DNA from: Lentzea tibetensis
Lineage (GTDB): Bacteria; Actinomycetota; Actinomycetes; Mycobacteriales; Pseudonocardiaceae
Length of the DNA: 64,000 nucleotides
Assembly: GCF_007845675.1 (NCBI RefSeq)
Contig: NZ_VOBR01000009.1
Coordinates: 62,001-126,000 of the forward strand
Reading direction: 5' to 3'
Part shown: piece after piece, positions 1-64,000 of the stretch
Layout: the number at the start of each line of letters is the position of its first letter
How positions within the stretch are numbered: the stretch's first letter is position 1
Translations under genes and position numbers: made by a program
The notes under the pieces: model-generated
The model's input: only the letters and a program-made list of their open reading frames with translations
Database searches by the model: none
Told to the model about the DNA's origin: nothing

Positions 1-48
1 CAACATCACGACACGCCCTGGTCACGCACCCGCACTAGCCTCGGTCAC

Positions 49-1488
49 GTGAGCATCGACATTGGCGAGAACGGGGCGGAGTTCGTAGTCGTGGCCAACC
101 GGCTGCCGGTTGACCTGGAACGCCTGCCTGACGGCACAGAACGCTGGAAGCACAGTCCAGGAGGGCTGGTCAGCGCGCTGGAACCGTTCTTGCGCTCGCA
201 CAGCGGTGCCTGGGTCGGCTGGCCCGGCGTCTCGGACACCGACGTCCCGCCGTTCGAGGACGACGGCCTGCTGCTGCACCCGGTGATGCTGACCGGCGAG
301 GAGGTCCGCGACTACTACGAGGGCTTCTCCAACGGCACGCTCTGGCCGCTCTACCACGACGTCGTCGCGCAGCCCGCGTTCCACCGGCGGTGGTGGAACT
401 CCTACCGCACGGTCAACCAGCGCTTCGCCGACGCGACCGCGAAGGTCGCGGCACAGGGCGCGACGGTGTGGGTGCAGGACTACCAGCTGCAGCTCGTCCC
501 GGCGATGCTCCGCGAGCAGCGCCCCGACCTGCGGATCGGTTTCTTCCTGCACATCCCGTTCCCGCCGGTCGAGCTGTTCATGCAGCTGCCGTGGCGCACC
601 GAGATCATCCGCGGCCTCCTGGGTGCCGACCTGGTCGGCTTCCACCGGCCCGGCGGCGCGCAGAACTTCCTCTGGCTGGCCCGCAGGCTCGTCGGGCTGG
701 AGCCCAGCCGCGGTTCCGTCGGCGTGCGCACGCGGCCCGGTGTCGTGCAGGTCGGCGACCGCACGGTGCGCGTCGGCGCGTTCCCGATCTCGATCGACTC
801 GGCCGGTCTGGACGCGGTCGCGAGGCGCAAGGAAGTCCAGCAGCGCGCCAAACAAATCCGGGCAGACTTGGGAAATCCGAAGAAGATCCTGCTCGGCGTG
901 GACCGGCTGGACTACACGAAGGGCATCGACGTCCGGCTCCGCGCGCTGTACGAGCTGGTCCGCGACCAGCGGATCGACCCGGAGGACGTGGCGATGGTGC
1001 AGCTGGCGACACCGAGTCGCGAACGCGTCGACCACTACAAGGCCATGCGCGAGGACATCGAGCGGTCCGTCGGCCGGATCAACGGCGAGTTCGGCCGGGT
1101 CGGCAGGCCGGTCGTGCACTACCTGCACCAGTCGGTGGACCGCGAGGAGCTCGTCGCGTTCATGAGCGCGGCGGACGTCATGGTCGTCACCCCGGTCAGG
1201 GACGGGATGAACCTGGTCTGCAAGGAGTACGTCGCCTGCCGATATGATCTTGGTGGAGCACTGGTCCTCAGCGAGTTCGCCGGTGCCGCAGCAGAACTGA
1301 CCAGCGCGTTCCTGGTGAACCCCCACGATCTGGACGGTGTCAAGAACGCTCTGCAGGCAGCCCTCGACATCGATCCGGCTGAGGGCCGCCGTAGGATGCG
1401 CGCTCTGCGACGCCAAGTCCTGACCCACGACGTTGACCGCTGGGCGAGGTCTTTCCTCGAGGCACTGGGCACGCAGACTTCCGTCTGA
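49..1488 (+). CDS. otsA: Trehalose-6-phosphate synthase (GT20)
   Basis: Makes trehalose 6-phosphate from a nucleotide-glucose donor and glucose 6-phosphate in the cytoplasm; first step of the OtsAB pathway. The 479-residue protein has the usual family length and shows the N-terminal VVVANRLPV segment, [11 protein letters not shown], the FFLHIPFPP loop, the donor-binding [10 protein letters not shown] motif and the C-terminal [20 protein letters not shown] block. The GTG start at 49 leaves no room for a clear Shine-Dalgarno; a TAGCCT hexamer 8-13 nt upstream would fit a leaderless transcript. The fused phosphatase/glycosidase follows 47 nt downstream, suggesting one transcript. Function is very secure; the donor (UDP-, ADP- or GDP-glucose) cannot be read from sequence. 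Confidence 0.96.
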
Positions 1489-1535
1489 AACAGTTCAGAA
1501 AACCCCTTGTCCCATCGAGTGCTTGAGGAGGGGCG

Positions 1536-4067
1536 TTGACCGCCGAGGCCCTCCCCGCCGACCTGCGCCGAGCCATCGTCCAGCTGGCCCGGACGCCACG
1601 ACTGCTCGTGGCCTGCGACTACGACGGGACACTCGCACCGATCGTCGAAGACCCGGAGCAGGCACGCCCGCTCCCGGAGTCCGTCGGTGCGCTGCGTTCA
1701 CTAGCGGGCCTGCACGAGACGACCAGCGCGGTGATCTCCGGTCGCGCGCTGCGCGATCTCGCCACGCTGTCCCGCCTGCCCGGCGAGGTCCACCTCGTCG
1801 GCTCCCACGGTTCCGAGTTCGACGTCGGCTTCGTGCACGCGATCGACGCGAACGCGAAGTCGCTGCACCGCCGCATCGAAGCCGAGCTGGAGCAGATCGT
1901 CGACGGGCACGAAGGCGTGCACCTCGAGGTGAAGCCGGCCAGCGTCGCCGTGCACGTCCGCCGCGCCACGCCCGAGGTGGGCGCGGTCGTGCTCGACCAG
2001 GTGCGTTCCGGCCCGTGCACGTGGGACGGCGTCCAGGTCACCGAGGGCAAGGCCGTCGTCGAGCTGGCCGTCATCCAGACCGACAAGGGCCACGCGCTCG
2101 ACGTGCTGCGCCACCAGGCGGGCGCGACCGCCGCCGTGTTCCTCGGCGACGACGTGACCGACGAGAAGGCGTTCGCCCGCCTCACCGGACCGGACGTGGG
2201 CATCCGCGTCGGCGAGGGCGAGTCGCTGGCGGAGTACACCGTCGCGGACACCACCGACGTCGCGACCGTGCTCGCGTTCCTGCTGGAAGAGCGCAGGAAC
2301 TGGCTGCACGGCGACCAGGCCGTCCCGATCGAGCGGCTGACCATGCTCGCCAACGAGCGCTCGGTCGGCCTCGTCACGCCGGACGCCAAGATCAACTGGT
2401 TGTGCCACCCGGAGCCGGACTCGGCGGCGATCTTCGCCGACCTGCTCGGCGGCCCGGCGGCCGGCCACTTCTCGATCAAGCCGGAGCACGGTTCGCTGCC
2501 GCTGGGCCAGCGCTACCTGCCGGGCACGATGATCGTCGAGACTCGCTGGTCCCGGCTGCTCGTCACGGACTACCTGGAGCACGACCTCGCGTCGCACCGC
2601 ACGGACCTGGTGCGCCGCATCAGCGGCTCCACGAACGCCGTGATCACGTTCGCGCCGCGTCCCGAGTTCGGCCAGGTGCCGGTCCGGCTGCTGCGCGAAC
2701 GCGACGGCCTGCGCGTCGTCGGCACCTCGGACCCGATGGTGCTGCGCTCCACCGGCGTCGACTGGGAGATCACCTCGGACGGCGTGCAGGAGACCGCACG
2801 CGCCATCGTGCGTCCGCGCGAGGGCGCTCCGGTGCTGCTGGAGCTGCGCTGCGGCACGGACGACCTGTCCGAGCACCCGATCGCCGAGCCGTCGCGCCGC
2901 GAGCGCGCCGGTGCGTACTGGTCGGAGTGGGCGGACACGCTGGAGCTGCCGCCGCTCGAGACGGACCTGGTGCGCCGCTCGGCGTTGACGCTGCGCGGCC
3001 TGGTGCACAAGGACTCCGGCTCCATCATGGCGGCGGCCACCACGTCGCTGCCCGAGGAGCTCGGCGGCATCCGCAACTGGGACTACCGCTACTGCTGGCT
3101 GCGCGACGGTGCTTTGACCGCGCAGGCACTGGTCTCGGTGGGCTCGTTCGCCGAGGCCGAGGCGTTCCTCGGCTGGATCCACGGCGTGCTGGCCACACTG
3201 CCGGGCCCGGAGCGCCTGCACCCGCTGTACACGTTGCACGGCACCATGCTCGGCGCCGAGGCCGTGATCGACACGCTGCCCGGCTACGCGGGCTCCCGTC
3301 CCGTGCGCGTCGGCAACCTCGCGAACCAGCAGGTGCAGCTCGACGTGTTCGGCCCGGTCGTCGACCTGGTCGTGTCGCTGGCGAACGCCCGCGGGTCGTT
3401 GACCGACGCGGACTGGACGATGGTCCAGGCGATGGCCGAGGCCGTCGCGCGCCGCTGGCACGAGCCGGACCACGGCATCTGGGAAGAGCGCCACGCCCCG
3501 CGCCACCACGTGTACTCCAAGGTCATGTGCTGGGTGACGATCGACCGCGCGATCAAGCTGGGCAAGCAGTTCGGCCGCGCGCTCGACCCGTCCTGGGAGC
3601 CGTTGCGCGAGACCATCGGCACCGACGTGCTGAAGAACGGGTGGAGCGACGAGGTCCAGTCGTTCACCACGGCCTACGACGGTGACGACCTCGACGCCGC
3701 GTCGTTGTTCGTGGGGCTGGCCGGGATGATCGACCCGGCCGACGAGCGGTTCCAGTCCACGGTCACGGCCATCGAGGCCGAGCTGCGGTCCGGGTCCACC
3801 GTGTACCGGTACCGGCGCGACGACGGTCTTCCCGGCGACGAGGGCGGTTTCCACCTCTGCGCCGCCTGGATGATCGAGGCCTACCTGCTCACCGGCCGTC
3901 GCACCGAGGCCGAGGAGCTGTTCGCGCAGATGGTCGACGCCGCCGGACCCACGGGCCTGTTGCCAGAGGAGTACGACCCGGTGGCGGAGCGGTCGCTCGG
4001 CAACCACCCGCAGGCGTACTCGCACCTGGGCCTGATCCGCTGCGCCCAGCTGCTGTCGCAGTCGTAG
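1536..4067 (+). CDS. otsB: Trehalose-6-phosphate phosphatase fused to a GH15 glycosidase (trehalase-like)
   Basis: Residues 1 to about 255 are a HAD-type trehalose-phosphatase: nucleophile motif ACDYDGTLAP (about 27-36), GSHGSE, DKGHAL and the metal loop FLGDDVTDEKAF. Residues from about 270 to 840 are a GH15 glucoamylase/trehalase-like enzyme with its N-terminal beta domain (ERSVGLVTPDAKINWLC), the NWDYRYCWLRDGA motif and the catalytic-acid region GLLPEEYDP. One polypeptide may therefore make trehalose from T6P and also hydrolyse trehalose or another alpha-glucoside. The TTG start at 1536 is chosen because GAGGAG lies at 1525-1530. It sits directly behind otsA, and a strong hairpin follows the stop codon. 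Each domain assignment is secure; the substrate of the GH15 part is inference. Confidence 0.93.
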   Translation: MTAEALPADLRRAIVQLARTPRLLVACDYDGTLAPIVEDPEQARPLPESVGALRSLAGLHETTSAVISGRALRDLATLSRLPGEVHLVGSHGSEFDVGFVHAIDANAKSLHRRIEAELEQIVDGHEGVHLEVKPASVAVHVRRATPEVGAVVLDQVRSGPCTWDGVQVTEGKAVVELAVIQTDKGHALDVLRHQAGATAAVFLGDDVTDEKAFARLTGPDVGIRVGEGESLAEYTVADTTDVATVLAFLLEERRNWLHGDQAVPIERLTMLANERSVGLVTPDAKINWLCHPEPDSAAIFADLLGGPAAGHFSIKPEHGSLPLGQRYLPGTMIVETRWSRLLVTDYLEHDLASHRTDLVRRISGSTNAVITFAPRPEFGQVPVRLLRERDGLRVVGTSDPMVLRSTGVDWEITSDGVQETARAIVRPREGAPVLLELRCGTDDLSEHPIAEPSRRERAGAYWSEWADTLELPPLETDLVRRSALTLRGLVHKDSGSIMAAATTSLPEELGGIRNWDYRYCWLRDGALTAQALVSVGSFAEAEAFLGWIHGVLATLPGPERLHPLYTLHGTMLGAEAVIDTLPGYAGSRPVRVGNLANQQVQLDVFGPVVDLVVSLANARGSLTDADWTMVQAMAEAVARRWHEPDHGIWEERHAPRHHVYSKVMCWVTIDRAIKLGKQFGRALDPSWEPLRETIGTDVLKNGWSDEVQSFTTAYDGDDLDAASLFVGLAGMIDPADERFQSTVTAIEAELRSGSTVYRYRRDDGLPGDEGGFHLCAAWMIEAYLLTGRRTEAEELFAQMVDAAGPTGLLPEEYDPVAERSLGNHPQAYSHLGLIRCAQLLSQS

Positions 4068-4069
4068 CC

Positions 4070-4097
4070 GGTTGGGGCTGCTCCGGCAGCCCCAACC
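4070..4097. terminator. Hairpin terminator after the otsA-otsB operon
   Basis: Two perfect 12-nt GC-rich arms (4070-4081 and 4086-4097) enclose a 4-nt loop, starting 3 nt after the otsB stop. There is no clear T-tract, as is usual for actinomycete terminators. Confidence 0.7.
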
Positions 4098-4176
4098 ACG
4101 CACGACCAGTTGACACGGTGGCGCCACCCGTCCGGGCTATCGACAGCTACCCCGTTTGACCCCAAAGATCATCCGC

Positions 4177-4407
4177 ATGAAGCGCATGATCACCACGACC
4201 GCACTGGCACTGGGCGCACTCGCGTTCGCCGCACCCGTCGCCAACGCGGGCGAGCCCGTCCTCAGCGGCCACGAGAGCGTCAACGTGCCCGGCGGCGCCG
4301 GCCACATCGACCTGCACTGGACCGTCATGAACGGCTCGACGTTCGACAACACCATCTCCGGCGACGTCGCGGGCTTCCCCGTCGACAACAACATCAACGT
4401 CCCCTGA
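4177..4407 (+). CDS. Small secreted protein of unknown function
   Basis: A 76-residue product starting MKRMITTTALALGALAFAAP with a typical Sec signal peptide (basic n-region, hydrophobic core, cleavage likely after VANA). The mature part is about 50 residues, acidic and Asn/Gly-rich (VPGGAGHIDLHW, FDNTISGDVAG), with no cysteines and no family I recognise. ATG 4177 is preferred over TTG 4156 because the signal peptide then begins at the methionine; ATG 4186 is a possible alternative. It ends 1 nt before the stop of the convergent response regulator. Coding status is supported by the signal peptide and codon bias; function unknown. Confidence 0.62.
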   Translation: MKRMITTTALALGALAFAAPVANAGEPVLSGHESVNVPGGAGHIDLHWTVMNGSTFDNTISGDVAGFPVDNNINVP

Positions 4408-4408
4408 T

Positions 4409-5014
4409 CTAGAGCCAACCGTTGTCGTGGGCGACCCGAAACGCCTCGACACGACCCGCGACGCCCAGCTTGGTCACCGCGGCGGACAGGTGGTTGCGCA
4501 CCGTCCCCGCGGACAAGCTGGTGCGTTGCGCGATGAGGGCGACCGGGGTGTCGAACTCCGCCAGCCGCAACACCTCCAGCTCCCGCTGCGTCAGCGGGCA
4601 GGGCGGTGCCGTCAACGCGTCGGCGGCCAGCGCGGGGTCGACGTACCGGCTGCCACCGTGGACGCGCCGGATCACGTCGGCCAGCGTCCCGCCGGGCGAG
4701 CCCTTCGGCAGGAAACCCTTGGCACCGGCCACGAGCGCCTGCTGCAGGTGCGGCGGCCGTCCGCGCCCGGTCAGGATCACCACCGCGCACGACGGCAGCA
4801 CGCTCGTCAGCTCGGCGGTGACCTCCAGGCCGTCCAGCTCGGGCATCTGCAGATCCACCACGGCGACATCGGGCCGATGGGCCAGCGCGAGATCGACCGC
4901 GGCCCGCCCGTCAGCGGCGCGCGCCACCACGGAGAGGTCCGGCTCCAGCTCCAGCAACGCGGCCAGCGCGTCGCGGATGAGCTCCTCGTCGTCGGCGAGC
5001 AGGACGCGGATCAC
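4409..5014 (-). CDS. NarL/DesR-type response regulator
   Basis: A 201-residue two-domain regulator. The N-terminal receiver starts MIRVLLADDEELIRDAL and has the phospho-acceptor Asp in VAVVDLQMPELDG and the conserved Lys in GFLPKGSPGG. The C-terminal LuxR-type helix-turn-helix has LTQRELEVLRL and LSAGTVRNHLSAAVTKLG. The GTG start overlaps the stop of the sensor kinase gene by 4 nt (GTGA), so the pair is translationally coupled. The cognate partner is the adjacent kinase; target genes are unknown, though the co-transcribed membrane protein is an obvious candidate. Confidence 0.93.
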   Translation of the reverse strand: MIRVLLADDEELIRDALAALLELEPDLSVVARAADGRAAVDLALAHRPDVAVVDLQMPELDGLEVTAELTSVLPSCAVVILTGRGRPPHLQQALVAGAKGFLPKGSPGGTLADVIRRVHGGSRYVDPALAADALTAPPCPLTQRELEVLRLAEFDTPVALIAQRTSLSAGTVRNHLSAAVTKLGVAGRVEAFRVAHDNGWL

Positions 5015-6117
5015 GGCGCCGGGACCACGACGTCGAGGATGAACACGCCATCCCGCGAGGAGGTGCGCACCGTGCCACCCACGGCGGCCAGACGTTCCGA
5101 AGTGCCGCGCAGGCCGAAGCTCAGACGATCACCGACGGGGGTGCCCGCGCCGTCGTTCGCGATGGTCATGCGCGTCTCCTCCGCGTCGTGGCTGACGTCG
5201 ATCGTGCACCACGCGGCCGCGCTGTGGCGCAGCACGTTGGTGCAGCCCTCGCGCAACGCCAGCGCGAGCTGAGTGGCCACCTCGCCGGAGATCTCCGCGG
5301 GCGAACCACTCGTCGTGCACCGGATCCCCGCGTCGCGCAGCACGTTCTCCACCGCCACCAGCTGATCACCGAGGTCGACCGCGCGGTACCCGTGCACGGC
5401 CTCGCGGACCTCGGTCAGCGCCGACGAGGCCAGGCTCCGCACCTCCGCCGCCTCGGCCGCCGACCGCGCCGGGTCGACGCCGCTCAACCGCGATGCGAGC
5501 TCCGCCTTCAGCGCGATCACGGCCAGCCGGTGGCCGAGCAGGTCGTGCACGTCGCGAGCGAACCGCAGCCGTTCCTCGGACACCGCGAGCCTGGCCACCG
5601 CTTCACGTCCCGCCCGTGCGTCGAGCAGGAGGTGCCACAGCCGGAACGGCAGCACGGTCGTCGCGATGACCGAGGCCGCGATCGAGGCCGCGATCACGCC
5701 GTGGGTGAGCGGCGAGCCACCTGCGACCGCACCCACCCCGACCGCGACGACCACCGTCGAAGCAGCGGCCACCCAGCGCCAGACCCCGTTGAGCAGCAAC
5801 GGCACGAAGCCCGCGGTCGCGCCGCCGATCCAGGCCCAGGTGTAGCGGTCGTCCGGGCCCGCGGGCGCGACCAGGAAGATCGACAGCACCGTCGCGGCCG
5901 CGAAACCCCAGCCGAGCAGCCGCCGGTGCCGCTCGGACACCGACGGCGTCGCGGCCGCGTGGAGAGCCGAGGCGTGCGCGACGGTCAGCAGCAGCACGCC
6001 CGCCACACCGAGCCATCGCCACACGGGGCTGGGCTCGCCGAGCACCGAGATCACCGGCACGACCAGGCAGCCGAGCCACATCACGCCGACCGCGGCCAGG
6101 ATCGCCCTGCGCTCCAC
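5011..6117 (-). CDS. DesK-like sensor histidine kinase (HisKA_3)
   Basis: About 368 residues. The N-terminal half carries several hydrophobic membrane segments (AAVGVMWLGCLVVPVISVL, GVLLLTVAHASAL, AGFVPLLLNGVW, STVVVAVGVGAVAGG). The dimerisation/phospho-acceptor helix is RFARDVHDLLGHRLAVI with the phosphorylated His in DVHD. The ATPase domain shows the N-box LREGCTNVLRHS, IANDGAG and SFGLRGTSERLAAVGG. It autophosphorylates and passes phosphate to the overlapping response regulator. Start is GTG 6117 (AGGGGG upstream); GTG 6123 is also possible. The upstream membrane-protein gene ends about 10 nt earlier, so all three form one operon. The signal is unknown; the multi-pass sensor resembles membrane-state sensors. 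Confidence 0.9.
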   Translation of the reverse strand: MERRAILAAVGVMWLGCLVVPVISVLGEPSPVWRWLGVAGVLLLTVAHASALHAAATPSVSERHRRLLGWGFAAATVLSIFLVAPAGPDDRYTWAWIGGATAGFVPLLLNGVWRWVAAASTVVVAVGVGAVAGGSPLTHGVIAASIAASVIATTVLPFRLWHLLLDARAGREAVARLAVSEERLRFARDVHDLLGHRLAVIALKAELASRLSGVDPARSAAEAAEVRSLASSALTEVREAVHGYRAVDLGDQLVAVENVLRDAGIRCTTSGSPAEISGEVATQLALALREGCTNVLRHSAAAWCTIDVSHDAEETRMTIANDGAGTPVGDRLSFGLRGTSERLAAVGGTVRTSSRDGVFILDVVVPAP

Positions 6118-6127
6118 CGCCACCCCC

Positions 6128-6913
6128 TCAGACCAAGAACAGCACGATTGTCGCGGCGATGACCAGGTCGACCACACCGCACCACTCCGACCACCAGCGC
6201 GGCGCCACCCGGTCGGCGCGGTGGTGCGCGAAGTCCCACACGGCGTGGAGGCCCCAGCCCGCCGCCACGACCCACAGCGACCACTCGACGTTCGCCGCGA
6301 GCACGGCCAGCGCCAGGTAGAGCGCGAACCCGGCCACCTGCACCGCGAGCATCCGCCGATCCGCGAACTGCCCGCGCACCACGCCGAAGAACAGGTAGGC
6401 CGACGGCAGGAGCAGCAACGTCCACGGCTCGGGGGCGCTCGGGCTCTGCCAGTTGTCCCCCACCATCGCCAGCGCGATCCACGTCGGCGCGCGGTGCGCG
6501 AGCACCCGGACCAGCGGATGCGCCGTCCCGGAGTGGTGCCGCGAGTACTCCTCCCGATGGGCGAGCATCGCGAACGCCATGGCGGGCAGCATCAGCACGT
6601 GCCCGCCCATCACCACGTGCTCGCCGGGCAGGAAACCCAGCCAGTGCGGCACGAGCAGCACCAGGTAGGGCAGGTACATCGCCGCGGCCATCTCCACGAC
6701 CCTGGCCCACCCGTGGCCGCGGTGGAGCATCCAGACGGTCATCGCGACCGTCATGCCGGTCGCGGCGACGAACGCCGCCACGTCCGGCCGCTGCGGCGTG
6801 CCGACGAGCTGGTCGGCCAGCGCCATCCCGACGAGCATCGCCACGACCATCTCGGCGGCGTGGCGGAAGAAGTGGCGCCACCGCGCCTCGGTTCCGATCA
6901 CTGAAGTACTCAT
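6128..6913 (-). CDS. Polytopic membrane protein, unknown function
   Basis: A 261-residue, mostly hydrophobic protein with an estimated seven or eight transmembrane segments (for example AEMVVAMLVGMALADQLV, VAATGMTVAMTVWML, PYLVLLVPHWLGFL, LALAVLAANVEWSLWVVAA, LVIAATIVLFLV) separated by short His/Arg-rich loops (LAHREEYSRHHSG, WDFAHHRAD). It looks like two half-repeats of about 130 residues. The start is ATG 6913 (MSTSVIGTEARW). It is the first gene of an operon with the sensor kinase and response regulator, so it may be the sensed or regulated component. I recognise no family. Confidence 0.7.
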   Translation of the reverse strand: MSTSVIGTEARWRHFFRHAAEMVVAMLVGMALADQLVGTPQRPDVAAFVAATGMTVAMTVWMLHRGHGWARVVEMAAAMYLPYLVLLVPHWLGFLPGEHVVMGGHVLMLPAMAFAMLAHREEYSRHHSGTAHPLVRVLAHRAPTWIALAMVGDNWQSPSAPEPWTLLLLPSAYLFFGVVRGQFADRRMLAVQVAGFALYLALAVLAANVEWSLWVVAAGWGLHAVWDFAHHRADRVAPRWWSEWCGVVDLVIAATIVLFLV

Positions 6914-7169
6914 GCCACGAGCGTCGGTCCGGCGCCGCGCAAGTTCTATCCGCACCTGTCACGACTCGGCCATGCGTTCCGCACGGGTCACCCATGCACT
7001 TACTGCATATCAGGATATGGCCAGAAACGCTTTTTCTAACCGTGAATGCGTTAACGAAGAATGTAACGCGATATCAAAAGTGATCCGCGTCACACCATTG
7101 ATCCGAGATGGCTTCGCGCGCGTGTAGGGGCCGTCACACACGCGCCGCCATGAGCCGACAAGGAATCTC
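6914..7169. other. Intergenic region between the two-component operon and the crystallin-like pair
   Basis: 256 bp. The stretch 7000-7080 is AT-rich for this genome and holds an inverted repeat GCGTTA(10 nt)TAACGC at 7048-7069. The Crp-like site and promoter of the first small secreted gene follow at 7080-7127. No ORF with coding character was seen. Confidence 0.5.
7080..7103 (+). promoter_or_regulatory. Crp-like operator and -35 element upstream of crystallin-like gene 1
   Basis: GTGATCCGCGTCAC (7080-7093) fits the actinomycete Crp consensus GTG(N6)GNCAC exactly. TTGATC at 7098-7103 is a plausible -35. The same arrangement with identical 18-nt spacing recurs at 7508-7531 before the paralogue. 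Confidence 0.5.
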
Positions 7170-7496
7170 ATGAAGAGGACGCTCACAGCGATCGCGGTCG
7201 GGATGACCGTCTTCGCCATCACCCCCGCGACCGCCGACGCAGCACCGGGCCGCTCCAGCGTGATCCTGATCGACAAGAAGGACTTCGCAGGTGACGCGGT
7301 CGCCGAGGGCCTAGCCGGCAGGGGCTGCCACAACGTGTCGCAGGACAACATGGCCACCTCGGTCATGCCCTACGGCAAGGTCACCCTCTGGGAGAACCGG
7401 AACTGCAAGGGCCGCAAGCTCGTACTCAAGGGTAACGTCGCGGATCTCGGCGAATTCAAGTTCGACAACACGACGTCGTCCGTGTCGTTCAGCTGA
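7170..7496 (+). CDS. Small secreted beta/gamma-crystallin-like protein, copy 1
   Basis: 108 residues: signal peptide MKRTLTAIAVGMTVFAITP with cleavage likely after ATADAA, then a single domain of about 80 residues with two cysteines (GRGCHNVSQD and WENRNCKGRK). The second half, VTLWENRNCKGRKLVLKG followed by a hydrophobic/Asp/Ser end, resembles a Greek-key beta/gamma-crystallin motif (aromatic, spaced Gly, terminal Ser). It is about 65-70% identical by eye to its neighbour, from which it is separated by about 100 bp. Likely exported. Whether it binds calcium, inhibits proteases or acts otherwise is not shown. A short inhibitor-like secreted protein is an alternative reading. Confidence 0.78.
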   Translation: MKRTLTAIAVGMTVFAITPATADAAPGRSSVILIDKKDFAGDAVAEGLAGRGCHNVSQDNMATSVMPYGKVTLWENRNCKGRKLVLKGNVADLGEFKFDNTTSSVSFS

Positions 7497-7507
7497 TAGC
7501 CGTGAAT

Positions 7508-7531
7508 GTGATCCGGACCACTCCGTTGATC
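7508..7531 (+). promoter_or_regulatory. Crp-like operator and -35 element upstream of crystallin-like gene 2
   Basis: GTGATCCGGACCAC (7508-7521) differs by one base from GTG(N6)GNCAC. TTGATC at 7526-7531 keeps the same 18-nt offset as in copy 1, so the regulatory region was duplicated together with the gene. Confidence 0.45.
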
Positions 7532-7600
7532 CGGATCGCATTCCAGCCCGTGTCTCCAATGACCGACAAGCTCCCCACGGATTATCAGCGAGGTTTACTC

Positions 7601-7930
7601 ATGAAGAAGACGCTTGCCGCCATCGCCATTGGTATGACCGCTTTCGCCTTCGTTTCCGGAACCGCTGCCGCAGCTCCGAAGAGCACCAGCGTGATCCTGA
7701 TCGACGAGGCGAACTTCGCTGGTGACGCCGTCGCCGAGGGCCTGGCGGGCAAGGGCTGCCAGAACGTCTCGCAGGACGACATGGCGACCTCGCTCGAGCT
7801 CTTCGGCGGCCCGATCACGCTGTGGTCCGAGCGCAACTGCAAGGGCGAGAAGCTGGTCGTGACCGGTGACGTCGCCGACCTCGGCGAGTTCGGCTTCGAC
7901 AACAAGACGTCGTCCATCTTCATGGGCTGA
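7601..7930 (+). CDS. Small secreted beta/gamma-crystallin-like protein, copy 2
   Basis: 109 residues: signal peptide MKKTLAAIAIGMTAFAFVSG (cleavage near TAAAA), then a domain parallel to copy 1: SVILIDEANFAGDAVAEGLA, GKGCQNVSQDDMATS, ITLWSERNCKGEKLVV and FGFDNKTSSIFMG. Both cysteines and the Gly/Asp pattern are conserved. ATG 7601 is chosen over upstream in-frame starts because the signal peptide begins there and AGGTT precedes it. It has its own upstream element, so it can be expressed separately. Coding character is strong; the biochemical role is unknown. Confidence 0.8.
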   Translation: MKKTLAAIAIGMTAFAFVSGTAAAAPKSTSVILIDEANFAGDAVAEGLAGKGCQNVSQDDMATSLELFGGPITLWSERNCKGEKLVVTGDVADLGEFGFDNKTSSIFMG

Positions 7931-7942
7931 CGTCTCTCTGAC

Positions 7943-7976
7943 GGAGATGGCGCGGCAGACGTGCCGCGTCATCTCC
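7943..7976. terminator. Bidirectional terminator between the crystallin pair and radA
   Basis: Arms 7943-7957 and 7962-7976 pair over 15 positions with one G-T wobble around a 4-nt loop. It follows the plus-strand gene at 7930 and overlaps the radA stop codon on the minus strand, so it can serve both converging transcripts. Confidence 0.65.
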
Positions 7977-9333
7977 CCTTGTTCAGCCCCAGCACGTCCA
8001 GAGCGGTCTGCAGGTCGTGCGCGACCAGCGCCCGCACCCCGTCCGGCAGCGGACCCGCGTCCGGCGGCACCAGCGCCTTCTTGAACCCCAGGCGCACGGC
8101 TTCGGCCAGCCGCCGCCCCACGCCGTTGACCCGCCGGATCTCCCCCGCGAGCCCCACCTCGCCCAGCACCACCAGGTCCGCGGGCAGCGCGATCTCCCGC
8201 TCGGCCGACGCCACCGCGAGCACCACGGCCAGGTCCGCGGCGGGCTCGATCAGCCGCATGCCGCCGACCGTCGCGGTGAACACGTCCTTCTGGAACAGGT
8301 TGACCTTGCCGCGCTTCTCCAGCACCGCGAGCGCCATGGCGATGCGCGCCGAGTCGAGCCCGCTCACCGCGCGCCGAGGCGCGGGCAGGCTGGTCTTCGC
8401 CACGAGCGCCTGCACCTCACCCAGCATCGGCCGCTTGCCCTCGACGATCACCGTCACCGCCGTGCCCTCCACGGCCTTCTCCCGGCGCGTCAGGAACAGG
8501 CCGGAGGGGTCGGGGACGCCCACGATGCCGTCGTCGCGCAGCTCGAAGCAGCCGACCTCGTCCGCGGCGCCGTAGCGGTTCTTGATCCCCCGCAGCAGCC
8601 GCAGGCTGGAGTGCCGGTCGCCCTCGAACTGCAGCACCACGTCCACCAGGTGCTCCAGCACGCGCGGACCCGCGACCGAGCCGTCCTTCGTCACGTGCCC
8701 GACCAGGACGATCGGCAGCCCGCGCTCCTTCGCCAGCGCGATCAGTCCCGATGCGACGGACCGCACCTGAGTCACGCCACCGGGCGTGCCGTCGACGCTC
8801 AGCGTGGACATGGTCTGGATCGAGTCGACGATCACCATGCTCGGCTTCACCGCGTCGACCTGGCCCAGCAACGACGACAGCTCGCTCTCCGCCGCCAGGT
8901 ACATCTCGTCGTGCAGGTTGCCCGTGCGCTCGGCCCTCAGCCGCACCTGACCGGCCGACTCCTCGCCCGTGACGTAGAGGCAGCGGCCCATCGTCGACGC
9001 CCAGCGGTGCGCGACCTCCAGCAGCAGGGTCGACTTGCCGACACCCGGCTCACCCGCGAGCAGCACGACGGCGCCCGGCACGAGGCCGCCGCCGAGCACC
9101 CGGTCCAGCTCGTCGACGCCGGTCGGGTTCGCGCGAGCCGACTCGATGTCGACCTCGCCGATCGGCCGCGCCACCGAGCTGGGCGCACCCGCCAGCACCC
9201 GTGCCGCGGGCGCCACGCCGCGTTCCTCGACGCTGCCCCACGCCTGGCACTCCGGGCAGCGGCCGAGCCACTTCGCCACCTCGTGCCCGCACTCCGCACA
9301 CCGGAAGATCGGCCGCGCCGCATTCTTCGCCAC
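7969..9333 (-). CDS. radA: DNA repair protein RadA (Sms)
   Basis: RecA-like ATPase acting in recombinational repair and branch migration. 454 residues from GTG 9333: N-terminal C4 zinc finger (FRCAECGHEVAKWLGRCPEC), Walker A GEPGVGKST, Walker B region MVIVDSIQTM, the RadA-specific KNRYG motif (KNRYGAADEVGCFELR) and a C-terminal Lon-protease-like domain (LAVVLAVASA ... GEVGLAGEIRRV). GTG 9333 is preferred because mycobacterial RadA begins at the same point just before the zinc finger; ATG 9363 would add ten residues. The neighbour upstream is lpqE, as in mycobacteria. The usual actinobacterial partner disA is not adjacent and not in this window. Confidence 0.96.
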   Translation of the reverse strand: MAKNAARPIFRCAECGHEVAKWLGRCPECQAWGSVEERGVAPAARVLAGAPSSVARPIGEVDIESARANPTGVDELDRVLGGGLVPGAVVLLAGEPGVGKSTLLLEVAHRWASTMGRCLYVTGEESAGQVRLRAERTGNLHDEMYLAAESELSSLLGQVDAVKPSMVIVDSIQTMSTLSVDGTPGGVTQVRSVASGLIALAKERGLPIVLVGHVTKDGSVAGPRVLEHLVDVVLQFEGDRHSSLRLLRGIKNRYGAADEVGCFELRDDGIVGVPDPSGLFLTRREKAVEGTAVTVIVEGKRPMLGEVQALVAKTSLPAPRRAVSGLDSARIAMALAVLEKRGKVNLFQKDVFTATVGGMRLIEPAADLAVVLAVASAEREIALPADLVVLGEVGLAGEIRRVNGVGRRLAEAVRLGFKKALVPPDAGPLPDGVRALVAHDLQTALDVLGLNKGR

Positions 9334-9379
9334 GCCGCGAACGTTAGGGCACAGGTCTGACACTCCCGGCCCCGAACAG

Positions 9380-9420
9380 CCGGAAGGGCCGCGACTCGGA
9401 CTGAGTCGCGGCCCTTCCGG
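9380..9420. terminator. Strong hairpin terminator between lpqE and radA
   Basis: Perfect 18-nt arms (9380-9397 and 9403-9420) with a 5-nt loop, placed 12 nt after the minus-strand lpqE stop and upstream of radA. Confidence 0.85.
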
Positions 9421-9432
9421 AACAGCTGCGGA

Positions 9433-10194
9433 CTAGTGGCCGCCCTCGTGGCCCTCGCTGACGCGGGCCTCGCTGGACGGCGCGACCGGCACGTCCAGGG
9501 TGAGCGGGCCGGCCTTCTCGAACAGGAAGGTGACCTTGATGGTCTGACCGGCCACGACGTCCTGCACGAGGCCCTTCAGCACGATCTTGATCTTGCCGAC
9601 GGGCAGGTCCGACGCGGCCTTCGACGAGGACGTCGTCGGCTTCACCGAGCTCGAACCCGACGCGGAGCCGGAGGGCGAGCCGGTGGACGACGGCGCCACC
9701 GAGGAGGAACCCGGCGTGCTCGTGCCGGTCACGCTCGGCGTCGAGGAGCTGGTCCCGTGCGCCGATGACGACGAGTGCGCGGCCGACGAAGAGGTCGGGT
9801 GCGGCGTGCTGGACCCGGTCGAGTGCTCCGCACCCTCGGCGTCCGCGCGCAGCGCGAACTGGCCGGGCAGGTCGGCGACGCCCTCGATCTCCGCGTCACC
9901 GGTGGCGAACGGGCTGCTGATGGACAGCAGCTTGTCCGGGGTGGCGCCCGAGTTCGCGATCACGAGGATCACCGGGGCGTCCTCACCCGCCTGGTAGCGG
10001 TTGCCTTCGTGCGGGTAGGCGAGCATCGCGTTGCGCACGCCGAGCGAGCCGACATCGCCGCTCGCACCGTCGACCGCGGCGACCTGCGTGTCGGTCTGGG
10101 TGACCTGACCGGCGCTGCAGCCTGCCGCGAAGAGACCGAGACCAGCGGCCAGGGCCGCCGTCGCGACCAACCGGCGAGAGACCTTTGAGTTCAC
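9433..10194 (-). CDS. lpqE: LpqE-like lipoprotein with a Ser/Thr-rich insertion
   Basis: 253 residues. A lipoprotein signal (RRLVATAALAAGLGLFAAGCS) predicts lipidation at the Cys of AAGC and membrane anchoring. The mature part reads as two halves of one beta-sandwich, VRNAMLAYPHEG ... APVILVIANSG and GKIKIVLKGLVQDVVAGQTIKVTFLFEKAGPLTLDVPV, like the copper-chaperone-type fold of LpqE. They are separated by roughly 70 residues of Ser/Thr/Pro low complexity. GTG 10194 is preceded by GGAG. Position between radA and divergent carD matches M. tuberculosis lpqE (Rv3584). Function in the family is not established. Confidence 0.82.
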   Translation of the reverse strand: MNSKVSRRLVATAALAAGLGLFAAGCSAGQVTQTDTQVAAVDGASGDVGSLGVRNAMLAYPHEGNRYQAGEDAPVILVIANSGATPDKLLSISSPFATGDAEIEGVADLPGQFALRADAEGAEHSTGSSTPHPTSSSAAHSSSSAHGTSSSTPSVTGTSTPGSSSVAPSSTGSPSGSASGSSSVKPTTSSSKAASDLPVGKIKIVLKGLVQDVVAGQTIKVTFLFEKAGPLTLDVPVAPSSEARVSEGHEGGH

Positions 10195-10305
10195 GGCTCC
10201 AGCGTCCTTCCTAGGGAACAACCACCAGGCAAGGAGCCTAACCGGGGCCCTCGAACGGCATGGCACGTGGTGCCAGTCGATCTTTGCTGCCCCGTACGTT
10301 GCACG

Positions 10306-10400
10306 CGAACGGGCGGTTTGTCAACCCCCCACATGGCCCTGACCAGCACTTACGGATCATCGCTCGGTCATCGGGGGATTGCCGGACGTGTTAGGATGGA
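10306..10400. promoter_or_regulatory. Divergent lpqE/carD promoter region
   Basis: On the minus strand TTGACA (complement of 10317-10322 region) lies upstream of lpqE. On the plus strand GTGTTAGGATGG at 10388-10399 contains a TAGGAT -10 hexamer about 25 nt before carD. Promoter strengths are not known. Confidence 0.4.
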
Positions 10401-10424
10401 GTCAGCGAAAGGGGCAGAGGACAC

Positions 10425-10913
10425 ATGGTTTTCAAGGTCGGAGAGACCGTCGTCTACCCGCACCACGGTGCCGCTCTCATCGAAGCAATCGAGACCCGTG
10501 TGATCAAGGGCGAGGAGAAGAAGTACCTCGTCCTCAAGGTCGCGCAGGGAGATCTCACCGTTCGAGTTCCCGCTGACAACGCCGAGATCGTCGGCGTGCG
10601 TGACGTTGTCGGCCAGGAGGGTCTCGACCGGGTTTTCGAGGTCTTGCGTGCTCCCCACACCGAGGAGCCGACCAACTGGTCTCGGCGGTACAAGGCCAAC
10701 CTTGAGAAGCTCGCGTCGGGCGATGTGAACAAGGTTGCGGAAGTGGTGCGCGATCTCTGGCGGCGCGAGAAGGATCGTGGCTTGTCCGCCGGCGAAAAGC
10801 GAATGCTCGCGAAGGCACGGCAGATACTGGTGAGCGAACTGGCGCTGGCCGAGGGCACCGACGAGGACAAGGCGGAGGTCCTCCTCGACGAAGTCCTCGC
10901 TACCGCCTCCTGA
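10425..10913 (+). CDS. carD: CarD-family RNA polymerase-binding transcription factor
   Basis: 162 residues, the usual size. The N-terminal RNAP-beta-interacting Tudor-like domain ([20 protein letters not shown] ... [18 protein letters not shown]) is followed by the all-helical DNA-binding domain with the tryptophan-bearing [15 protein letters not shown] segment and a highly charged C-terminus (LDEVLATAS). It stabilises the RNAP-promoter open complex, notably at rRNA promoters, in mycobacteria. Start ATG 10425 with GAAAGGGG about 12 nt upstream. ispD and ispF follow in the same direction, exactly as in Mycobacterium. Confidence 0.97.
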
Positions 10914-10947
10914 CACAGCCCGAAACCTCCACTCGGAAACCGCGAAC

Positions 10948-11640
10948 ATGAGTGTGGTCGCGCTCGTGCCCGCGGCAGGACGGGGCGAACGCCTGGGTTA
11001 CGGGATGCCCAAGGCGCTCGTTCCAGTCAACGGACAGCCTTTGCTGGCTCGTGCCGTACGTGGCCTGTTCGCGTCAGGTTGCGTGCATCACGTCGTCATC
11101 GCGGCACCTCCGTCCGATGTGGACGCAGTGAACACCGTCACCGCCTCGCTGGCTCCGGTCGGCGGGGCGGTGCACGTGCTTCCGGGGGGCGCCGAGCGCA
11201 CGGACTCCGTCCGCCTCGCGCTCGAGTTCGCGCTCGCCGAGATCCCTGACACCCGCGTCGTGCTCGTCCACGACGCCGCGCGCGCCTTCACCCCGCCCGA
11301 GGTCGTCAAGACCGTCGTCGACGCGGTGCTGAGCGGCGCGGACGCCGTCATCCCGGTGCTCCCGGTCGCGGACACCATCAAGCAGGTCGACCAGGCCGGT
11401 GTCGTCGTCGCCACACCCGATCGGGCGGTCTTGCGCATCGTGCAGACCCCGCAGGGTTTCGACGCGAAAGTGCTGGCCAGCGCATACCGCTCCGGTGTGA
11501 CCGCCACGGACGACGCCGCGCTCGTCGAGCTGCTGGGCGTCCCGGTGACCACGGTGCCCGGACACCCGCACGCCATGAAGATCACCACGCCGTTCGACCT
11601 CGCGGTCGCCGAAGCGGTGCTGACAGGAGGAAACGCGTGA
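10948..11640 (+). CDS. ispD: 2-C-methyl-D-erythritol 4-phosphate cytidylyltransferase
   Basis: Third step of the MEP isoprenoid pathway: MEP plus CTP gives CDP-ME. 230 residues. Shows the nucleotide-binding N-terminus [21 protein letters not shown], the HDAARAF segment and [11 protein letters not shown]. Its final TGA overlaps the ispF start (GTGA), so the two are translationally coupled. The gene starts 34 nt after carD. Confidence 0.96.
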
Positions 11641-12104
11641 GGATCGGCCAGGGTGTCGACGTCCACCCGATCGAGCCCGGCCGCGAGTGCTGGATGGCCG
11701 GCCTGCTCTGGGAGGGCGTCGACGGTTGCGCCGGTCACTCGGACGGCGACGTCGCGGCGCACGCCCTCTGTGACGCACTCCTCTCCGCTGCAGGCCTCGG
11801 CGACCTGGGAGCGATCTTCGGAACATCCGATCCGCGCTGGTCAGGAGCCCACGGCACGGAGTTCCTCGCCGAGGCGCGACGGCTCGTCGAAGAGGCCGGA
11901 TACCGTGTGGGGAACGCCACAGTCCAGGTGATCTGCAACGCCCCGCGCATCGGCAAGCGCCGCCAGGAAGCCGAGGAAGCGCTGTCCAAGGCCGTCGGCG
12001 GCCCGGTGTCGGTGTCCGGGACGACCAGTGACGGTCTCGGCCTCACCGGCCGGGGAGAGGGCGTCGCGGCCATCGCGTCGGCACTGCTGATCTCCGTAAC
12101 CTGA
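11637..12104 (+). CDS. ispF: 2-C-methyl-D-erythritol 2,4-cyclodiphosphate synthase
   Basis: MEP-pathway enzyme that cyclises CDP-ME 2-phosphate. 155 residues. Zinc ligands are visible in [12 protein letters not shown] (D-x-H) and [17 protein letters not shown], with the [11 protein letters not shown] loop and the C-terminal [13 protein letters not shown] motif. Start GTG 11637 inside the ispD stop (GTGA overlap). Confidence 0.97.
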
Positions 12105-12109
12105 GCGGC

Positions 12110-12499
12110 ATGGTGCTCAGTGAGACACATCGCGATCTGCTCGACGGCAAGAACTTCGCGACCATCGCGACCCTGAACCCGGACGGCAGCCCGCACACCT
12201 CGGTGGTGTGGGTGAAGCGCGACGGCGACGACGTCCTCGTGTCCACCGTGATGGGGCGCAAGAAGGACCGGAACCTGCGCAAGGACCCGCGGGTCAGCAT
12301 CAACGTGGTCGACCACGCGAACCCGTACCGCTACACCGAGTTCCGCGGCGAGGTCACCCTCTCGCTCGAGGGCGGCGACGAGCTGATCAACGAGCTGGCG
12401 CACAAGTACGTCGGCACGGACTACCAGGGCGACATCGGCACGGACAACGTGCGCGTGGTCGTCCGCCTCCGCCCGAGCAAGATCACCGGCGCCTCCTAG
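12110..12499 (+). CDS. PPOX-class (F420-type) flavin/deazaflavin-binding protein
   Basis: 129 residues, a single split-barrel of the pyridoxamine-phosphate-oxidase superfamily: FATIATLNPDGSPHTSVVWV, LVSTVMGRKKDRNLRKDPRVSINV and YTEFRGEVTL are the typical strands and cofactor-phosphate contacts of F420-dependent PPOX enzymes (TIGR03618-like). It may reduce a small molecule with F420H2; substrate unknown. It starts 5 nt after ispF, so it is probably transcribed with it. It overlaps tail-to-tail with the next minus-strand gene. Confidence 0.85.
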   Translation: MVLSETHRDLLDGKNFATIATLNPDGSPHTSVVWVKRDGDDVLVSTVMGRKKDRNLRKDPRVSINVVDHANPYRYTEFRGEVTLSLEGGDELINELAHKYVGTDYQGDIGTDNVRVVVRLRPSKITGAS

Positions 12500-12765
12500 G
12501 GCAGCTGGATGCTGGCGGTGCCGCCGTCGAGGTCGACCCGGCTGCGCGGCGGTGCGCCGTCCTCCTCGTCGTCGCGCATCATCAGCTCGGCCTTGCGGTG
12601 CTCGAGCTCATCGGCCTTGCCCGCCTCGAACGTGGCGCCGAGCTGCTCGAACCCGACCGCGGACACCGGCGTGCCCCGGCGGCCGCGCACGACGAGCTCG
12701 ATCACGGCCAGCACGACCAGCAGGCACACCAGACCCGGCAGCGACATCGCCCAGAACCAGCCCAT
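12496..12765 (-). CDS. Small single-pass membrane protein (89 aa)
   Basis: Starts MGWFWAMSLPGLVCLLVVLA, giving one N-terminal transmembrane helix. A cytoplasmic tail follows with a basic RGRRG, a charged helix (FEAGKADELEHRKAELMMRDDEEDG) and a short end. The ATG at 12765 has GGAG about 10 nt upstream. The topology resembles SHOCT/short-linker membrane proteins of actinomycetes, but I cannot assign a family. It diverges from the HAD gene across a region holding a DasR-like palindrome. Confidence 0.65.
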   Translation of the reverse strand: MGWFWAMSLPGLVCLLVVLAVIELVVRGRRGTPVSAVGFEQLGATFEAGKADELEHRKAELMMRDDEEDGAPPRSRVDLDGGTASIQLP

Positions 12766-12829
12766 GCAGTGACAACTCCGGAAGTGGGCGAATGGTGCCC
12801 GCTGCCGGAGTTCGTCGACCAGCGGACCA

Positions 12830-12845
12830 AGTGGTCCAGACCAGG
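12830..12845. promoter_or_regulatory. DasR-responsive-element-like palindrome
   Basis: AGTGGTCCAGACCAGG matches the Streptomyces dre consensus (ASTGGTCTAGACCAST) except at one core base and the last base. It lies 14 nt before the HAD start and 64 nt before the divergent membrane-protein gene. The overlapping palindrome GGACCAAGTGGTCC occupies 12824-12837. Regulator identity is inference. Confidence 0.45.
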
Positions 12846-12858
12846 TAGCGTGGCAGGC

Positions 12859-13464
12859 ATGACCATCCGCGCCGCGCTCTTCGACTTCTCCGGCACGTTG
12901 TTCCGGATGGAACACCCCGAGATCACCGAGCTGGGTGACGTGCTGCGGGCCGCGACGGCCCCCAGCGACCCGGCGCTGGCCGAGGCGTGGGAGCGCCGCG
13001 ACCTCGACGCCGACCAGCACCGGTACGTGTTCCTCACGCTGCTGCGCCAGGCCGGGCTCCCCGACCCGGACGGCTTCTACGAGCGCATGTGCGGCACCGA
13101 GTTCTGGGTGCCGTACCCGGACACCGCCGCGGCGCTGGAGCTGCTGGCGGACGTCCCGGTCGCGGTGGTCAGCAACATGGGCTTCGACATCCGGCCCGCT
13201 CTCGACGCGCACGGCCTCAGCCAATACGTCGACGAGGTCGTGCTGTCGTTCGAGGAGGGCGTGATCAAGCCCGACCCGAAGATCTTCAAGATCGCGTGCG
13301 AACGGCTCGGCGTCGACCCGGCCGAGACGGTCATGGTCGGCGACAGCGAGGAAGCCGACGGCGGCGCGCGGGCGATCGGGTGTCAGTTCGCTCTGGTCGA
13401 GCCGCTCCCGACTGGTGACCGCGCAGAATCACTCCTGGCGGTCGCCCGTACCATCTCTGTGTGA
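12859..13464 (+). CDS. HAD-superfamily hydrolase
   Basis: 201 residues. HAD motif I is [11 protein letters not shown], with Ser at the third position where Asp-x-Asp is usual (D-x-S). Motif II is VAVVSNMG, motif III the Lys in [12 protein letters not shown], motif [19 protein letters not shown]-like (GDSEEAD). The missing second motif-I Asp may weaken phosphatase activity or shift it to another hydrolysis. ATG 12859 follows a dre-like palindrome and overlaps cysS by 4 nt at its end. Substrate unknown. Confidence 0.85.
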
Positions 13465-14855
13465 GCCTCCACATCTACGACACCGCGAGCCGGAGCATGC
13501 GGGAGTTCCACCCGCAGGTCAACGGGACGGCGTCGATCTACGTGTGCGGGGCGACCGTGCAGGGCATCCCGCACATCGGGCACGTCCGCAGCGGCCTGAA
13601 CTTCGACGTGCTGCGCCGCTGGCTGGCGCGCGACGGCGCCGACGTGACGCTGGTCCGCAACGTCACGGACATCGACGACAAGATCCTCAGCAAGGCCGCC
13701 GAGCACGACCGGCCGTGGTGGGAGTGGGCGTACACGCACGAGCGCGCCTTCGAGGACGCCTACGAGGCGCTCGGCTGCCTGCCGCCGTCGTACGCGCCGC
13801 GCGCCACCGGGCACGTGACGCAGATGGTCGAGCTGATGCAGCGGCTGATCGACAAGGGGCACGCGTACGCCGTGGACGGCGACGTGTACTTCTCCGTGTC
13901 GTCGTTCCCCGAGTACGGCGCGCTGTCCCGGCAGAAGGTCGCGGACGTGCAGCAGGGCGAGACGGACGTGCGCGGCAAGCGCGACGCGCGTGACTTCACG
14001 CTGTGGAAGTCGGCGAAGCCCGGCGAGCCGTCGTGGCCCACGCCGTGGGGCGACGGGCGTCCCGGCTGGCACCTCGAGTGCTCGGCGATGGCGACGAGCT
14101 ACCTGGGCCACACGTTCGACATCCACGGCGGCGGCATCGACCTGATCTTCCCGCACCACGAGAACGAACAGGCCCAGTCCCGCGCGGCGGGCGACGGGTT
14201 CTCGAACTACTGGATGCACAACGCGTGGGTCACGCTCAGCGGCGAGAAGATGTCGAAGTCGCTGGGCAACACGGTGTCCATCCCCGAGATGCTGAAGCGC
14301 GTGCGCGCGGCCGAGCTGCGCTACTACCTCGTCGGCCCGCACTACCGGTCGATGATCGAGTACTCCGAGGAGGCGCTGCAGGAGGCGGTGACGGCGTACC
14401 GCCGCATCGAGTCGTTCCTGCGCCGCGCCGCGGAGCGCACCGGGCCGGTGAAGCTCGGTGGCGAGATGTGCCCGGACTTCGTCACCGCGATGGACAACGA
14501 CCTCGGCACGCCGCAGGCGCTGGCCGCGCTGCACAACAAGGTGCGCGAAGGCAACACGGGGCTGGCCGACGGTGCCGACCAGGTCGTGCGCGAAGCGGCC
14601 GAGTGCGTGCGCCGGATGGCGGATGTGTTGGGCGTGGATCCGTTGTCGGACAAGTGGAACGACACTTCCACCGCCGACACGGGCACGCGCCAGGCGTTGA
14701 CCGCGCTGGTCGAGCGAGTGCTCGCGGACCGGCAGCAGGCGCGCAAGGAGAAGGACTTCGCTCGGTCGGACGCGCTGCGCGACCAGCTGATCGAAGCAGG
14801 GATCGCCGTCGAGGACACCCCCGACGGTCCACAGTGGACGTTGAGGGAAGACTGA
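13461..14855 (+). CDS. cysS: Cysteinyl-tRNA synthetase
   Basis: Charges tRNA-Cys. 464 residues. Class I signatures: HIGH as [14 protein letters not shown] and KMSKS as [11 protein letters not shown]. Zinc ligands include the CGATVQG cysteine and the HLECSAM region. GTG 13461 overlaps the HAD stop by 4 nt. In mycobacteria the same gene (cysS1) sits between ispF and the 23S rRNA methyltransferase; here PPOX, a membrane protein and a HAD gene intervene. Confidence 0.97.
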
Positions 14856-14859
14856 GCTC

Positions 14860-15828
14860 GTGGCTGGCAACTCCAAGCGCAAGGGCGCGATGCGCAATCC
14901 GGGCTCGAAGAAGGGCGCGGTCGTCGGCTCCGGCGGGCAGAAGTCCAAGGGCCTGCAGGGCAAGGGCCCGACGCCGAAGGCGGCCGAACGCCCGAACCAC
15001 CCCGCGTACAAGCGCGCGAAGGCGGCGGCGAAGCAGGACGCCGTCAGGCAGACGCGGCGCAAGTCGGCGGGCAAGGAGCCGGAGACCGTCGCCGGCCGCA
15101 ACCCGGTCGTCGAGTGCCTGCGCGCGGGCACGCCCGCGACGGCGCTGTACGTCGCGCTCGGCATCGAGGCGGACGACCGCGTGGCCGAGGCCGTGCGCCT
15201 GGCCGCGGACCGGGGCATCTCGGTGCTCGAGGTGACCCGCAACGAGCTGGACCGCATCACCGGCGGCGCACTGCACCAGGGCCTCGGCCTGCAGGTGCCG
15301 CCGTTCGAGTACGACACACCGGACCAGCTGCTCGAGTTCGCGCTGCGGGCCGACGAGGCCCCGCTGCTGGTGGCGCTGGACGGGGTCACCGACCCGCGCA
15401 ACCTCGGCGCGGTCGTGCGGTCCGCCGCCGCGTTCGGCGCGCAGGGCGTGCTGCTCCCGCAGCGGCGCAGCGCGTCCGTGACGGCCGTGGCGTGGCGGAC
15501 CTCCGCGGGCACCGCGGCGAAGCTGCCGATCGCGATCGCCACGAACCTGACGCGGACGCTGAAGGACTGGGCGTCCGAGGGCCTGATGATCGTGGGCCTC
15601 GACGCCGACGGTGACGTGGACGTCGACGGCCTCGACCTGGCGACCGGCCCGCTCGTGGTCGTCGTCGGCTCCGAGGGGCGCGGGCTGTCGCGGCTGGTCA
15701 AGGAGAGCTGCGACCAGACCGTCTCCATCCCGATGGCGCCCGGTGTCGAGTCGCTCAACGCCTCCGTGGCGGCCGGCGTGGTGCTGGCCGAGGTGGCGCG
15801 CAGGCGGCGCGTCGAAGCTCGCGGCTGA
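14860..15828 (+). CDS. rlmB: TrmH/SpoU-family 23S rRNA 2'-O-methyltransferase (RlmB-type)
   Basis: 322 residues. A Lys/Arg/Gly-rich N-terminal tail of about 80 residues ([16 protein letters not shown] ... [21 protein letters not shown]) is typical of actinobacterial members. It is followed by the substrate-binding domain ([14 protein letters not shown]) and the knotted SPOUT domain with motif 1 [17 protein letters not shown], motif 2 [14 protein letters not shown] and motif 3 [20 protein letters not shown]. It follows cysS by 4 nt, as in M. tuberculosis (Rv3579c). Confidence 0.94.
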
Positions 15829-16058
15829 TTCTCCGCGGTTCCCCTGGTGCGCGGGCACGCTGTCGCAAGCGTCCCCGCCCAGGGGATCCCCTGATGTCCA
15901 TTCTCCCGCGAAGCACCGACAATTCGGCGCCCCCAGCTTGATCAACGGCCCGTTCACGCCACGTCTGTGGCACCTCCCAGGCGCGGGGTGAGACAGCGAA
16001 TGTGACGTAGGCCGATCGGCCCTCCGCCGCCAGCACCAATCGCTAATCTCTGCAGGCG

Positions 16059-17486
16059 ATGTCGTTCACCTCACCGCTGTTCCTCTGGTTCTTCATGCCA
16101 GCCGTGCTGGCGGCCGTCCTGGTCGCCCCACGGCTCTGGCGCAACGGTGTCGTGGCCGTGGCGAGCCTGCTGTTCTACGCCACGGGTGCGGGCGCGACGA
16201 CGTTGCTGCTGCTGGCGTGCATGGTGGTGAACTACCTCGCGGGCCCGCGGCTCGAGGTCGGCGCGACGCCGGACAAGCAGCGCAGGCAGTTGCTGATCGG
16301 CGTCATCGCGGTGGACCTGTCGGTGCTGGCGATCTGGAAGTACGCGGGCTTCGCGACGGAGCAGTTCGCGAACATCGCGAAGGTCGTCGGCGCGGACCTG
16401 CCGGTGGTGCACCTGGCGCTGCCGATCGGCATCTCGTTCTACACGTTCCACCACATCTCGTACGTGGTGGACATCTACCGCGGCGAGCGCCACGCGGCGC
16501 GCAACCCGGTCTCGTTCGTCACCTACATCGCGATGTTCCCGCAGCTCGTCGCGGGCCCGATCGTGCGGTACCGGGAGATCGCGGACCAGCTGCCGCAGCA
16601 GCGCGAGAACCGGCTCGACGACATCGCCGCGGGATTCCCGCGGTTCGCGCTCGGCATGTGCAAGAAAGTGATCATCGCCGACTCGCTGGCCCCGCTGGCC
16701 GACGCGTGCTTCGCGACGCCCGGTGACCAGATGACGTTCGGCATCGCGTGGCTCGGCGCGATCACGTACACGCTTCAGCTGTACTTCGACTTCTCCGGTT
16801 ACTCGGACATGGCCATCGGGCTCGGGCGCATGCTCGGATTCCGTCTCCCGGAAAACTTCGCGCGCCCCTATTCCTCGGTCACCATCACCGAGTTCTGGCG
16901 GCGCTGGCACATGTCGCTGTCGCGCTGGTTCCGCGACTACGTGTACATCCCGCTCGGCGGCAACCGGCGCGGAGTGCGCACGACGTATCGCAACCTCGGA
17001 ATCGTCTTCGTGCTCACCGGTTTCTGGCACGGCGCGAACTGGACGTTCCTCGTGTGGGGTCTTTACCACGGTGCGCTGCTCGTGCTCGAACGCCGATTCG
17101 GCTGGGACGTCGCTCCGGACGACAAGCGCAGGATGATCACGCGCCGGGTCGCGACGATGCTGCTGGTGCTCGTCGGCTGGGTGTTCTTCCGCGCGCCGGA
17201 CCTCGGCCGCGCGTTCACGATGCTCGGGCACATGCTGGTCCCGGACTTCACGGGCCTGTCAGAGGCCGTGTCGGTCGCGGCGACGAACCAGCGCGTCGTG
17301 TTGCTGCTGGTGGCAATGGTGATCGTGGTGTTGCCGGCGGAACCGGTGACCGGACCGTTCCTGGAGGCTTCTCGGACGCGCGCGGCGAACGCATTGCGAA
17401 TAACATTCATGACTGCCGGAGTCGCCTACTCGGCGATCTTGGTCGCGGCTGGAACGTTCAGCCCCTTCCTCTACTACCAGTTCTGA
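16059..17486 (+). CDS. MBOAT-family O-acyltransferase (AlgI-like)
   Basis: 475 residues with about ten transmembrane segments. MBOAT signatures: QLVAGPIVRYREI, LYFDFSGYSDMAIG, WRRWHMSLSRWFRDYVYIPLGGNR and the catalytic-His region GFWHGANWTFLVWGLYHG. AlgI-like enzymes move acyl groups across the membrane to O-acylate exopolysaccharide or wall glycans. The usual partner, an SGNH/AlgJ-like acetyltransferase, is not adjacent, so the acceptor is unknown. ATG 16059 with the hexamer TAATCT about 17 nt upstream. Confidence 0.93.
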   Translation: MSFTSPLFLWFFMPAVLAAVLVAPRLWRNGVVAVASLLFYATGAGATTLLLLACMVVNYLAGPRLEVGATPDKQRRQLLIGVIAVDLSVLAIWKYAGFATEQFANIAKVVGADLPVVHLALPIGISFYTFHHISYVVDIYRGERHAARNPVSFVTYIAMFPQLVAGPIVRYREIADQLPQQRENRLDDIAAGFPRFALGMCKKVIIADSLAPLADACFATPGDQMTFGIAWLGAITYTLQLYFDFSGYSDMAIGLGRMLGFRLPENFARPYSSVTITEFWRRWHMSLSRWFRDYVYIPLGGNRRGVRTTYRNLGIVFVLTGFWHGANWTFLVWGLYHGALLVLERRFGWDVAPDDKRRMITRRVATMLLVLVGWVFFRAPDLGRAFTMLGHMLVPDFTGLSEAVSVAATNQRVVLLLVAMVIVVLPAEPVTGPFLEASRTRAANALRITFMTAGVAYSAILVAAGTFSPFLYYQF

Positions 17487-17825
17487 GAATTCGCTACCAT
17501 TCCTCCTCGCATCGCAAACTGATCGCAAGAAAAGGAAGCGGATGCGAGGGCCCAGTTGGTAGACCCGTCTCAGTGGACTGATCCACTTGGCCCAACAGGT
17601 GACATCCCAACGGAGGTAGCCGTCACCCAGAGTGACTCAGGGGGCTCCGACCAGGGGTAAATCTCGTCAACTGTCAAGATTTAACCCTCAACTTTTCGCT
17701 ATTGTAACTACCTTGAGTAATTGACCTGCTCCGTTCAGGTACACACTGTGGTAGGACAGACGCTGAACGATCCGGCAGCTTCTACCGTTGCTATCCGAGA
17801 AATAGTTACTTCGGGCGGGGGTAAC
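17487..17825 (+). other. Long, structured leader/intergenic region before the MFS gene
   Basis: 339 bp without a convincing gene. It contains a perfect hairpin AGTGGA-CTGA-TCCACT (17572-17587), a second stem GGTGAC/GTCACC (17598-17603 with 17622-17627), and an AT-richer inverted repeat with near-perfect 12-nt arms (17654-17665 and 17678-17689) around a 12-nt centre. A TATTGTAACT-like -10 region follows at about 17700. This could be a structured 5' leader plus an operator for the exporter. I could not match it to a known riboswitch. Confidence 0.45.
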
Positions 17826-19088
17826 GTGACTCATCGCAGAGCGAGCTCCCACGGTGCCCTTCGCGGGCTGCTCGTGCTGCGCGAGTTCCGTGGGATGTGG
17901 ATCGCGTCGACCGTGTCCACGGCCGGCGACTCGCTCGCGACCGTCGCGTTGTCACTCCTCGTGTACGACCGCACGAAATCGCCCGCGTGGACCGCTGCCG
18001 TCTACGCGATGACAATGCTCCCGACGCTTGTTTCCGGCCCGATGCTGGCCTGGCTCGCGGACCGTTTCCCGAGGCGCGCGGTGATGGTGATCTGCGCGTG
18101 GCTCCAAGCGGCGCTCGTCGCGCTGATGGCGATTCCGCAGGTACCGCTCGCGGTGATGATCGTGCTGCTGGTGCTCGTGCAGATGATCGCGTCGCCGTTC
18201 CTCGCCGCGCAGGAGGCGACCCTCCCGTCGGCGCTGCCGAAGGAGCGCTACAACGACGGCGTCGCGTTGTTCGGGTCGTCGGTCGACGTCGCTCAGATGG
18301 TCGGGCTCGCGGGCGCGGGCTTCATCGTGGCCGCCATGGGCCCTCAGGCCGCGCTGGCCGTCGACGCCGCGACGTTCGTGCTCGTCGCCATCCTCATCCA
18401 GTTCTCGGTCGTCCACCGCCCCGCCGCGGACCCGCTGGCGCGTGCGCCGCGCCGCAAGGGCATCGGTGTCGGCGACGAGCCCAAGCCGAAGCGCAACACC
18501 CTCAACCTGATCTTCAGCACGCCGACGCTGCGCAGCGTTCTCGGACTGCGGCTGCTCGCCGGGTTCGCGATGGTGCCCGCGGGCCTCGCGGTGCCGCTGG
18601 CGGTCGAGCTGGGCGCGCCGTGGTCGGCGGGTCTGATCCTCGCCCTCGAGCCCGCGACGAACGTCGTCGGCGTGGCGCTGCTCTACCGGTTCGTGCGGGA
18701 CGATCGCGCGCGGGACCGGCTCATCGGCCCGCTGGCCATCCTGTCATTGGTTCCGCTTATCGGTTTCGCGAGCGATCCGAATCTCGTATGGACTGTCGCG
18801 TTGCTCACGATCGCGGGTCTGGCTGGTGCTTTTCACACCCCCGCGCGCGCAGCATGGGGGCGCACCATGCCCGATGCGTACCGGGGCAGGGCGCACGGCA
18901 TCGCACGCACCGCGCTCCGCGCCAGCCAGGGCGGTGGCATGGCGATCGGCGGGACCGTCGCGCAGGCGGTCGGCTCGATCACCCTCACCATCGCAGGTGC
19001 GGGCGCCGTGGGGGCACTGCTGGCCATTCGTGCGGCGAGTTCTTGGTCACGCGCGAACAACGAAGTGAGTGCGGACGTGACGCTGTGA
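17826..19088 (+). CDS. Major facilitator superfamily transporter
   Basis: 420 residues, about 12 transmembrane helices. The N-terminal half begins LRGLLVLREFRGMWIASTVS and contains the loop-2/3 motif LADRFPRRAVMV (MFS motif A-like). The C-terminal half has GLAGAFHTPARAAWGRTMPD and a Gly-rich last helix. It resembles actinobacterial drug/multi-substrate exporters of the MFS_3 (enterobactin exporter-like) group. GTG 17826 is chosen because GGGCGGGGG precedes it and the hydrophobic core begins soon after. Substrate unknown. Confidence 0.88.
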   Translation: MTHRRASSHGALRGLLVLREFRGMWIASTVSTAGDSLATVALSLLVYDRTKSPAWTAAVYAMTMLPTLVSGPMLAWLADRFPRRAVMVICAWLQAALVALMAIPQVPLAVMIVLLVLVQMIASPFLAAQEATLPSALPKERYNDGVALFGSSVDVAQMVGLAGAGFIVAAMGPQAALAVDAATFVLVAILIQFSVVHRPAADPLARAPRRKGIGVGDEPKPKRNTLNLIFSTPTLRSVLGLRLLAGFAMVPAGLAVPLAVELGAPWSAGLILALEPATNVVGVALLYRFVRDDRARDRLIGPLAILSLVPLIGFASDPNLVWTVALLTIAGLAGAFHTPARAAWGRTMPDAYRGRAHGIARTALRASQGGGMAIGGTVAQAVGSITLTIAGAGAVGALLAIRAASSWSRANNEVSADVTL

Positions 19089-19163
19089 AACAAGACACTC
19101 ACCTGTAGCGATAACTGGGTAGGGACGCTCGCCGACGAAGGGAGAAGAGAAGGAACAACAAGA

Positions 19164-19272
19164 TCACCACTCGCGGTCATCACGCATGACGGACCTACTT
19201 CCTGATCACCGGGGGGACTGAACAGGGGAACTAGGGGCAGGAGTTCACCACTCGCGGTCGTCACGCACGACG
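19164..19272 (+). repeat. Two imperfect direct repeats, each with a small covarying hairpin
   Basis: The 28-nt units 19164-19191 and 19245-19272 are about 90% identical and 81 bp apart. Each contains a 5-bp stem with a CACGC loop: GTCAT/ATGAC (19176-19190) in the first, GTCGT/ACGAC (19257-19271) in the second. The A-T pair in one is G-C in the other, so pairing is kept. They lie in the leader of the GGDEF gene. Confidence 0.6.
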
Positions 19273-19298
19273 ATCACCTCCTGCGGAGACGAGGCCAG

Positions 19299-19361
19299 AT
19301 GAGCACGTACCAGGACCCCCGGAACAGTGTGACTGACCGAGGACCAAGGGGGCATATGTGA
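19299..19361 (+). CDS. Possible 20-residue leader peptide coupled to the GGDEF gene
   Basis: ATG 19299 opens a 20-codon frame (MSTYQDPRNSVTDRGPRGHM) whose TGA (19359-19361) overlaps the GTG start of the GGDEF gene by GTGA. GAGACGAGG lies 6-14 nt upstream. The peptide is hydrophilic. Size and overlap suggest translational coupling or a regulatory upstream ORF. Real translation is unproven. Confidence 0.4.
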   Translation: MSTYQDPRNSVTDRGPRGHM

Positions 19362-20818
19362 GTTCGAGTTTGACGGATGGGCGTCGAACCAGCACAACGA
19401 TGTGGAAGCGATTCGGTGACTGGGAACTTTGGCGTTTGCCGAGGAAAGCCGTCGCCTATCTACTCACCGTAGAGCTTTCGCTACTCGTTGTGTTGGCCGT
19501 TGTGCTGACGAACTCTCCGCTGCCGTCAAAACTCGATCTGTTGCGCGCGGTGGGATTGTCGCTCGCAATGGTGGTCCATTTGGTCGCCGTCCGAAGGGCC
19601 GAAGAAAGTCGGCGTGACGCGGCACAGGGCCCGCACATCATGCTGACGTCGGTCTGGACGTTCGCGGCTGTCGTCGCGCTGCCCGCGACCCTCACGGTCG
19701 CCCAGATACTGCTCCTCCGCCTCATCACCCTGCAGATCGCCCGCCGATCGCCTCACCGCTACGTCTTCACGTCGGTGAGCATGCTGATCAGCGCGTTGGC
19801 CGGCGCGGGCGTGGTGTGGTGGGCGACGACGTGGCCGCACGCGCACCACGACTGGTACACCGACGTCACGTTCTTCGCGCTGATCGTGCTGGCCGGGGCC
19901 GTCTACGGCGCCCTGCAGGCCGTGCTGGTCGGTTTCGCGATGAAGCTGACGCTCCCCGAGCGCCCGTTCCTGTCCACGCTGGGCAGCCGCGCGGACAACC
20001 TGCTCGACCTCATCACGCTCGCCGGCGGCGCCATCATCGGCCTGCTGATGGTGATGCACTGGGCCGCGCCGCTGCTGGCCCTGCTCCCCATGATCGCGGT
20101 CAACCGGATGCTGGACGAGGCCAGGCAGCGCCAGGAGCACATGGAACGCCTGCTCCGCGAGCAGCGCCAGGCCCACCAGCAGCTCACGCAGGACGCGCAC
20201 ACCGACTTCCGCACCGGCCTGCTGAACACCAACGGCCTCGCCGAGTACGCGAACCGCGTCGTCGAGCGGTGCATGACCGACTCGCAGCCGGTGACGATCC
20301 TGGTCATCGACCTGGACTTCTTCAAGCGCATCAACGACACGTGGGGCCACCCCGCTGGCAACGCCGTGCTCGCCGAGGTCGGCCGGATCCTGCGCGAGAA
20401 GCTCCGCCCCGGCGACGTGGCCGCCCGCGACGGCGGCGAGGAGTTCGTCGTCGCGCTGGCCGACACGGGCCTGGCGCAGGGCGTGGCGATCGCCGAGCGC
20501 ATCCGCGAGGCCATCGGTGAGCTGGCCGTGCTGACCACGGACAAGCACCGCAACGTGGTCACCCTGTACGGCCGCGAGCTGACCGAGGTGGGCGAGCCGG
20601 ACACCCGCGCCATCTCGTCGTCGATCGGCGTGGCCGTGATCCCGGACAACGGCGACAGCCTGGCCGCCGCCCAGCACAGCGCCGACGCGGCCCTCTACAA
20701 GGCCAAGGAGAACGGCCGCAACCAGGTCCGCGTCGCCGGCCTGGACATCCCGCCGCGGCTGCTCCCGGCCCCGCGCCACGACGAGATCACGAAGCCGATC
20801 AGCACCCGCACCGCCTAG
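19358..20818 (+). CDS. Membrane-bound diguanylate cyclase (GGDEF)
   Basis: 486 residues. The N-terminal about 230 residues carry six to seven hydrophobic segments (YLLTVELSLLVVLAVVL, LMVMHWAAPLLALLPMI), a membrane sensor. A short coiled coil follows (DEARQRQEHMERLLREQRQAHQQLTQD), then a GGDEF domain with DFRTGLLN, VIDLDFFKRINDTWGH and the active-site GGEEF in ARDGGEEFVV. The inhibitory RxxD site (RPGD) lies exactly five residues before GGEEF, so product feedback is expected. No EAL domain. It should make c-di-GMP. GTG 19358 with AAGGGGG upstream; it overlaps the putative leader peptide and ends 4 nt into the convergent flavoprotein gene. Confidence 0.93.
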   Translation: MSSSLTDGRRTSTTMWKRFGDWELWRLPRKAVAYLLTVELSLLVVLAVVLTNSPLPSKLDLLRAVGLSLAMVVHLVAVRRAEESRRDAAQGPHIMLTSVWTFAAVVALPATLTVAQILLLRLITLQIARRSPHRYVFTSVSMLISALAGAGVVWWATTWPHAHHDWYTDVTFFALIVLAGAVYGALQAVLVGFAMKLTLPERPFLSTLGSRADNLLDLITLAGGAIIGLLMVMHWAAPLLALLPMIAVNRMLDEARQRQEHMERLLREQRQAHQQLTQDAHTDFRTGLLNTNGLAEYANRVVERCMTDSQPVTILVIDLDFFKRINDTWGHPAGNAVLAEVGRILREKLRPGDVAARDGGEEFVVALADTGLAQGVAIAERIREAIGELAVLTTDKHRNVVTLYGRELTEVGEPDTRAISSSIGVAVIPDNGDSLAAAQHSADAALYKAKENGRNQVRVAGLDIPPRLLPAPRHDEITKPISTRTA

Positions 20819-23394
20819 GCCAGGGCCCGCCGGGCGTAGGCGCGGACGTCCGCGTCGGTGTCGGACAACGCCCCTTCCAGCGCCTCGGCGACCGCACGGG
20901 ACGGCAGCCACCGCGGCAGCACCTGGACCGCCGCCTTGCGGACGTCCAGGTTCGGATCGGCCAGCGCGGTGATCACCGGCTCCGCCGAGTCGAGGGCTCG
21001 CACGGCCCCCACCCGGACCTCCCACGCCTCGTCGGACACGGCCGCGAGCGCCAGTGCGTGCAGGACCCGCGGGTGGTCGAGACGAGGCGCCGACGAGAGC
21101 GCGGCCGCCCGCACCAGCGGGTCCGGATCGGTCGCCAGCCGGGCGAGGACATCGGGATCGTCTATACCTCGGGCCACCAGAACGCGCAGCTCGCGCTCCG
21201 GATCGGTGGCCGCGGCGGCCAGCAGGGCGGTCTCGCGCAGCGACACCAAACCTCGGATCGCCGACGCCCGAGCAGCCGGATCCGGGTCCTCCAGCGCGGC
21301 CGCGTAGTCGGCGGCGCCACCCAGTCGCAACGCCCACAGCACCTCCAGCGCCACCGCGCGCGCCGGTGACGCGACCAGTGCGTCGCGCAGGGCGGGGCTC
21401 GGCGGCACCACCTCCACCAGCTCGCGCAGGCCCGCGGCGGCCGCGGCCCACACGAGCGGATCTTCCATCGCCCTGACCAGCGCGAACTCGAACCCGGACG
21501 GCACGGCCTCGGTCAGCACCGCGACCGCGGCTCGCCGCACGGCCGGATCGGGGTCGGTGAGGAACGGCTCCAGGTCGTTCAGCGCGGGCTGCGTGTCCAC
21601 CAGCTCCAGCAGCGCGAGCAGCCGGGGCGACGAGACGGCCTCGGAGGGGCAGGAAGAGTCCACAGTGGACGAAGAGACCATGACCGACCGGCTGCCGAGG
21701 TACTCGAACGTCCCCGGCCGGTGCTCGACGCCGTCCACCGGCACCAGGTACGGGTTGACCGGCCGTTTCACGAACTCCATCTCGCCCGCGGCGTTCTTCC
21801 GCAGGTTGAGGTGGTGGAACCAGGTGTCGTCGTCACGGCCGGGCAGGTCGACGCGCGAGTGGTAGAGGCCCCAGCGCGACTCGGTGCGCATCAGCGACGC
21901 GTGCGCGGCCATCTCGGCGCAGTCGCGGATGAACGACACCTCCACGCACCGCATCAGCTCGTGCGGCGTCCTGGCCCCCATCGACGCGATCTCGTCGGAC
22001 ATCCGCGCGAACGTCTCCAGCGCGATCTCCAGCTTCGTCTCGGACTTCGGCGGTGCCACGTAGTCGTTCACGAACCGGCGCAGCTTGTACTCGACCTGCG
22101 GCTGCGGCGGCCCGTCCGGGTTGTCCAGGTGCCGGTAGATCAGCGAGCGGGCCTCGTCGACCTGGTCCTCCGGCAGCGCACCACCACGCACGAAATGCTC
22201 GGAAGCGTGCGCACCGGCCAGATCACCGAAGACGAACGCACCGATCATGTAGTTGTGCGGCACGCACGCGAGATCACCGGCCGCATAAAGGCCGGGCACC
22301 GTGGTGAGACCGTTCTCGTCGACCCACACACCCGACGCGGAATGGCCGCCGCACAAGCCGATCTCGGAAATGTGCATCTCGATGTCGTGCGTCCGGTAGT
22401 CGTGCCCGCGCCCGGCGTGAAAAGTTCCCCGAGTAGGGCGTTCCGTGGTGTGCAGAATTCCTTCCAGAGCGGAGATCGACTCCGTCGGCAAATGCGTCAC
22501 CTTCAAATAGATCGGACCGCGCGCGGAAGCGATCTCGGAAGCCACCTCGGCCATCATCTGACCGGACCAGTAGTCGCAGTCGACGAAGCGCTCACCGAGG
22601 CTGTTCACCTGGTACGCGCCAAAGGGATTCCCCACGTACGCGCATGCCGGGCCGTTGTAGTCCTTGATCAGGGGATTGATCTGGAAGCACTCGATCCCGG
22701 ACAGCTCGGCGCCCGCGTGATAGGCCATCGAGTAGCCGTCACCGGCGTTGGTCGGATTTTCATAAGTGCCATACAGATATCCGGAGGCGGGCAGGCCGAG
22801 CCGCCCGGACGGCCCGGTCGCCAGGATCACCGCACCCGCGGACACCGTCACGAACTCGCCGGTGCGCGTGTTGAACCCCGCCGCACCGACCGCGCGCCCG
22901 TCGGACACCAGCACCCGCACCGGCATCACGCGGTTCTCGATCCGGATGCGCTCGCGCATCGACCGCTCGCGCATCACCCGGTACAGCACCTTCTTGACGT
23001 CCTTGCCCTCCGGCATCGGCAGCACGTAGCTGCCGGACCGGTGCACCTGGCGCACGTGGTACTCGCCGAACGAGTCCTTCTCGAACTTCACGCCGTAGCG
23101 CTCGAGTCGTTGCACCATCTCGAAACCACGCGTCGCGGTCTGCATGACCGTGCGTTGATTGACGATGCCGTCGTTGGCGCGGGTGATCTCCGCGACGTAG
23201 TCCTCGGGTAGTGCTTTTCCCGGTATGACAGCGTTGTTGACGCCGTCCATGCCCATCGCCAGCGCGCCGGAGTGCCGCACGTGCGCCTTCTCCAGCAGCA
23301 GCACGGAACGCCCGTGCTCGGCGGCGGTGATCGCGGCCATCGACCCGGCCGTGCCACCGCCGATGACCAGGACGTCGCACTCGTAGTGGCTCAC
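20815..23394 (-). CDS. APS-reductase-alpha-like FAD flavoprotein fused to HEAT repeats
   Basis: 859 residues. Residues 1 to about 575 are a fumarate-reductase/AprA-type flavoprotein: FAD dinucleotide fold DVLVIGGGTAGSMAAITAAE, LLLEKAHVRHSGALAMGMDGVN, AGAVILATGPSGRLG, the late FAD loop GLYAAGDLA, and an end (RTESRWGLYHSRVDLPGRDDD) that follows adenylylsulfate reductase alpha rather than succinate dehydrogenase. Residues about 588-859 are roughly nine HEAT-like helical repeats with DPDPAVRRAAV-type units. The GTG start overlaps the ABC ATPase stop (GTGA). It is the last gene of a coupled operon with a ferredoxin and importer. Electrons probably come from the co-encoded ferredoxin. Substrate unknown. 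Confidence 0.85.
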   Translation of the reverse strand: MSHYECDVLVIGGGTAGSMAAITAAEHGRSVLLLEKAHVRHSGALAMGMDGVNNAVIPGKALPEDYVAEITRANDGIVNQRTVMQTATRGFEMVQRLERYGVKFEKDSFGEYHVRQVHRSGSYVLPMPEGKDVKKVLYRVMRERSMRERIRIENRVMPVRVLVSDGRAVGAAGFNTRTGEFVTVSAGAVILATGPSGRLGLPASGYLYGTYENPTNAGDGYSMAYHAGAELSGIECFQINPLIKDYNGPACAYVGNPFGAYQVNSLGERFVDCDYWSGQMMAEVASEIASARGPIYLKVTHLPTESISALEGILHTTERPTRGTFHAGRGHDYRTHDIEMHISEIGLCGGHSASGVWVDENGLTTVPGLYAAGDLACVPHNYMIGAFVFGDLAGAHASEHFVRGGALPEDQVDEARSLIYRHLDNPDGPPQPQVEYKLRRFVNDYVAPPKSETKLEIALETFARMSDEIASMGARTPHELMRCVEVSFIRDCAEMAAHASLMRTESRWGLYHSRVDLPGRDDDTWFHHLNLRKNAAGEMEFVKRPVNPYLVPVDGVEHRPGTFEYLGSRSVMVSSSTVDSSCPSEAVSSPRLLALLELVDTQPALNDLEPFLTDPDPAVRRAAVAVLTEAVPSGFEFALVRAMEDPLVWAAAAAGLRELVEVVPPSPALRDALVASPARAVALEVLWALRLGGAADYAAALEDPDPAARASAIRGLVSLRETALLAAAATDPERELRVLVARGIDDPDVLARLATDPDPLVRAAALSSAPRLDHPRVLHALALAAVSDEAWEVRVGAVRALDSAEPVITALADPNLDVRKAAVQVLPRWLPSRAVAEALEGALSDTDADVRAYARRALA

Positions 23395-24053
23395 GCCAGC
23401 ACCGCCTTCAGAATCGCGTCGCGATGCACGTCGACCTCGCCCGCGCCCAGCACGACCACCCGGTCGCCCAGCAGCACGGCCTCGTCGACGTCGTGCGTCA
23501 CGAAGATCGTCGTCGTGCCGGTCTCGCGCAGCACATCGGACACCAGCTGCTGCATCGACGCGCGGGTCTGCGCGTCCAGCGCCCCGAACGGCTCGTCCAT
23601 CAGCACCAGGGAAGGCTGCTGCGCCAGCGTCCGCGCGAGCTGCACGCGTTGCCGCATCCCGCCGGACAGCTCGCGCGGCAGATGTCCCTCGAACCCGGAC
23701 AGGCCGACCCGGTCGAGCCACGCCAGCGCCGACGAGCGCCGCACGGCACGCGGAACCCCTTGCAGCGCAAGCGGAAGCTCGACGTTGCGCAGCGCGGTGC
23801 GCCACGGCAGCAGTCCGTCCTCCTGGAACACCAGCGCGCGTTCCCGCGACGTCCCGCGCACCGGGGCACCGTCGACCAGGATCTGCCCGGTGTACGGGAC
23901 GAGCCCGGCCACCGCACGCAGCAACGTCGACTTGCCGCACCCGGACGGCCCGGCGACGACGAGCAGTTCTCCTTGCCGCACTTCCAAGGAGAGATCGGAC
24001 AACACCGGCGAACGTCCGTAGCCGACGCCGAGACCGGAGATCACCACGCTCAT
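23391..24053 (-). CDS. ABC transporter ATPase, SsuB/TauB/NrtD type
   Basis: 220 residues. Walker A GPSGCGKSTLLRAVAG, Q-loop VFQEDGLLPW, signature LSGGMRQRVQLARTLAQ, Walker B LVLMDEPFGALDAQTR and switch His in FVTHDVDEAVLLGD. The wording and length fit importers for sulfonates, taurine or nitrate-like anions. ATG 24053 overlaps the permease stop (ATGA). It energises the adjacent permease and lipoprotein receptor. Confidence 0.93.
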   Translation of the reverse strand: MSVVISGLGVGYGRSPVLSDLSLEVRQGELLVVAGPSGCGKSTLLRAVAGLVPYTGQILVDGAPVRGTSRERALVFQEDGLLPWRTALRNVELPLALQGVPRAVRRSSALAWLDRVGLSGFEGHLPRELSGGMRQRVQLARTLAQQPSLVLMDEPFGALDAQTRASMQQLVSDVLRETGTTTIFVTHDVDEAVLLGDRVVVLGAGEVDVHRDAILKAVLA

Positions 24054-24820
24054 GCGGAAGCCTCCCGAGGCAGCCACCGGGTCACCCGGCGGCCCAGCAG
24101 TTCCACCGCGGACGACGTCAGCCAGCCGAGCAGGCCGATCGTGATCATCCCGACGATCACGCCGGGGTAGTCGACGACCGTGTACGCCTGCCACGTCCGG
24201 TAACCCACACCGAACTGACCGGAGATCATCTCCGCGGAGATCACGCAGATCCACGCGACACCCATGCCGACGGACAGCCCGCCGAAGACACCGGGCAACG
24301 TGCCCGGCAGGACGACGCGGAGCAGCACCTGCCACCGGCTGCCGCCCATGGTGCGCAGCGCGTCCTCCCAGATGGTCGGCAGCGCGCGCACGGCGTGCCG
24401 CGTCGACACCAGGATCGGGAAGAACGCCGCGACGAACGTGATGAACACGATCCCCTGCTCGTCGGTCGGGAACAGCAGGATCGCGATCGGCACCAGTGCG
24501 ATCGCCGGGATCGGCCGCACCACCTCCAGCGACGGCTGGAGCAGGTCGCCCAGCAACCTCGACCGCGCGATGACGACGCCGAACGTCACGCCGAGCACCG
24601 CGGCCAGCAGGAACCCGCTGGTGATGCGCAGCAGGCTGTTCCCGAGGTCCCGGTAGTAGTCGGCCCCGCCGACCTGCTCGCCGAACCGCTGCGCCACCTC
24701 GACCACGGTCGGCAGCTGCGAGAACCGCAGCCACACCTCGGCGTCGGTCGCCGTCAGCACCTGCCACAGCACCAGCCCCACCACCAGCGAGCCGATGCGC
24801 AGGACCCACCGGCCCGCCAT
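24050..24820 (-). CDS. ABC transporter permease, SsuC/TauC type
   Basis: 256 residues with six to seven transmembrane segments (SLVVGLVLWQVLTA, SGFLLAAVLGVTFGVVIA, AIALVPIAILLF, GIVFITFVAAFFPILV). The BPD-type coupling loop is DALRTMGGSRWQVLLRVVLPGTLPGVFGGL. ATG 24820 overlaps the binding-protein stop (ATGA). One permease gene implies a homodimer, as in SsuABC. Confidence 0.93.
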   Translation of the reverse strand: MAGRWVLRIGSLVVGLVLWQVLTATDAEVWLRFSQLPTVVEVAQRFGEQVGGADYYRDLGNSLLRITSGFLLAAVLGVTFGVVIARSRLLGDLLQPSLEVVRPIPAIALVPIAILLFPTDEQGIVFITFVAAFFPILVSTRHAVRALPTIWEDALRTMGGSRWQVLLRVVLPGTLPGVFGGLSVGMGVAWICVISAEMISGQFGVGYRTWQAYTVVDYPGVIVGMITIGLLGWLTSSAVELLGRRVTRWLPREASA

Positions 24821-26136
24821 CACTTCCCCGCCACCGCGAGCGCCTGCTCGAACGTCAGCACCGCACCCCGCTTCGCCGCCGCGGCCTCGGTCGTGAAGGG
24901 CAGCAGCTTCCCGCCGTCGTTCACCCAGAACACGTGCTCGGCGAACCACCGCGTGCCGATCTCGGCGTCCGGCACGTACCCGACGCGCGGCTTCTTGCCG
25001 GTCTGGTTGACCAGCTTCAGCAGCTCGGCCGGCGTCGCGACCGGGCGCGGCGCGGGCTCGCCGTCGAACCACACCTCGCTCGCGGTCGCCGGGTCACCGC
25101 CGATCTTCGCGGGGTTCGTGAGGTCTTCCGTGCTCTCGACGACGGCCTTCAGCGGCTGATCGTCGATGAACTTGTCGACGTCGAGCTCCTCGATGTTGCC
25201 GATCGACTTGAGGAACGGCACGTCGTCCTTCAACGCCTTGCGCAGCACGGACTTCAGGCTCAGGTCGAACGTCGCGATGCCGTTCGGTCCGTTGTAGAGG
25301 TAGACGACCTCGACGGGCAGGCTGGTCGCCTTCGCCACGATCTCCGCGGCCTCCAACGGCTTGGCGTGCAGGAACTTCGTCGCGTCGAGCTGGGCGCGCA
25401 GGAACTCGGCCAGCACCTCGGGCTGCTGCTTCGCGAACGGGTTGCGCACCACGACGCCGTGCAGCGTCGGCAGGTTCAACGCGGCACCGTCGTACAGCAG
25501 CTTCGCCTGCTTGGCGAACACCAGCTGGCCCGGCCACGCCACGAACTGCGACAGGGCGGCGACGTTGCCGGACTGCAGTGCCGAAGCGCCGACCGACGGC
25601 TGCTGGTTCTCCACGGTCACCTTCGTGTCGCCCAAGGCGCGCACCAGCGTGCCGTGGCCCGCGGACCCGACGCTGGCGGACACCTTCTGCCCGGCCAGGT
25701 CGGCCAGCGTGCGCGCGGTGGACGCGGGCGGCACGACGACCGAGTTCAGCGCGCCGCGCGGGTTGTAGCCGGTGACGGACACCATCCGGGTGCCCTCGTC
25801 GCCCTGCTTCTGCGTGCGAGAACCGTTGATGAGCAACGGGTAGTCGCCCATCGAGCCGATGTCGATCTTCCCGGCGATCATCTGCGCGGTGATCGGCGCG
25901 CCGGTGTCGTAGTCCTGCCAGGTGACCTCGTACCGCTTGCCGGTCTTCTTCCCGAGCTCCTTCAGGCGTTCCTCGAAGAAACCCTTGTCCCTCAACAGGG
26001 TTCCGGCGGTCACCGTGTTGATCGTCTTGGACTGGTAGCCGATGACGACGGGGACCGCGTCACCGGACGCCGAACCCGTGCCGCAGGCGGTGACGAGGAG
26101 AGCCGAAACCAGCAGCAGTCTGCGCATCGCTTTCAC
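24820..26136 (-). CDS. SsuA/NMT1-type substrate-binding lipoprotein with a C-terminal extension
   Basis: 438 residues. Lipobox LLLVSALLVTACG predicts lipidation. The core (about 30-330) is a type-II periplasmic binding fold: VVIGYQSKTINTVTAGTLL, GKIDIGSMGDYPLLING, VSASVGSAGHGTLVRAL, LLYDGAALNLPTLHGVVV. About 100 further residues are unusual for SsuA. Their end (WFAEHVFWVNDGGKLLPF ... GAVLTFEQALA) looks reminiscent of NosL-like accessory proteins, a weak similarity by eye. GTG 26136 is preferred because it overlaps the ferredoxin stop by GTGA, as at every other junction of this operon; ATG 26127 is the alternative. Confidence 0.86.
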   Translation of the reverse strand: MKAMRRLLLVSALLVTACGTGSASGDAVPVVIGYQSKTINTVTAGTLLRDKGFFEERLKELGKKTGKRYEVTWQDYDTGAPITAQMIAGKIDIGSMGDYPLLINGSRTQKQGDEGTRMVSVTGYNPRGALNSVVVPPASTARTLADLAGQKVSASVGSAGHGTLVRALGDTKVTVENQQPSVGASALQSGNVAALSQFVAWPGQLVFAKQAKLLYDGAALNLPTLHGVVVRNPFAKQQPEVLAEFLRAQLDATKFLHAKPLEAAEIVAKATSLPVEVVYLYNGPNGIATFDLSLKSVLRKALKDDVPFLKSIGNIEELDVDKFIDDQPLKAVVESTEDLTNPAKIGGDPATASEVWFDGEPAPRPVATPAELLKLVNQTGKKPRVGYVPDAEIGTRWFAEHVFWVNDGGKLLPFTTEAAAAKRGAVLTFEQALAVAGK

Positions 26137-26360
26137 CTCAGCAGGTAGGGCATGTTGATGGTCACGGCGTCCGTGGGGCAGCGGGCGGCGCACGGGCCGC
26201 AGTACCAGCACTCGTCGACGTGCATGTACGCCTTGTTGGTCTCGGGGTTGATCGCCAGCGAGTCCAACGGGCACATGTCGACGCACAGCCGGCAGCCGTC
26301 GATGCACTTGGATTCGTCGATGGTCACCGGAACATCGGCACGGTTGTTGACCAGAGCCAT
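26133..26360 (-). CDS. Two-[4Fe-4S] ferredoxin, APS-reductase-beta-like
   Basis: 75 residues. Two cluster motifs: CIDGCRLCVDMCPLDS and CWYCGPCAARCPTDAV. The spacing in the first (C-x3-C-x2-C-x3-CP) and the segment YMHVDECWYCGPCAARCP parallel the N-terminal part of dissimilatory APS reductase beta rather than a free bacterial ferredoxin. It is the first gene of the operon with importer and flavoprotein, so it most likely delivers electrons to the flavoprotein. The operator cluster lies just upstream. Confidence 0.92.
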   Translation of the reverse strand: MALVNNRADVPVTIDESKCIDGCRLCVDMCPLDSLAINPETNKAYMHVDECWYCGPCAARCPTDAVTINMPYLLR

Positions 26361-26396
26361 GAGTGGTCTCCAGTAGGTAGAAGGAAAAGATAGATC

Positions 26397-26447
26397 GCGA
26401 TATATCGCTACATAACTAGATATGTCGCTACATATCAGCGACAGATA
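26397..26447. promoter_or_regulatory. Operator cluster upstream of the ferredoxin/importer/flavoprotein operon
   Basis: Three related elements. GCGATATATCGC (26397-26408) is a perfect palindrome. TATATCGCTACATA (26401-26414) repeats as TATGTCGCTACATA (26421-26434), 20 bp apart. The second copy lies in the perfect palindrome ATATGTCGCTACATAT (26420-26435). A third, inverted TGTCGCT-like copy is at 26433-26447. The AT-rich sequence stands out from its surroundings. The adjacent GntR protein is the natural binder (inference). Confidence 0.65.
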
Positions 26448-26499
26448 GCGGAAGCCTGTCGACGCAGGTCGACGTGCAGGCGGAAGCGAGGCGCGATGT

Positions 26500-27234
26500 T
26501 CATGACCGGCGCAGCTCCGCTCGCATGGTGAGGCGATCGCCCCGCATGCGGATGAACTCCAGGTCGACCGGGCGGCCGCAGGCGAAGTGGCTCAGCCGTT
26601 CCACGACCATCAACGCAGACCCGCGCGGCACTTCCAGCACAGCGGCGGAGTGCGCGTCGGCGTTCACGGCTTCCAGCGTCACGGACGCGGCGCCCAGCGA
26701 ACGGCCCGAGGTCTGCTCGATGAGCGAGAAGATGTCGCGGTTCTCGAGGTCCAGTCCAAGCAACGGCTCGCCGACGTCGAGCGCGAGGTAGGTCAGGTCG
26801 AGCGACAGCGGCAGGCCGTTGAGGCGCCGCAACCGTTCCACGTACACGACATCAGGAGAGCCGAGTCGCGCGGCGACCGACGAGGGCGCCTTGATCACGC
26901 CCAGGGCGCGCACGTCGTTGGTGACGTCACCGTGCTCGTGCAGGGTTTCGGCCAGTCCCATCAACTGGTTCAGCCCGTGCGCGTACTTCTCGGTGACGAC
27001 GACCGTGCCGACACCGGGCACGCGGTCGATCAGGCCTTCTTCGCGCAGCAGGTCGAGCGCTTCGCGGATGCTGTTGCGCGACACCGAGAACTCGGCGGCG
27101 AGGAAGCGCTCGTCCGGCAGCACACCGCCTGGGTAAGCGCGGCCGACGACCTGCTGGCGGATGACGTCCGCAGCCTGCCGGGCCCGGTCGGCGCGGAGGC
27201 GCCGCTCGGGTGATCCCTGACGTTGGCTGCTCAT
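26500..27234 (-). CDS. GntR-family regulator (HutC/UTRA subfamily)
   Basis: 244 residues. N-terminal winged helix: ARQAADVIRQQVVGRAYPGGVLPDERFLAAEFSVSRNSIREALDLLREEGLI, with GVGTVVV as the wing. The C-terminal UTRA effector domain has VVYVERLRRLNGLPLSLDLTYL, DIFSLIEQTSG and SALMVVERLSHFACGRPVDLEFIRMRGDRL. It lies directly upstream of, and in line with, the ferredoxin operon, with a cluster of palindromes between them. It probably represses that operon until a small-molecule effector binds. Confidence 0.92.
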   Translation of the reverse strand: MSSQRQGSPERRLRADRARQAADVIRQQVVGRAYPGGVLPDERFLAAEFSVSRNSIREALDLLREEGLIDRVPGVGTVVVTEKYAHGLNQLMGLAETLHEHGDVTNDVRALGVIKAPSSVAARLGSPDVVYVERLRRLNGLPLSLDLTYLALDVGEPLLGLDLENRDIFSLIEQTSGRSLGAASVTLEAVNADAHSAAVLEVPRGSALMVVERLSHFACGRPVDLEFIRMRGDRLTMRAELRRS

Positions 27235-27278
27235 GCGCCACAGTCTGGACGGAGAACGACGATCAGTTTGTTACGCGC

Positions 27279-27337
27279 GTGTTACGCCACCTGGTCAGCG
27301 CGCCGAGCAGCGCAAAGTGCGCAGTAACGCCACCTGG
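27279..27337. repeat. Direct repeat in the GntR promoter region
   Basis: The 13-mer TTACGCCACCTGG / TAACGCCACCTGG occurs twice about 43 bp apart between the GntR gene and znuB. It may be a regulatory element for GntR. Significance is uncertain. Confidence 0.3.
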
Positions 27338-27348
27338 CGCCGGGTCCA

Positions 27349-28164
27349 CTATGTGGAACGTCGCTGGCGCACCCCGATAGCTCTGCATACGAGGTATATC
27401 ACGAAGCTGATGGCCGTGACGAACGCGCTCACCGGCAGACCCGGTTGCAGCGACAGGAGAATCCCGCCCAGCACGGCGACCTCGGCGAACACGACCGACA
27501 ACACGGTCGCGCGCAGCGGTGACGCGGTCACCCGGCACGCGGCCGCCGCGGGCGTGATCATCAAGGCGAGCACGAGAAGCGCACCGACGATCTGCACGCT
27601 CAACGCCGTGGCGACACCGACGAGCACCGCGAAGACGATCGTCAGCGTCTTCACCGGAACCCCGCGCGCCACGGCGACATCCGGGTCGACGGACGCGAAG
27701 TGCAACGGCCGGTAGATGAACGCCAGCACGGCCAGCACGCCGACCGAGCTGCCGACGAGCAGCCACAGGTTCGTCGTGTCGACACCGATGATCTGCCCGG
27801 TCAGCAGGCCGAACTTGTTGGTGGTGCGTCCTTTGTAGAGCGCCACGAACAGGATGCCCAGCCCCAGCCCGAAGGCGAGGATCGAGCCGACGACGGAGTC
27901 GCGGTCCGAGTCGCGCTGGCTCAGCAGTCCCAGCAGCAGGGCCGCGACGACCGAGCCGATCAACGACCCGTAGCCGACGCTGACGCCGAGCAGCAGCGCG
28001 GCCGCGCCGCCGGTGAACGCGAGCTCGCTCGTGCCGTGCACGGCGAACGCCATCTTCCTGGTGACGACGAGCGGTCCGATCACGCCCGCGACGAGGCCGA
28101 GCACGGCACCCGCGATGAGGGCCTGCTGGACGAAGTCGATGCCGAGCAGCTGACCGAAGGTCAT
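27349..28164 (-). CDS. znuB: Zinc/manganese ABC transporter permease (ZnuB-type)
   Basis: 271 residues, eight to nine transmembrane helices of the ABC-3 family: QALIAGAVLGLVAGVIGPLVV, RKMAFAVHGTSELAFTGGAAALLLG, FGLGLGILFVALYKG and the coupling region SVQIVGALLVLALMITPAAAA. ATG 28164 overlaps the ATPase stop (ATGA). It forms the membrane pore of the metal importer. Confidence 0.93.
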   Translation of the reverse strand: MTFGQLLGIDFVQQALIAGAVLGLVAGVIGPLVVTRKMAFAVHGTSELAFTGGAAALLLGVSVGYGSLIGSVVAALLLGLLSQRDSDRDSVVGSILAFGLGLGILFVALYKGRTTNKFGLLTGQIIGVDTTNLWLLVGSSVGVLAVLAFIYRPLHFASVDPDVAVARGVPVKTLTIVFAVLVGVATALSVQIVGALLVLALMITPAAAACRVTASPLRATVLSVVFAEVAVLGGILLSLQPGLPVSAFVTAISFVIYLVCRAIGVRQRRST

Positions 28165-28967
28165 GCGTCCTCTCCAGCCAGGTGGTGCGACTGCCCCTCT
28201 TCGCAGGCGCCGACGACGAGGATCTGGTCGCGGACCTTCACGACCTCGACGTTCGTCCGGTACAGCTCGGAGAGCGTCTCGGACGTCATCACCTCGGACG
28301 GCTTGCCGATCCGGAAGCGGCCCTCCACCAGGTACAGCACCCGGTCGACGAGCGGCAGGACCGGGTTGATCTCGTGCGTCACGAACAGCACGGCCGTGTC
28401 GGCGGTGCGGCGGCGCGCGTCGATCAGGTCGCTGACGCTGCGCTGGTGCGCGAGGTCGAGCGACAGCAGCGGCTCGTCGCAGAGCAGCACCTCGGGGTCG
28501 CCGACGAGCGCCTGGGCGACCCGCAGCCGCTGCTGCTCGCCGCCGGAGAGCAGCCCGATCGGCGCGTCCGCGTAGCTCGTGGCGCCGACGGCGGCGAGCG
28601 CCTCGTCGACCTTCCGCCTGCGCACGCCGCGGCCGCGCAGGCCGGTGCCCCACTCGTGCCCGTCCAGCCCGAACCCGACGAGGTCGCGGCCGCGCAGCGT
28701 GAGGGAGTGGTCGACGGCGCGCTGCTGGGGGATGTAGCCGATGCGCCGGCGGTTGCCGCCCGCGATCTCGACGGTGCCCGCGGACAGCGGCTGGAGGCCG
28801 AGCAGCACGCGCATGAGGCTGGTCTTGCCGGACCCGTTCGGGCCGAGCACGGCGATGAACTCGCCGGGCTCGATCTCCAGGTCGAGACCGTCCCACAGCA
28901 CTCTGTCGCCGTAGGACAGTCGAGCGCCGCGCAGCGCGACGGCGGATCGCGTCATCGTGGCGGTCAC
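28161..28967 (-). CDS. znuC: Zinc/manganese ABC transporter ATPase (ZnuC-type)
   Basis: 268 residues. Walker A GPNGSGKTSLMRVLLGL, Q-loop IGYIPQQRAVDH, signature LLSGGEQQRLRVAQALVG, Walker B VLLCDEPLLSLDL and the H-loop LFVTHEINPVL. The IPQQ and ABC-3 context fit the metal-chelate group. It overlaps both neighbours by 4 nt. Confidence 0.93.
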   Translation of the reverse strand: MTATMTRSAVALRGARLSYGDRVLWDGLDLEIEPGEFIAVLGPNGSGKTSLMRVLLGLQPLSAGTVEIAGGNRRRIGYIPQQRAVDHSLTLRGRDLVGFGLDGHEWGTGLRGRGVRRRKVDEALAAVGATSYADAPIGLLSGGEQQRLRVAQALVGDPEVLLCDEPLLSLDLAHQRSVSDLIDARRRTADTAVLFVTHEINPVLPLVDRVLYLVEGRFRIGKPSEVMTSETLSELYRTNVEVVKVRDQILVVGACEEGQSHHLAGEDA

Positions 28968-29872
28968 CTGCCGAGCGCGTTGACCAACGCGTCCACCTGC
29001 TGCGTCATCCAGTCAAGGTAACCCGTGACGCCCTCCGGGAGCGTCTCGGACACGGACACGACCGGGATGCCCTGCGCCTTCGCGCTCTCGGCGAGCTGCT
29101 TGGTCACGGGGTTCTCGGTCTGCGAGTTGTCGATCAGCACGGCGATCTGCTTGGTCTCGACCAGCTGCCTGGTCTCGGCCAGCGCGGCTGCGGGCACGTC
29201 GGACTCGGCCTCGACGGCCTTGGTGAACGCCTCGGGCGTCACGTCGTCGGCGACGGCGGCGTCGAGCAGGTAGTGGGCGACTGGCTCGGTCGCGACGACC
29301 TTCTGCTCGTGCTTGACCTTCTGGACGCGCTCGAGCAGTGCGTCGATCTTGGTGCCGAACTCCTTCGCGTTCGCCTCGAAGGTGGCCTTCTTGTCCGGTG
29401 CGACCTCGCCGAGGTCGACCGCGGCCTGCTCGGCGACCTTCTTCACGGTCGGCAGGTCGTACCAGACGTGCTCGTTCGTCTCGTGGTCGTGCTCGGCGCC
29501 GTCCGGCGCGGCGTGCGCCTCGTTGCCGGCCACCACGAACGCCTCGATCTTCTTGGCGCCCTCGGTCTCGGTGCCGAGCAGCTTGGCGAAGAAGTCGTCG
29601 TAGCCGCCGCCGTTGAAGATGACGAGCTCGGCCTCGCGCACCGCGACGGCGTCGGCGGGCTTGCTCTCGTAGGCGTGCGGGTCGGACGCCGGGTCGTTGA
29701 TGATCGAGGTGACCTCGACCGCGTCACCGCCGACGGCCTGCACGACGCTGCCCCACACGTTCGTGGACGCGGCGACCTTGATCTTGCCGTTGCCGGTGGT
29801 GGTCGCGCCTGCCCCGCACGCGGTCAGGCTGATGGCGACCAGAGCGCCGATCAGGGCGTTGCGGAGAGTCAT
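28964..29872 (-). CDS. znuA: Zinc-binding lipoprotein of the ZnuABC importer
   Basis: 302 residues. Lipobox LVAISLTACG; cluster A-1 metal-receptor fold: VAASTNVWGSVVQAVGGD, ASDPHAYESKPAD (first His ligand), FNGGGYDDFF and VIDNSQTENP. A short His-rich loop EAHAAPDGAEHDHETNEHVW is characteristic of zinc-specific receptors. ATG 29872 is preferred over GTG 29881 because GAGGTG then serves as ribosome-binding site. First gene of znuACB, behind a Zur-like box. Confidence 0.93.
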   Translation of the reverse strand: MTLRNALIGALVAISLTACGAGATTTGNGKIKVAASTNVWGSVVQAVGGDAVEVTSIINDPASDPHAYESKPADAVAVREAELVIFNGGGYDDFFAKLLGTETEGAKKIEAFVVAGNEAHAAPDGAEHDHETNEHVWYDLPTVKKVAEQAAVDLGEVAPDKKATFEANAKEFGTKIDALLERVQKVKHEQKVVATEPVAHYLLDAAVADDVTPEAFTKAVEAESDVPAAALAETRQLVETKQIAVLIDNSQTENPVTKQLAESAKAQGIPVVSVSETLPEGVTGYLDWMTQQVDALVNALGR

Positions 29873-29906
29873 CGGAGGCACCTCGACAGTTCACGCGATC
29901 TAGGAA

Positions 29907-29921
29907 TGGAAACCGTTGTCG
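29907..29921 (-). promoter_or_regulatory. Zur-box-like palindrome before znuA
   Basis: TGGAAACCGTTGTCG shares ten of fifteen bases with the actinobacterial Zur consensus TGAAAATGATTTTCA, including the AAA-N3-TT core. It lies about 35 nt before znuA. A zinc-responsive repressor site is the likely role; the regulator gene is not in the window. Confidence 0.5.
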
Positions 29922-29971
29922 AGTTCATCTTAAGACGCTCCGTGGCCGTCTTGTCCACCTCCGGGTGTGCG

Positions 29972-30004
29972 AAAGCCCACCCCAGCGGTGCTGAGGTGGG
30001 CTTT
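29972..30004. terminator. Terminator after the MsmK/MalK-type ATPase gene
   Basis: Perfect arms AAAGCCCACC (29972-29981) and GGTGGGCTTT (29995-30004) with a 13-nt loop, 13 nt after the minus-strand ATPase stop. The A/T ends make it a classical bidirectional terminator between this gene and the znu promoter. Confidence 0.85.
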
Positions 30005-30016
30005 GACACTTCGAAC

Positions 30017-31117
30017 TCAGGCCTCCAGGCGTGCGCCCGACTCCGGGTGGAACAGGTGGATCTCGGTCGCGTCGCGGACGACGACCTTCACGTTCTGGCC
30101 CAGCGACGGCGGCGTGCGGCCGTCGACGCGGACGACGAAGCGCTCGCTCGAGTCACCGATCTTCACGGCGCCGTGGACGAGCGCGTCCGCACCGAGCTCC
30201 TCGACGAGTTCGACGGTCATCTCCATGCCCTCGTCGCCGGACGGCACGAGCGCCAGCGCCTCGGGCCGGATGCCGAACGTGACCTCGGCGAGCTGCTCGC
30301 TGGACGCCGCGTCGAGCGCGGACCGCGACAGCGGCACCACGATGCCGTCGAGCTTCGCGCCCTCGGACGTGAGCGGCACGGTCTTGAGGTTCATCGCGGG
30401 CGAGCCGATGAACCCGGCGACGAACGCGTTCGCCGGCCGGTCGTACAGCGCGCGCGGGGTGTCGCACTGCTGCAGCAGGCCGTCCTTGAGCACCGCGACC
30501 CGGTGGCCCATCGTCATGGCCTCGACCTGGTCGTGCGTGACGTAGATCGTGGTCGTGCCGAGGCGCTGCTGGAGCGCCGCGATGTTCGCACGGGTCTCGA
30601 CGCGCAGCTTGGCGTCCAGGTTGGACAGCGGCTCGTCCATGAGGAACACGGACGGCTCGCGCACGATGGCGCGTCCCATCGCGACGCGCTGCCGCTGGCC
30701 GCCGGACAGCGCCTTCGGCTTGCGGTCCAGGTACTTCGTGAGGTCGAGCATCTTGGCCGCCTCGGCGACCTTCTCCTTGATCTCGGCCTTGTTGACGCCG
30801 CGCAGCTTGAGCGCGAAGCCCATGTTCTCCGCGACCGTCATGTGCGGGTACAGCGCGTACGACTGGAACACCATCGCGATGTCCCGGCCCTTCGGCGGCA
30901 CGTTGGTGACGTCCTTGCCGCCGATGTTGATCGCGCCCTCGTCGACGTCCTCGAGGCCGGCCAGCATGCGCAGCGCGGTCGACTTGCCGGAGCCCGAGGG
31001 TCCCACCAGCACCAGGAACTCACCGTCCGCGACGTCGAGCGACAGCTCGTCCACCGCTCGGACGGGCGGGTTCCCGGAGAACACCCGCGAAGCTTTGATG
31101 TAGGACACCTCGGCCAT
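30017..31117 (-). CDS. Sugar ABC transporter ATPase (MalK/MsmK/UgpC type)
   Basis: 366 residues. Walker A GPSGSGKSTALRMLAGLE, Q-loop MVFQSYALYPHMTV, signature LSGGQRQRVAMGRAI, Walker B VFLMDEPLSNLDAKLR, H-loop YVTHDQVEAMTM, then the C-terminal OB-type regulatory domain (FGIRPEALALVPSG ... LFHPESGARLEA). MsmK-type ATPases often serve several sugar importers. ATG 31117 (MAEVSY) is chosen because AAAGGTG lies just upstream. It has its own promoter region with LacI-type operators, separate from the permease genes. Confidence 0.95.
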   Translation of the reverse strand: MAEVSYIKASRVFSGNPPVRAVDELSLDVADGEFLVLVGPSGSGKSTALRMLAGLEDVDEGAINIGGKDVTNVPPKGRDIAMVFQSYALYPHMTVAENMGFALKLRGVNKAEIKEKVAEAAKMLDLTKYLDRKPKALSGGQRQRVAMGRAIVREPSVFLMDEPLSNLDAKLRVETRANIAALQQRLGTTTIYVTHDQVEAMTMGHRVAVLKDGLLQQCDTPRALYDRPANAFVAGFIGSPAMNLKTVPLTSEGAKLDGIVVPLSRSALDAASSEQLAEVTFGIRPEALALVPSGDEGMEMTVELVEELGADALVHGAVKIGDSSERFVVRVDGRTPPSLGQNVKVVVRDATEIHLFHPESGARLEA

Positions 31118-31159
31118 GTGACGCACCTTTCACTTCAAGCGTTAGCGCCAAGCTATTCA

Positions 31160-31206
31160 TTGCAAGCGCTTACGGGAACACCTCCGCGGAACGTAAGCGC
31201 TTGCAA
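31160..31206. promoter_or_regulatory. Pair of LacI-family operators upstream of the sugar ATPase gene
   Basis: TTGCAAGCGCTTACG (31160-31174) and its exact reverse complement CGTAAGCGCTTGCAA (31192-31206) lie 32 bp apart. Each is itself near-palindromic around AAGCGCTT, typical of LacI/CcpA-type sites. A degenerate third copy (TTCAAGCGTTAGCGCC) is at about 31135-31150. The operators fit control by the LacI regulator at 34569. Confidence 0.7.
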
Positions 31207-31219
31207 CGACAGAGACGTG

Positions 31220-32116
31220 TCAGCCCTTGACGGCGCCGGACGCCAGACCGGTCACCAGGAAGCGTTGCACCAGGTAGAACACGATGACGGCCGGGATCGA
31301 GACCAGGATGGACGCCGCCGCGAGGTGGCCCCACTCGGTCCGGTTCTGCTGCACGAACACCTGCAGGCCGACCGCGAGCGTCTTCGACTCGTCCGCGGCG
31401 GACAGGAACGCGGACGCGAACGCGACCTCGCCCCAGGCCGTCAGGAACGCGTAGAAGGCGGTGACCGCGAGGCCCGGCCTGGCCAGCGGGAGCACCAGCC
31501 GCCAGAAGACGCCGAACGGGGAGAGCCCGTCGACGCGGCCAGCCTCGTCGATGTCCATGGGGATCGTGTCGAAGTAGCCCTTGAGCATGTAGGTGCAGAA
31601 CGGCACGGCGGTCGTGCAGTACACGAGCACCAGGCCGAACGAGTTCCCCTGCAGTCCCAGGGTGAGCAGGACGTTGTACAGCGGCACGATCAGGACCGCG
31701 AACGGGAACATCTGCACCACGAGGAACGACATCATGAGGCCGCGCTTGCCGGGGAACCGGAAGCGCGACACCGCGTAGCCCGTCGTCGCGGCCAGGAACA
31801 CGGCGATGATCGTCGTCAGCAGTGCGATCAGCACGGAGTTGCCGAACCAGGTGAGGAAGCCGCCCTTGTCCCCGGCGAGGATCCGCGAGTAGTTGTCCAA
31901 AGAGGACTCGTTGACCAGCTTGGGTGTCGTCTCGACCGCGCGCGCGTCCGGCTTGAACGACGTGACGAGCACCCAGAAGACCGGGAACACCGCGATGAAC
32001 GACGCGATGATCAGCGTGGCGTGGAGGCCGAAGGAGGCGAGACGGGACCGGTCGGTCCGCTTCAGCCGCGCGTCCGAGGCCTTGACGACCTGGAGCGAAG
32101 TGGCGTCGAGCGTCAT
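31220..32116 (-). CDS. Sugar ABC transporter permease (MalG type)
   Basis: 298 residues, six transmembrane segments: GLHATLIIASFIAVFPVFWVL, LTWFGNSVLIALLTTIIAVFLA, VLIVPLYNVLLTLGL. The EAA coupling loop is IDEAGRVDGLSPFGVFWRLVLPLARPGL. ATG 32116 overlaps the upstream permease stop (ATGA). It forms a heterodimer with the MalF-type protein. Confidence 0.95.
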   Translation of the reverse strand: MTLDATSLQVVKASDARLKRTDRSRLASFGLHATLIIASFIAVFPVFWVLVTSFKPDARAVETTPKLVNESSLDNYSRILAGDKGGFLTWFGNSVLIALLTTIIAVFLAATTGYAVSRFRFPGKRGLMMSFLVVQMFPFAVLIVPLYNVLLTLGLQGNSFGLVLVYCTTAVPFCTYMLKGYFDTIPMDIDEAGRVDGLSPFGVFWRLVLPLARPGLAVTAFYAFLTAWGEVAFASAFLSAADESKTLAVGLQVFVQQNRTEWGHLAAASILVSIPAVIVFYLVQRFLVTGLASGAVKG

Positions 32117-33033
32117 CACCACACCTCGCCTTGCTTGCGGAGCGCACGGCGGTAGACCGACGCGAAGACCAACAACAACGAGAGGATCAGGACACCGTAG
32201 GTCGACGCGACCGCGTAGTCGCGGGAGGCGCCGGAGAAGAACCGTTCGAACGCGTAGGTGACGAGGATCCGGGTGTTCGGGTTCTTGTCGGCGATCAGGT
32301 AGATCACCGGGAACATGTTGAACGTCCAGATGATGCCGAGCAGGATCACCGTCGACGAGACCGAACGCAGGCCCGGCAGCGTCACGTGCACGAACCGCTG
32401 CCACGGCGTGGCACCGTCCACTTCGGCCGCCTCGTAGAGGTCACCTGGGATCGACTGCAGGCCGCCGAGCAGCGCGACCATCTGGAACGGCACGCCGAGC
32501 CACACGTTCACGATGATCACGGCGACGAGCGCCCAGTTCGACTGGCCGAGCCACACCGGGTCGGGCAGGCCGATGGAGCGCAGGAACTGGTTGATGATCC
32601 CGTACTGCGCGTTGAACATGTACTTCCACGCGAACGCGCTGATGAACCCCGGCACGGCCCACGGGAGGATCAGCAGCACGCGGTAGAGCGTGCGGCCCCT
32701 GACCTGCCGGTTGAGCAGCAGCGCCAGGCCGAGCCCGATCGTGTAGTGGAAGAACACGCAGCTGAACGTCCAGATGAGCGTGCGGACCAGCGTTCCCCAG
32801 AACGCGCCGTAGCTCTGGTCGCCCGAGAGCACGTTCAGGTAGTTCTTGAAGCCCACCACGTCGAACGTCGCCGGCCGGTCGAGGACCGGGTTGGCGATGT
32901 TGGCCTCGTTGATGTTGGTGAAGGTGAAGTAGACGCCCTGCGCGAGCGGGTACAGCACCAGCACGGCGATGACCACCACGACCGGCAGCACCATCGCGTA
33001 CGCGTACCAGTAACGGTCCAGGAACCGTCGCAC
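32116..33033 (-). CDS. Sugar ABC transporter permease (MalF type)
   Basis: 305 residues, six to seven transmembrane segments beginning YAYAMVLPVVVVIAVLVLYPLA. The EAA loop is LYEAAEVDGATPWQRFVHVTLPGLR. It lacks the large periplasmic P2 loop of E. coli MalF, as usual in Gram-positives. GTG 33033. Between it and the binding-protein gene sits a 20-bp hairpin that may lower its expression relative to the receptor. Confidence 0.95.
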   Translation of the reverse strand: MRRFLDRYWYAYAMVLPVVVVIAVLVLYPLAQGVYFTFTNINEANIANPVLDRPATFDVVGFKNYLNVLSGDQSYGAFWGTLVRTLIWTFSCVFFHYTIGLGLALLLNRQVRGRTLYRVLLILPWAVPGFISAFAWKYMFNAQYGIINQFLRSIGLPDPVWLGQSNWALVAVIIVNVWLGVPFQMVALLGGLQSIPGDLYEAAEVDGATPWQRFVHVTLPGLRSVSSTVILLGIIWTFNMFPVIYLIADKNPNTRILVTYAFERFFSGASRDYAVASTYGVLILSLLLVFASVYRRALRKQGEVW

Positions 33034-33054
33034 CGAACACTCCCCTCAGACAGG

Positions 33055-33100
33055 GTCGTGAGTGACCAGGAGGGTTGTCGCCCTCCTGGTCACTCACGAC
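33055..33100. terminator. Intercistronic hairpin between sugar-binding protein and permease genes
   Basis: Perfect 20-nt arms (33055-33074 and 33081-33100) with loop TTGTCG. It lies 6 nt after the binding-protein stop and 21 nt before the permease start. Probably a partial terminator or mRNA-stabilising stem giving excess receptor. Confidence 0.8.
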
Positions 33101-33106
33101 CTCAGA

Positions 33107-34366
33107 TCAGCCGATCGAGTACTCGGTGACGACGGTGTCCTTGTACGCCTTGGCGACCTCGTCGAGCGCCGCCTTGGCCTCCTTCTTGCCTGCGAGGACG
33201 TCGGCGTAGGCGATCTTCAGCGGGTCGAACAGCTGGCCGCCCTCGGGGATCCACGCGCGGGCGTGCGCCGTCTTCACGACCGGCTCGAACGCGGACACGA
33301 CCGCGTTGCCCTTGACGTCGGCGTTGGAGTACGCGGACTTGCGGGTCGGCAGCAGGCCGAGCTCCTTGGCGATCTTGGCCTGCGAGTCGGTCGAGCTCAT
33401 GCACTGGATGAACTTGATCGACGACGTCTTGGCCTTGGTGCCCTGGCGGATCACGTAGTCGTGGCCGCCGACCGGGGCGCTGCCCTTGCCCGCGGCGTCA
33501 CCGGGGACGGGCGCGATGCCGAGGTTCGCGGCGTCGGTGAACGCGGCGCCCTTGAGGTAGTCGGCGACGGCCCACGGGCCGTTGACGACCATGGCCGCCT
33601 CGCCCGAGGAGAACGCGGCCTGCATGTTGTTGTACGAGTTGCCGGGGTCGAGCGCGGTCGTCGCGGCCTTGGCGTCGAGCAGGCCCTTGGCCGTCTGCAG
33701 CGCCTTCACGTTCTCCGCCGAGTTGACCGTGATCTTCTTCGCGTCGGTGTCGACCAGGTCGCCGCCCGCGCCGTAGATGAACGGCAGCGCGTAGTACGCG
33801 TCGTTGTTCAGGAAGAACGACTTCTCACCGCCGAGCTTGGCGGCCGCGGTCTTCAGCTCGTCCCACGTCTTCGGCGGCTCGACGCCCGCGTCGGCGAGCT
33901 TCTTCTTGTTGTACAGCAGCGCGAGCGAGTCCGTGACCTGCGGGACCGCGTACGCCTTGCCCTCGAACTGGGTGGAACCGAGCGGCGTCTCCAGGAAGTC
34001 GCTGGTGTCCTTCGCCAGGTCGGTGCCGGAGAGGTCGACGATCAGGCTGTTCTTCGCGAGCTGGGACACCCACGCGACCTCGGAGCGGAAGACGTCCGGG
34101 CCCTGACCGCCCTGAGCGGCGGTCTTGTAGTTGTTCAGCGCCTGGTCGAAGGCGACGGTCTCGACCTTGACCTTGTAGCCGTCCTTGGTCGCGCATTCCT
34201 GCGCGATCTTGGTGAACACCGGGCTCTCGTTGGGGCCGCTGGTGTCCCAGAAGGTGACCTCACCCGAGTCGGCGCCGCCGCTCGAGCTGCCGCCACCGCC
34301 GCCACAGGCGGTGAGCACGAGGGCGACACCGGTCGCCATGGCGGTCACGAGGGTTGTACGTCGCAT
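33107..34366 (-). CDS. Sugar-binding lipoprotein (MalE-type, SBP family 1)
   Basis: 419 residues. Signal and lipobox TGVALVLTACGGGGG, then a family-1 solute-binding fold: VTFWDTSGPNESPVFTKIAQEC, GPDVFRSEVAWVSQLA, YAVPQVTDSLALLYNKK, FSSGEAAMVVNGPWAVADYL and VGGHDYVIRQGTK. The motifs fit maltose/maltodextrin or trehalose-type receptors; the sugar cannot be fixed from sequence. Divergent from a LacI regulator with shared operators between them. Confidence 0.93.
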   Translation of the reverse strand: MRRTTLVTAMATGVALVLTACGGGGGSSSGGADSGEVTFWDTSGPNESPVFTKIAQECATKDGYKVKVETVAFDQALNNYKTAAQGGQGPDVFRSEVAWVSQLAKNSLIVDLSGTDLAKDTSDFLETPLGSTQFEGKAYAVPQVTDSLALLYNKKKLADAGVEPPKTWDELKTAAAKLGGEKSFFLNNDAYYALPFIYGAGGDLVDTDAKKITVNSAENVKALQTAKGLLDAKAATTALDPGNSYNNMQAAFSSGEAAMVVNGPWAVADYLKGAAFTDAANLGIAPVPGDAAGKGSAPVGGHDYVIRQGTKAKTSSIKFIQCMSSTDSQAKIAKELGLLPTRKSAYSNADVKGNAVVSAFEPVVKTAHARAWIPEGGQLFDPLKIAYADVLAGKKEAKAALDEVAKAYKDTVVTEYSIG

Positions 34367-34410
34367 CGTTGCTGCCGTTCCCTCCTGCTTGCCTCATCGA
34401 CGATGAGGTT

Positions 34411-34527
34411 GTTGCAAGGTTTTGCGGAATTGTTGACGGGGATTTCACTCCCTCAACCATGGTCAGGTCAAGACCTCGGGCGTAACTGAGCCGTAACGGC
34501 GCTGACGCATTGCAAAATTTTGCTGCA
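34411..34527. promoter_or_regulatory. LacI-type operators between the sugar receptor and its regulator
   Basis: GCAAAATTTTGC (34512-34523) is a perfect palindrome inside TTGCAAAATTTTGCTGCAAG. GCAAGGTTTTGC (34414-34425) is a two-mismatch version. The TTGCAA half-site is shared with the operators at 31160-31206. Both lie between the divergent receptor and regulator genes, so one protein may control both directions. Confidence 0.65.
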
Positions 34528-34568
34528 AGCGGCACCCTTGCGCTCACCACTACCGAATGGGAGGCGCC

Positions 34569-35615
34569 GTGCCGGGTCTGTCCGAGATCGCCAGGGCAGC
34601 CGGGGTGAGCATCTCGACGGTCAGCCGCGTGCTGAACCGGCGTGCCGGGGTCAACGAGGAGACCAGGCAGCGCGTGCTGTCCGTGCTGGCGGAGATGCCC
34701 TACACCCCGCGTGGCCTGGGCGCGCTGCAACGAACAGGCGTGATCGGCCTGCTCGTGCCGGAGCTCTCGAACCCGGTGTTCCCCGCGTTCGCGGAGGCAC
34801 TGGAGACCAGGGCCGCACGGCTGGGCTACTCGTCGCTGCTGTGCAACACCCGCAGCGGTGCGCCGATGGGCGAGGAGGAGTACGTCCGGATGCTCCTGGC
34901 CCGCGGGGTCGAGGGCATGGTGTTCGTGTCACCTGAGATCACCAACGTCGAGGTGCCGCTCGGGCAGGCGCCGCAGCCGAGCTACTACGCGAAGTTGCTC
35001 GCCGACGGCGTCCACATGGTCTTCCTGAACGGTGCCACGCCCGCGCTGGACGTGCCGGATGTAACGGTGGACGAACAACTCGCGGGCTACACGGCGACGA
35101 AGCACCTGATCGAGCTCGGCCACGAGCGGATCGGCTTCGTGTCCGGTCCGGCGCGCTCACTGCCGTCCCGGCTGAAGCGCGCGGGCTGGGCCGCGGCGTT
35201 GGAGGAGCACCACCTCCCGGCTGGTTCGGACCTGGTCGCGCACGCGCCGTTCAGCGCCGAGGGCGGTGGCCAGGCGATGGCGACGCTCTTCGAGACGGTC
35301 GCGCCGACCGCGGTGATCTGCTCGTCCGACCACATGGCGCTCGGCGTGATGCGCGAGGCGCACCAGCGCGGTGTGTCGGTGCCGGACGAGCTGTCCGTCG
35401 TCGGCTTCGACGACATCCCGCTCGCGGCGTACAGCTCCCCCGCGCTGACGACCCTCGCGCAGCCGATCGAGGAGATGGCGACGGCCGCGATCGACGAGCT
35501 CGTGCTGCGCCTGGATCCGGATCGCCGCAGGCCGGGGAGCGACAACTACACCCGCGTGTTCAGGCCGAGGCTGGTCGTGCGCGAGTCGACGGCACCGCCC
35601 AAACAAGACACTTAA
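34569..35615 (+). CDS. LacI-family regulator of the sugar importer
   Basis: 348 residues. N-terminal helix-turn-helix LSEIARAAGVSISTVSRVLNRRAGVNEETRQRVLSV followed by the hinge, then a periplasmic-binding-like effector domain (VIGLLVPELSNPVFPAFAEALE, HLIELGHERIGFVSGP, ICSSDHMALGVMREAHQRG, LSVVGFDDIPLAAYSSPALTTL). GTG 34569 is chosen because GGGAGGC precedes it. Divergent from the receptor gene; operator sites lie between. Probably derepresses the importer when the sugar is present. Confidence 0.94.
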   Translation: MPGLSEIARAAGVSISTVSRVLNRRAGVNEETRQRVLSVLAEMPYTPRGLGALQRTGVIGLLVPELSNPVFPAFAEALETRAARLGYSSLLCNTRSGAPMGEEEYVRMLLARGVEGMVFVSPEITNVEVPLGQAPQPSYYAKLLADGVHMVFLNGATPALDVPDVTVDEQLAGYTATKHLIELGHERIGFVSGPARSLPSRLKRAGWAAALEEHHLPAGSDLVAHAPFSAEGGGQAMATLFETVAPTAVICSSDHMALGVMREAHQRGVSVPDELSVVGFDDIPLAAYSSPALTTLAQPIEEMATAAIDELVLRLDPDRRRPGSDNYTRVFRPRLVVRESTAPPKQDT

Positions 35616-35629
35616 TGGTCTGGACCACC
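35614..35629. promoter_or_regulatory. Second DasR-like palindrome
   Basis: AATGGTCTGGACCACC; its core TGGTCTGGACCA (35616-35627) is the exact reverse complement of the core at 12833-12844 and one base from the dre core TGGTCTAGACCA. It starts at the end of the LacI gene, and a TTGACA hexamer follows at 35633-35638. Role is inference. Confidence 0.42.
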
Positions 35630-35705
35630 TTCTTGACACTCCAGAATGGTCAACCTGCGGCGATGCGGCATTTGAGGGACACGGGTCACCCTCGCTTCAG
35701 TAATT

Positions 35706-35716
35706 GGTTCTGAACC
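35706..35716. promoter_or_regulatory. Palindromic autoregulatory operator candidate for the second LacI gene
   Basis: GGTTCTGAACC (35706-35716) is a perfect palindrome with a one-base centre, 14 nt before ATG 35731, where a LacI protein would block its own promoter. Confidence 0.45.
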
Positions 35717-35730
35717 GTTACGGTCACTTC

Positions 35731-36834
35731 ATGGCGCGGTCGATGCATGTGCGACGCCCTGCGACGCTGGCCTCTCTGGCCGCTGAACTGGGCGTTTCCC
35801 GGACAACGGTGTCCAACGCGTACAACCGTCCCGACCAGCTCTCCCCCGAGCTGCGTCGCCGGGTGTTGGACACGGCTCGGAGGCTGGGATATCCCGGCCC
35901 GGACCCCGTTGCGCGGTCGTTGCGCACGCGGAAGGCCGGTGCCGTCGGTCTCCTCCTGACCGAGAACCTGTCTTACGCGTTCCGCGACCCGGCGGCGATC
36001 GGGTTCCTGGAGGGGCTGGCACTGGCCTGCGAAGACGCGGGGACCGGTCTGCTGCTCGTGCCCGCGAACCCGGAGCGCGAGGACGTCGCGTCCGTGCACC
36101 GCGCGGGTGTCGACGGTTTCGTCGTGTACTCGGTGCCCGACGACGACCCGCACCTCGCCGCCGTGCTGGAACGCCCGGTGCCCACCGTCGTGTGCGACCA
36201 GCCCGACATGGGCACGGTCGACCGGGTCGGCATCGACGACCGCGGCGCCATGTACTCCCTCGCACAGCACCTGATCGGGCTCGGCCACCGCCGCGTCGGC
36301 GTCGTCTGCATGCGGCTCGCCCGCGACCGCAACGACGGCTTCGTGACGGCCGAACGCCAGCACGCCGCGCACTTCCACGTGCAGCGCAACCGCTTGTCCG
36401 GCCTGGCGGAGGCGTTCAGCGAGGCAGGCGTCGACTGGTCGCGCATCCCGGTCGTCGAGCGGTTCGACCACAACATCGCGTCCGGCGAGTCCGCCGCGGC
36501 GCAGGTGCTCGACGCGGACCCGCAGATCACCGCGTTGATCTGCTGCTCGGACATCCTCGCGCTGGGCGCGATGAACGAGGCCGCGCGGCGCGGGCTGCGG
36601 GTGCCGCACGACCTGACGATCACCGGTTTCGACGGCATCCGCGAGGCCGAGGCGGCCGGGCTCACGACGGTCCGCCAGCCGGTGCTGGAGAAGGGCCGCG
36701 CGGCGGGCAAGCTGCTGCTCGACACCAACGAGCGCACTCGTCCGCGTTCGGTGAACCTGTCGACGGAGCTGATCGTCGGCAAGACCTCGGCCGCACCGCG
36801 CGGCGCGTCCGAAGAGCGCTGGTTCGGGCCCTGA
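35731..36834 (+). CDS. LacI-family regulator, target unknown
   Basis: 367 residues. Helix-turn-helix TLASLAAELGVSRTTVSNAYNRPDQLSPELRRRVLDTARRLGYPGPDPVARSLR. Effector domain with VGLLLTENLSYAFRDPAAIGFLEGL, HLIGLGHRRVGVV, CCSDILALGAMNEAARRG and TGFDGIREAEAAGLTTV. The loop VCMRLARDRNDGFVTAERQHAAHFHVQRNRL between strands is longer than usual. ATG 35731 begins MARSMHVRRPATL. No obvious target operon is adjacent, so it may act on its own promoter and at a distance. Confidence 0.92.
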   Translation: MARSMHVRRPATLASLAAELGVSRTTVSNAYNRPDQLSPELRRRVLDTARRLGYPGPDPVARSLRTRKAGAVGLLLTENLSYAFRDPAAIGFLEGLALACEDAGTGLLLVPANPEREDVASVHRAGVDGFVVYSVPDDDPHLAAVLERPVPTVVCDQPDMGTVDRVGIDDRGAMYSLAQHLIGLGHRRVGVVCMRLARDRNDGFVTAERQHAAHFHVQRNRLSGLAEAFSEAGVDWSRIPVVERFDHNIASGESAAAQVLDADPQITALICCSDILALGAMNEAARRGLRVPHDLTITGFDGIREAEAAGLTTVRQPVLEKGRAAGKLLLDTNERTRPRSVNLSTELIVGKTSAAPRGASEERWFGP

Positions 36835-36847
36835 TCTCGAGGGACCC

Positions 36848-36888
36848 TGTGGACAACTGACCGGCGGAGCGAGCTGACCTGTGGACAA
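36848..36888. promoter_or_regulatory. Two DnaA-box-like nonamers
   Basis: TGTGGACAA occurs at 36848-36856 and 36880-36888, 32 bp apart, same orientation. Its complement TTGTCCACA is the preferred actinomycete DnaA box. They flank one arm of a terminator-like hairpin. Chance occurrence is possible. Confidence 0.35.
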
Positions 36889-36901
36889 CTCGCTCCGCCG
36901 G
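36861..36901. terminator. Terminator after the second LacI gene
   Basis: Arms 36861-36873 and 36889-36901 pair perfectly over 13 nt (CCGGCGGAGCGAG with its complement) around a 15-nt loop, 27 nt after the stop codon. Confidence 0.7.
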
Positions 36902-37432
36902 CCCGGAATTGTCAGTGCTTCATGGCAGAGTTGAAATCAGGGGTGCCCCCAGGCCGGGGACCCTTGATTCGCTGATCAAGCGCGCCGCCATCGGGTCAGA
37001 CGGCCTCTGGTCTCGCACTGCGGCCCGTTCCGCAAGCGGTTGCTGTTCCGCGACGTCGACCTGGCGGTGCGGCAGGCTCCGGCTCGTCCAGGTGCCCGCG
37101 TGTGCCGAGTACCGCGAACCCACCCTCGCGCGTCGGGCTGATCGCGGTGGACGAGGGTGCGGTGCCGATGGCGCTCACGATCCTCAATTCACGTGGGACC
37201 GACCTCCCCGCCGTGGACGAGGCAGTGCGTGTGGCTGGGTTTCGCCGCTGGCGTGCTCGGGTCGGTCAGCGGGCTGAACCCGCGGGACGCGGCGGAGGTC
37301 CGGATCTTGCGTCGGCTGCGGAACCAGGTGCACGAGCTCACGCCCTGCCTGCCGCTGGTGGAGTCTCGTGCGGTGGCCGACGAGTTGCGCGCGTGGATCG
37401 AGCTGCGGCCGGCGCTGCTCGGCCCTAGGTGA
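36902..37432 (+). pseudogene. Probable decayed coding region, no intact gene
   Basis: About 530 bp with coding-like stretches in different plus-strand frames that do not join. One frame around 37020-37080 gives FRKRLLFRDVDLAVRQ. Another (37130-37230) gives VGLIAVDEGAVPMALTIL and TDLPAVDEAVRVAG. The third, to the stop at 37430-37432, gives LNPRDAAEVRILRRLRNQ and ADELRAWIELRPALLG. The frame changes suggest a frameshifted relic, though a short gene from GTG 37229 cannot be excluded. I recognise no family. The last bases overlap the convergent gene. Confidence 0.3.
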
Positions 37433-38099
37433 GCCGGAAGGGCACCGGCGCGCTGGCCTTCGGCCCCAGCTTGGCCACCAGCAGGTAGTCGCCAGGCCCC
37501 AGCCGCGTGTGCTTCCCGCACCCCGGCTCGGACGTGCTGCCCACCCACTTGGTCCCGAAGTCGAACTTCTCCCCCGGCTGCAAGATCCGCACCTCGTCAC
37601 CGGCCGTGGCGAGGCAGTGGTTGCTCGACCACAGCTGCACCGCGCCGTCGGCCGTCATGACGACCAGCTCCCGCAGGTGCCGCCCGATGTCCCGGATGCA
37701 CGGCACCTTGCCGGTGTTGGAGATCGCGATGGCCAGCCCGACCTGCGACCCGGCCGGGTACGACGGCTTCTCCGGCACCGCGGTCACGCCGATCACGTCA
37801 TCCGGGCACGGCTGCGGCGGACCAGGCGGCGGAGGAGGAGGCGGGGGCGGAGGTGGCGGAGAAGTCGTGGGGCTGGCGGTGGCCGATGAAGAGGACGTGG
37901 TGGGTGTGGCCAGGTCGAAGGACGACGGCGGCGTGGACGCGGCGGCGACGTTGGTCGGCTGGCCGACCGGCTCGTCGTCGCTGAACACCGCACCGATGAG
38001 CCACACGACCAGGAGCAGCGCGACCACGGCTGCGGCGATGGCGGCCGCGCGCCTGCGCCAGTACACCGAGGAAGGCAGCGGCCCTGTGGGCTCGATCAC
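37425..38099 (-). CDS. Proline-rich membrane-anchored protein (Rv3587c-like position)
   Basis: 224 residues. A short cytoplasmic N-terminus (IEPTGPLPSSVYWRRR) precedes one transmembrane helix (AAAIAAAVVALLLVVWLIGAVF), then a Ser/Thr- and Pro-rich linker with a run of twelve prolines. A C-terminal extracytoplasmic beta domain has four cysteines (PQPCPDD, GKVPCIRD, SNHCLATAG, EPGCGKH), probably two disulfides. GTG 38099 is the start nearest the membrane helix. The location beside mutY matches mycobacterial Rv3587c, a conserved membrane protein of unknown function. Confidence 0.78.
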   Translation of the reverse strand: MIEPTGPLPSSVYWRRRAAAIAAAVVALLLVVWLIGAVFSDDEPVGQPTNVAAASTPPSSFDLATPTTSSSSATASPTTSPPPPPPPPPPPPGPPQPCPDDVIGVTAVPEKPSYPAGSQVGLAIAISNTGKVPCIRDIGRHLRELVVMTADGAVQLWSSNHCLATAGDEVRILQPGEKFDFGTKWVGSTSEPGCGKHTRLGPGDYLLVAKLGPKASAPVPFRLT

Positions 38100-38252
38100 G
38101 TGCCCGAAGGTATCCGCACCACCTGGAATTCCGTGGTAACCCCTAGTAACTCGATGCGGTGAACGTGATGTTGACCCAAAAACCCTTGTCAACGACACAC
38201 AGCCGTTCACACTCATCAGGTGGGGTCCGTCCCAGGCCATGGAGGTGTGCTC

Positions 38253-38765
38253 ATGACCGCGATCGACGAACTGCTCAGGCGCAACTACGAGCTCGGGAAC
38301 GTCGTTCCCGGTGACCGCTCGTCACCAAAGCCGTCTCTGCACGTCACGATCTTGACCTGCATGGACTCCCGAATTCGCGTGTTCGAGATCTTCGGGCTCA
38401 AGCAGGGTGAGGCGCACGTCCTGCGCAACGCGGGCGGCGTCGTGACGGACGACGTGATCCGCAGCCTCGCGCTCAGCCAGCGCAAGCTCGGCACCCGCGA
38501 GGTGCTGCTCGTGCACCACACCAACTGCGGCCTCGAGATGGTCACCGAGGACGGCTTCAAGGACGAGCTCGAAGAGGACACCGGCCTGCGGCCGACCTGG
38601 TCCGTCGAGGCGTTCAAGATCGTCGAGAACAGCGTGCGCAGCTCGATGGCCCGCATCAAGCACAGCGCGTTCATCCCGCACACGGACAAGGTCCGCGGCT
38701 TCGTCTACGACGTCCACACCGGCCAGCTGCACGAGGTCACGGCGTCAGACGCGAAGGCTGCCTAG
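38253..38765 (+). CDS. Beta-class carbonic anhydrase
   Basis: Interconverts CO2 and bicarbonate. 170 residues. Zinc ligands and active-site dyad are in TCMDSRIRV (Cys, Asp, Arg) and LVHHTNCGLEM (His, Cys). EAHVLRNAGGVVTDDVIRSL is the conserved core. Size and sequence resemble the short M. tuberculosis Rv1284 type rather than Rv3588c, the carbonic anhydrase found at this locus in M. tuberculosis. ATG 38253 has GGAGGTG upstream. It overlaps the end of the convergent SagB gene. Confidence 0.95.
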   Translation: MTAIDELLRRNYELGNVVPGDRSSPKPSLHVTILTCMDSRIRVFEIFGLKQGEAHVLRNAGGVVTDDVIRSLALSQRKLGTREVLLVHHTNCGLEMVTEDGFKDELEEDTGLRPTWSVEAFKIVENSVRSSMARIKHSAFIPHTDKVRGFVYDVHTGQLHEVTASDAKAA

Positions 38766-39950
38766 CGCGAACTCGCCCACGGTCGACTCCTCGGTGAAGG
38801 GCAGGCCGAGCACCTTCTCGGCCACGGCGACGTCGCCGGAACCGATGGCGCACGCCGCCAGCCCCATCGAGGACGCCACCAGGTAGAGCGTCTGGAACAG
38901 CACACCGACGTTCCGCAGGGTCGTCGCGTACGCGATCGACGTGTACTTCCAGCTGACCCTGCGGAACCGCGACGTGATCACCAGCAGCACGTCAGGCGGA
39001 TCTTCGAAGTCGGCCGGCCTGCGCGCCAGCTCACCCAGGTCCGGGTTCACCAGCCGGAGCACGTGGGCCAACGCGTCGTAGTGGTAGACGCCGCGCTCCA
39101 AGCCCTCGCAGCGACGCACCGCCAGGTAGACCTCCAGGTCGTACGACGCTCCCCCGGACGGGTACGGCCTGCCACCGCGCCACGCGGCCCGGTGCAGCAG
39201 CTCACCCAGCTCGTCGAGGGTCACCCCGCGCTCCCCGTACGACCGGGTCGAGCACCGTCGCTCCAGCACGGTCGTGAACGGCACGTCCCGCTCGCCCGGC
39301 ACGAGCAGCTCGATCACCGGACCAGGCCCGGCAGGCTTGATCGCGGGCGCCTCGGCGTCGCGGTGCGGGTAGGTGCCGCCGACCGGGTGGTCGTGCCGCC
39401 CGGCCCGGCTGCGGGTGTGGAACAGCAGGTCGTGGAACTCCCACGTGCGCAGCTCGGGTGAGTCCTCGCCGCCGAGCAGCCCGGCGGACACCAGGTTCCG
39501 CACGACCATCCGCTCGAGACCGGCGAACGAGCCGATCGGCCGCGCCCGCACCAGTGACGCGACGAAGCTGAGCGACGGATCCAGCTCCGCCCGGTACAGC
39601 GACAGCGGCGACTCCAGCACCAGCCGGTCGTCGGCGCCGTGGAAGAACGCGAACCGCGACAGCCGCACGGGCACGTCGTCCGCGAGGGGCTCGGCGGGAC
39701 GGGCGTCGACGCCGAGCGGGACGAGCCGCAGCGCGTCGCCGAGCCAGTGCACGACCAGGAACGGGAAAGTCGCCAGGAAGCGCAGCTCAGCGGCATCCAA
39801 AGTGGATGGGTCGACGGGTGTGCCGACGAGCCGTTGCAGGCCGAGGTAGTCGCCGCGCACGGTGTGCACGCCCCAGGGGTGGCCGACGAGCACCGCGCCG
39901 TCGGGTGCGGCGGCGATGCGGGTCCGGGGATGGAGGCTGATCATCTCCAT
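38745..39950 (-). CDS. SagB-type flavin dehydrogenase (orphan)
   Basis: 401 residues. The C-terminal about 200 residues are the FMN-dependent nitroreductase-fold SagB/ThcOx domain: LERRCSTRSYGERGVTLDELGELLHRAAW, GGRPYPSGGASYDLEVYLAV, GVYHYDALAHVLRLV and YATTLRNVGVLFQTLYLVASSMGLAACAIG. The N-terminal about 190 residues (GDYLGLQRLVG, RLSRFAFFHGADDRLVLESPLSLYRAEL) match the leader-like domain of SagB family members. Such enzymes oxidise azolines to azoles in thiazole/oxazole-modified peptides. No cyclodehydratase or precursor peptide is nearby. ATG 39950 is 21 nt from the divergent mutY start. Confidence 0.86.
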   Translation of the reverse strand: MEMISLHPRTRIAAAPDGAVLVGHPWGVHTVRGDYLGLQRLVGTPVDPSTLDAAELRFLATFPFLVVHWLGDALRLVPLGVDARPAEPLADDVPVRLSRFAFFHGADDRLVLESPLSLYRAELDPSLSFVASLVRARPIGSFAGLERMVVRNLVSAGLLGGEDSPELRTWEFHDLLFHTRSRAGRHDHPVGGTYPHRDAEAPAIKPAGPGPVIELLVPGERDVPFTTVLERRCSTRSYGERGVTLDELGELLHRAAWRGGRPYPSGGASYDLEVYLAVRRCEGLERGVYHYDALAHVLRLVNPDLGELARRPADFEDPPDVLLVITSRFRRVSWKYTSIAYATTLRNVGVLFQTLYLVASSMGLAACAIGSGDVAVAEKVLGLPFTEESTVGEFALGSLRV

Positions 39951-39971
39951 GGTGGGCCACAATGTGGGGCG

Positions 39972-40841
39972 ATGAGCGTCGACACCGAACTCCTGCTCGA
40001 CTGGTGGGACCGGACCGCGCGCGACCTGCCGTGGCGCCGACCGGACTGCACCGCGTGGGGCGTGCTGGTCAGCGAGATCATGCTGCAACAGACCCCGGTC
40101 GCGCGGGTAGAGCCGATCTGGCACGAGTGGCTGGCCCGCTGGCCGGTGCCGAGTGCCATGGCCGCGGCCAGCCACGGCGACGTGCTGCGCGCGTGGGGCA
40201 AGCTCGGCTACCCGCGCCGCGCGCTGCGGCTGCACGAGGCCGCCACGGCCATCGCCCGCGACCACGGCGACGTGGTGCCGTCCGACATCGAGACGCTGGA
40301 AGGTCTGCCCGGCATCGGTTCCTACACCGCCCGCGCGGTCGCCGCGTTCGCGTACGGGCAGCGGTGCGCGGTCGTGGACACGAACGTCCGGCGCGTCGTG
40401 GCTCGCGCGGTGCACGGCGCCGGTGACGCCGGGCCGCCGTCGACCAAGCGGGACCTCCGCGACGTGGAGGCGTTGCTGCCGCAGGACGACGCGGCCACGT
40501 TCTCGGCCGCGCTGATGGAGCTCGGCGCGCTCGTGTGCACCGCGAAGAGCCAGCGCTGCGCGGACTGCCCGATCTACGAGGCCTGCGCGTGGCAGCGCAA
40601 CGGGCGTCCCGCGTACGACGGCCCGGCCAAGAAGGTCCAGGGCTTCGCGGGCACGGACCGCCAGGTGCGCGGGCTGCTGCTGGACGTGCTGCGCGGCACC
40701 AGCGAGCCCGTCGCCAAGGCGCACCTCGACGTCGTCTGGTCCAACCACACCCAGCGCGAGAAGTGCCTCGACTCGCTGCTTCAGGACGGGCTCGTCGAAC
40801 AGACCGCTTCGGGGCTCTTCGCACTTCCAGGGGAGCACTGA
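39972..40841 (+). CDS. mutY: A/G-specific adenine DNA glycosylase
   Basis: Removes adenine mispaired with 8-oxoguanine. 289 residues. LPWRRPDCTAWGVLVSEIMLQQTPV contains the catalytic Glu. The helix-hairpin-helix and catalytic Asp are in LEGLPGIGSYTARAVAAFAYG ... VVDTNVRRV. The [4Fe-4S] ligands are in LVCTAKSQRCADCPIYEAC (C-x6-C-x2-C-x5-C). It is shorter than E. coli MutY, with a reduced C-terminal 8-oxoG-recognition part. Position matches mycobacterial mutY (Rv3589). Confidence 0.95.
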   Translation: MSVDTELLLDWWDRTARDLPWRRPDCTAWGVLVSEIMLQQTPVARVEPIWHEWLARWPVPSAMAAASHGDVLRAWGKLGYPRRALRLHEAATAIARDHGDVVPSDIETLEGLPGIGSYTARAVAAFAYGQRCAVVDTNVRRVVARAVHGAGDAGPPSTKRDLRDVEALLPQDDAATFSAALMELGALVCTAKSQRCADCPIYEACAWQRNGRPAYDGPAKKVQGFAGTDRQVRGLLLDVLRGTSEPVAKAHLDVVWSNHTQREKCLDSLLQDGLVEQTASGLFALPGEH

Positions 40842-41353
40842 TGCACGCGCTGGTCGCGTTCTTCGACGACGAGGCCGACGCGAAGGTGCGCGGCCTGTGG
40901 CAGCAGCTCGGTGTCAAGCACGAGTACCCGCCGCACCTCACCTACGCCGTCGCCGGCACCATCGGCCCGAAGGCCCGCGCCGAGCTGCGCGAGGACCTGT
41001 CGCGGCTGTGGGTGCCGGACCTGTGGCTGCACACGCTCGGCGTGTTCTCCGCGACGGAGAACGTGCTGCACCTCAGCGCGGTCGTCGACGCCGAGCTGCT
41101 GGCCGTGCACTCGGCGATCCACGACGTGCTGGCGGGCAAGGTGCGCAACCCCAGCGCGTACTACCTGCCCGGCAACTGGGTACCGCACGTGACGCTCGCG
41201 CACGACGTCACCGACGGCGAGATGAAGCAGCTCTTCGCGGCGATCTTCCCGGTGGAGCCGGTCCGCGCGAAGGTGCGCGAGGTGTCCGTTGTGGACACTC
41301 AGACCGGCGAGGTGGACGTGCTGCTCAGGAAGGCCTCGACCGCGCCGCGGTAG
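40841..41353 (+). CDS. 2'-5' RNA ligase / LigT-like 2H phosphoesterase
   Basis: 170 residues with the two HxT motifs of the 2H superfamily: YPPHLTYAVAG near residue 32 and WVPHVTLAHDV near 114. Members hydrolyse or ligate 2'-5' and cyclic phosphate bonds. ATG 40841 shares a base with the mutY TGA (TGATG), so the two are coupled; a role linked to repair or nucleotide clean-up is possible. Its 3' end overlaps the convergent hydrolase by 55 bp. Confidence 0.88.
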   Translation: MHALVAFFDDEADAKVRGLWQQLGVKHEYPPHLTYAVAGTIGPKARAELREDLSRLWVPDLWLHTLGVFSATENVLHLSAVVDAELLAVHSAIHDVLAGKVRNPSAYYLPGNWVPHVTLAHDVTDGEMKQLFAAIFPVEPVRAKVREVSVVDTQTGEVDVLLRKASTAPR

Positions 41354-42048
41354 ACGTCCGGCGCGTCGTCGTGCACCACGTGCCCAGCCTCGGGCACGAG
41401 CAGGTGCGTGCCGTTCGCACGCCGCGCGACCTCCTCCATCTGGCCGGGCAGCATGCCGCCCCTGCCCGCTTCGATGATCAGCAACGGGCAGCGCACGGCG
41501 TCGACGAAGTGCCAGTAGTCGCGCTCGCCCCACTCGGCGGCGATCTCGAACAGGTCCTCGACGCGCGCGATGAGGTGCCAGCCGTCCGCGCGCTCCTCGA
41601 AGTACTCGTCCGCGCCGGGCATGCCGAAGTACGCCTTGATGTGCTGCGGTGACTCGAACCGCTCCGGCCACGCCTCGAAGTACCACCGGTAGTCCTCTAC
41701 CGACTTCCCGCGGTTGTCCGGGACGAAGTCCTCGACCACAATCGCGCGCACCAGGTCCGGACGGGTCGCCGCGAGTCCCAGCGCGTGCAGCCCGCCCATG
41801 GAGTGCCCGATCACCACAGCGGGTCCGAGGCCGAGCGCCTCGATCGACCCGGCCGCGTCGGCGACGAAGTCCTCGGTCCGCCACGGCCCCCGCTGCGGGT
41901 TCCGACCGTGCCCACGTGCGTCGATCCCGACGACACGCCCGTAGGGCTTCAGCCACTGCGCGACCGTCCACCACGTCGTGGCCCTGCTCATCAGACCGTG
42001 CAGGAGCACGATGCCTTGACCCGTTCCGCCGAACTCAACCGCCTCCAC
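41299..42048 (-). CDS. Alpha/beta hydrolase (Rv3591c-like position)
   Basis: 249 residues. Oxyanion-hole HG in IVLLHGLMSRATTWW, nucleophile Ser in VVIGHSMGGLHAL, acid in PLLIIEAGRGGM (region), catalytic His in VPEAGHVVHDDAP. A lid insertion (FEAWPERFESPQHIKAYFGM) lies between. The GTG start at 42048 is preceded by TACTAAT at a distance fitting a leaderless transcript. Divergent from the M1 peptidase by 15 nt. Position next to mhuD and mutY matches mycobacterial Rv3591c. Substrate unknown. Confidence 0.87.
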   Translation of the reverse strand: MEAVEFGGTGQGIVLLHGLMSRATTWWTVAQWLKPYGRVVGIDARGHGRNPQRGPWRTEDFVADAAGSIEALGLGPAVVIGHSMGGLHALGLAATRPDLVRAIVVEDFVPDNRGKSVEDYRWYFEAWPERFESPQHIKAYFGMPGADEYFEERADGWHLIARVEDLFEIAAEWGERDYWHFVDAVRCPLLIIEAGRGGMLPGQMEEVARRANGTHLLVPEAGHVVHDDAPDVYRGAVEAFLSSTSTSPV

Positions 42049-42063
42049 AGGGATGATTAGTAC

Positions 42064-43509
42064 ATGAAGGCACGCCGCTACCTGTTCGCGCTGGTGCTCG
42101 TGGTGCTCGTCGCGGGCGTCGTGGTCGTCACGCGCATACCCCGTGGCGAACCCGCGCCTGCCACCACGTCGCCGCAGGTCGCGGTGGAGGCGGGCGCCGG
42201 AGTGGGCGACCCGTACTACCCGACGGACGGCAACAGCGGGTACGACGTCACCCAGTACGACCTGTCGATCAGCTACGACCCCGGCAGCAAGCGGCTCGAC
42301 GGCGTGGCGCGGGTGACCGCGACCGCCGCGGACGACCTGTCGCGGTTCAACCTCGACCTGCTGGGCCTGCAGGTCAGCGACGTGAAGGTCGGCGACCAGC
42401 CGGCGAAGTTCGCGCAGGAGGGCGACCACGAGCTGGTGATCACGCCCAGCGCGCCGCTCGCCAAGGGCAGGCCGTTCACCACGACCGTCACCTACGGCGG
42501 CACGCCGCAGCTGGTCGACGACGACTCGCTCGGCCGCAGCGGCTGGCAGATCTCCACCACCGGCGGTGCTTTCGCCGCGGGTCAGCCGCACTCGGCGACC
42601 ACGTGGTTCCCGGCGAACGACACCCCGCGCGACAAGGCGAAGGTCAAGATCGCCGCGCGCGTGCCGGACGGCTGGTCGGTGATCTCGAACGGCATCGAGG
42701 GCGCGGTGACCAAGGCGGGCGGCTGGACCACGTACAACTGGGCCGAGGACACGCCGATGGCGACGTACCTGGTCACGGTCGCGATCGACAAGTGGACCGT
42801 GGTGCGCTCGACGTTGCCCGACGGCACGCCGGTCGTCGACGCGTACGCGCCGGGCACGCTCGACAAGCGCGCCATCGAGGGCCGCCTGCCCGAGGTGATC
42901 GGGCTGCTGTCGTCGAAGTTCGGCCCGTACCCGCAGCGCGCGGCGGGCGGCATCTTCGTGGCCGACCGCATCGGGTTCTCGCTGGAGACGCAGACCAGGC
43001 CGACCTACGCGCAGTGGGCGGACCTGGAGACGATCGTGCACGAGACCGCGCACCAGTGGTTCGGCGACTCGGTGTCGTTGAAGAACTGGGCGGACATCTG
43101 CCTCAACGAGTGCCTAGCGAGCTACTCGCAGTGGCTGTGGGCGGAGGCGAAGGACGGCGAGAACCTCGACAACCGCTACCGCACCCGCATCGACGAGCTG
43201 AGTGGGAAGACCGGGTTCTGGGCGCAGAAGCTCTACGACATGGGCCGGGGCAACGAGTTCCGCGGCGTCTACGACAAGGGCATCCTCGCCATGCACGCCC
43301 TGCGCAGGAAGGTGGGTGACCAGGCGTTCTTCCAGGCGCTGACGTCGTGGACCGCCGAGCACCGGGAGGGCAACGCGTCGTGGCCCGAGTTCGAGGACCA
43401 CGTGGAGAAGGTGTCCGGCCAGCAGCTGGACGCGTTCTACCAGGCGTGGTTCCGCGATGCCGGCATCCCGGCCGATGAGCACCTGCGGCCGGGCTCGTTG
43501 CGCCGATAG
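42064..43509 (+). CDS. Membrane-anchored or secreted M1-family aminopeptidase
   Basis: 481 residues. N-terminal signal-anchor (YLFALVLVVLVAGVVVV), then the M1 beta-sandwich (YDVTQYDLSISYDPGSKRLDG) and the thermolysin-like domain with zinc motif HETAH at residues 326-330 and the third ligand Glu in NECLASYSQ. The substrate-binding Gly-x-Met-Glu-Asn motif is not evident (FVADRIGFSLETQ instead), as in several actinobacterial short M1 proteins. It also lacks the large C-terminal domain of PepN. It presumably trims peptides outside the cell. Confidence 0.9.
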   Translation: MKARRYLFALVLVVLVAGVVVVTRIPRGEPAPATTSPQVAVEAGAGVGDPYYPTDGNSGYDVTQYDLSISYDPGSKRLDGVARVTATAADDLSRFNLDLLGLQVSDVKVGDQPAKFAQEGDHELVITPSAPLAKGRPFTTTVTYGGTPQLVDDDSLGRSGWQISTTGGAFAAGQPHSATTWFPANDTPRDKAKVKIAARVPDGWSVISNGIEGAVTKAGGWTTYNWAEDTPMATYLVTVAIDKWTVVRSTLPDGTPVVDAYAPGTLDKRAIEGRLPEVIGLLSSKFGPYPQRAAGGIFVADRIGFSLETQTRPTYAQWADLETIVHETAHQWFGDSVSLKNWADICLNECLASYSQWLWAEAKDGENLDNRYRTRIDELSGKTGFWAQKLYDMGRGNEFRGVYDKGILAMHALRRKVGDQAFFQALTSWTAEHREGNASWPEFEDHVEKVSGQQLDAFYQAWFRDAGIPADEHLRPGSLRR

Positions 43510-43518
43510 GCTGGCGTC

Positions 43519-43845
43519 ATGGCTGTCGTGAAGATCAACGCGATCAAGGTCCCCGAGGGCAACGGCCCCGAGCTGGAGAAGCGCTTCGGCGCGCGACTGG
43601 GCGCCGTCGACGACGCTCCGGGGTTCCTGGGCTTCGAGCTGCTCAGGCCGGTCGCGGGCGACGACCGCTACTTCGTGGTCACGCACTGGGAGACCGACCA
43701 GGACTTCACCAACTGGCGCGAGGGCAGCATGGGCCAGGCCGCGCACTCCGGTGAGCGCGCGAAGCCCGTGTCGACCGGCGCGGACCTCCTCGAGTTCGAG
43801 GTGGTTCTGTCGAGCAAGCCGAAGCGTAGCCAGAATGATTCATGA
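43519..43845 (+). CDS. mhuD: Heme-degrading monooxygenase, MhuD-like
   Basis: 108 residues, ABM/IsdG fold. It aligns closely with M. tuberculosis MhuD (Rv3592): VVKINAIKVPEG with catalytic Asn7, GFLGFELLRPV, YFVVTHWETD, Trp66, and the proximal heme His at 76 (one-residue offset) in GQAAHSGERA. It should open heme and release iron, in mycobacteria giving mycobilins without CO. ATG 43519. Its TGA overlaps the Sir2 start by ATGA. The neighbourhood mutY-hydrolase-mhuD is the same as in Mycobacterium. Confidence 0.93.
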   Translation: MAVVKINAIKVPEGNGPELEKRFGARLGAVDDAPGFLGFELLRPVAGDDRYFVVTHWETDQDFTNWREGSMGQAAHSGERAKPVSTGADLLEFEVVLSSKPKRSQNDS

Positions 43846-44633
43846 TTGATCAGGCTGCGTGGCTGTTGGCCGGTGCTGACGCTCTGCTGATCTGCGCCGG
43901 TGCCGGGATGGGTGTCGACTCCGGCCTCCCCGACTTCCGCGGTGACAGCGGTTTCTGGGAGGCCTACCCGCCGTACGCGCGGCTGGGCCTGAAGTTCGTG
44001 GAGCTGGCCGACCCGGCCCACTTCGCGGACGATCCGGCGCTGGCGTGGGGTTTCTACGGCCACCGCCTGCACCTGTACCGCGACACCGTGCCGCACGAGG
44101 GTTTCCAGCTGCTCAAGCGGTGGGGCGCCGAACAACGCGTCTACACGTCCAATGTGGACGGTCAGTTCCAGCGCGCGGGTTTCGCCGACGTCGCCGAGGT
44201 GCACGGCTCCATCCACCACCTGCAGTGCGTCGAACCGTGCACGGACGACATCTGGGAGTGCGCGCTCGACGTCGAGGTTGATCCGGAGTCGATGCGCGCG
44301 GTCGGCGAGCTGCCGTCGTGCCGCAACTGCGGCGGCCTGGCCCGCCCGAACATCCTGATGTTCGGCGACTGGTCGTGGGTCCCGGACCGCTCGCAGGCCC
44401 AGCTCGACGACCTGACCGCGTGGCGCCGCACCAAGAAGAACCTGGTGGTGGTCGAGATCGGCGCGGGCAACGCCGTCCCGACCGTGCGCCGTCAGGCAGA
44501 GCTCGCGAGCGCCTCCTCGGGCGCCTTGATCCGCATCAACCCGCGCGAACCCGACGTTCGCCACGGCCGCGGCGTCGCACTGCCGATGGGCGCTCTGGAA
44601 GCGCTCGTCACTTTGGCACGACGAACTGCGTGA
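43842..44633 (+). CDS. Sir2-family NAD-dependent protein deacylase
   Basis: 263 residues. NAD-binding GAGMGVDSGLPDFRGDSG, and a variant catalytic block YTSNVDGQFQRAG where typical sirtuins have TQNIDxLH. The catalytic His is in EVHGSIHH, and a zinc module is formed by CVEPC ... CRNCGG. LVVVEIGAGNAVPTVRRQAE forms the later nucleotide loop. It removes acyl groups from lysine using NAD; the variant loop may change acyl preference. Translationally coupled to mhuD (ATGA), an unusual pairing. It overlaps the convergent EEP gene by 26 bp. Confidence 0.9.
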   Translation: MIDQAAWLLAGADALLICAGAGMGVDSGLPDFRGDSGFWEAYPPYARLGLKFVELADPAHFADDPALAWGFYGHRLHLYRDTVPHEGFQLLKRWGAEQRVYTSNVDGQFQRAGFADVAEVHGSIHHLQCVEPCTDDIWECALDVEVDPESMRAVGELPSCRNCGGLARPNILMFGDWSWVPDRSQAQLDDLTAWRRTKKNLVVVEIGAGNAVPTVRRQAELASASSGALIRINPREPDVRHGRGVALPMGALEALVTLARRTA

Positions 44634-45579
44634 CCACCGCCCGGTGATCAGTGCCGGGAACCGTGATGACGTCGACGGTGTCGACCGCGCACCGGGCGTC
44701 GACCAGCACGTGGTCGAGCGTGACGGGCGGCGGCCACAACGGGAAGTCCGACGGCCAGGTCGGGATGAGCCCGGCCCCGACCTGGTCAGCGGCGTCCACG
44801 TAGCCCGCGTTGACCAGCCGCCGCAACGCCACGTGGTCCAGCGTGGCGTTGAAGTCCCCGGCCAGTACCCGCACCGGCCCGCCGAGGTCGCGCGGCGGCA
44901 ACCCGGCGAGCTCCCGCTGCCACGGCTCGGGCCCCACGACCTCCACCGGCGGCAACGGGTGCACCGACACCACTTCCATGTCCGGCCCAGGCAGATCCAC
45001 CAGCGCCCCGGCCTGCCGCAACGTGCTGGGCCCGGTCAGATCCCGCCGCACAACCGGATACCGCGACGCGATCCCCGACCCCTCACCCCCAGGCGCGGCG
45101 AGGAAAACCCGGTTCGGCAGCAGTGCCCGCAGCCCGGCGCGGTCGAGGTCACCGACCATCTCCGGCGTCAGCTCCTGCAACGCCAGCACGTCGATGTTCC
45201 GCTCGCGCACGATGTCGACGATGACCTGCGCATCCGCCAGCCCACCCAACGTGTTCGACGTCATCACCCGCACCGCGGTACCAACCCCGTTGGGCCGCGA
45301 GTCGGGAAACGCACGGGCCGCCACGTTCGCGACCAGCACGATCGACACGAGCATGACGACCAGCCCCACCACCCATCGCCGCGCGAACAGCGCGATCGCA
45401 CCCCACAACAACCCGGCGACGGCGATGTACGGCGTGAGGGCGACGGTGGCGAGCATGTGCCGCGTCCCGTCGATCCCGATCAGCCTGAACACAGCAGCGA
45501 CAACGATCGCTATGGCCCCCAGGACCAGCACGAACGAAGTGATTCCGGACCCAGAACGCTTTACGTCGGTGTCCACCAC
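44608..45579 (-). CDS. Membrane-anchored endonuclease/exonuclease/phosphatase-family protein
   Basis: 323 residues. Three N-terminal transmembrane helices (FVLVLGAIAIVVAAVFRLIG, TPYIAVAGLLWGAIALFA, VVGLVVMLVSIVLVANVAA), then an extracytoplasmic EEP domain: VMTSNTLGG, LQELTPEM (metal Glu), VVSVHPLPP, LAGDFNATLDH (active-site Asp/Asn) and GTDHRAVVTQF (C-terminal Asp-His). Could be a nuclease, phosphodiesterase or sphingomyelinase-like enzyme outside the membrane. GTG 45579. Confidence 0.88.
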   Translation of the reverse strand: MVDTDVKRSGSGITSFVLVLGAIAIVVAAVFRLIGIDGTRHMLATVALTPYIAVAGLLWGAIALFARRWVVGLVVMLVSIVLVANVAARAFPDSRPNGVGTAVRVMTSNTLGGLADAQVIVDIVRERNIDVLALQELTPEMVGDLDRAGLRALLPNRVFLAAPGGEGSGIASRYPVVRRDLTGPSTLRQAGALVDLPGPDMEVVSVHPLPPVEVVGPEPWQRELAGLPPRDLGGPVRVLAGDFNATLDHVALRRLVNAGYVDAADQVGAGLIPTWPSDFPLWPPPVTLDHVLVDARCAVDTVDVITVPGTDHRAVVTQFVVPK

Positions 45580-45596
45580 ACATCTAGTCTGCCCGA

Positions 45597-46223
45597 GTGG
45601 TCACACTGCTCACGGGCTTCGAGCCGTTCGGCGGCTCCACGACGAACCCGTCCTGGGACGCCGTAACCGAACTGGCGGCACGCCGCACAGTCGCAACGGC
45701 CCAGCTCCCGTGCACTTTCACCGGCTCGCTAGCCGTGCTGCGCGCGGCCATCGCCGAACACTCACCAGATCTCGTGGTGTGCGTGGGCCAGGCAGGCGGC
45801 CGCGCGGCGATAACCCCGGAGCGAATCGCGGTGAACATCCGCGACGCCCGCATCCCCGACAACGCGGGCGACCAGCCCATCGACATCCCCGTGGTCGACT
45901 CGGGCCCAGCCGCGTACTTCACCACGCTCCCGGTGAAAGCCGCCGTAGCCCGCATCGCGTCGGCCGGTATCGAGGCCAGCGTCTCGCACACGGCGGGCAC
46001 GTACGTCTGCAACAACGTCTTCTACGGCCTCATGCACCTGCTGGCGACCGAGATGCCACACGTGCGGGGCGGGTTCGTCCACGTGCCCTTCTCGCCGGAG
46101 CAGGGACACACCGACAAGCCGTCCATGCCGGTCTCCACCATCGCCACCGGCCTGGGCCTGTTGGTCGACGCTTGCCTCGACACGACGGCCGACCTCCACA
46201 TCAGCACGGGCACCCTGCACTAG
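45597..46223 (+). CDS. pcp: Pyroglutamyl-peptidase I
   Basis: 208 residues. Cysteine peptidase C15 that removes N-terminal pyroglutamate. Catalytic Glu in ITPERIAVN, Cys in GTYVCNNVFYGLMH, His in GGFVHVPFSPEQ. The N-terminal LLTGFEPFGGSTTNPSW is characteristic. GTG 45597, divergent from the EEP gene by 17 nt. Confidence 0.94.
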   Translation: MVTLLTGFEPFGGSTTNPSWDAVTELAARRTVATAQLPCTFTGSLAVLRAAIAEHSPDLVVCVGQAGGRAAITPERIAVNIRDARIPDNAGDQPIDIPVVDSGPAAYFTTLPVKAAVARIASAGIEASVSHTAGTYVCNNVFYGLMHLLATEMPHVRGGFVHVPFSPEQGHTDKPSMPVSTIATGLGLLVDACLDTTADLHISTGTLH

Positions 46224-46275
46224 CGCCGATTCCGGCGTATCGACGTGCCCGCTGGCTCAGTGGGGGGCTTCGCTT

Positions 46276-46340
46276 GGCTGCCGGTCCCCGTCGGGGCTGG
46301 TTCTTTGCTCGGCTGCCGGTTGTCGTCGGGGCTGGGTTCT
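46276..46340. repeat. Two-copy 35-bp direct repeat
   Basis: Units starting GGCTGCCGGT at 46276 and 46311 share GTCGGGGCTGG and TTCT at the same offsets. Confidence 0.6.
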
Positions 46341-46397
46341 GATGGTTGCTGTGTTTCGGTGTTCTGCTGTCGGTGGTTGCGTCGCGCCTTCGGCGCA

Positions 46398-46463
46398 GCG
46401 ATTGGGCCTTGACTTGGGGCCCCTCGCGGCGTGGTGGTACACCCCAAGTCAAGGCCCAATCGC
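46398..46463. repeat. Inverted repeat with 22-nt perfect arms
   Basis: Arms 46398-46419 and 46442-46463 are exact reverse complements, containing GGGCCTTGACTTGGGG and its complement, with a 22-nt loop. It could terminate pcp transcription. Confidence 0.7.
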
Positions 46464-46548
46464 GCGGTGCCCACCACCCCGCTGACTGCCGACGCGCAAA
46501 CCATCGGGCAGAACACACCGACCCACCCACCGCCGTGCCCACCAACCA

Positions 46549-46626
46549 AACCGGCAGATACCAAGCGAGCACCGCCGAAACCGGCGCGAACCAAGCGAGC
46601 ACCGCCCAAACCGGCAGATACCAAAA
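46549..46626. repeat. 30-bp tandem repeat, about 2.5 copies
   Basis: Units start AAACCGGC at 46549, 46579 and 46609; the shared core is ACCAAGCGAGCACCGCC. On the plus strand they would encode a ten-residue repeat of the type KPADTKRAPP, with no start or domain to support translation. Confidence 0.65.
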
Positions 46627-46727
46627 GAAAAGAGCGCCCGCCGCACTCCCAACCCCCGCACTGCCAACCGGGCGCGGCCCCCGAGCACAAACCGGCAGCC
46701 GAATGATCCCAAGCATCCGAAGGGCCG

Positions 46728-46861
46728 GGGGTGGGGAGGTCCTCGCTGATCAGGCGCAGCCTTGCCACATCGAAAAGCCCCTGTCAAGGCAGCTTTTCCG
46801 CCTTGACAGGGGCTTTTCGATGTGGCGACCGTGAGGTGATCAGCGAGGACCTCCCCACCCC
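46728..46861. repeat. Large composite nested inverted repeat
   Basis: Outer arms 46728-46752 and 46837-46861 are 25-nt perfect complements. Inner arms 46764-46790 and 46800-46826 are 27-nt perfect complements around a 9-nt loop (AGCTTTTCC). The inner stem includes GAAAAGCCCC and GGGGCTTTTC, terminator-like ends. It sits between convergent genes. Confidence 0.85.
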
Positions 46862-46886
46862 ACCACCAGGAACTAGCGAACCGGAA

Positions 46887-48455
46887 CTAGCGAACCGAGA
46901 ACGGCCCAGCAGGCACCTTCACCTTGATGGTGTCGACAGACGCCGAGGCAGGCCCGTCAACAGGCTCCACAGCGGCGCAGTGCGTGCCGTTGCGCGGGAG
47001 CTTCAGGTCGACGAGGTAGCGGTCGTTGATCGTCCGAGTGCACTCGGACCGGTCGTACACGCCGTGACCCCAGCCGTCGTAGGTGACGAAGACGGTGGTG
47101 TCGCGAGACTGCCGATGCGCGTTGACGGCCCACTCGTACGCGGTGGCCGGGTCGTGCTTCGCGTTGGTCAGCAGGATCTTGGGCGCGTTGCGGATCCGCA
47201 GCGGGCGCTGCGGGTTGGTGGCCTCCGGGTAGCCGGAGCAGCCCATGGTGGCGCCGTGGCCGAGTGACGAGCCGCGCGTGTTGGGTGCGATGGAGTTCTC
47301 CATCGCCACGAGCCGCTGGTATTCGCCGAAGTTGCGGACCCGGACGTTGTAGTCGTTGCAGAACACCGCGGCGAACGGGTTCGGCGCGGTCTCGGCCGCC
47401 GCTGCGAACGCCTTGGTGTCGACCGGCGTCTCCGCGGGCTTGCCCGCGGCGAGCGAGGCGACCCACTGGGAGAACGACTTCCACGCGGGGCCGTACGCCA
47501 TGCCGACGACGTTGCCGGTCAGCTCCTGCGTCGACACCTTGCGGCCGTCGGGCGAGTTCGGGTCGACGAGCTCACCCTTGTCCGCCTTGGCGAGCAGGTC
47601 CTTCCACAGCTTGCGGACGTCCTTGCCGTGCAGCGGCGCGGTCGCGGTCCGCTCGTTCCACTTCACCCACTCCTGGAACGAGTCCTCCGCGGTGCGGGCC
47701 TCGGTCGCCATGAACCCGGCCGTGTTGAGGCTGTGGTCCATGTTGCTGTCGATGATCATGGCGCGGATGTTCTTGCCGTACCGCTCGGCGTAGTGCTGGC
47801 CCATGATCGTGCCGTACGAGACGCCGTAGTAGTTGATCTTCTTCTCGCCCAGTGCGCGGCGGATGGCGTCGATGTCCTGGATGACGTCGGCCGTCGAGGC
47901 GTGGTCGAAGATCGGGCCGCTCTGCTTGCGGCAGTCCTCGCGGAGCTCCTTGTTGTACGCGATGAGCTGGTCGAACTCGGCGACGTTCTTCGGGTAGTCC
48001 GAAGGCGCCTTCTGCAGCAGGTCGATCGAGCACTTCACCGGCTGGCTGCGCGCGACACCACGCGGGTCGAAGCCGACGATGTCGAACTTCTGCGAGATCT
48101 CCGGGCTGAAGTACTCGTTGGCGAACATCGCGAACGAGACGCCCGAACCACCCGGACCACCGGGGTTGATGACCATCGAACCGATGCGCTTCGCCGGGTC
48201 CGTCGCCTTGCGGCGGGCCACGGCCAGGCCGAACTTCTCCCCGTTCGGCTTGGCCCAGTCGATCGGCAGCGTGAGCGTGCCGCACTCCACCTCGGGCAGC
48301 TGATCACAGGGCTTCCAGTCGATCGGCGCAAGAGCGATCTCCTGTGCAGGCTGCTCAGCCCGCACACCCTCTTGGGCGACCGCCACACCCCCTGCCGTGA
48401 CCACAAGTGCCGTACTCGCGAGCGCTACTCCGAGCGCGCGAATCTTCGGTTGCAC
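46887..48455 (-). CDS. Secreted S33 alpha/beta hydrolase, tripeptidyl aminopeptidase-like
   Basis: 522 residues. Signal peptide (RALGVALASTALVVTAGGVAVA), then the fold with INPGGPGGSG oxyanion region, VGFDPRGVARS, nucleophile Ser in YYGVSYGTIMGQ, a helical lid, catalytic Asp in TNAKHDPAT and His in DGWGHGVY. Cysteine pairs (PCDQLPEVECG; SECTRTINDR ... GTHCAAV) suit an exported protein. It resembles Streptomyces Tap and mycobacterial Hip1-type proteases. GTG 48455 is preceded by GGGAGGA. Confidence 0.92.
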   Translation of the reverse strand: MQPKIRALGVALASTALVVTAGGVAVAQEGVRAEQPAQEIALAPIDWKPCDQLPEVECGTLTLPIDWAKPNGEKFGLAVARRKATDPAKRIGSMVINPGGPGGSGVSFAMFANEYFSPEISQKFDIVGFDPRGVARSQPVKCSIDLLQKAPSDYPKNVAEFDQLIAYNKELREDCRKQSGPIFDHASTADVIQDIDAIRRALGEKKINYYGVSYGTIMGQHYAERYGKNIRAMIIDSNMDHSLNTAGFMATEARTAEDSFQEWVKWNERTATAPLHGKDVRKLWKDLLAKADKGELVDPNSPDGRKVSTQELTGNVVGMAYGPAWKSFSQWVASLAAGKPAETPVDTKAFAAAAETAPNPFAAVFCNDYNVRVRNFGEYQRLVAMENSIAPNTRGSSLGHGATMGCSGYPEATNPQRPLRIRNAPKILLTNAKHDPATAYEWAVNAHRQSRDTTVFVTYDGWGHGVYDRSECTRTINDRYLVDLKLPRNGTHCAAVEPVDGPASASVDTIKVKVPAGPFSVR

Positions 48456-48572
48456 GGGTTTCCTCCCTAGATCCCCAGTAATGCGCACAGGACGTTTCCA
48501 GGCGACCGAGAGCGCTCACAACCGACTGAGGTAGGGCAGAACATCAGACTGAAGTCGTACAACCACCCTGAG

Positions 48573-49565
48573 TTACGACCGTTCGGCCCAACGGTCGTGC
48601 AGCTCCTGCTGGCCCTGGGCGGTCAGGGTGCCGAACAGCCGCAACCGGGCCATCCCGCCGTCCGGGTAGATGTCCAGGCGCGCGTGGGTGGCCTCGGGCG
48701 CGTCCGGAACGACGAACCGGTGCCGGGTGTCCGGCTGGAGCCGGGTGCGCGGCAGCAGGTCGAACCACGTGTCGGGGTCCTTGCGGGTGTCGCAGCCGGA
48801 GACGGACGCCCAGCCGGGCGAGTTGCCCTTGAAGTGGCTCGTGTCCAGCTCGGCGATCGTGACGACGCCGGGCGCGGCCAGCCGCAGCGACACCCAGTCG
48901 TTGCCCGAGTCGCGGCGCCGCGCGGTCTCCCAGCCCTCCCCCATCAGGGTCGCCTGTCCGGGCGCGATGAGGTTGTTCGGCGAGCTGTAGAACCGGTTGC
49001 TGCAGTCGACGACCGTCGCTCCGTTCTCCAGCGCCGCCAGGTCGATGCCGGGCACCAGCAGCCTGGGGTCGGCGACCGGCGAGCCGTGCACGCGCAGCCG
49101 CGCCACGCCGCCGTCCGGGTCGATGGTCAGGCACACGTGCGTGAACCGGCGCTCGGACGACACGTCGAAGAAGTGCTTCTGGTCGCCCTGCAACGGCGAC
49201 CGCGGCACGATCGTCTCCCAGTCGGTCAGCTCGTCGGCCGACGGGTAGCCGTCGGCGGAGCAGGCCTCGACCCACGCGAACGGCGGGTAGTTGCCCTTGA
49301 AGAACGCCGTGTCGACGACGACGCCCCGCACGACACCGGGCAGCCCGAGCCGGATCACCGCCTGGTCGACCCCCGGCTCACGCCTGCGCCGCGTCTCCCA
49401 GCCGTCGTAGATCTGTCCTTTGTGGCCGAAGGTGTAGGTCTGGTAGACGGGTTCGGCGGCGGTGATCAGGTTCTCCCGCTCGGCGAACAGCTCGTCGTTC
49501 GCCCACACCACGCCACCACCCACCGCGCGCGACGCGAGGTCGGGGAGCCGGGTCCACTCGGTCAT
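48573..49565 (-). CDS. alc: Allantoicase
   Basis: Converts allantoate to ureidoglycolate and urea. 330 residues in two homologous beta-jelly-roll halves, each with the same core: GWETRRRREPGVDQAVIRLG / GWETARRRDSGNDWVSLRLA, VDTAFFKGNYPPFAWVEAC / LDTSHFKGNSPGWASVSGC, IDPDGGVARLRVHG / IYPDGGMARLRLFG. ATG 49565 overlaps the allantoinase stop (ATGA). Last gene of the six-gene minus-strand operon. Confidence 0.95.
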   Translation of the reverse strand: MTEWTRLPDLASRAVGGGVVWANDELFAERENLITAAEPVYQTYTFGHKGQIYDGWETRRRREPGVDQAVIRLGLPGVVRGVVVDTAFFKGNYPPFAWVEACSADGYPSADELTDWETIVPRSPLQGDQKHFFDVSSERRFTHVCLTIDPDGGVARLRVHGSPVADPRLLVPGIDLAALENGATVVDCSNRFYSSPNNLIAPGQATLMGEGWETARRRDSGNDWVSLRLAAPGVVTIAELDTSHFKGNSPGWASVSGCDTRKDPDTWFDLLPRTRLQPDTRHRFVVPDAPEATHARLDIYPDGGMARLRLFGTLTAQGQQELHDRWAERS

Positions 49566-50860
49566 GCCTGTCCTCTCCTGAGCAGCTCGCCGAACGGCGA
49601 CGATCCGGTGATCTCCTTGCCGCGCAGGTAGGTCCTGCGCACCACGCCGGCCAGCGGACGGCCGTGGTAGGGCGTCACGGGGTTGCGGTGGTGCAGCTTC
49701 TCCCGGTCCACTACGAACGCCTCGTCCGGCGCGAACACGGCGAGGTCGGCGTCGCAGCCGACCGCGATCCGGCCCTTGCGCTCCAGCCCCACCAGCTCGG
49801 CCGGGCGCTCGGCCATCCACCGCACCACGTCGGTCAGCGCGTAGCCCCGCGGCCGCGCGCCGGTCCACACCGCGGACAGTCCGAGCTGGAGCGACGCGAT
49901 GCCGCCCCACGCGGTCGCGAAGTCGCCCTCCTTCAGCTCCGGCGTGCACGGCGAGTGGTCGCTCACGACCATCCGGATCCGGCCGTCGCCGAGCGCGCGC
50001 CACAGCTCCTCCCGGTTGGCCGCCTCGCGGATCGGCGGGCAGCACTTGAACTGCGTCGCGCCGTCGGCGATCTCCTCGGACGTGAACGTCAGGTAGTGCG
50101 GGCAGGTCTCGGCGGTCAGCGGGGCCTTCAGCTTCTCCCCCGCCGAGATCACCGACAGCGCCTCCTGGCTGGACAGGTGCACGACGTGCATCCGCGCGCC
50201 CGTCTGATACGCCACGCCCAGCACCCCGGCCGCCGCGGTCAGCTCCGAGATGCCCGGCCGGGACCCGAGGAACGACTCGTAGTCCGGCCCCGGCTCGCTG
50301 ATCGAGTGCTCGTCCTCCGCGTGCACGATCGTCAGCGCGCCGAGCCCGACGAGCTCCTTGCCGACCTCCATCAGCTCGTCCTCGGTCACGTGCGGGAACT
50401 CGTCCACACCCGAGTGCAGCAGGAACGCCTTGAACCCGAACACGCCCGCCTCGTGCAACGGCCGCAGCTCGGCGATGTTGCCGGGGATGATCCCGCCCCA
50501 GAAGCCGACGTCGACGTGCGCGCGGCCCTCCGCCGCCTTGCGCTTGACCTCCAGCGCGGCCACGTCGACCGTCGGCGGCAGGCTGTTCAGCGGCATGTCG
50601 ACGATCGTGGTGACGCCACCGGCGGCGGCCGCGCGGGTCGCCGAGTCGAAGCCCTCCCACTCGCTGCGACCGGGGTCGTTGACGTGCACGTGCGTGTCGA
50701 CGAGTCCGGGCAGCAGCACCTCGTCGTCGCCCAGCTCGATCACCTCGGCGCCGTCGAGACGGGGTTCGATCGCGACGATCCGACCGTCGCGAACACCCAC
50801 GTCGCACGCCGTCTCGCCGTCCGGGGTGATCACTCGGCGGGCGCGGAACACCAGGTCCAT
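49562..50860 (-). CDS. allB: Allantoinase
   Basis: Hydrolyses allantoin to allantoate. 432 residues, amidohydrolase TIM barrel: metal-binding VDTHVHVNDPG, the carbamylated Lys in FGFKAFLLHSG, His ligands in MHVVHLSSQEA, Asp in VVSDHSPCTPELK, plus TAETCPHYLTFTSE. ATG 50860. It lies 5 nt downstream of glycerate kinase and overlaps allantoicase. Confidence 0.96.
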   Translation of the reverse strand: MDLVFRARRVITPDGETACDVGVRDGRIVAIEPRLDGAEVIELGDDEVLLPGLVDTHVHVNDPGRSEWEGFDSATRAAAAGGVTTIVDMPLNSLPPTVDVAALEVKRKAAEGRAHVDVGFWGGIIPGNIAELRPLHEAGVFGFKAFLLHSGVDEFPHVTEDELMEVGKELVGLGALTIVHAEDEHSISEPGPDYESFLGSRPGISELTAAAGVLGVAYQTGARMHVVHLSSQEALSVISAGEKLKAPLTAETCPHYLTFTSEEIADGATQFKCCPPIREAANREELWRALGDGRIRMVVSDHSPCTPELKEGDFATAWGGIASLQLGLSAVWTGARPRGYALTDVVRWMAERPAELVGLERKGRIAVGCDADLAVFAPDEAFVVDREKLHHRNPVTPYHGRPLAGVVRRTYLRGKEITGSSPFGELLRRGQA

Positions 50861-50865
50861 GCCGC

Positions 50866-51864
50866 TCACTCTCCCAGCCAGTCCCGCGCGATGCGACCAC
50901 CCGCGAGCTCCAGCAGCAGCGCCGCCTGAGCCAGGCAACGCGTGACATCAGGTTCGATGTCGAGCAACGCGTAGGCCGCCTTCAACCCGAGTTCACCCGG
51001 TTGGATCTCGCAGCGCCCGGCCACCGCGACGACCGGGACGTCACCGGACGCGGCCGCCACTCCGGCGGGCGCCTTGCCGTGCCGCGTCTGCTCGTCGAGC
51101 GACCCCTCACCGGTGATCACCAGCCGAGCGCCGTCGACCGCCTCCGCGAACCCGACCAGCTCCAGCACCACCTCGATGCCGGGACGCCGCGTCGCGCCGA
51201 GCAGCAGCGCGGCGAACCCGATGCCGCCCGCCGCGCCCGCACCCGGCACGTCCACCAGCTCCGGCGCGCGCCGGGAGAAGCGGGTGAGCCGTTCCTCCAG
51301 CACGTCAACCTGTTCCGGCGTCGCGCCCTTCTGCGGCCCGTACACCGCGGCCGCGCCGTGCGGGCCGAGCAGCGGGTTGTCCACGTCGCTCGCCAGCACC
51401 AGGTCGACGTGGCCGAAGTCGCGGTCGCCGATCGCGTCGAGCATGCCCGCACCGCCATCGGTGCACGCGCTGCCGCCGACGCCGAGCACGATCGTCGTGC
51501 AGCCCAGGTCGAGTGCGCTGACCAGCAGTTCTCCTGTACCGCGGCTGGTCGCGGTCACCGGCGCGGGCGCGTCGAGCAGTGCCAGCCCGGACGCCGCCGC
51601 GACCTCCACGACAGCGGTGGTGCCCTTGATCGCGAAGCTCGCCGCGACCGGCTTGCCGAGCGGTCCGGTGACCCACCGGCCGACCTTCACGAACCCGGCG
51701 GCGACGGCGGCGTCGACCGTGCCGTCGCCGCCGTCGGCCACCGGGAGGCAGCGCACGTCCAGGTCGGGAACGACCTCCCGCAGGCCGCGGGCCACCGCCT
51801 CGGCGACCCGCGGCGCGGTGAGCGATCCCTTGAACTTGTCCGGCGCCACGACGACGTGGCTCAC
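50866..51864 (-). CDS. glxK: Glycerate 2-kinase (GlxK/GarK type I)
   Basis: Phosphorylates D-glycerate, linking the glyoxylate pathway to glycolysis. 332 residues with VVVAPDKFKGSLTAPRVAEAVARGL, PVADGGDGTVDA, GVGGSACTDGGAGML and LVITGEGSLDEQTRHGKAP, all hallmarks of the family. GTG 51864 overlaps the carboligase stop by GTGA. Confidence 0.95.
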   Translation of the reverse strand: MSHVVVAPDKFKGSLTAPRVAEAVARGLREVVPDLDVRCLPVADGGDGTVDAAVAAGFVKVGRWVTGPLGKPVAASFAIKGTTAVVEVAAASGLALLDAPAPVTATSRGTGELLVSALDLGCTTIVLGVGGSACTDGGAGMLDAIGDRDFGHVDLVLASDVDNPLLGPHGAAAVYGPQKGATPEQVDVLEERLTRFSRRAPELVDVPGAGAAGGIGFAALLLGATRRPGIEVVLELVGFAEAVDGARLVITGEGSLDEQTRHGKAPAGVAAASGDVPVVAVAGRCEIQPGELGLKAAYALLDIEPDVTRCLAQAALLLELAGGRIARDWLGE

Positions 51865-53564
51865 GGGAGCGGCTCGAACTCGCGCATGGACGCGATGGAC
51901 GTGCCGTTGGCGGTGTTGCCCTCCCGTTCGATCATGATCTCGACGAGCACCGGACGACGCGTGCGGTCGGCCTCCTTGCGCGCCCACTCCAGCGAGTCGC
52001 GGATCTGGCCCGGCTCGGTGACGCGGAGGCCCGAGCAGCCGTACGCCTCCATGATCTTGACGTTGTCCGACCCGTTGACGTCGTAGTGGATGTCGACCTC
52101 GTACTTCATGTCGTAGCCGCCGTGGTCCTCGGCCATCCGGATCAGGCCCAGGTACTCGTTGTTCAGCATGATCAGCACGAACGGCACGTCGTACTGCGCG
52201 CCGACCGCCAGCTCCTCGACCAGGAACTGGAACGAGTAGTCGCCGACGATCCCGACGACCTCCGCGTCCGGCCGGGCCTTCTTCACGCCGATCGCGGCCG
52301 GGATCTCCCAGCCGAGCGGACCGGCCTGCCCGCACACCTGGTAGTGCCGCGGCAGGTGCGCCTTCTGGTGTTGCCCGGACCAGATCTGGTAGAGCCCGAT
52401 GGCCGTGACGAAGTAGGTGTCCGGCCCGTAGAACTCGTTGATCTCCTTGAACACCCGAGGCGCCTTCACCGGCACGGTGTCGAAGTCCTCGCGCCGCAAC
52501 AGGGTCCGCTTGAGCTCCTGGCAGCGGCGCACCCACGGACCCGGCTCACGACCGGCGTCACGGGACCGCGCCAGGTCCAGCAGTGCGCGCAGGAACAGCT
52601 TGGTGTCCGAGACGATCCCGAGGTCGGGCCCGAACACCTTGCCGATCTGCGTCGGCTCGGAGTCGACGTGGATGAACTTCCGCGTGCCGCGGTAGGTCTC
52701 GAGATCACCCGTGTGGCGGTCGCCGAACCGAGCGCCCAGCGCGAGCACCAGGTCCGACTCGAAGAACGACGCGTTGCCGTAGCGCTGCGAGGTCTGGATG
52801 CCGGTCATGCCCGCGTACAGCGGGTGGTCCTCGTCGACCGCGCCCTTGCCCATCAGCGTCGCCTGGATCGGGACCTGCAGGTACGAGGCGAGCTCCAGCA
52901 GTTCCTCCGACGCCTCACCGAGGATCACGCCACCACCGGCGAGCAGCAGCGGGCGTTCGGCGGCCAGCAGCATGTCCAGCGCGCGTTCGACGCGCGGCGG
53001 GTGCGGCGCCGCCTTCCACACGGGCAGCGGCGCGTCGATCGACGAGTCCCACTCGATCTCCTGCTTCTGCACGTCGATCGGCAGGTCGATCAGCACCGGA
53101 CCGGGACGACCGGACCGCGCGACGCGGAAAGCCTCGCGAAAGATCCACGGCATTTGCGCGGCTTCCTTGACCTGCACCGCCCACTTGGCGACCGGCTTGG
53201 CGATCTCGACGATGTCGACCGCCTGGAACGCCTCCTGGTGCAGCTTGGCCGTCGCGGCCTGCCCGGTGATGCACAGGATCGGCACGGAGTCCGCCATCGC
53301 GGTGTACAGCCCGGTGATCATGTTCGTGCCCGCGGGACCGGAGGTGCCGATCGCGACGCCGACGTTGCCGGTCGTGCGCGACCAGCCGTCGGCCATGTGC
53401 GTGGCGCCCTCCTCGTGCCGGACGATGAGGTGCTCGATCGTGCCGTCGAGCTCCATCGCCTTGTACAGCGGGAGGATCGCGGCACCGGGACAGCCGAACA
53501 CGGTGTCGATGCCCTCGGACTTCAGGACCTCGACGACGGCTTGCATGACAGGGATCCTGGGCAC
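51861..53564 (-). CDS. gcl: Glyoxylate carboligase-like ThDP enzyme
   Basis: Condenses two glyoxylates to tartronate semialdehyde and CO2. 567 residues. GCPGAAILPLYKAM, GTSGPAGTNMITGLYTAMADSVPILCITGQ, DIVEIAKPVAKWAV and ThDP motif GDYSFQFLVEELAVGAQYDVPFVLIMLNN align along the whole length with E. coli Gcl. Unlike E. coli Gcl, which has Val51, the aligned residue here is Glu51 (IVRHEEGATHM), the canonical ThDP glutamate. GTG 53564 is chosen because GGGGAGG precedes it and it overlaps the reductase stop (TAGTG). Operon context strongly supports the glyoxylate role. Confidence 0.9.
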   Translation of the reverse strand: MPRIPVMQAVVEVLKSEGIDTVFGCPGAAILPLYKAMELDGTIEHLIVRHEEGATHMADGWSRTTGNVGVAIGTSGPAGTNMITGLYTAMADSVPILCITGQAATAKLHQEAFQAVDIVEIAKPVAKWAVQVKEAAQMPWIFREAFRVARSGRPGPVLIDLPIDVQKQEIEWDSSIDAPLPVWKAAPHPPRVERALDMLLAAERPLLLAGGGVILGEASEELLELASYLQVPIQATLMGKGAVDEDHPLYAGMTGIQTSQRYGNASFFESDLVLALGARFGDRHTGDLETYRGTRKFIHVDSEPTQIGKVFGPDLGIVSDTKLFLRALLDLARSRDAGREPGPWVRRCQELKRTLLRREDFDTVPVKAPRVFKEINEFYGPDTYFVTAIGLYQIWSGQHQKAHLPRHYQVCGQAGPLGWEIPAAIGVKKARPDAEVVGIVGDYSFQFLVEELAVGAQYDVPFVLIMLNNEYLGLIRMAEDHGGYDMKYEVDIHYDVNGSDNVKIMEAYGCSGLRVTEPGQIRDSLEWARKEADRTRRPVLVEIMIEREGNTANGTSIASMREFEPLP

Positions 53565-54427
53565 TACGACCTCCCCGAGAAGTTCTCGATGACCTTGAGC
53601 AGGGCCGAGTGGTCCAGCGATCCGTATCCCTGGGCCCGGCCGGCCGCGATGAGCTGGGCGATCTGCCCGGTCACCGGGAGAGCGACATCGACCTGGCGCG
53701 CGGCGTCCAGTGCGATGCCCATGTCCTTGTGGTGCAGGTCGATCCGGAAGCCCGGCGTGAACTCGCGGGCGATCATCGACTCGCGCTTGAGGTCGAGGAT
53801 CCGGTTCGCGGCGAGCCCGCCCGCCAGCACGTCCAGTCCCGCCTTCGGGTCGACGCCGGACGCCTCCAGCAGCACGATCGCCTCGGCCACCAGCGCGTAG
53901 ATGCCACCGACCATCAGCTGGTTCGCGGCCTTCACGACCTGGCCCGCGCCGTGCGGTCCGACGTGGACGATCGTCTTGCCGACGACCTCGAGAACCGGCT
54001 TGGCGGCGGCGAAATCGGCTTCCTCGCCGCCGACCATGATGGACAGCGACGCCTGCTTCGCGCCCGTCTCGCCACCGGACACCGGCGCGTCCAGCGACCT
54101 CGGGTGGCGCTGCGCGATGGCGATGGAGGTGGACGGCCGGATCGTGCTCATGTCCACCAGCAGCACGCCGGGGTCCAGTTCGTTGGTGAAGACGACGTCC
54201 TCGACCTGCGGGTGGTTCGGCAGCATCGTGATGACGACCTCGGCGCCGCGGAACGCGTCCCGCACGCTGTGCGCCGCCGTGCCGCCCTGCGCCTCCAGCC
54301 GGTCCAGCGCGGCCGAGCTGAGGTCGAAGCCCGTGACGTCGTGCCCGGCCGCTACGAGGTGGCCCGCCATCGGCGAGCCCATGATGCCGAGTCCGACGAA
54401 TGCAATCTTGGTTCCTTTTGGCATCAT
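53564..54427 (-). CDS. glxR: Tartronate semialdehyde reductase
   Basis: Reduces tartronate semialdehyde to D-glycerate with NAD(P)H. 287 residues of the beta-hydroxyacid dehydrogenase family: Rossmann motif IAFVGLGIMGSPMAGHLVAAGHDVTGFD, substrate loop DAPVSGGETGAKQASL, catalytic Lys in GQVVKAANQLMVG, and KDMGIALDAAR. Start ATGATG at 54427; it overlaps the isomerase stop. Confidence 0.94.
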   Translation of the reverse strand: MMPKGTKIAFVGLGIMGSPMAGHLVAAGHDVTGFDLSSAALDRLEAQGGTAAHSVRDAFRGAEVVITMLPNHPQVEDVVFTNELDPGVLLVDMSTIRPSTSIAIAQRHPRSLDAPVSGGETGAKQASLSIMVGGEEADFAAAKPVLEVVGKTIVHVGPHGAGQVVKAANQLMVGGIYALVAEAIVLLEASGVDPKAGLDVLAGGLAANRILDLKRESMIAREFTPGFRIDLHHKDMGIALDAARQVDVALPVTGQIAQLIAAGRAQGYGSLDHSALLKVIENFSGRS

Positions 54428-55176
54428 GTCTGGTCCTTCCAGTCGAAGCTGCCGGTGACGGGCTTGTACTCGGCGCCGACGTAGCCCTGGTAACCGCCGG
54501 CGTGGAGCTTGGCGAGGTAGCCGAAGAGGCCGAGCTCGCCGGTGCCGGGCTCGCCGCGGCCCGGCGCGTCGGCGATCTGCACGTGGCCGATGCGGCCGAC
54601 GTGCTCGGTGACGAGCACGTCGAGGTCGTCACCGTTGCCGGCGAGGTGGTAGAGGTCGGCGAGCAGCGCGACGTTGCTCCGGCCGACCTGGTCGAGCACG
54701 TCGAACGCCTGCCCGGCGGTCAGGATCGGGTACCGCGGCGCGCCGCTGAGCGGTTCGAGCACGACGGTCGCGCCGATCTCGGCGGCCACGTCCGCCGCGA
54801 ACGCGAGGTTCTCCAGCGCGAGGTCGTTCGGCTCGTGGTTGCCGAACAGCGCGTTGAGGACAGTGCAGCCGAGCCCTTCCGCGATGCGGGCGGTGACCTC
54901 GACGTTCGCCCGGAACTCCTGCTCACGGCCCGGCCACGACACGAGGCCGCGGTCGCCTGCGGGCATGTCGCCCGCGAAGAAGTTGAGCCCGACGAGCTGG
55001 ACGCCCGCGTCGCGGATCGCCCCGGTGAAGCGCTCGATCTCGAGTGCGGGCGGCACCGCGTCGGCGAACGGCCACCAGATCTCGACCGCGTCGAAGCCCG
55101 CTGCGCGCGCGGCGGCCGGACGGTCGAGCAGCGGCAGCTCGGTGAAGAGCATCGAGAGGTTGACGTCGTAGCGCAT
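54424..55176 (-). CDS. hyi: Hydroxypyruvate isomerase
   Basis: Interconverts hydroxypyruvate and tartronate semialdehyde. 250 residues, xylose-isomerase-like TIM barrel: YDVNLSMLFTELPLLDRPAAARAAGFDAVEIWWPF, FFAGDMPAGDRG, LEPLSGAPRYPILT and HVQIADAPGRGEPGTGEL. First gene of the hyi-glxR-gcl-glxK-allB-alc operon; every junction is overlapping or within 5 nt. An IclR-type palindrome lies 12 nt upstream of the start. Confidence 0.93.
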   Translation of the reverse strand: MRYDVNLSMLFTELPLLDRPAAARAAGFDAVEIWWPFADAVPPALEIERFTGAIRDAGVQLVGLNFFAGDMPAGDRGLVSWPGREQEFRANVEVTARIAEGLGCTVLNALFGNHEPNDLALENLAFAADVAAEIGATVVLEPLSGAPRYPILTAGQAFDVLDQVGRSNVALLADLYHLAGNGDDLDVLVTEHVGRIGHVQIADAPGRGEPGTGELGLFGYLAKLHAGGYQGYVGAEYKPVTGSFDWKDQT

Positions 55177-55187
55177 CTCGCCAGTCC

Positions 55188-55202
55188 TTCCACATTGCGG
55201 AA
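55188..55202. promoter_or_regulatory. AllR/IclR-type operator, copy 1
   Basis: TTCCACATTGCGGAA, near-perfect palindrome. Its complement TTCCGCAATGTGGAA matches the consensus TTCCGCRATGYRRAA also seen at 55270 and 60015. It lies 12 nt upstream of the hyi start. A further inverted repeat TCCGT-ACA-ACGGA is at 55210-55222. Confidence 0.7.
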
Positions 55203-55269
55203 GTTCTCTTCCGTACAACGGAGACACTAGACATCGTGCGGCGCCTGGGTCAAGAATGTGGAAAACAGA

Positions 55270-55284
55270 TTCCGCGATGTAGAA
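55270..55284. promoter_or_regulatory. AllR/IclR-type operator, copy 2
   Basis: TTCCGCGATGTAGAA, 15 nt before the OHCU decarboxylase start. A half-site ATGTGGAA lies about 10 bp upstream. It probably controls the uricolytic unit. Confidence 0.7.
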
Positions 55285-55298
55285 ACTTTGGAGAGCGT

Positions 55299-55775
55299 GT
55301 GGAGAGCTTCAACTCCGCTGCGGAGGCCGAACTACGCCCGATGCTCACCGAGTGCCTCGCGGTGCCCCGCTGGGTCGGCGCCGTGCTGGCCGCACGCCCG
55401 TACCCGTCGCTCGACGCGCTGCTGAAGGTCTCAGAAGAGGCGTCGGCCCGCCTGTCGGACGACGAGATCCGCGGCGCGATAGCGGGACACCCGCGCATCG
55501 GCGAACGGGGCAAGGGCAAGTCCGCGACGTGGTCGCGACAGGAACAGTCCGGTGTGGACAGCTCGCTGGCAGATCGCCTGGCGGCTGCGAACGCCGCGTA
55601 CGAGGATCGGTTCGGGCACATCTACCTCGTGTGCGCGACCGGCCTCAGCGGTGCGGAGATGCTCGACATCCTGGCGAGCCGGATGGACAACTCGCCGGAG
55701 GACGAGCTCCGCGTCGTGAACAAGGAGCTGACGAAGATCGCCGCCTTGCGGCTGCAGAAGCTGATCGGGAGCTGA
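55299..55775 (+). CDS. uraD: OHCU decarboxylase
   Basis: Decarboxylates 2-oxo-4-hydroxy-4-carboxy-5-ureidoimidazoline to S-allantoin after uricase. 158 residues, all-helical. Conserved AAEAELRPMLTECLAVPRWVGAVLAARPY, the active-site region GHPRIGERGKG (His and Pro-Arg-Ile), WSRQEQSGVD and LASRMDNSPEDELRVVNKELTKIAALRL. GTG 55299 follows GGAGAG. The urate oxidase starts 2 nt after its stop. The usual third enzyme, HIU hydrolase, is not between them. Confidence 0.93.
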   Translation: MESFNSAAEAELRPMLTECLAVPRWVGAVLAARPYPSLDALLKVSEEASARLSDDEIRGAIAGHPRIGERGKGKSATWSRQEQSGVDSSLADRLAAANAAYEDRFGHIYLVCATGLSGAEMLDILASRMDNSPEDELRVVNKELTKIAALRLQKLIGS

Positions 55776-55777
55776 AC

Positions 55778-56656
55778 ATGGCCATCGTCCTCGGACCGAA
55801 CCAGTACGGCAAAGCGGAGAACCGGCTCGTCACCGTGTCCCGCAACGGATCCGTGCACACCATCAAGGACCTGACGGTCAGCACCTCCCTGCGCGGCGAC
55901 CTCGCGGCCACGCACCTGACCGGGGACAACTCGGCCGTGCTCGCGACCGACACGCAGAAGAACACCGTGTACGCCTTCGCAAAGGAGGCACCGGTCGGCG
56001 AGATCGAGGACTTCGCGCTGCGACTCGGCCGCCACTTCGTCTCGACGCAGGAGGCGATCAGCGGCGCGCGGATCCTGATCGACGAGCACTCGTGGGACCG
56101 CATCGACGGCCACGACCACTCGTTCGTCAAGGCGTCCGACGAGAAGCGGACGACCGCGGTGACGATCGAGGGTGACAAGGCCTGGGTCGTGTCCGGGGTG
56201 AAGGACGTCGTGGTGCTGAAGTCGACCGGATCCGAGTTCCACGGCTACCCCAAGGACCCCTACACGACGTTGAAGGAGACCAACGACCGCATCCTCGCGA
56301 CCTCCGTGACGGCGCGTTGGCGCTACATCGGGACGGACGTCGACTGGGGCAAATCCTTCACGTCGATCAGGTCGACGATGTTGAAGACCTTCGCGGACAA
56401 GCACTCGCTGTCGTTGCAGCAGACGCTCTACGCGATGGGCGAGGCGGTGCTGCAGTCGCGCGCGGACGTCGCCGAGGTACGGCTGTCGATGCCGAACAAG
56501 CACCACTTCCTCGTCGACCTCAGCGCTTTCGGGCTGCAGAACGACAACGAGGTGTTCTACGCGGCGGACCGGCCGTACGGGCTCATCGAGGGCACGGTGC
56601 TCCGCGACGACGCGGAAGAGGCCGGCTCGGCGTGGTACTCGCTACCGGCTTTCTAG
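55778..56656 (+). CDS. uox: Urate oxidase (uricase)
   Basis: Cofactor-free oxidation of urate to 5-hydroxyisourate. 292 residues, two T-fold halves. Catalytic Lys in NQYGKAENRL, Thr in VLATDTQKNT, uricase signature VVVLKSTGSEFHGYPKDPYTTL, active-site His in MPNKHHFLVDL. ATG 55778. Its end overlaps the convergent Imm1 gene by 15 bp. Confidence 0.96.
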   Translation: MAIVLGPNQYGKAENRLVTVSRNGSVHTIKDLTVSTSLRGDLAATHLTGDNSAVLATDTQKNTVYAFAKEAPVGEIEDFALRLGRHFVSTQEAISGARILIDEHSWDRIDGHDHSFVKASDEKRTTAVTIEGDKAWVVSGVKDVVVLKSTGSEFHGYPKDPYTTLKETNDRILATSVTARWRYIGTDVDWGKSFTSIRSTMLKTFADKHSLSLQQTLYAMGEAVLQSRADVAEVRLSMPNKHHFLVDLSAFGLQNDNEVFYAADRPYGLIEGTVLRDDAEEAGSAWYSLPAF

Positions 56657-57118
56657 ACCTTGCGACGCGCGCAACGCCATCTGCTGGTCACGCCACGAGT
56701 GGAAGAGATCCGATTCCGAGTACCACTCGACGCTCGTCGGCCGCTCGCCCGTCGTCATGAACTCGATCAGCAACGTGCGGAACAGATCGAGCGGCACACC
56801 GACGCCGGGGGGAAAGTCGGTGTACTTCTCGTTGACGTACGGCGCGTTCTCGGGGCCCTTGGGCCAGCCCATGAACGTGTTGTCGACGTAGTACATGTAG
56901 CCCCACTCGCCGCGCACGGCGAGCACGACGTTGTGGTCGGGCTCGCCGTCGCTGGTGAGCGGGCGCCCGAAGTGGTCGAGGCAGCCGTCGTTGCACTCGG
57001 GACGGGCCAGCAACCTGATCAACGTGTCCACGTCGGCGTCACTGCCGACGACCTGGTACTTGTGCTCGGCCTCGTCGAGGTCGGGCAGTCCGGTCCAGAG
57101 ACCGGCTCGCATGCTCAT
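56642..57118 (-). CDS. Imm1-family immunity-like protein
   Basis: 158 residues. The middle (NVVLAVRGEWGYMYYVDNTFMGWPKG) and the end (FPPGVGVPLDLFRTLLIEFMTTGERPTSVEWYSE) match the pattern of Imm1 immunity proteins of polymorphic toxin systems: beta strands with GxxG/Y and a conserved hydrophobic helix before EW. No toxin gene is adjacent, so it appears to be an orphan, a common arrangement in actinomycetes. Start ATG 57118 (or 57112). Assignment is by recall of the family pattern. Confidence 0.62.
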   Translation of the reverse strand: MSMRAGLWTGLPDLDEAEHKYQVVGSDADVDTLIRLLARPECNDGCLDHFGRPLTSDGEPDHNVVLAVRGEWGYMYYVDNTFMGWPKGPENAPYVNEKYTDFPPGVGVPLDLFRTLLIEFMTTGERPTSVEWYSESDLFHSWRDQQMALRASQGLESR

Positions 57119-57244
57119 GCGCCCACCCTGCCCCTTGCACCAGGTGCAATCGACACAACCACCCAGAACTCACACGATCGGGCGAGTTGCCATTACGCGT
57201 ACCGGTTGACCTGGCAGGAATATGTCCACCGGACAAGAGCTGGT

Positions 57245-58426
57245 TCAGCCCGCGGTTCGGCCGGCCAGCGCGCGCAACCGGTCGACGTCCAGTCCCGTCA
57301 CCGCGACCGCCTCGGCGGCGTCCACCGCACCGCAGTCCACGGCGCGCAGCACGGAGTCCGACAGCGCACGCGCGGTCGCCGGCTCGTCGAGCACGCCGCT
57401 CTCGGCGCGGTCGACGTACGCGCGGAGCCGCCGCGCGTCGGCCTCCAGGCCCTCGCGGTAGAACGCGTACACCGCCGCGTACCGGGTGACGAGCTGCGCC
57501 GGGTGCAGGTCCCAGCCCTGGTAGAAGCCGTGCTCCAGAGACCGCCGGACGAGCCGGTAGTGGGTCTCCCAGCCGAACTGGCGGTTGTCGCCGACCGGCA
57601 GGACGTTCGTGGAACCGTCGGAGAGCCGCACACCCGTGCCCGCCGCGGACACCTGCATCACGTGCCGCGCGAAGTCGCACGCGCCGTGCGCCAGGTGTTG
57701 TTGCGCCGCACCGAGTCCGCAGCCCGCGGTGTAGTCGTAGGTGCCGAAGTGCAGGCCGGTCACGCGGCCACGTCCGGCCGCGATGAACGACGGGATGGCG
57801 AGCTTCCCCATCGAGTCCACAATGGACTGCGTCGTCTCGATCTGGATCTCGAACCTCAACGGCACGCCGAACAGGTCGAGTATCTCGCCGAACACCTCGA
57901 CCTGCTCGACCGACGTCACCTTCGGGAACGTGATCACGAAGCCCGGAGGCACGTCACCCAGCGCCGTCAGGAACACGTCCAGCGTCTGGATTCCCCGCTC
58001 GCGCAACGCACGCGTGTCGAACGACTTCATCCGCAGCCCGAAGGACAGCGGCGCCTCACCGGCCGCCACCCAGTCCGCGACGAGGCGCGCGGTGCGTTCG
58101 GCGTCGGCGTCCTCGACGTCGTCACCCGGCGCGCCGTAGCCGTCCTCGAAGTCGATCCGCAAGTCCTCGATCGGCTCGCGGGCGAGCTTCGCGCGCACCC
58201 GGTCCAGCACGCCGGCGGGCAGCTCGGGCAGCAGCCACGGGTCGACTGCCGCCAGCGCCACGGCACCCCAGTCGCGCACGGTCGTCGCGGTCACCCGGCC
58301 CGCGGGGACGTAGCACGTGTGCACGGGCTGACGTCCCGCCGGAGCACGAGACTCCGCAGCGTCCACATCGGACAGTCGAGCGGTCGCCGCCCGAACGGCG
58401 TCAGGCGGCAACGAGGTGCGCGGCAC
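57245..58426 (-). CDS. HpcH/HpaI/CitE-like aldolase family protein (DUF6986 type)
   Basis: 393 residues. TIM-barrel features of the CitE/malyl-CoA lyase superfamily: LRIDFEDGYGA, the conserved Glu of FEIQIETTQSIVDS, RGRVTGLHFGTYDYTAGCG and YQGWDLHPAQLVTRYAAVYAFYREGLE. It is co-directional with malate synthase, 5 nt behind it, and inside the purine/glyoxylate region. A lyase or thioesterase acting on a malate- or ureido-type acid is plausible but unproven. GTG 58426 is the likely start; TTG 58414 is possible. Confidence 0.8.
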   Translation of the reverse strand: MPRTSLPPDAVRAATARLSDVDAAESRAPAGRQPVHTCYVPAGRVTATTVRDWGAVALAAVDPWLLPELPAGVLDRVRAKLAREPIEDLRIDFEDGYGAPGDDVEDADAERTARLVADWVAAGEAPLSFGLRMKSFDTRALRERGIQTLDVFLTALGDVPPGFVITFPKVTSVEQVEVFGEILDLFGVPLRFEIQIETTQSIVDSMGKLAIPSFIAAGRGRVTGLHFGTYDYTAGCGLGAAQQHLAHGACDFARHVMQVSAAGTGVRLSDGSTNVLPVGDNRQFGWETHYRLVRRSLEHGFYQGWDLHPAQLVTRYAAVYAFYREGLEADARRLRAYVDRAESGVLDEPATARALSDSVLRAVDCGAVDAAEAVAVTGLDVDRLRALAGRTAG

Positions 58427-58431
58427 CGGGG

Positions 58432-59949
58432 TCAGATCCGCTCGTACGCGGGGAGCGTCAGGAAGTCGACGAAGTCGTCGGACAACGTGACCTGCTCGAA
58501 CAGCTCGGCCGCCACGTCGGCATGAGGACCGGACAGCTCCGCGCGAGTGCGGGCGAGCACGTCGCGCACCAGCTCGGCGGTCACCTGGGTGCCGTCCTCG
58601 AGCACGACCTTGTTGTTGATCCACTGCCACAGCTGCGACCGGGAGATCTCGGCCGTCGCGGCGTCCTCCATGAGGTTGTGGATCGCGGCGGCGCCGTTGC
58701 CGGACAGCCACGACACGAGGTAGCGCACGCCGACGTCCACCGCCGACTCGACACCCGCGCGCGTCGCCTTCCCGCCCAGCGCCTTGATGTTCAGCAGGTC
58801 GGCCGCGGTCACCGACACCTCGGGGCGCTGCTTGCCGAGCTGGTTCGGCCGGTCGCCCAGCACGCCGTCGAAGATCTCGCGGCACACCGGGACGAGGTCG
58901 GGGTGCGCGACCCACGAGCCGTCGAACCCGTCACCGGCCTCGCGGCTCTTGTCCTCGCGCACCTTCTTCAGCGCGTTCTCGGTGACCTCGGGGTCGCGCC
59001 GGTTCGGGATGAACGCGGCCATGCCGCCCATCGCGAACGCGCCGCGCTTGTGACAGGTCTGCACGAGCAGCTCGGTGTAGGCGCGCATGAACGGCGCGGT
59101 CATCGTGACGCTGTTGCGGTCCGGCAGCACGAAGTCCGCACCCGCGTCGCGGAAGTACTTGATGATGCTGAAGAGGTAGTCCCAGCGGCCCGCGTTGAGG
59201 CCGGACGCGTGGTCGCGCAGCTCGTGGAGGATCTCGTCCATCTGGAACGCGGCCGGGATCGTCTCGATCAGGACGGTCGCGCGGATCGTGCCGTGCGGAA
59301 CGCCCAGCTCCTGCTGCGCCAACGTGAACACGTCGTTCCACAGCCGCGCTTCGAGGTGGTGCTCCATCTTCGGCAGGTAGTAGTACGGCCTGCCGAGCGA
59401 GGCGTTGTGGAAGAAGTGCAGCCCGAAGTCGACCAGCGCGCCGACGGCGGGCTTCCCGTCGATCTCCAGGTGCCGCTCGTCGAGGTGCCAGCCGCGCGGC
59501 CGCACGACGACCGTCGGGTACGGGCCACCCTTGAGCGCGTAGTGCTTGCCCTCGGGCGAGGTGTACTCGATGGTCTCGCGCGCCGCGTCGTAGAGGTTGA
59601 CCTGGCCCTGGATCACGTTGTCCCAGTGCGGGGTGTTGGCGTCCTCGAGGTCGGCGAGCCACACCTTGGCGCCCGAGTTCAGCGCGTTGATCGCCATCTT
59701 GCGCTCGGTCGGCCCGGTGATCTCGACGCGCCGGTCCCGCAGCGGTTCCGGTGCCTCGGCGACCTGCCAGTCGCCCGCGCGGACGTCCGCGGTCTCCGGG
59801 AGGAAGTCGAGCGTTCCCCGCTGCCTGCGCCGGGCGATCAGCTCGTCGCGGCGCGCGGCGTGGGCGCGGTGCAGCTTCGCGACGAACTCCAGCGCGTCAG
59901 AGGTGAGGATCTGCTCGTGGTTCTCCCCGAGAACCCGGATGCCCGGCAT
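58432..59949 (-). CDS. aceB: Malate synthase A
   Basis: Condenses glyoxylate with acetyl-CoA to malate. 505 residues, type [89 protein letters not shown] (catalytic region) and [13 protein letters not shown]. It is divergent from the IclR regulator with an AllR-type palindrome between them. Linkage to allantoin genes rather than isocitrate lyase suggests use of purine-derived glyoxylate. Confidence 0.96.
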
Positions 59950-60014
59950 CGGAACGTCCCTTCGTGAACAAAGTTCTTACCCAAGACCAAAAGTTCTACT
60001 CTGTGGACTATAGT

Positions 60015-60029
60015 TTTTGCATCGCGGAA
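60015..60029. promoter_or_regulatory. AllR/IclR-type operator, copy 3
   Basis: TTTTGCATCGCGGAA; its complement TTCCGCGATGCAAAA matches copy 2 at 13 of 15 positions. It lies 21 nt before the regulator start and 66 nt before divergent aceB, so it can serve both. A weaker related sequence TTCTACTCTGTGGAC is at about 59993-60007. Confidence 0.7.
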
Positions 60030-60050
60030 CTGCAACGAGAGGGGTCGCCG

Positions 60051-60800
60051 GTGTCGTCAGGTGGCGTCCAGTCCCTGCAGCGGGCCTTCGACCTGCTGGA
60101 ACGGCTCGCCGACGCGGGCGGCGAGGCGAGCCTGTCCGAGCTCGCGACGACGTCCGGGCTTCCCCTGCCCACGATCCACCGGCTCATCCGCACCCTCGTC
60201 ACGCTGGGGTACGTGCGGCAGAACAGCAACCGGCGCTACACGCTCGGGTCGCGGCTGATCCGGCTCGGCGAGAGCGCGTCGCGGCAGTTCGGCACGTGGG
60301 CGCGGCCGTTCCTCATGCAGCTCGTCGACCAGGTCGAGGAGACCGCGAACCTCGCGGTGCTCGACGGCGACGAGGTCGTCTACGTGGCGCAGGTGCCGTC
60401 GAAGCACTCGATGCGGATGTTCACCGAGGTCGGCAGGCGGCTGCTCCCCCACGGCACCGGCGTGGGCAAGGCGATGCTGTCGCAGCTGCCGCGCGACGAG
60501 GTGCGCGCGTTGCTGGACCGCACCGGGCTCCCCGCGTACACGCCGAACACGATCACCGACGCGGACGAGCTGCTGGCGTCGCTGGACGAGATCGCCGAAC
60601 GCGGTTACGCGATGGACGAGAACGAGCAGGAGCTCGGTGTGCGGTGCATCGCGGTGCCGTTGATCGGCGCGCCGACGCTGGCCGCGGTATCGGTTTCCGG
60701 GCCCGAGGGCAGGCTCACCAAAGATGCGGTCTCACGCATTCTCCCGGAAGTCCTTGCTATTGCTAAACGGCTCGCTGACCAGGCCAAAGCCGGTTCCTGA
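60051..60800 (+). CDS. allR: IclR-family regulator of purine/glyoxylate genes (AllR-like)
   Basis: 249 residues. N-terminal winged helix: VQSLQRAFDLLERLADAGGEASLSELATTSGLPLPTIHRLIRTLVTLGYVRQ. The C-terminal IclR effector domain has LVDQVEETANLAVLDGDEVVYVAQVPS, HGTGVGKAMLSQLP, RGYAMDENEQELGVRCIAVPL. In relatives such as E. coli and Streptomyces AllR, glyoxylate or allantoate relieves repression. GTG 60051 is chosen because GAGAGGGG precedes it. The three TTCCGC palindromes in this cluster are its likely targets. Confidence 0.9.
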   Translation: MSSGGVQSLQRAFDLLERLADAGGEASLSELATTSGLPLPTIHRLIRTLVTLGYVRQNSNRRYTLGSRLIRLGESASRQFGTWARPFLMQLVDQVEETANLAVLDGDEVVYVAQVPSKHSMRMFTEVGRRLLPHGTGVGKAMLSQLPRDEVRALLDRTGLPAYTPNTITDADELLASLDEIAERGYAMDENEQELGVRCIAVPLIGAPTLAAVSVSGPEGRLTKDAVSRILPEVLAIAKRLADQAKAGS

Positions 60801-60863
60801 GTTCGGTACAATGGAGTGAGAAGCGGCGCCTGGGGAGACGACCGCTCATTCATTGGGGGAATC

Positions 60864-60926
60864 ATGGAGTGCAGGAAGCTGGCCAGGTCCGATGGCGACT
60901 GGAACGGCGCACCCGTTCAGAAGTAG
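60864..60926 (+). CDS. Possible 20-residue small ORF
   Basis: ATG 60864 opens 20 codons (MECRKLARSDGDWNGAPVQK) ending at TAG, with GGGGGA six nt upstream and a TACAAT -10 element at 60807-60812. It lies in the leader of the flavin reductase gene. The good ribosome-binding site is the main support; it may be a relic of a longer protein or a regulatory peptide. Confidence 0.35.
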   Translation: MECRKLARSDGDWNGAPVQK

Positions 60927-60980
60927 AAGATCACACCCGCACCGGGGAACAGACGCTCCCTCGAGGGCGTTCGGCGGGTC

Positions 60981-61541
60981 ATGCAGAACTCTCTGGGGGA
61001 TCGTTCTTTTCTGTTCGTGCTCGGCAGCGCGCGGGCCGGTGGCAACACCGAGGCACTGGCCCGCGCCGCCGCCGACCAACTGCCGCCGTCCGTGCCGCGG
61101 ACGTGGCTGTCGCTGAGCGACGGGGCACTGCCGCCGTTCGACGACCTGCGGCACGCCGGCGTCGAGTGGCCCGCGCCGTCCGGGCCGGAGCAGCAGCTGC
61201 TGGACGCGACGCTGGCCGCGACCGACGTCGTGCTGGCGACGCCGACCTACTGGTACACGGTGTCCGCGTCGACCAAGCTCTACCTGGATCACTGGTCCGG
61301 CTGGATGCGGCTGCCCGGTGTCGACTTCAAGGCGCGCATGGCCGGCAAGACGCTGTGGACGGTCAGCGTGCTCAGCGACGAGCCCCAGCACGCCGACGCG
61401 CTCGTCGACACGTTGCGCCGGTGCGCGGACTACATGGGCATGCGGTGGGGTGGCGCGCTGCTCGGCAACGGCAGCCGTCCCGGTGACATCCACCAGGACA
61501 CCACCGCCATGTCCGCGGCGAAGACCTTCTTCGCCGCCTGA
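60981..61541 (+). CDS. NAD(P)H-dependent FMN reductase / flavodoxin-fold oxidoreductase
   Basis: 186 residues. FMN-phosphate loop FVLGSARAGGNTEALARAAAD, isoalloxazine loop ATPTYWYTVSASTKLYLDHWSGWM and the third loop TVSVLSDEPQHADALVDTLRRCADYMG. It transfers hydride from NAD(P)H to FMN or a quinone-like acceptor. ATG 60981. It stops 4 nt before the convergent ftsY stop. Not obviously part of the purine regulon. Confidence 0.88.
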   Translation: MQNSLGDRSFLFVLGSARAGGNTEALARAAADQLPPSVPRTWLSLSDGALPPFDDLRHAGVEWPAPSGPEQQLLDATLAATDVVLATPTYWYTVSASTKLYLDHWSGWMRLPGVDFKARMAGKTLWTVSVLSDEPQHADALVDTLRRCADYMGMRWGGALLGNGSRPGDIHQDTTAMSAAKTFFAA

Positions 61542-61544
61542 GGC

Positions 61545-62783
61545 TCAGCCCAGGAGGGCGTCGACGAAGGCTTCCGGCTGGAACGGGGCCAGGTGGTCGG
61601 CGCCCTCGCCGAGCCCGACGAGCTTGACCGGCACGCCCAGCTCGCGCTGCACCTGGAACACGATGCCGCCCTTGGCGGTGCCGTCGAGCTTGGTGAGCAC
61701 GATGCCGGTGATGTTCACGACCTCGGCGAACACCCGCGCCTGGGTGAGACCGTTCTGGCCGGTCGTGGCGTCGAGCACGAGGAGCACCTCGTCGACGACG
61801 GCCTGCTTCTCGACGACCCGCTTGACCTTGCCCAGCTCGTCCATCAGGCCGGTCTTGGTGTGCAGGCGGCCCGCGGTGTCGATCAGCACCGTGTCGACGC
61901 CCGCATCCATGCCCTTCTTGACCGACTCGAACGCCACCGACGCCGGGTCGCCGCCCTCGGGGCCGCGCACGGTCTCGGCGCCGACGCGCTTGCCCCACGT
62001 CTCCAACTGGTCCGCCGCGGCGGCGCGGAACGTGTCCGCCGCGCCCAGCAGCACGGTGCGGCCGTCGGCCACGAGCACGCGGGCCAGCTTGCCGGTGGTG
62101 GTGGTCTTGCCGACGCCGTTGACGCCGACGACCAGCACGACCGCGGGCTTACCCGAGTGCGGCAGCGCGTGCACCGAGCGGTCCATGTCCGGGTGCAGCG
62201 CGGACACGAGGGTGTCGCGCAGGAGCACGCGCGCCTCGTCCGCGGTGCGCACGCCGCGCGACACGATCTCCTCGCGCAGGGTGGCGATGATGTCGGCGGA
62301 CGTCGCCGCGCCGAGGTCCGCCATCAGCAGCGTGTCCTCGACGTCGGTCCACGAGTCCTCGTCGAGGTCACCGGCACCGAGCAGGCCGAGCAGGCCCTGA
62401 CCGAGCGTGGACCGCGACCGCGACAGGCGGCTGCGCAGCCGTTCGAGGCGCCCGGCGGTCGGTTCGATCTCCTCGACCTCGGAGGCGGCCTCCGGCAGGT
62501 CGACCTCGACGAAGCCGCGCTTCACCGAGTCCCTCGGCACCGACGCGTCGTCGCCCACCCCCGGCTGGCCGTCGACCTCGGTGCGTTCGACGACCGGGTG
62601 CTCGACCTTCTCCGGCGTGGCGAAGGTGACGCCCGAGTCGGCCTGGTAACCGCCCTTGGGCTCCTTCTCCGGCTCGGTGAGGCTGATGCGCCTGCGGCGC
62701 GTCAGCACGACACCGGTCACCAGCGCGGCGAGCAGGACCACCGCGAGGATGACCGCGATCAAGATCAGGGACGAGGTCGACAC
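61545..62783 (-). CDS. ftsY: Signal recognition particle receptor FtsY
   Basis: 412 residues. An N-terminal transmembrane helix ([24 protein letters not shown]) and acidic linker (A domain) are followed by the SRP NG GTPase: G1 [20 protein letters not shown] in [14 protein letters not shown]4 [11 protein letters not shown], and [23 protein letters not shown]. It docks ribosome-SRP complexes at the membrane. GTG 62783 with GGATG upstream. Divergent from anmK. Confidence 0.96.
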
Positions 62784-62898
62784 GGAGGCATCCTTTCACG
62801 GGCCGTTCCGTGACTCATCAACTACAAAGCGCACGATCCAGCAAAGATTTAACCGCACCCTCTTGCGTCACGATCCTGTGTGGAATAGACCACTCCCC

Positions 62899-64000
62899 GT
62901 GAGGGTGATCGGACTGATCTCGGGGACCTCGATGGACGGCATCGACGTCGCCGTCGCCGACCTGACGGTGACGGGCGACCTGGTGCGGCTCGTCCCGGTC
63001 GAGCACGCCGAGCACCCGTTCCCCGACGACCTGCGCGCGCTGCCGCGGGACCTCGCGGGCGTGTGCGCGCTCGACACGCGGCTCGGCCAGGCGTTCGGCG
63101 ACGTCGCCGCCGGGTACCTGCCCGCCGATCTCGTCAGCTCGCTCGGGCAGACCGTGCACCACGAGGTCGTCGACGGCCGCTGCCTCGGCACGCTGCAGCT
63201 CGGCCAGCCCGCGTGGATCGCCGAGCGCACCGGACTCCCCGTCGTCGCCGACCTGCGCACGCGGGACGTCGCGGCGGGCGGGCACGGCGCGCCGCTGGCG
63301 AGCACGCTCGACGCGCTGTGGCTCGGCGAGCTCGCCGCGGGGAGCGGGAAACCCGCGCTGGCGCTGAACATCGGCGGCATCGCGAACATCACGGTCGTCG
63401 CCCCCGGCACCGCGCCGGTCGCGTACGACACCGGGCCGGGCAACGCGCTGATGGACGCCGCGATGGAGGTGCTGTCGGGCGGCCGCGTCCGGCAGGACAC
63501 CGGCGGCGCGTTCGCCGCGCGCGGCACCGTGCAGGACGACGTGCTGGCGAAGCTGCTCGAAGACCCTTACTACGCCGCGATTCCGCCGAAGTCGACCGGC
63601 AAGGAGCACTTCAACGCCGGCTACCTGACCGGGTTCCGCACGCTCACCGCCGAGGACCTGCTCGCCACGCTCACCGAGCTGACCGCGCGCACCATCGCGG
63701 ACGCGTGCCGTCAGCACGACGCGGGTGTCGTCGTCGCGTCCGGCGGCGGCATGCGCAACCCCGTGCTCGCCGAGGCGCTCCGGCGGGCGCTGGACCCGAT
63801 CCCGTTGCGCGGCAGCGACTCGCTCGGCCTGCCGCGCGACGGCAAGGAGGCCTACCTCGCCGCGTTGCTCGGATTCCTGACGTGGCACGGGATCCCGGCC
63901 AACGCACCCACCGCGACCGGCGCGTCCGGTCCGCGGCTGCTCGGCAGCATCACGCCCGGTGCCGCACCGCTGAGGCTGCCGGAGCCCGTCACATCCGCCG
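62899..64000 (+). CDS. anmK: Anhydro-N-acetylmuramic acid kinase (partial, runs off the window)
   Basis: Phosphorylates and opens 1,6-anhydroMurNAc in peptidoglycan recycling. 367 codons are visible from GTG 62899 with no stop before the edge. Phosphate-binding GLISGTSMDGIDVAVADL, ALNIGGIANITVV, AYDTGPGNALMDAAM, the STGKEHFN loop, VVASGGGMRNPVLAEAL and the late GKEAYLAALLGFL are all present in one frame, so it is nearly complete (family length about 370-390). It is divergent from ftsY. Confidence 0.93.
   Translation, partial: MRVIGLISGTSMDGIDVAVADLTVTGDLVRLVPVEHAEHPFPDDLRALPRDLAGVCALDTRLGQAFGDVAAGYLPADLVSSLGQTVHHEVVDGRCLGTLQLGQPAWIAERTGLPVVADLRTRDVAAGGHGAPLASTLDALWLGELAAGSGKPALALNIGGIANITVVAPGTAPVAYDTGPGNALMDAAMEVLSGGRVRQDTGGAFAARGTVQDDVLAKLLEDPYYAAIPPKSTGKEHFNAGYLTGFRTLTAEDLLATLTELTARTIADACRQHDAGVVVASGGGMRNPVLAEALRRALDPIPLRGSDSLGLPRDGKEAYLAALLGFLTWHGIPANAPTATGASGPRLLGSITPGAAPLRLPEPVTSA

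Follow-up and report, generated by a model that had tools for sequence, protein, structure and literature searches.

A conserved operon joining an AprA-related flavoprotein, a ferredoxin and a sulfonate-type importer in Lentzea tibetensis

Six genes on the minus strand of a 64,000-nucleotide stretch of Lentzea tibetensis DNA, hereafter the window, form an operon that is a real and conserved gene unit, and its flavoprotein is kin to the enzymes that reduce APS and PAPS, AprA and the methanogen PAPS reductase MtPAPSR. For what purpose would a soil actinomycete keep such a gene beside an importer? With a confidence that falls a little short of even, we propose that a sulfonate-type anion is imported and that a ferredoxin-driven flavoenzyme frees its sulfur as sulfite.

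Table 1. Genes, domains and candidate control elements of the operon (positions of the window)
Feature	Position	Strand	Basis or remark
GntR-family regulator with UTRA domain	26500..27234	-	PF00392 and PF07702 above cut-off
Ferredoxin, 75 aa, two 4Fe-4S sites, AprB-like, invariant Trp52	26133..26360	-	
Lipoprotein substrate-binding protein, SsuA/TauA fold with C-terminal extension	24820..26127	-	GTG start possible at 26136
ABC permease, nitrate/sulfonate/taurine type	24050..24820	-	GTG start possible at 24823
ABC ATPase, taurine type as top score	23391..24053	-	
Flavoprotein (residues 1 to ~560) fused to HEAT, 859 aa	20815..23394	-	NF010374 (PRK13800)
HEAT-repeat part, ~residues 590-859	20818..21627	-	Pfam matches, structure model
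NosL-like C-terminal domain of receptor, ~residues 350-435	24823..25080	-	Alignment with homologues
Upstream element GGTGGCGTAAC, consensus GGTGGCGYAAY	27281..27291	-	46 bases to GntR start; candidate operator or promoter part
AT-rich palindrome GATATGTAGCGACATATC with near-copy, GntR-ferredoxin gap	26399..26436	.	

The gene unit, its conservation and its control

The order of the six open genes, all intact, is GntR, ferredoxin, receptor, permease, ATPase and flavoprotein-HEAT, as the initial annotation had read it in placing a GntR gene at the head of the set. The same annotation counted four consecutive 4-nt overlaps, of which two are certain, ATGA between permease and ATPase and GTGA between ATPase and flavoprotein. 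The other two, ferredoxin/receptor and receptor/permease, require the GTG starts at 26136 and 24823; if the ATG at 26127 is used, ferredoxin and receptor are spaced, and if that at 24820 is used, receptor and permease overlap by 1 nt. Its description of the flavoprotein-ferredoxin complex as membrane-associated finds no support in the sequence. The host genome has 9.36 Mb, and the closest named locus among the matches listed is that of Lentzea nigeriaca, with a flavoprotein identity of 80%.

A scan with the flavoprotein found at least 588 related stretches among contigs taken as one genome per species, and the best 80 of these, all actinomycete by record title, were fetched. By tblastn, 76 of the 80 carry the GntR, ferredoxin, receptor, permease, ATPase and flavoprotein-HEAT genes in that order on one strand, so that ferredoxin and importer are kept beside the flavoprotein and the set is conserved as a unit, as had been supposed. 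As for the four exceptions, L051, L068 and L108 are truncated by contig ends, and L043 is without an adjoining GntR gene and a full ferredoxin. No further family recurs across distant genera around the operon, as judged by eye from a neighbour clustering that was noisy from shadow frames. Within the genus the distribution is patchy: a match above cut-off is present in 8 of 25 genomes, Lentzea tibetensis included, and the overall figure is 9 of 61 genomes. A literature search, thin on subscription journals, yielded no paper on the gene set among the matches listed, and the available part of a study of sulfur-starved Rhodococcus does not name it (PMC8557817).

The set is also found in other phyla. 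When 72,556 plasmid records were searched by tblastn (thresholds of E 1e-40 for the flavoprotein and 1e-8 for the ferredoxin), 53 contained the flavoprotein and 48 the ferredoxin; by-eye comparison placed all 48 within the 53, and the five left without a ferredoxin have partial flavoprotein matches only. Sixteen non-actinomycete loci, one of them the source of most queries, were surveyed out of 51 plasmid records, being picked for genus spread and annotation. Flavoprotein, ferredoxin and HEAT protein occur together at all 16, permease and ATPase at 14, and the receptor at 13. Regulators vary among these loci, with GntR in six and an annotated Crp/Fnr protein in seven, and in Pseudanabaena and Leptolyngbya a LysR-type protein adjoins the importer. 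Nine of the 16 have an annotated DUF971/GBBH-like protein alongside (confirmed in the three on which Pfam was run), and all three cyanobacterial copies an Mrp/NBP35 ATPase (confirmed in the one on which Pfam was run); the latter, an iron-transfer NTPase according to Pfam, fits a cluster-bearing enzyme.

How is the operon controlled? Of 77 regions preceding GntR (those of the 76 loci and of the window), 58 contain the element GGTGGCGYAAY; some misses may be artefacts, the GntR start in relatives having been estimated from a fixed length. Across the 76 loci its core has 61 matches inside the upstream regions and 18 outside them (2.66 Mb, both strands). A global sulfur regulon was considered and set aside: the own genome has 20 matches, of which the operon site alone is extended, and the reversed control pattern is commoner with 63, therefore a local operator is likelier. 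In many relatives the GntR gene abuts or overlaps that of the ferredoxin, so transcription probably starts with GntR, and the regulator probably acts on its own gene. The AT-rich operator cluster that had been noted in the GntR-ferredoxin gap is real as a palindrome with its near-copy: GATATGTAGCGACATATC has three matches at two places with up to three mismatches, against 0.01 expected, and none of 100 shuffles reaches three. As a general operator it is rejected, for it is confined to the window, and none of the 80 fetched relatives has it even when four mismatches are allowed. A search for RNA elements gave one sub-threshold ASdes match within the ATPase gene, taken as chance.

The flavoprotein and its partner proteins

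The flavoprotein is a member of NF010374 (PRK13800; 1484.9 bits against a cut-off of 1196) and of NF006131 (PRK08275; 861.7 against 587), and the next-ranked scores, NF005331 (269.6), TfrA (150.6), TIGR02061 (140.7) and SdhA/FrdA (133.3), are all far under their cut-offs. Among solved structures the alpha subunit of MtPAPSR, from Methanothermococcus, is its best relative (8a8o_A; residues 6-561, E 1.1e-58). MtPAPSR also comes first in the fold search, but tied with SDH and FrdA, so that this search leaves the two sides unseparated. The family stands beside AprA and MtPAPSR in a first tree of 36 rows (support 97/92) and in a second of 26 rows (97/95), made from the first by leaving out five family members, four own-genome rows and TcuA. 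In the second tree, in which long branches are present, forcing the family together with SdhA/NadB is rejected modestly (AU p 0.0385). The flavoprotein is also apart from more distant rows of its own genome, which we take to be ketosteroid-dehydrogenase-like. Thus the claim that it is nearer to AprA than to SdhA is borne out by profile scores, solved structure and two trees, and of the clades named in the initial annotation as fatal to the idea, SdhA and the ketosteroid-dehydrogenase-like rows are separated from it in the trees, FrdA and urocanate reductase, which rank lower, by score only. Because of the long branches, because the A. fulgidus AprA row is partial (residues 22-293 and 426-619) and because FrdA and urocanate reductase are absent from the trees, the placement on the AprA/PAPSR side is to be regarded as well supported but not final.

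It is to be noted that kinship does not imply the same substrate. The A. fulgidus AprA residues Asn74, Trp234, Arg265 and His398 are presumably substrate-contact or active-site residues, Arg265 and Trp234 for APS and sulfite. By positions counted by hand on the alignment, Asn74 is kept as Asn53 in all 22 family members, and Arg265 and Trp234 are replaced in all of them by Leu242 and Tyr211. His351, invariant in 22 of 22, aligns with Mt His346; its match to AprA His398 is assumed, as AprA 294-425 lies outside the alignment. Residues given for PAPS specificity in the available text on MtPAPSR are Lys120, Arg121 and Ser122 (PMC10322725). At their place the family has Val117 and His118 throughout (22/22), followed at position 119 by Arg (12) or His (10). 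Invariants of its own include His118, Glu212, His301, His326 and His380, together with a Tyr-Val-Leu-Pro-Met-Pro stretch that falls in a gap of both references, AprA and MtPAPSR. With the Asn kept and Arg265, Trp234 and the PAPS residues replaced, it is therefore probable that the frame of the chemistry is that of APS reductase and that the substrate is a different one. The structure model of the flavoprotein (mean pLDDT 68) is poor in its middle, residues 195-356 being below 50.

These residues bear on the possibility that the operon encodes an alternative APS or PAPS reductase, which would make assimilatory sulfite from imported sulfate as in the methanogen. MtPAPSR being the closest solved relative speaks for it; yet we consider it quite improbable, since the AprA cut-offs are failed widely (NF005331 by 269.6 against 557, TIGR02061 by 140.7 against 641.75 bits), Trp234, Arg265 and the PAPS residues are replaced, the last by Val117-His118-Arg119 in the window, and neither ATP sulfurylase nor APS kinase is found among the annotated genes, incomplete as the gene tables are, of the 16 non-actinomycete loci. 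By both kinds of test, cut-off and residue, the flavoprotein appears to be no APS reductase. CysH, moreover, is above cut-off in the own genome and in all 16 genomes of the genus that were searched. With CysH and an SsuD-like protein (443.5 bits against a cut-off of 518.2) present, the operon therefore adds to the usual sulfur pathways and does not replace them.

The ferredoxin had been called AprB-like, and it carries two 4Fe-4S motifs; their eight Cys, and Trp52 as well, are the same in all 21 ferredoxins compared, from three phyla. AprB and the Mt beta chains are among its profile matches, as are many other ferredoxins, some scoring higher, and the AprB cut-off is failed (TIGR02060, 32.4 against 135.65 bits). 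A Trp of MtPAPSR, Mt Trp42, is proposed for electron transfer, and Trp52 may be its equivalent. About nine HEAT repeats had been seen behind the flavoprotein, and this agrees with PF13646 and PF02985 above cut-off and with nine to ten helix pairs in the structure model (residues 590-858). At the 16 non-actinomycete loci HEAT is encoded separately, so that its fusion in actinomycetes is evidence that it works with the flavoprotein.

As to the importer, the receptor fold is closest to sulfonate and taurine receptors, SsuA being the nearest, and NrtA, CmpA and Thi5-type proteins also fit. By profile it stays below the SsuA cut-off (TIGR01728, 122.4 against 163.5 bits) and below that of TauA. The earlier assignment to an SsuABC-type, sulfonate-type importer agrees with this fold and with the profile scores.

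Neighbouring genes and the proposed function

By raw count, seven of the 16 non-actinomycete loci have annotated sulfur-related genes, in part profile-checked, at a distance of up to about 9 kb. TauE and a sulfate-exporter type protein are near the Pseudanabaena and Leptolyngbya copies, and TauE again near that of Aquabacterium; sulfonate receptors are near that of Nostoc, an NtaA/DmoA oxygenase with an SsuA-type importer near that of Cupriavidus, and TauD with sulfonate and sulfate importers near that of Sinorhizobium. The Paraburkholderia locus has an SsuD-like oxygenase, a mercaptopropionate dioxygenase (without an NCBIfam match) and a rhodanese. At the locus L110 a TSUP transporter is seen at greater distance. 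Neither the remaining loci nor the window have such neighbours.

Could the substrate have nothing to do with sulfur? The operon might import a nitrogen or carbon compound, such as a carboxylate, a pyrimidine or an aromatic, and reduce or oxidise it by hydride transfer in the manner of fumarate and urocanate reductases. The flavoprotein superfamily and the kept His351 would suit such chemistry, the receptor fold fits NrtA, CmpA and Thi5-type proteins too, the PhnF and HutC models match the GntR protein, though below their cut-offs, and by annotation nine of the 16 loci have no sulfur-related neighbour. We regard this as rather unlikely, though deserving serious weight, for the phylogeny points to the AprA side, the partner ferredoxin is AprB-like, sulfonate receptors top the fold list, and the sulfur-related neighbours occur in both Pseudomonadota and Cyanobacteria.

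The direction of the reaction can be considered from redox genes. Downstream of the importer in Methylobacterium (L115) come FdxA and a ferredoxin-NADP reductase, with no gap above 25 bases, and in Acidithiobacillus (L113) FdxA begins 2 bases after HEAT, with a large NAD(P)H-type oxidoreductase 148 further on. Both sets suggest an electron supply to the flavoenzyme. AprAB is able to run in the oxidising direction, and sulfite-exporter genes adjoin some copies, from which one may imagine a detoxification unit that captures or oxidises sulfite or a sulfite-like product; this seems scarcely probable, as an importer of the sulfonate class would then be needless and the electron-supply genes beside the two copies point to reduction.

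For the favoured reading, import followed by reductive release of sulfite, the following course may be drawn by analogy. The operon would be a self-contained scavenging unit, whose lipoprotein receptor and ABC importer would take up a small sulfonate-type anion (a sulfonate, a sulfate ester or a similar R-SO3-). Electrons would pass in the cytosol from the operon's 2x[4Fe-4S] ferredoxin to the AprA-like flavoprotein, which would cleave the imported compound reductively to sulfite, plausibly, like APS reductase, via a flavin N5-sulfite adduct. The sulfite would then enter ordinary sulfur assimilation. The HEAT part may act as a scaffold of the flavoprotein-ferredoxin complex or help in its assembly, and the GntR protein may sense the substrate or the product. 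Soil sulfur is described as consisting mainly of sulfate esters and sulfonates (PMC4267179).

Comparison with known systems

The asfRABC cluster for arylsulfonate desulfurisation in Pseudomonas putida S-313 and Cupriavidus metallidurans, as far as the available texts describe it, also combines a flavoprotein or reductase, a ferredoxin and a sulfonate-type importer (PMC4267179, PMC2864759), and its regulator differs, being LysR where the window has GntR. Mutants of asfA in P. putida S-313 lose the use of arylsulfonates, the cluster is said to complement ssu, and the Ssu oxygenase is named as the Asf partner in the part of the source available (PMC4267179). Is the flavoprotein then an AsfA orthologue? 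The C. metallidurans pair (Rmet_4334/5) was located not from annotation but by interpolating TauD locus tags: six TauD matches fit six tags in sequence, from Rmet_4136 at ~710 kb and Rmet_4409 at ~1004 kb the pair was predicted at ~924 kb, and a flavoprotein-ferredoxin pair lies nearby at 927.9-929.9 kb. A TcuA-like gene at ~794 kb was considered and set aside. Orthology to this putative pair is rejected at 28% identity over 236 aa for the flavoprotein and 34% over 56 aa for the ferredoxin; the putative CH34 AsfA scores 56.2 bits on NF006131 against the cut-off of 587, and its position shifts between the 36-row and 26-row trees.

From the Asf example comes a further explanation, in which flavoprotein and ferredoxin supply electrons to a desulfonating oxygenase encoded elsewhere, as proposed for AsfA/AsfB with Ssu. 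The alike layout, the asfA phenotype (PMC4267179, as available) and the SsuD-like oxygenase of the own genome argue for it. We hold it unlikely, in view of the distance from the putative AsfA and because no oxygenase is seen as a conserved neighbour and an AprA-like active site would be odd on an electron shuttle.

A bolder form of the favoured reading is that the rebuilt pocket of this AprA kin splits imported sulfonyl compounds at their C-S (or O-S, N-S, S-S) bond by an oxygen-independent, ferredoxin-driven reductive desulfonation, a route that would then be common to soil actinomycetes, rhizobia, Burkholderiales, a methanotroph and cyanobacteria. We put it forward as a speculation with more against it than for it, its chances being slightly lowered because the Ssu oxygenase is named as Asf partner. 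AsfAB, described as an electron transfer system complementing the Ssu oxygenase, might even share this chemistry. If the reading is right, organic sulfonyl compounds could yield their sulfur by a second route, one independent of oxygen, and the operon would show how aerobes recruited an enzyme of the sulfate-respiration type.

The permease and ATPase scores and the receptor fold resemble SsuABC and TauABC, but the window receptor exceeds theirs by about 100 residues and ends in a NosL-like tail, which lay outside the coverage of the fold search. PF05573 (NosL) is above cut-off in three of nine non-actinomycete receptor homologues and matches eight of the nine at E <0.1; the tail of the window receptor itself has no match to it. 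NosL is a copper lipoprotein with a CxxC-type metal site, and this site is not conserved in the receptor tails.

Finally, NF010374 and NF006131 are named 'fumarate reductase/succinate dehydrogenase flavoprotein subunit', whereas the trees place the family beside AprA and MtPAPSR; a family of at least three phyla thus bears the name of a respiratory enzyme with which it does not group. With MtPAPSR and the dissimilatory APS reductase AprAB it shares the fold family, the eight-Cys partner ferredoxin and the conserved Asn, and with MtPAPSR the conserved His (an assumed match for AprA), but the window system has an importer and HEAT repeats in addition and falls below the AprA and AprB cut-offs. 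The carriers of this operon are presumably aerobic hosts.

Genes flanking the operon

Immediately upstream of the operon, and on the same strand, lie three genes for a metal importer of the zinc/manganese type; these are AztABC/ZnuABC-like, with scores below the cut-offs. A diguanylate cyclase gene is found downstream in convergent orientation, and its product matches GGDEF over the cut-off and has an N-terminal half that is hydrophobic as judged by eye. The ASdes sRNA match within the ATPase gene (24.5 bits versus a cut-off of 40) is sub-threshold and regarded as chance.

Coordinates of the features discussed
Feature	Sequence	Position
Metal importer genes	window	27349-29881
Diguanylate cyclase gene	window	19358-20818
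ASdes sRNA match	window	23473-23525
Long LysR-type regulator	L112 (cyanobacterial)	6643-8658
Long LysR-type regulator	L118 (cyanobacterial)	6397-8433
Ferredoxin end, additional importer genes	L043 (Antrihabitans), locus start	1-1716

Neighbours of related copies

The cyanobacterial operon copies L112 and L118 are each adjoined by a long LysR-type regulator. That of L112 carries a C-terminal NMT1-type binding-protein domain (a sub-threshold match), which perhaps senses the same ligand as the operon's receptor. Genes for FdxA and ferredoxin-NAD(P)H reductase accompany the copies in Methylobacterium (L115) and Acidithiobacillus (L113), a possible dedicated electron supply. Because the Antrihabitans locus begins with the end of a ferredoxin and additional importer genes, a second, rearranged operon copy is suggested in that genome.

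Name of the flavoprotein family

NCBIfam NF006131 and NF010374 are both titled 'fumarate reductase/succinate dehydrogenase flavoprotein subunit', a name that looks misleading for the family of the operon's flavoprotein.
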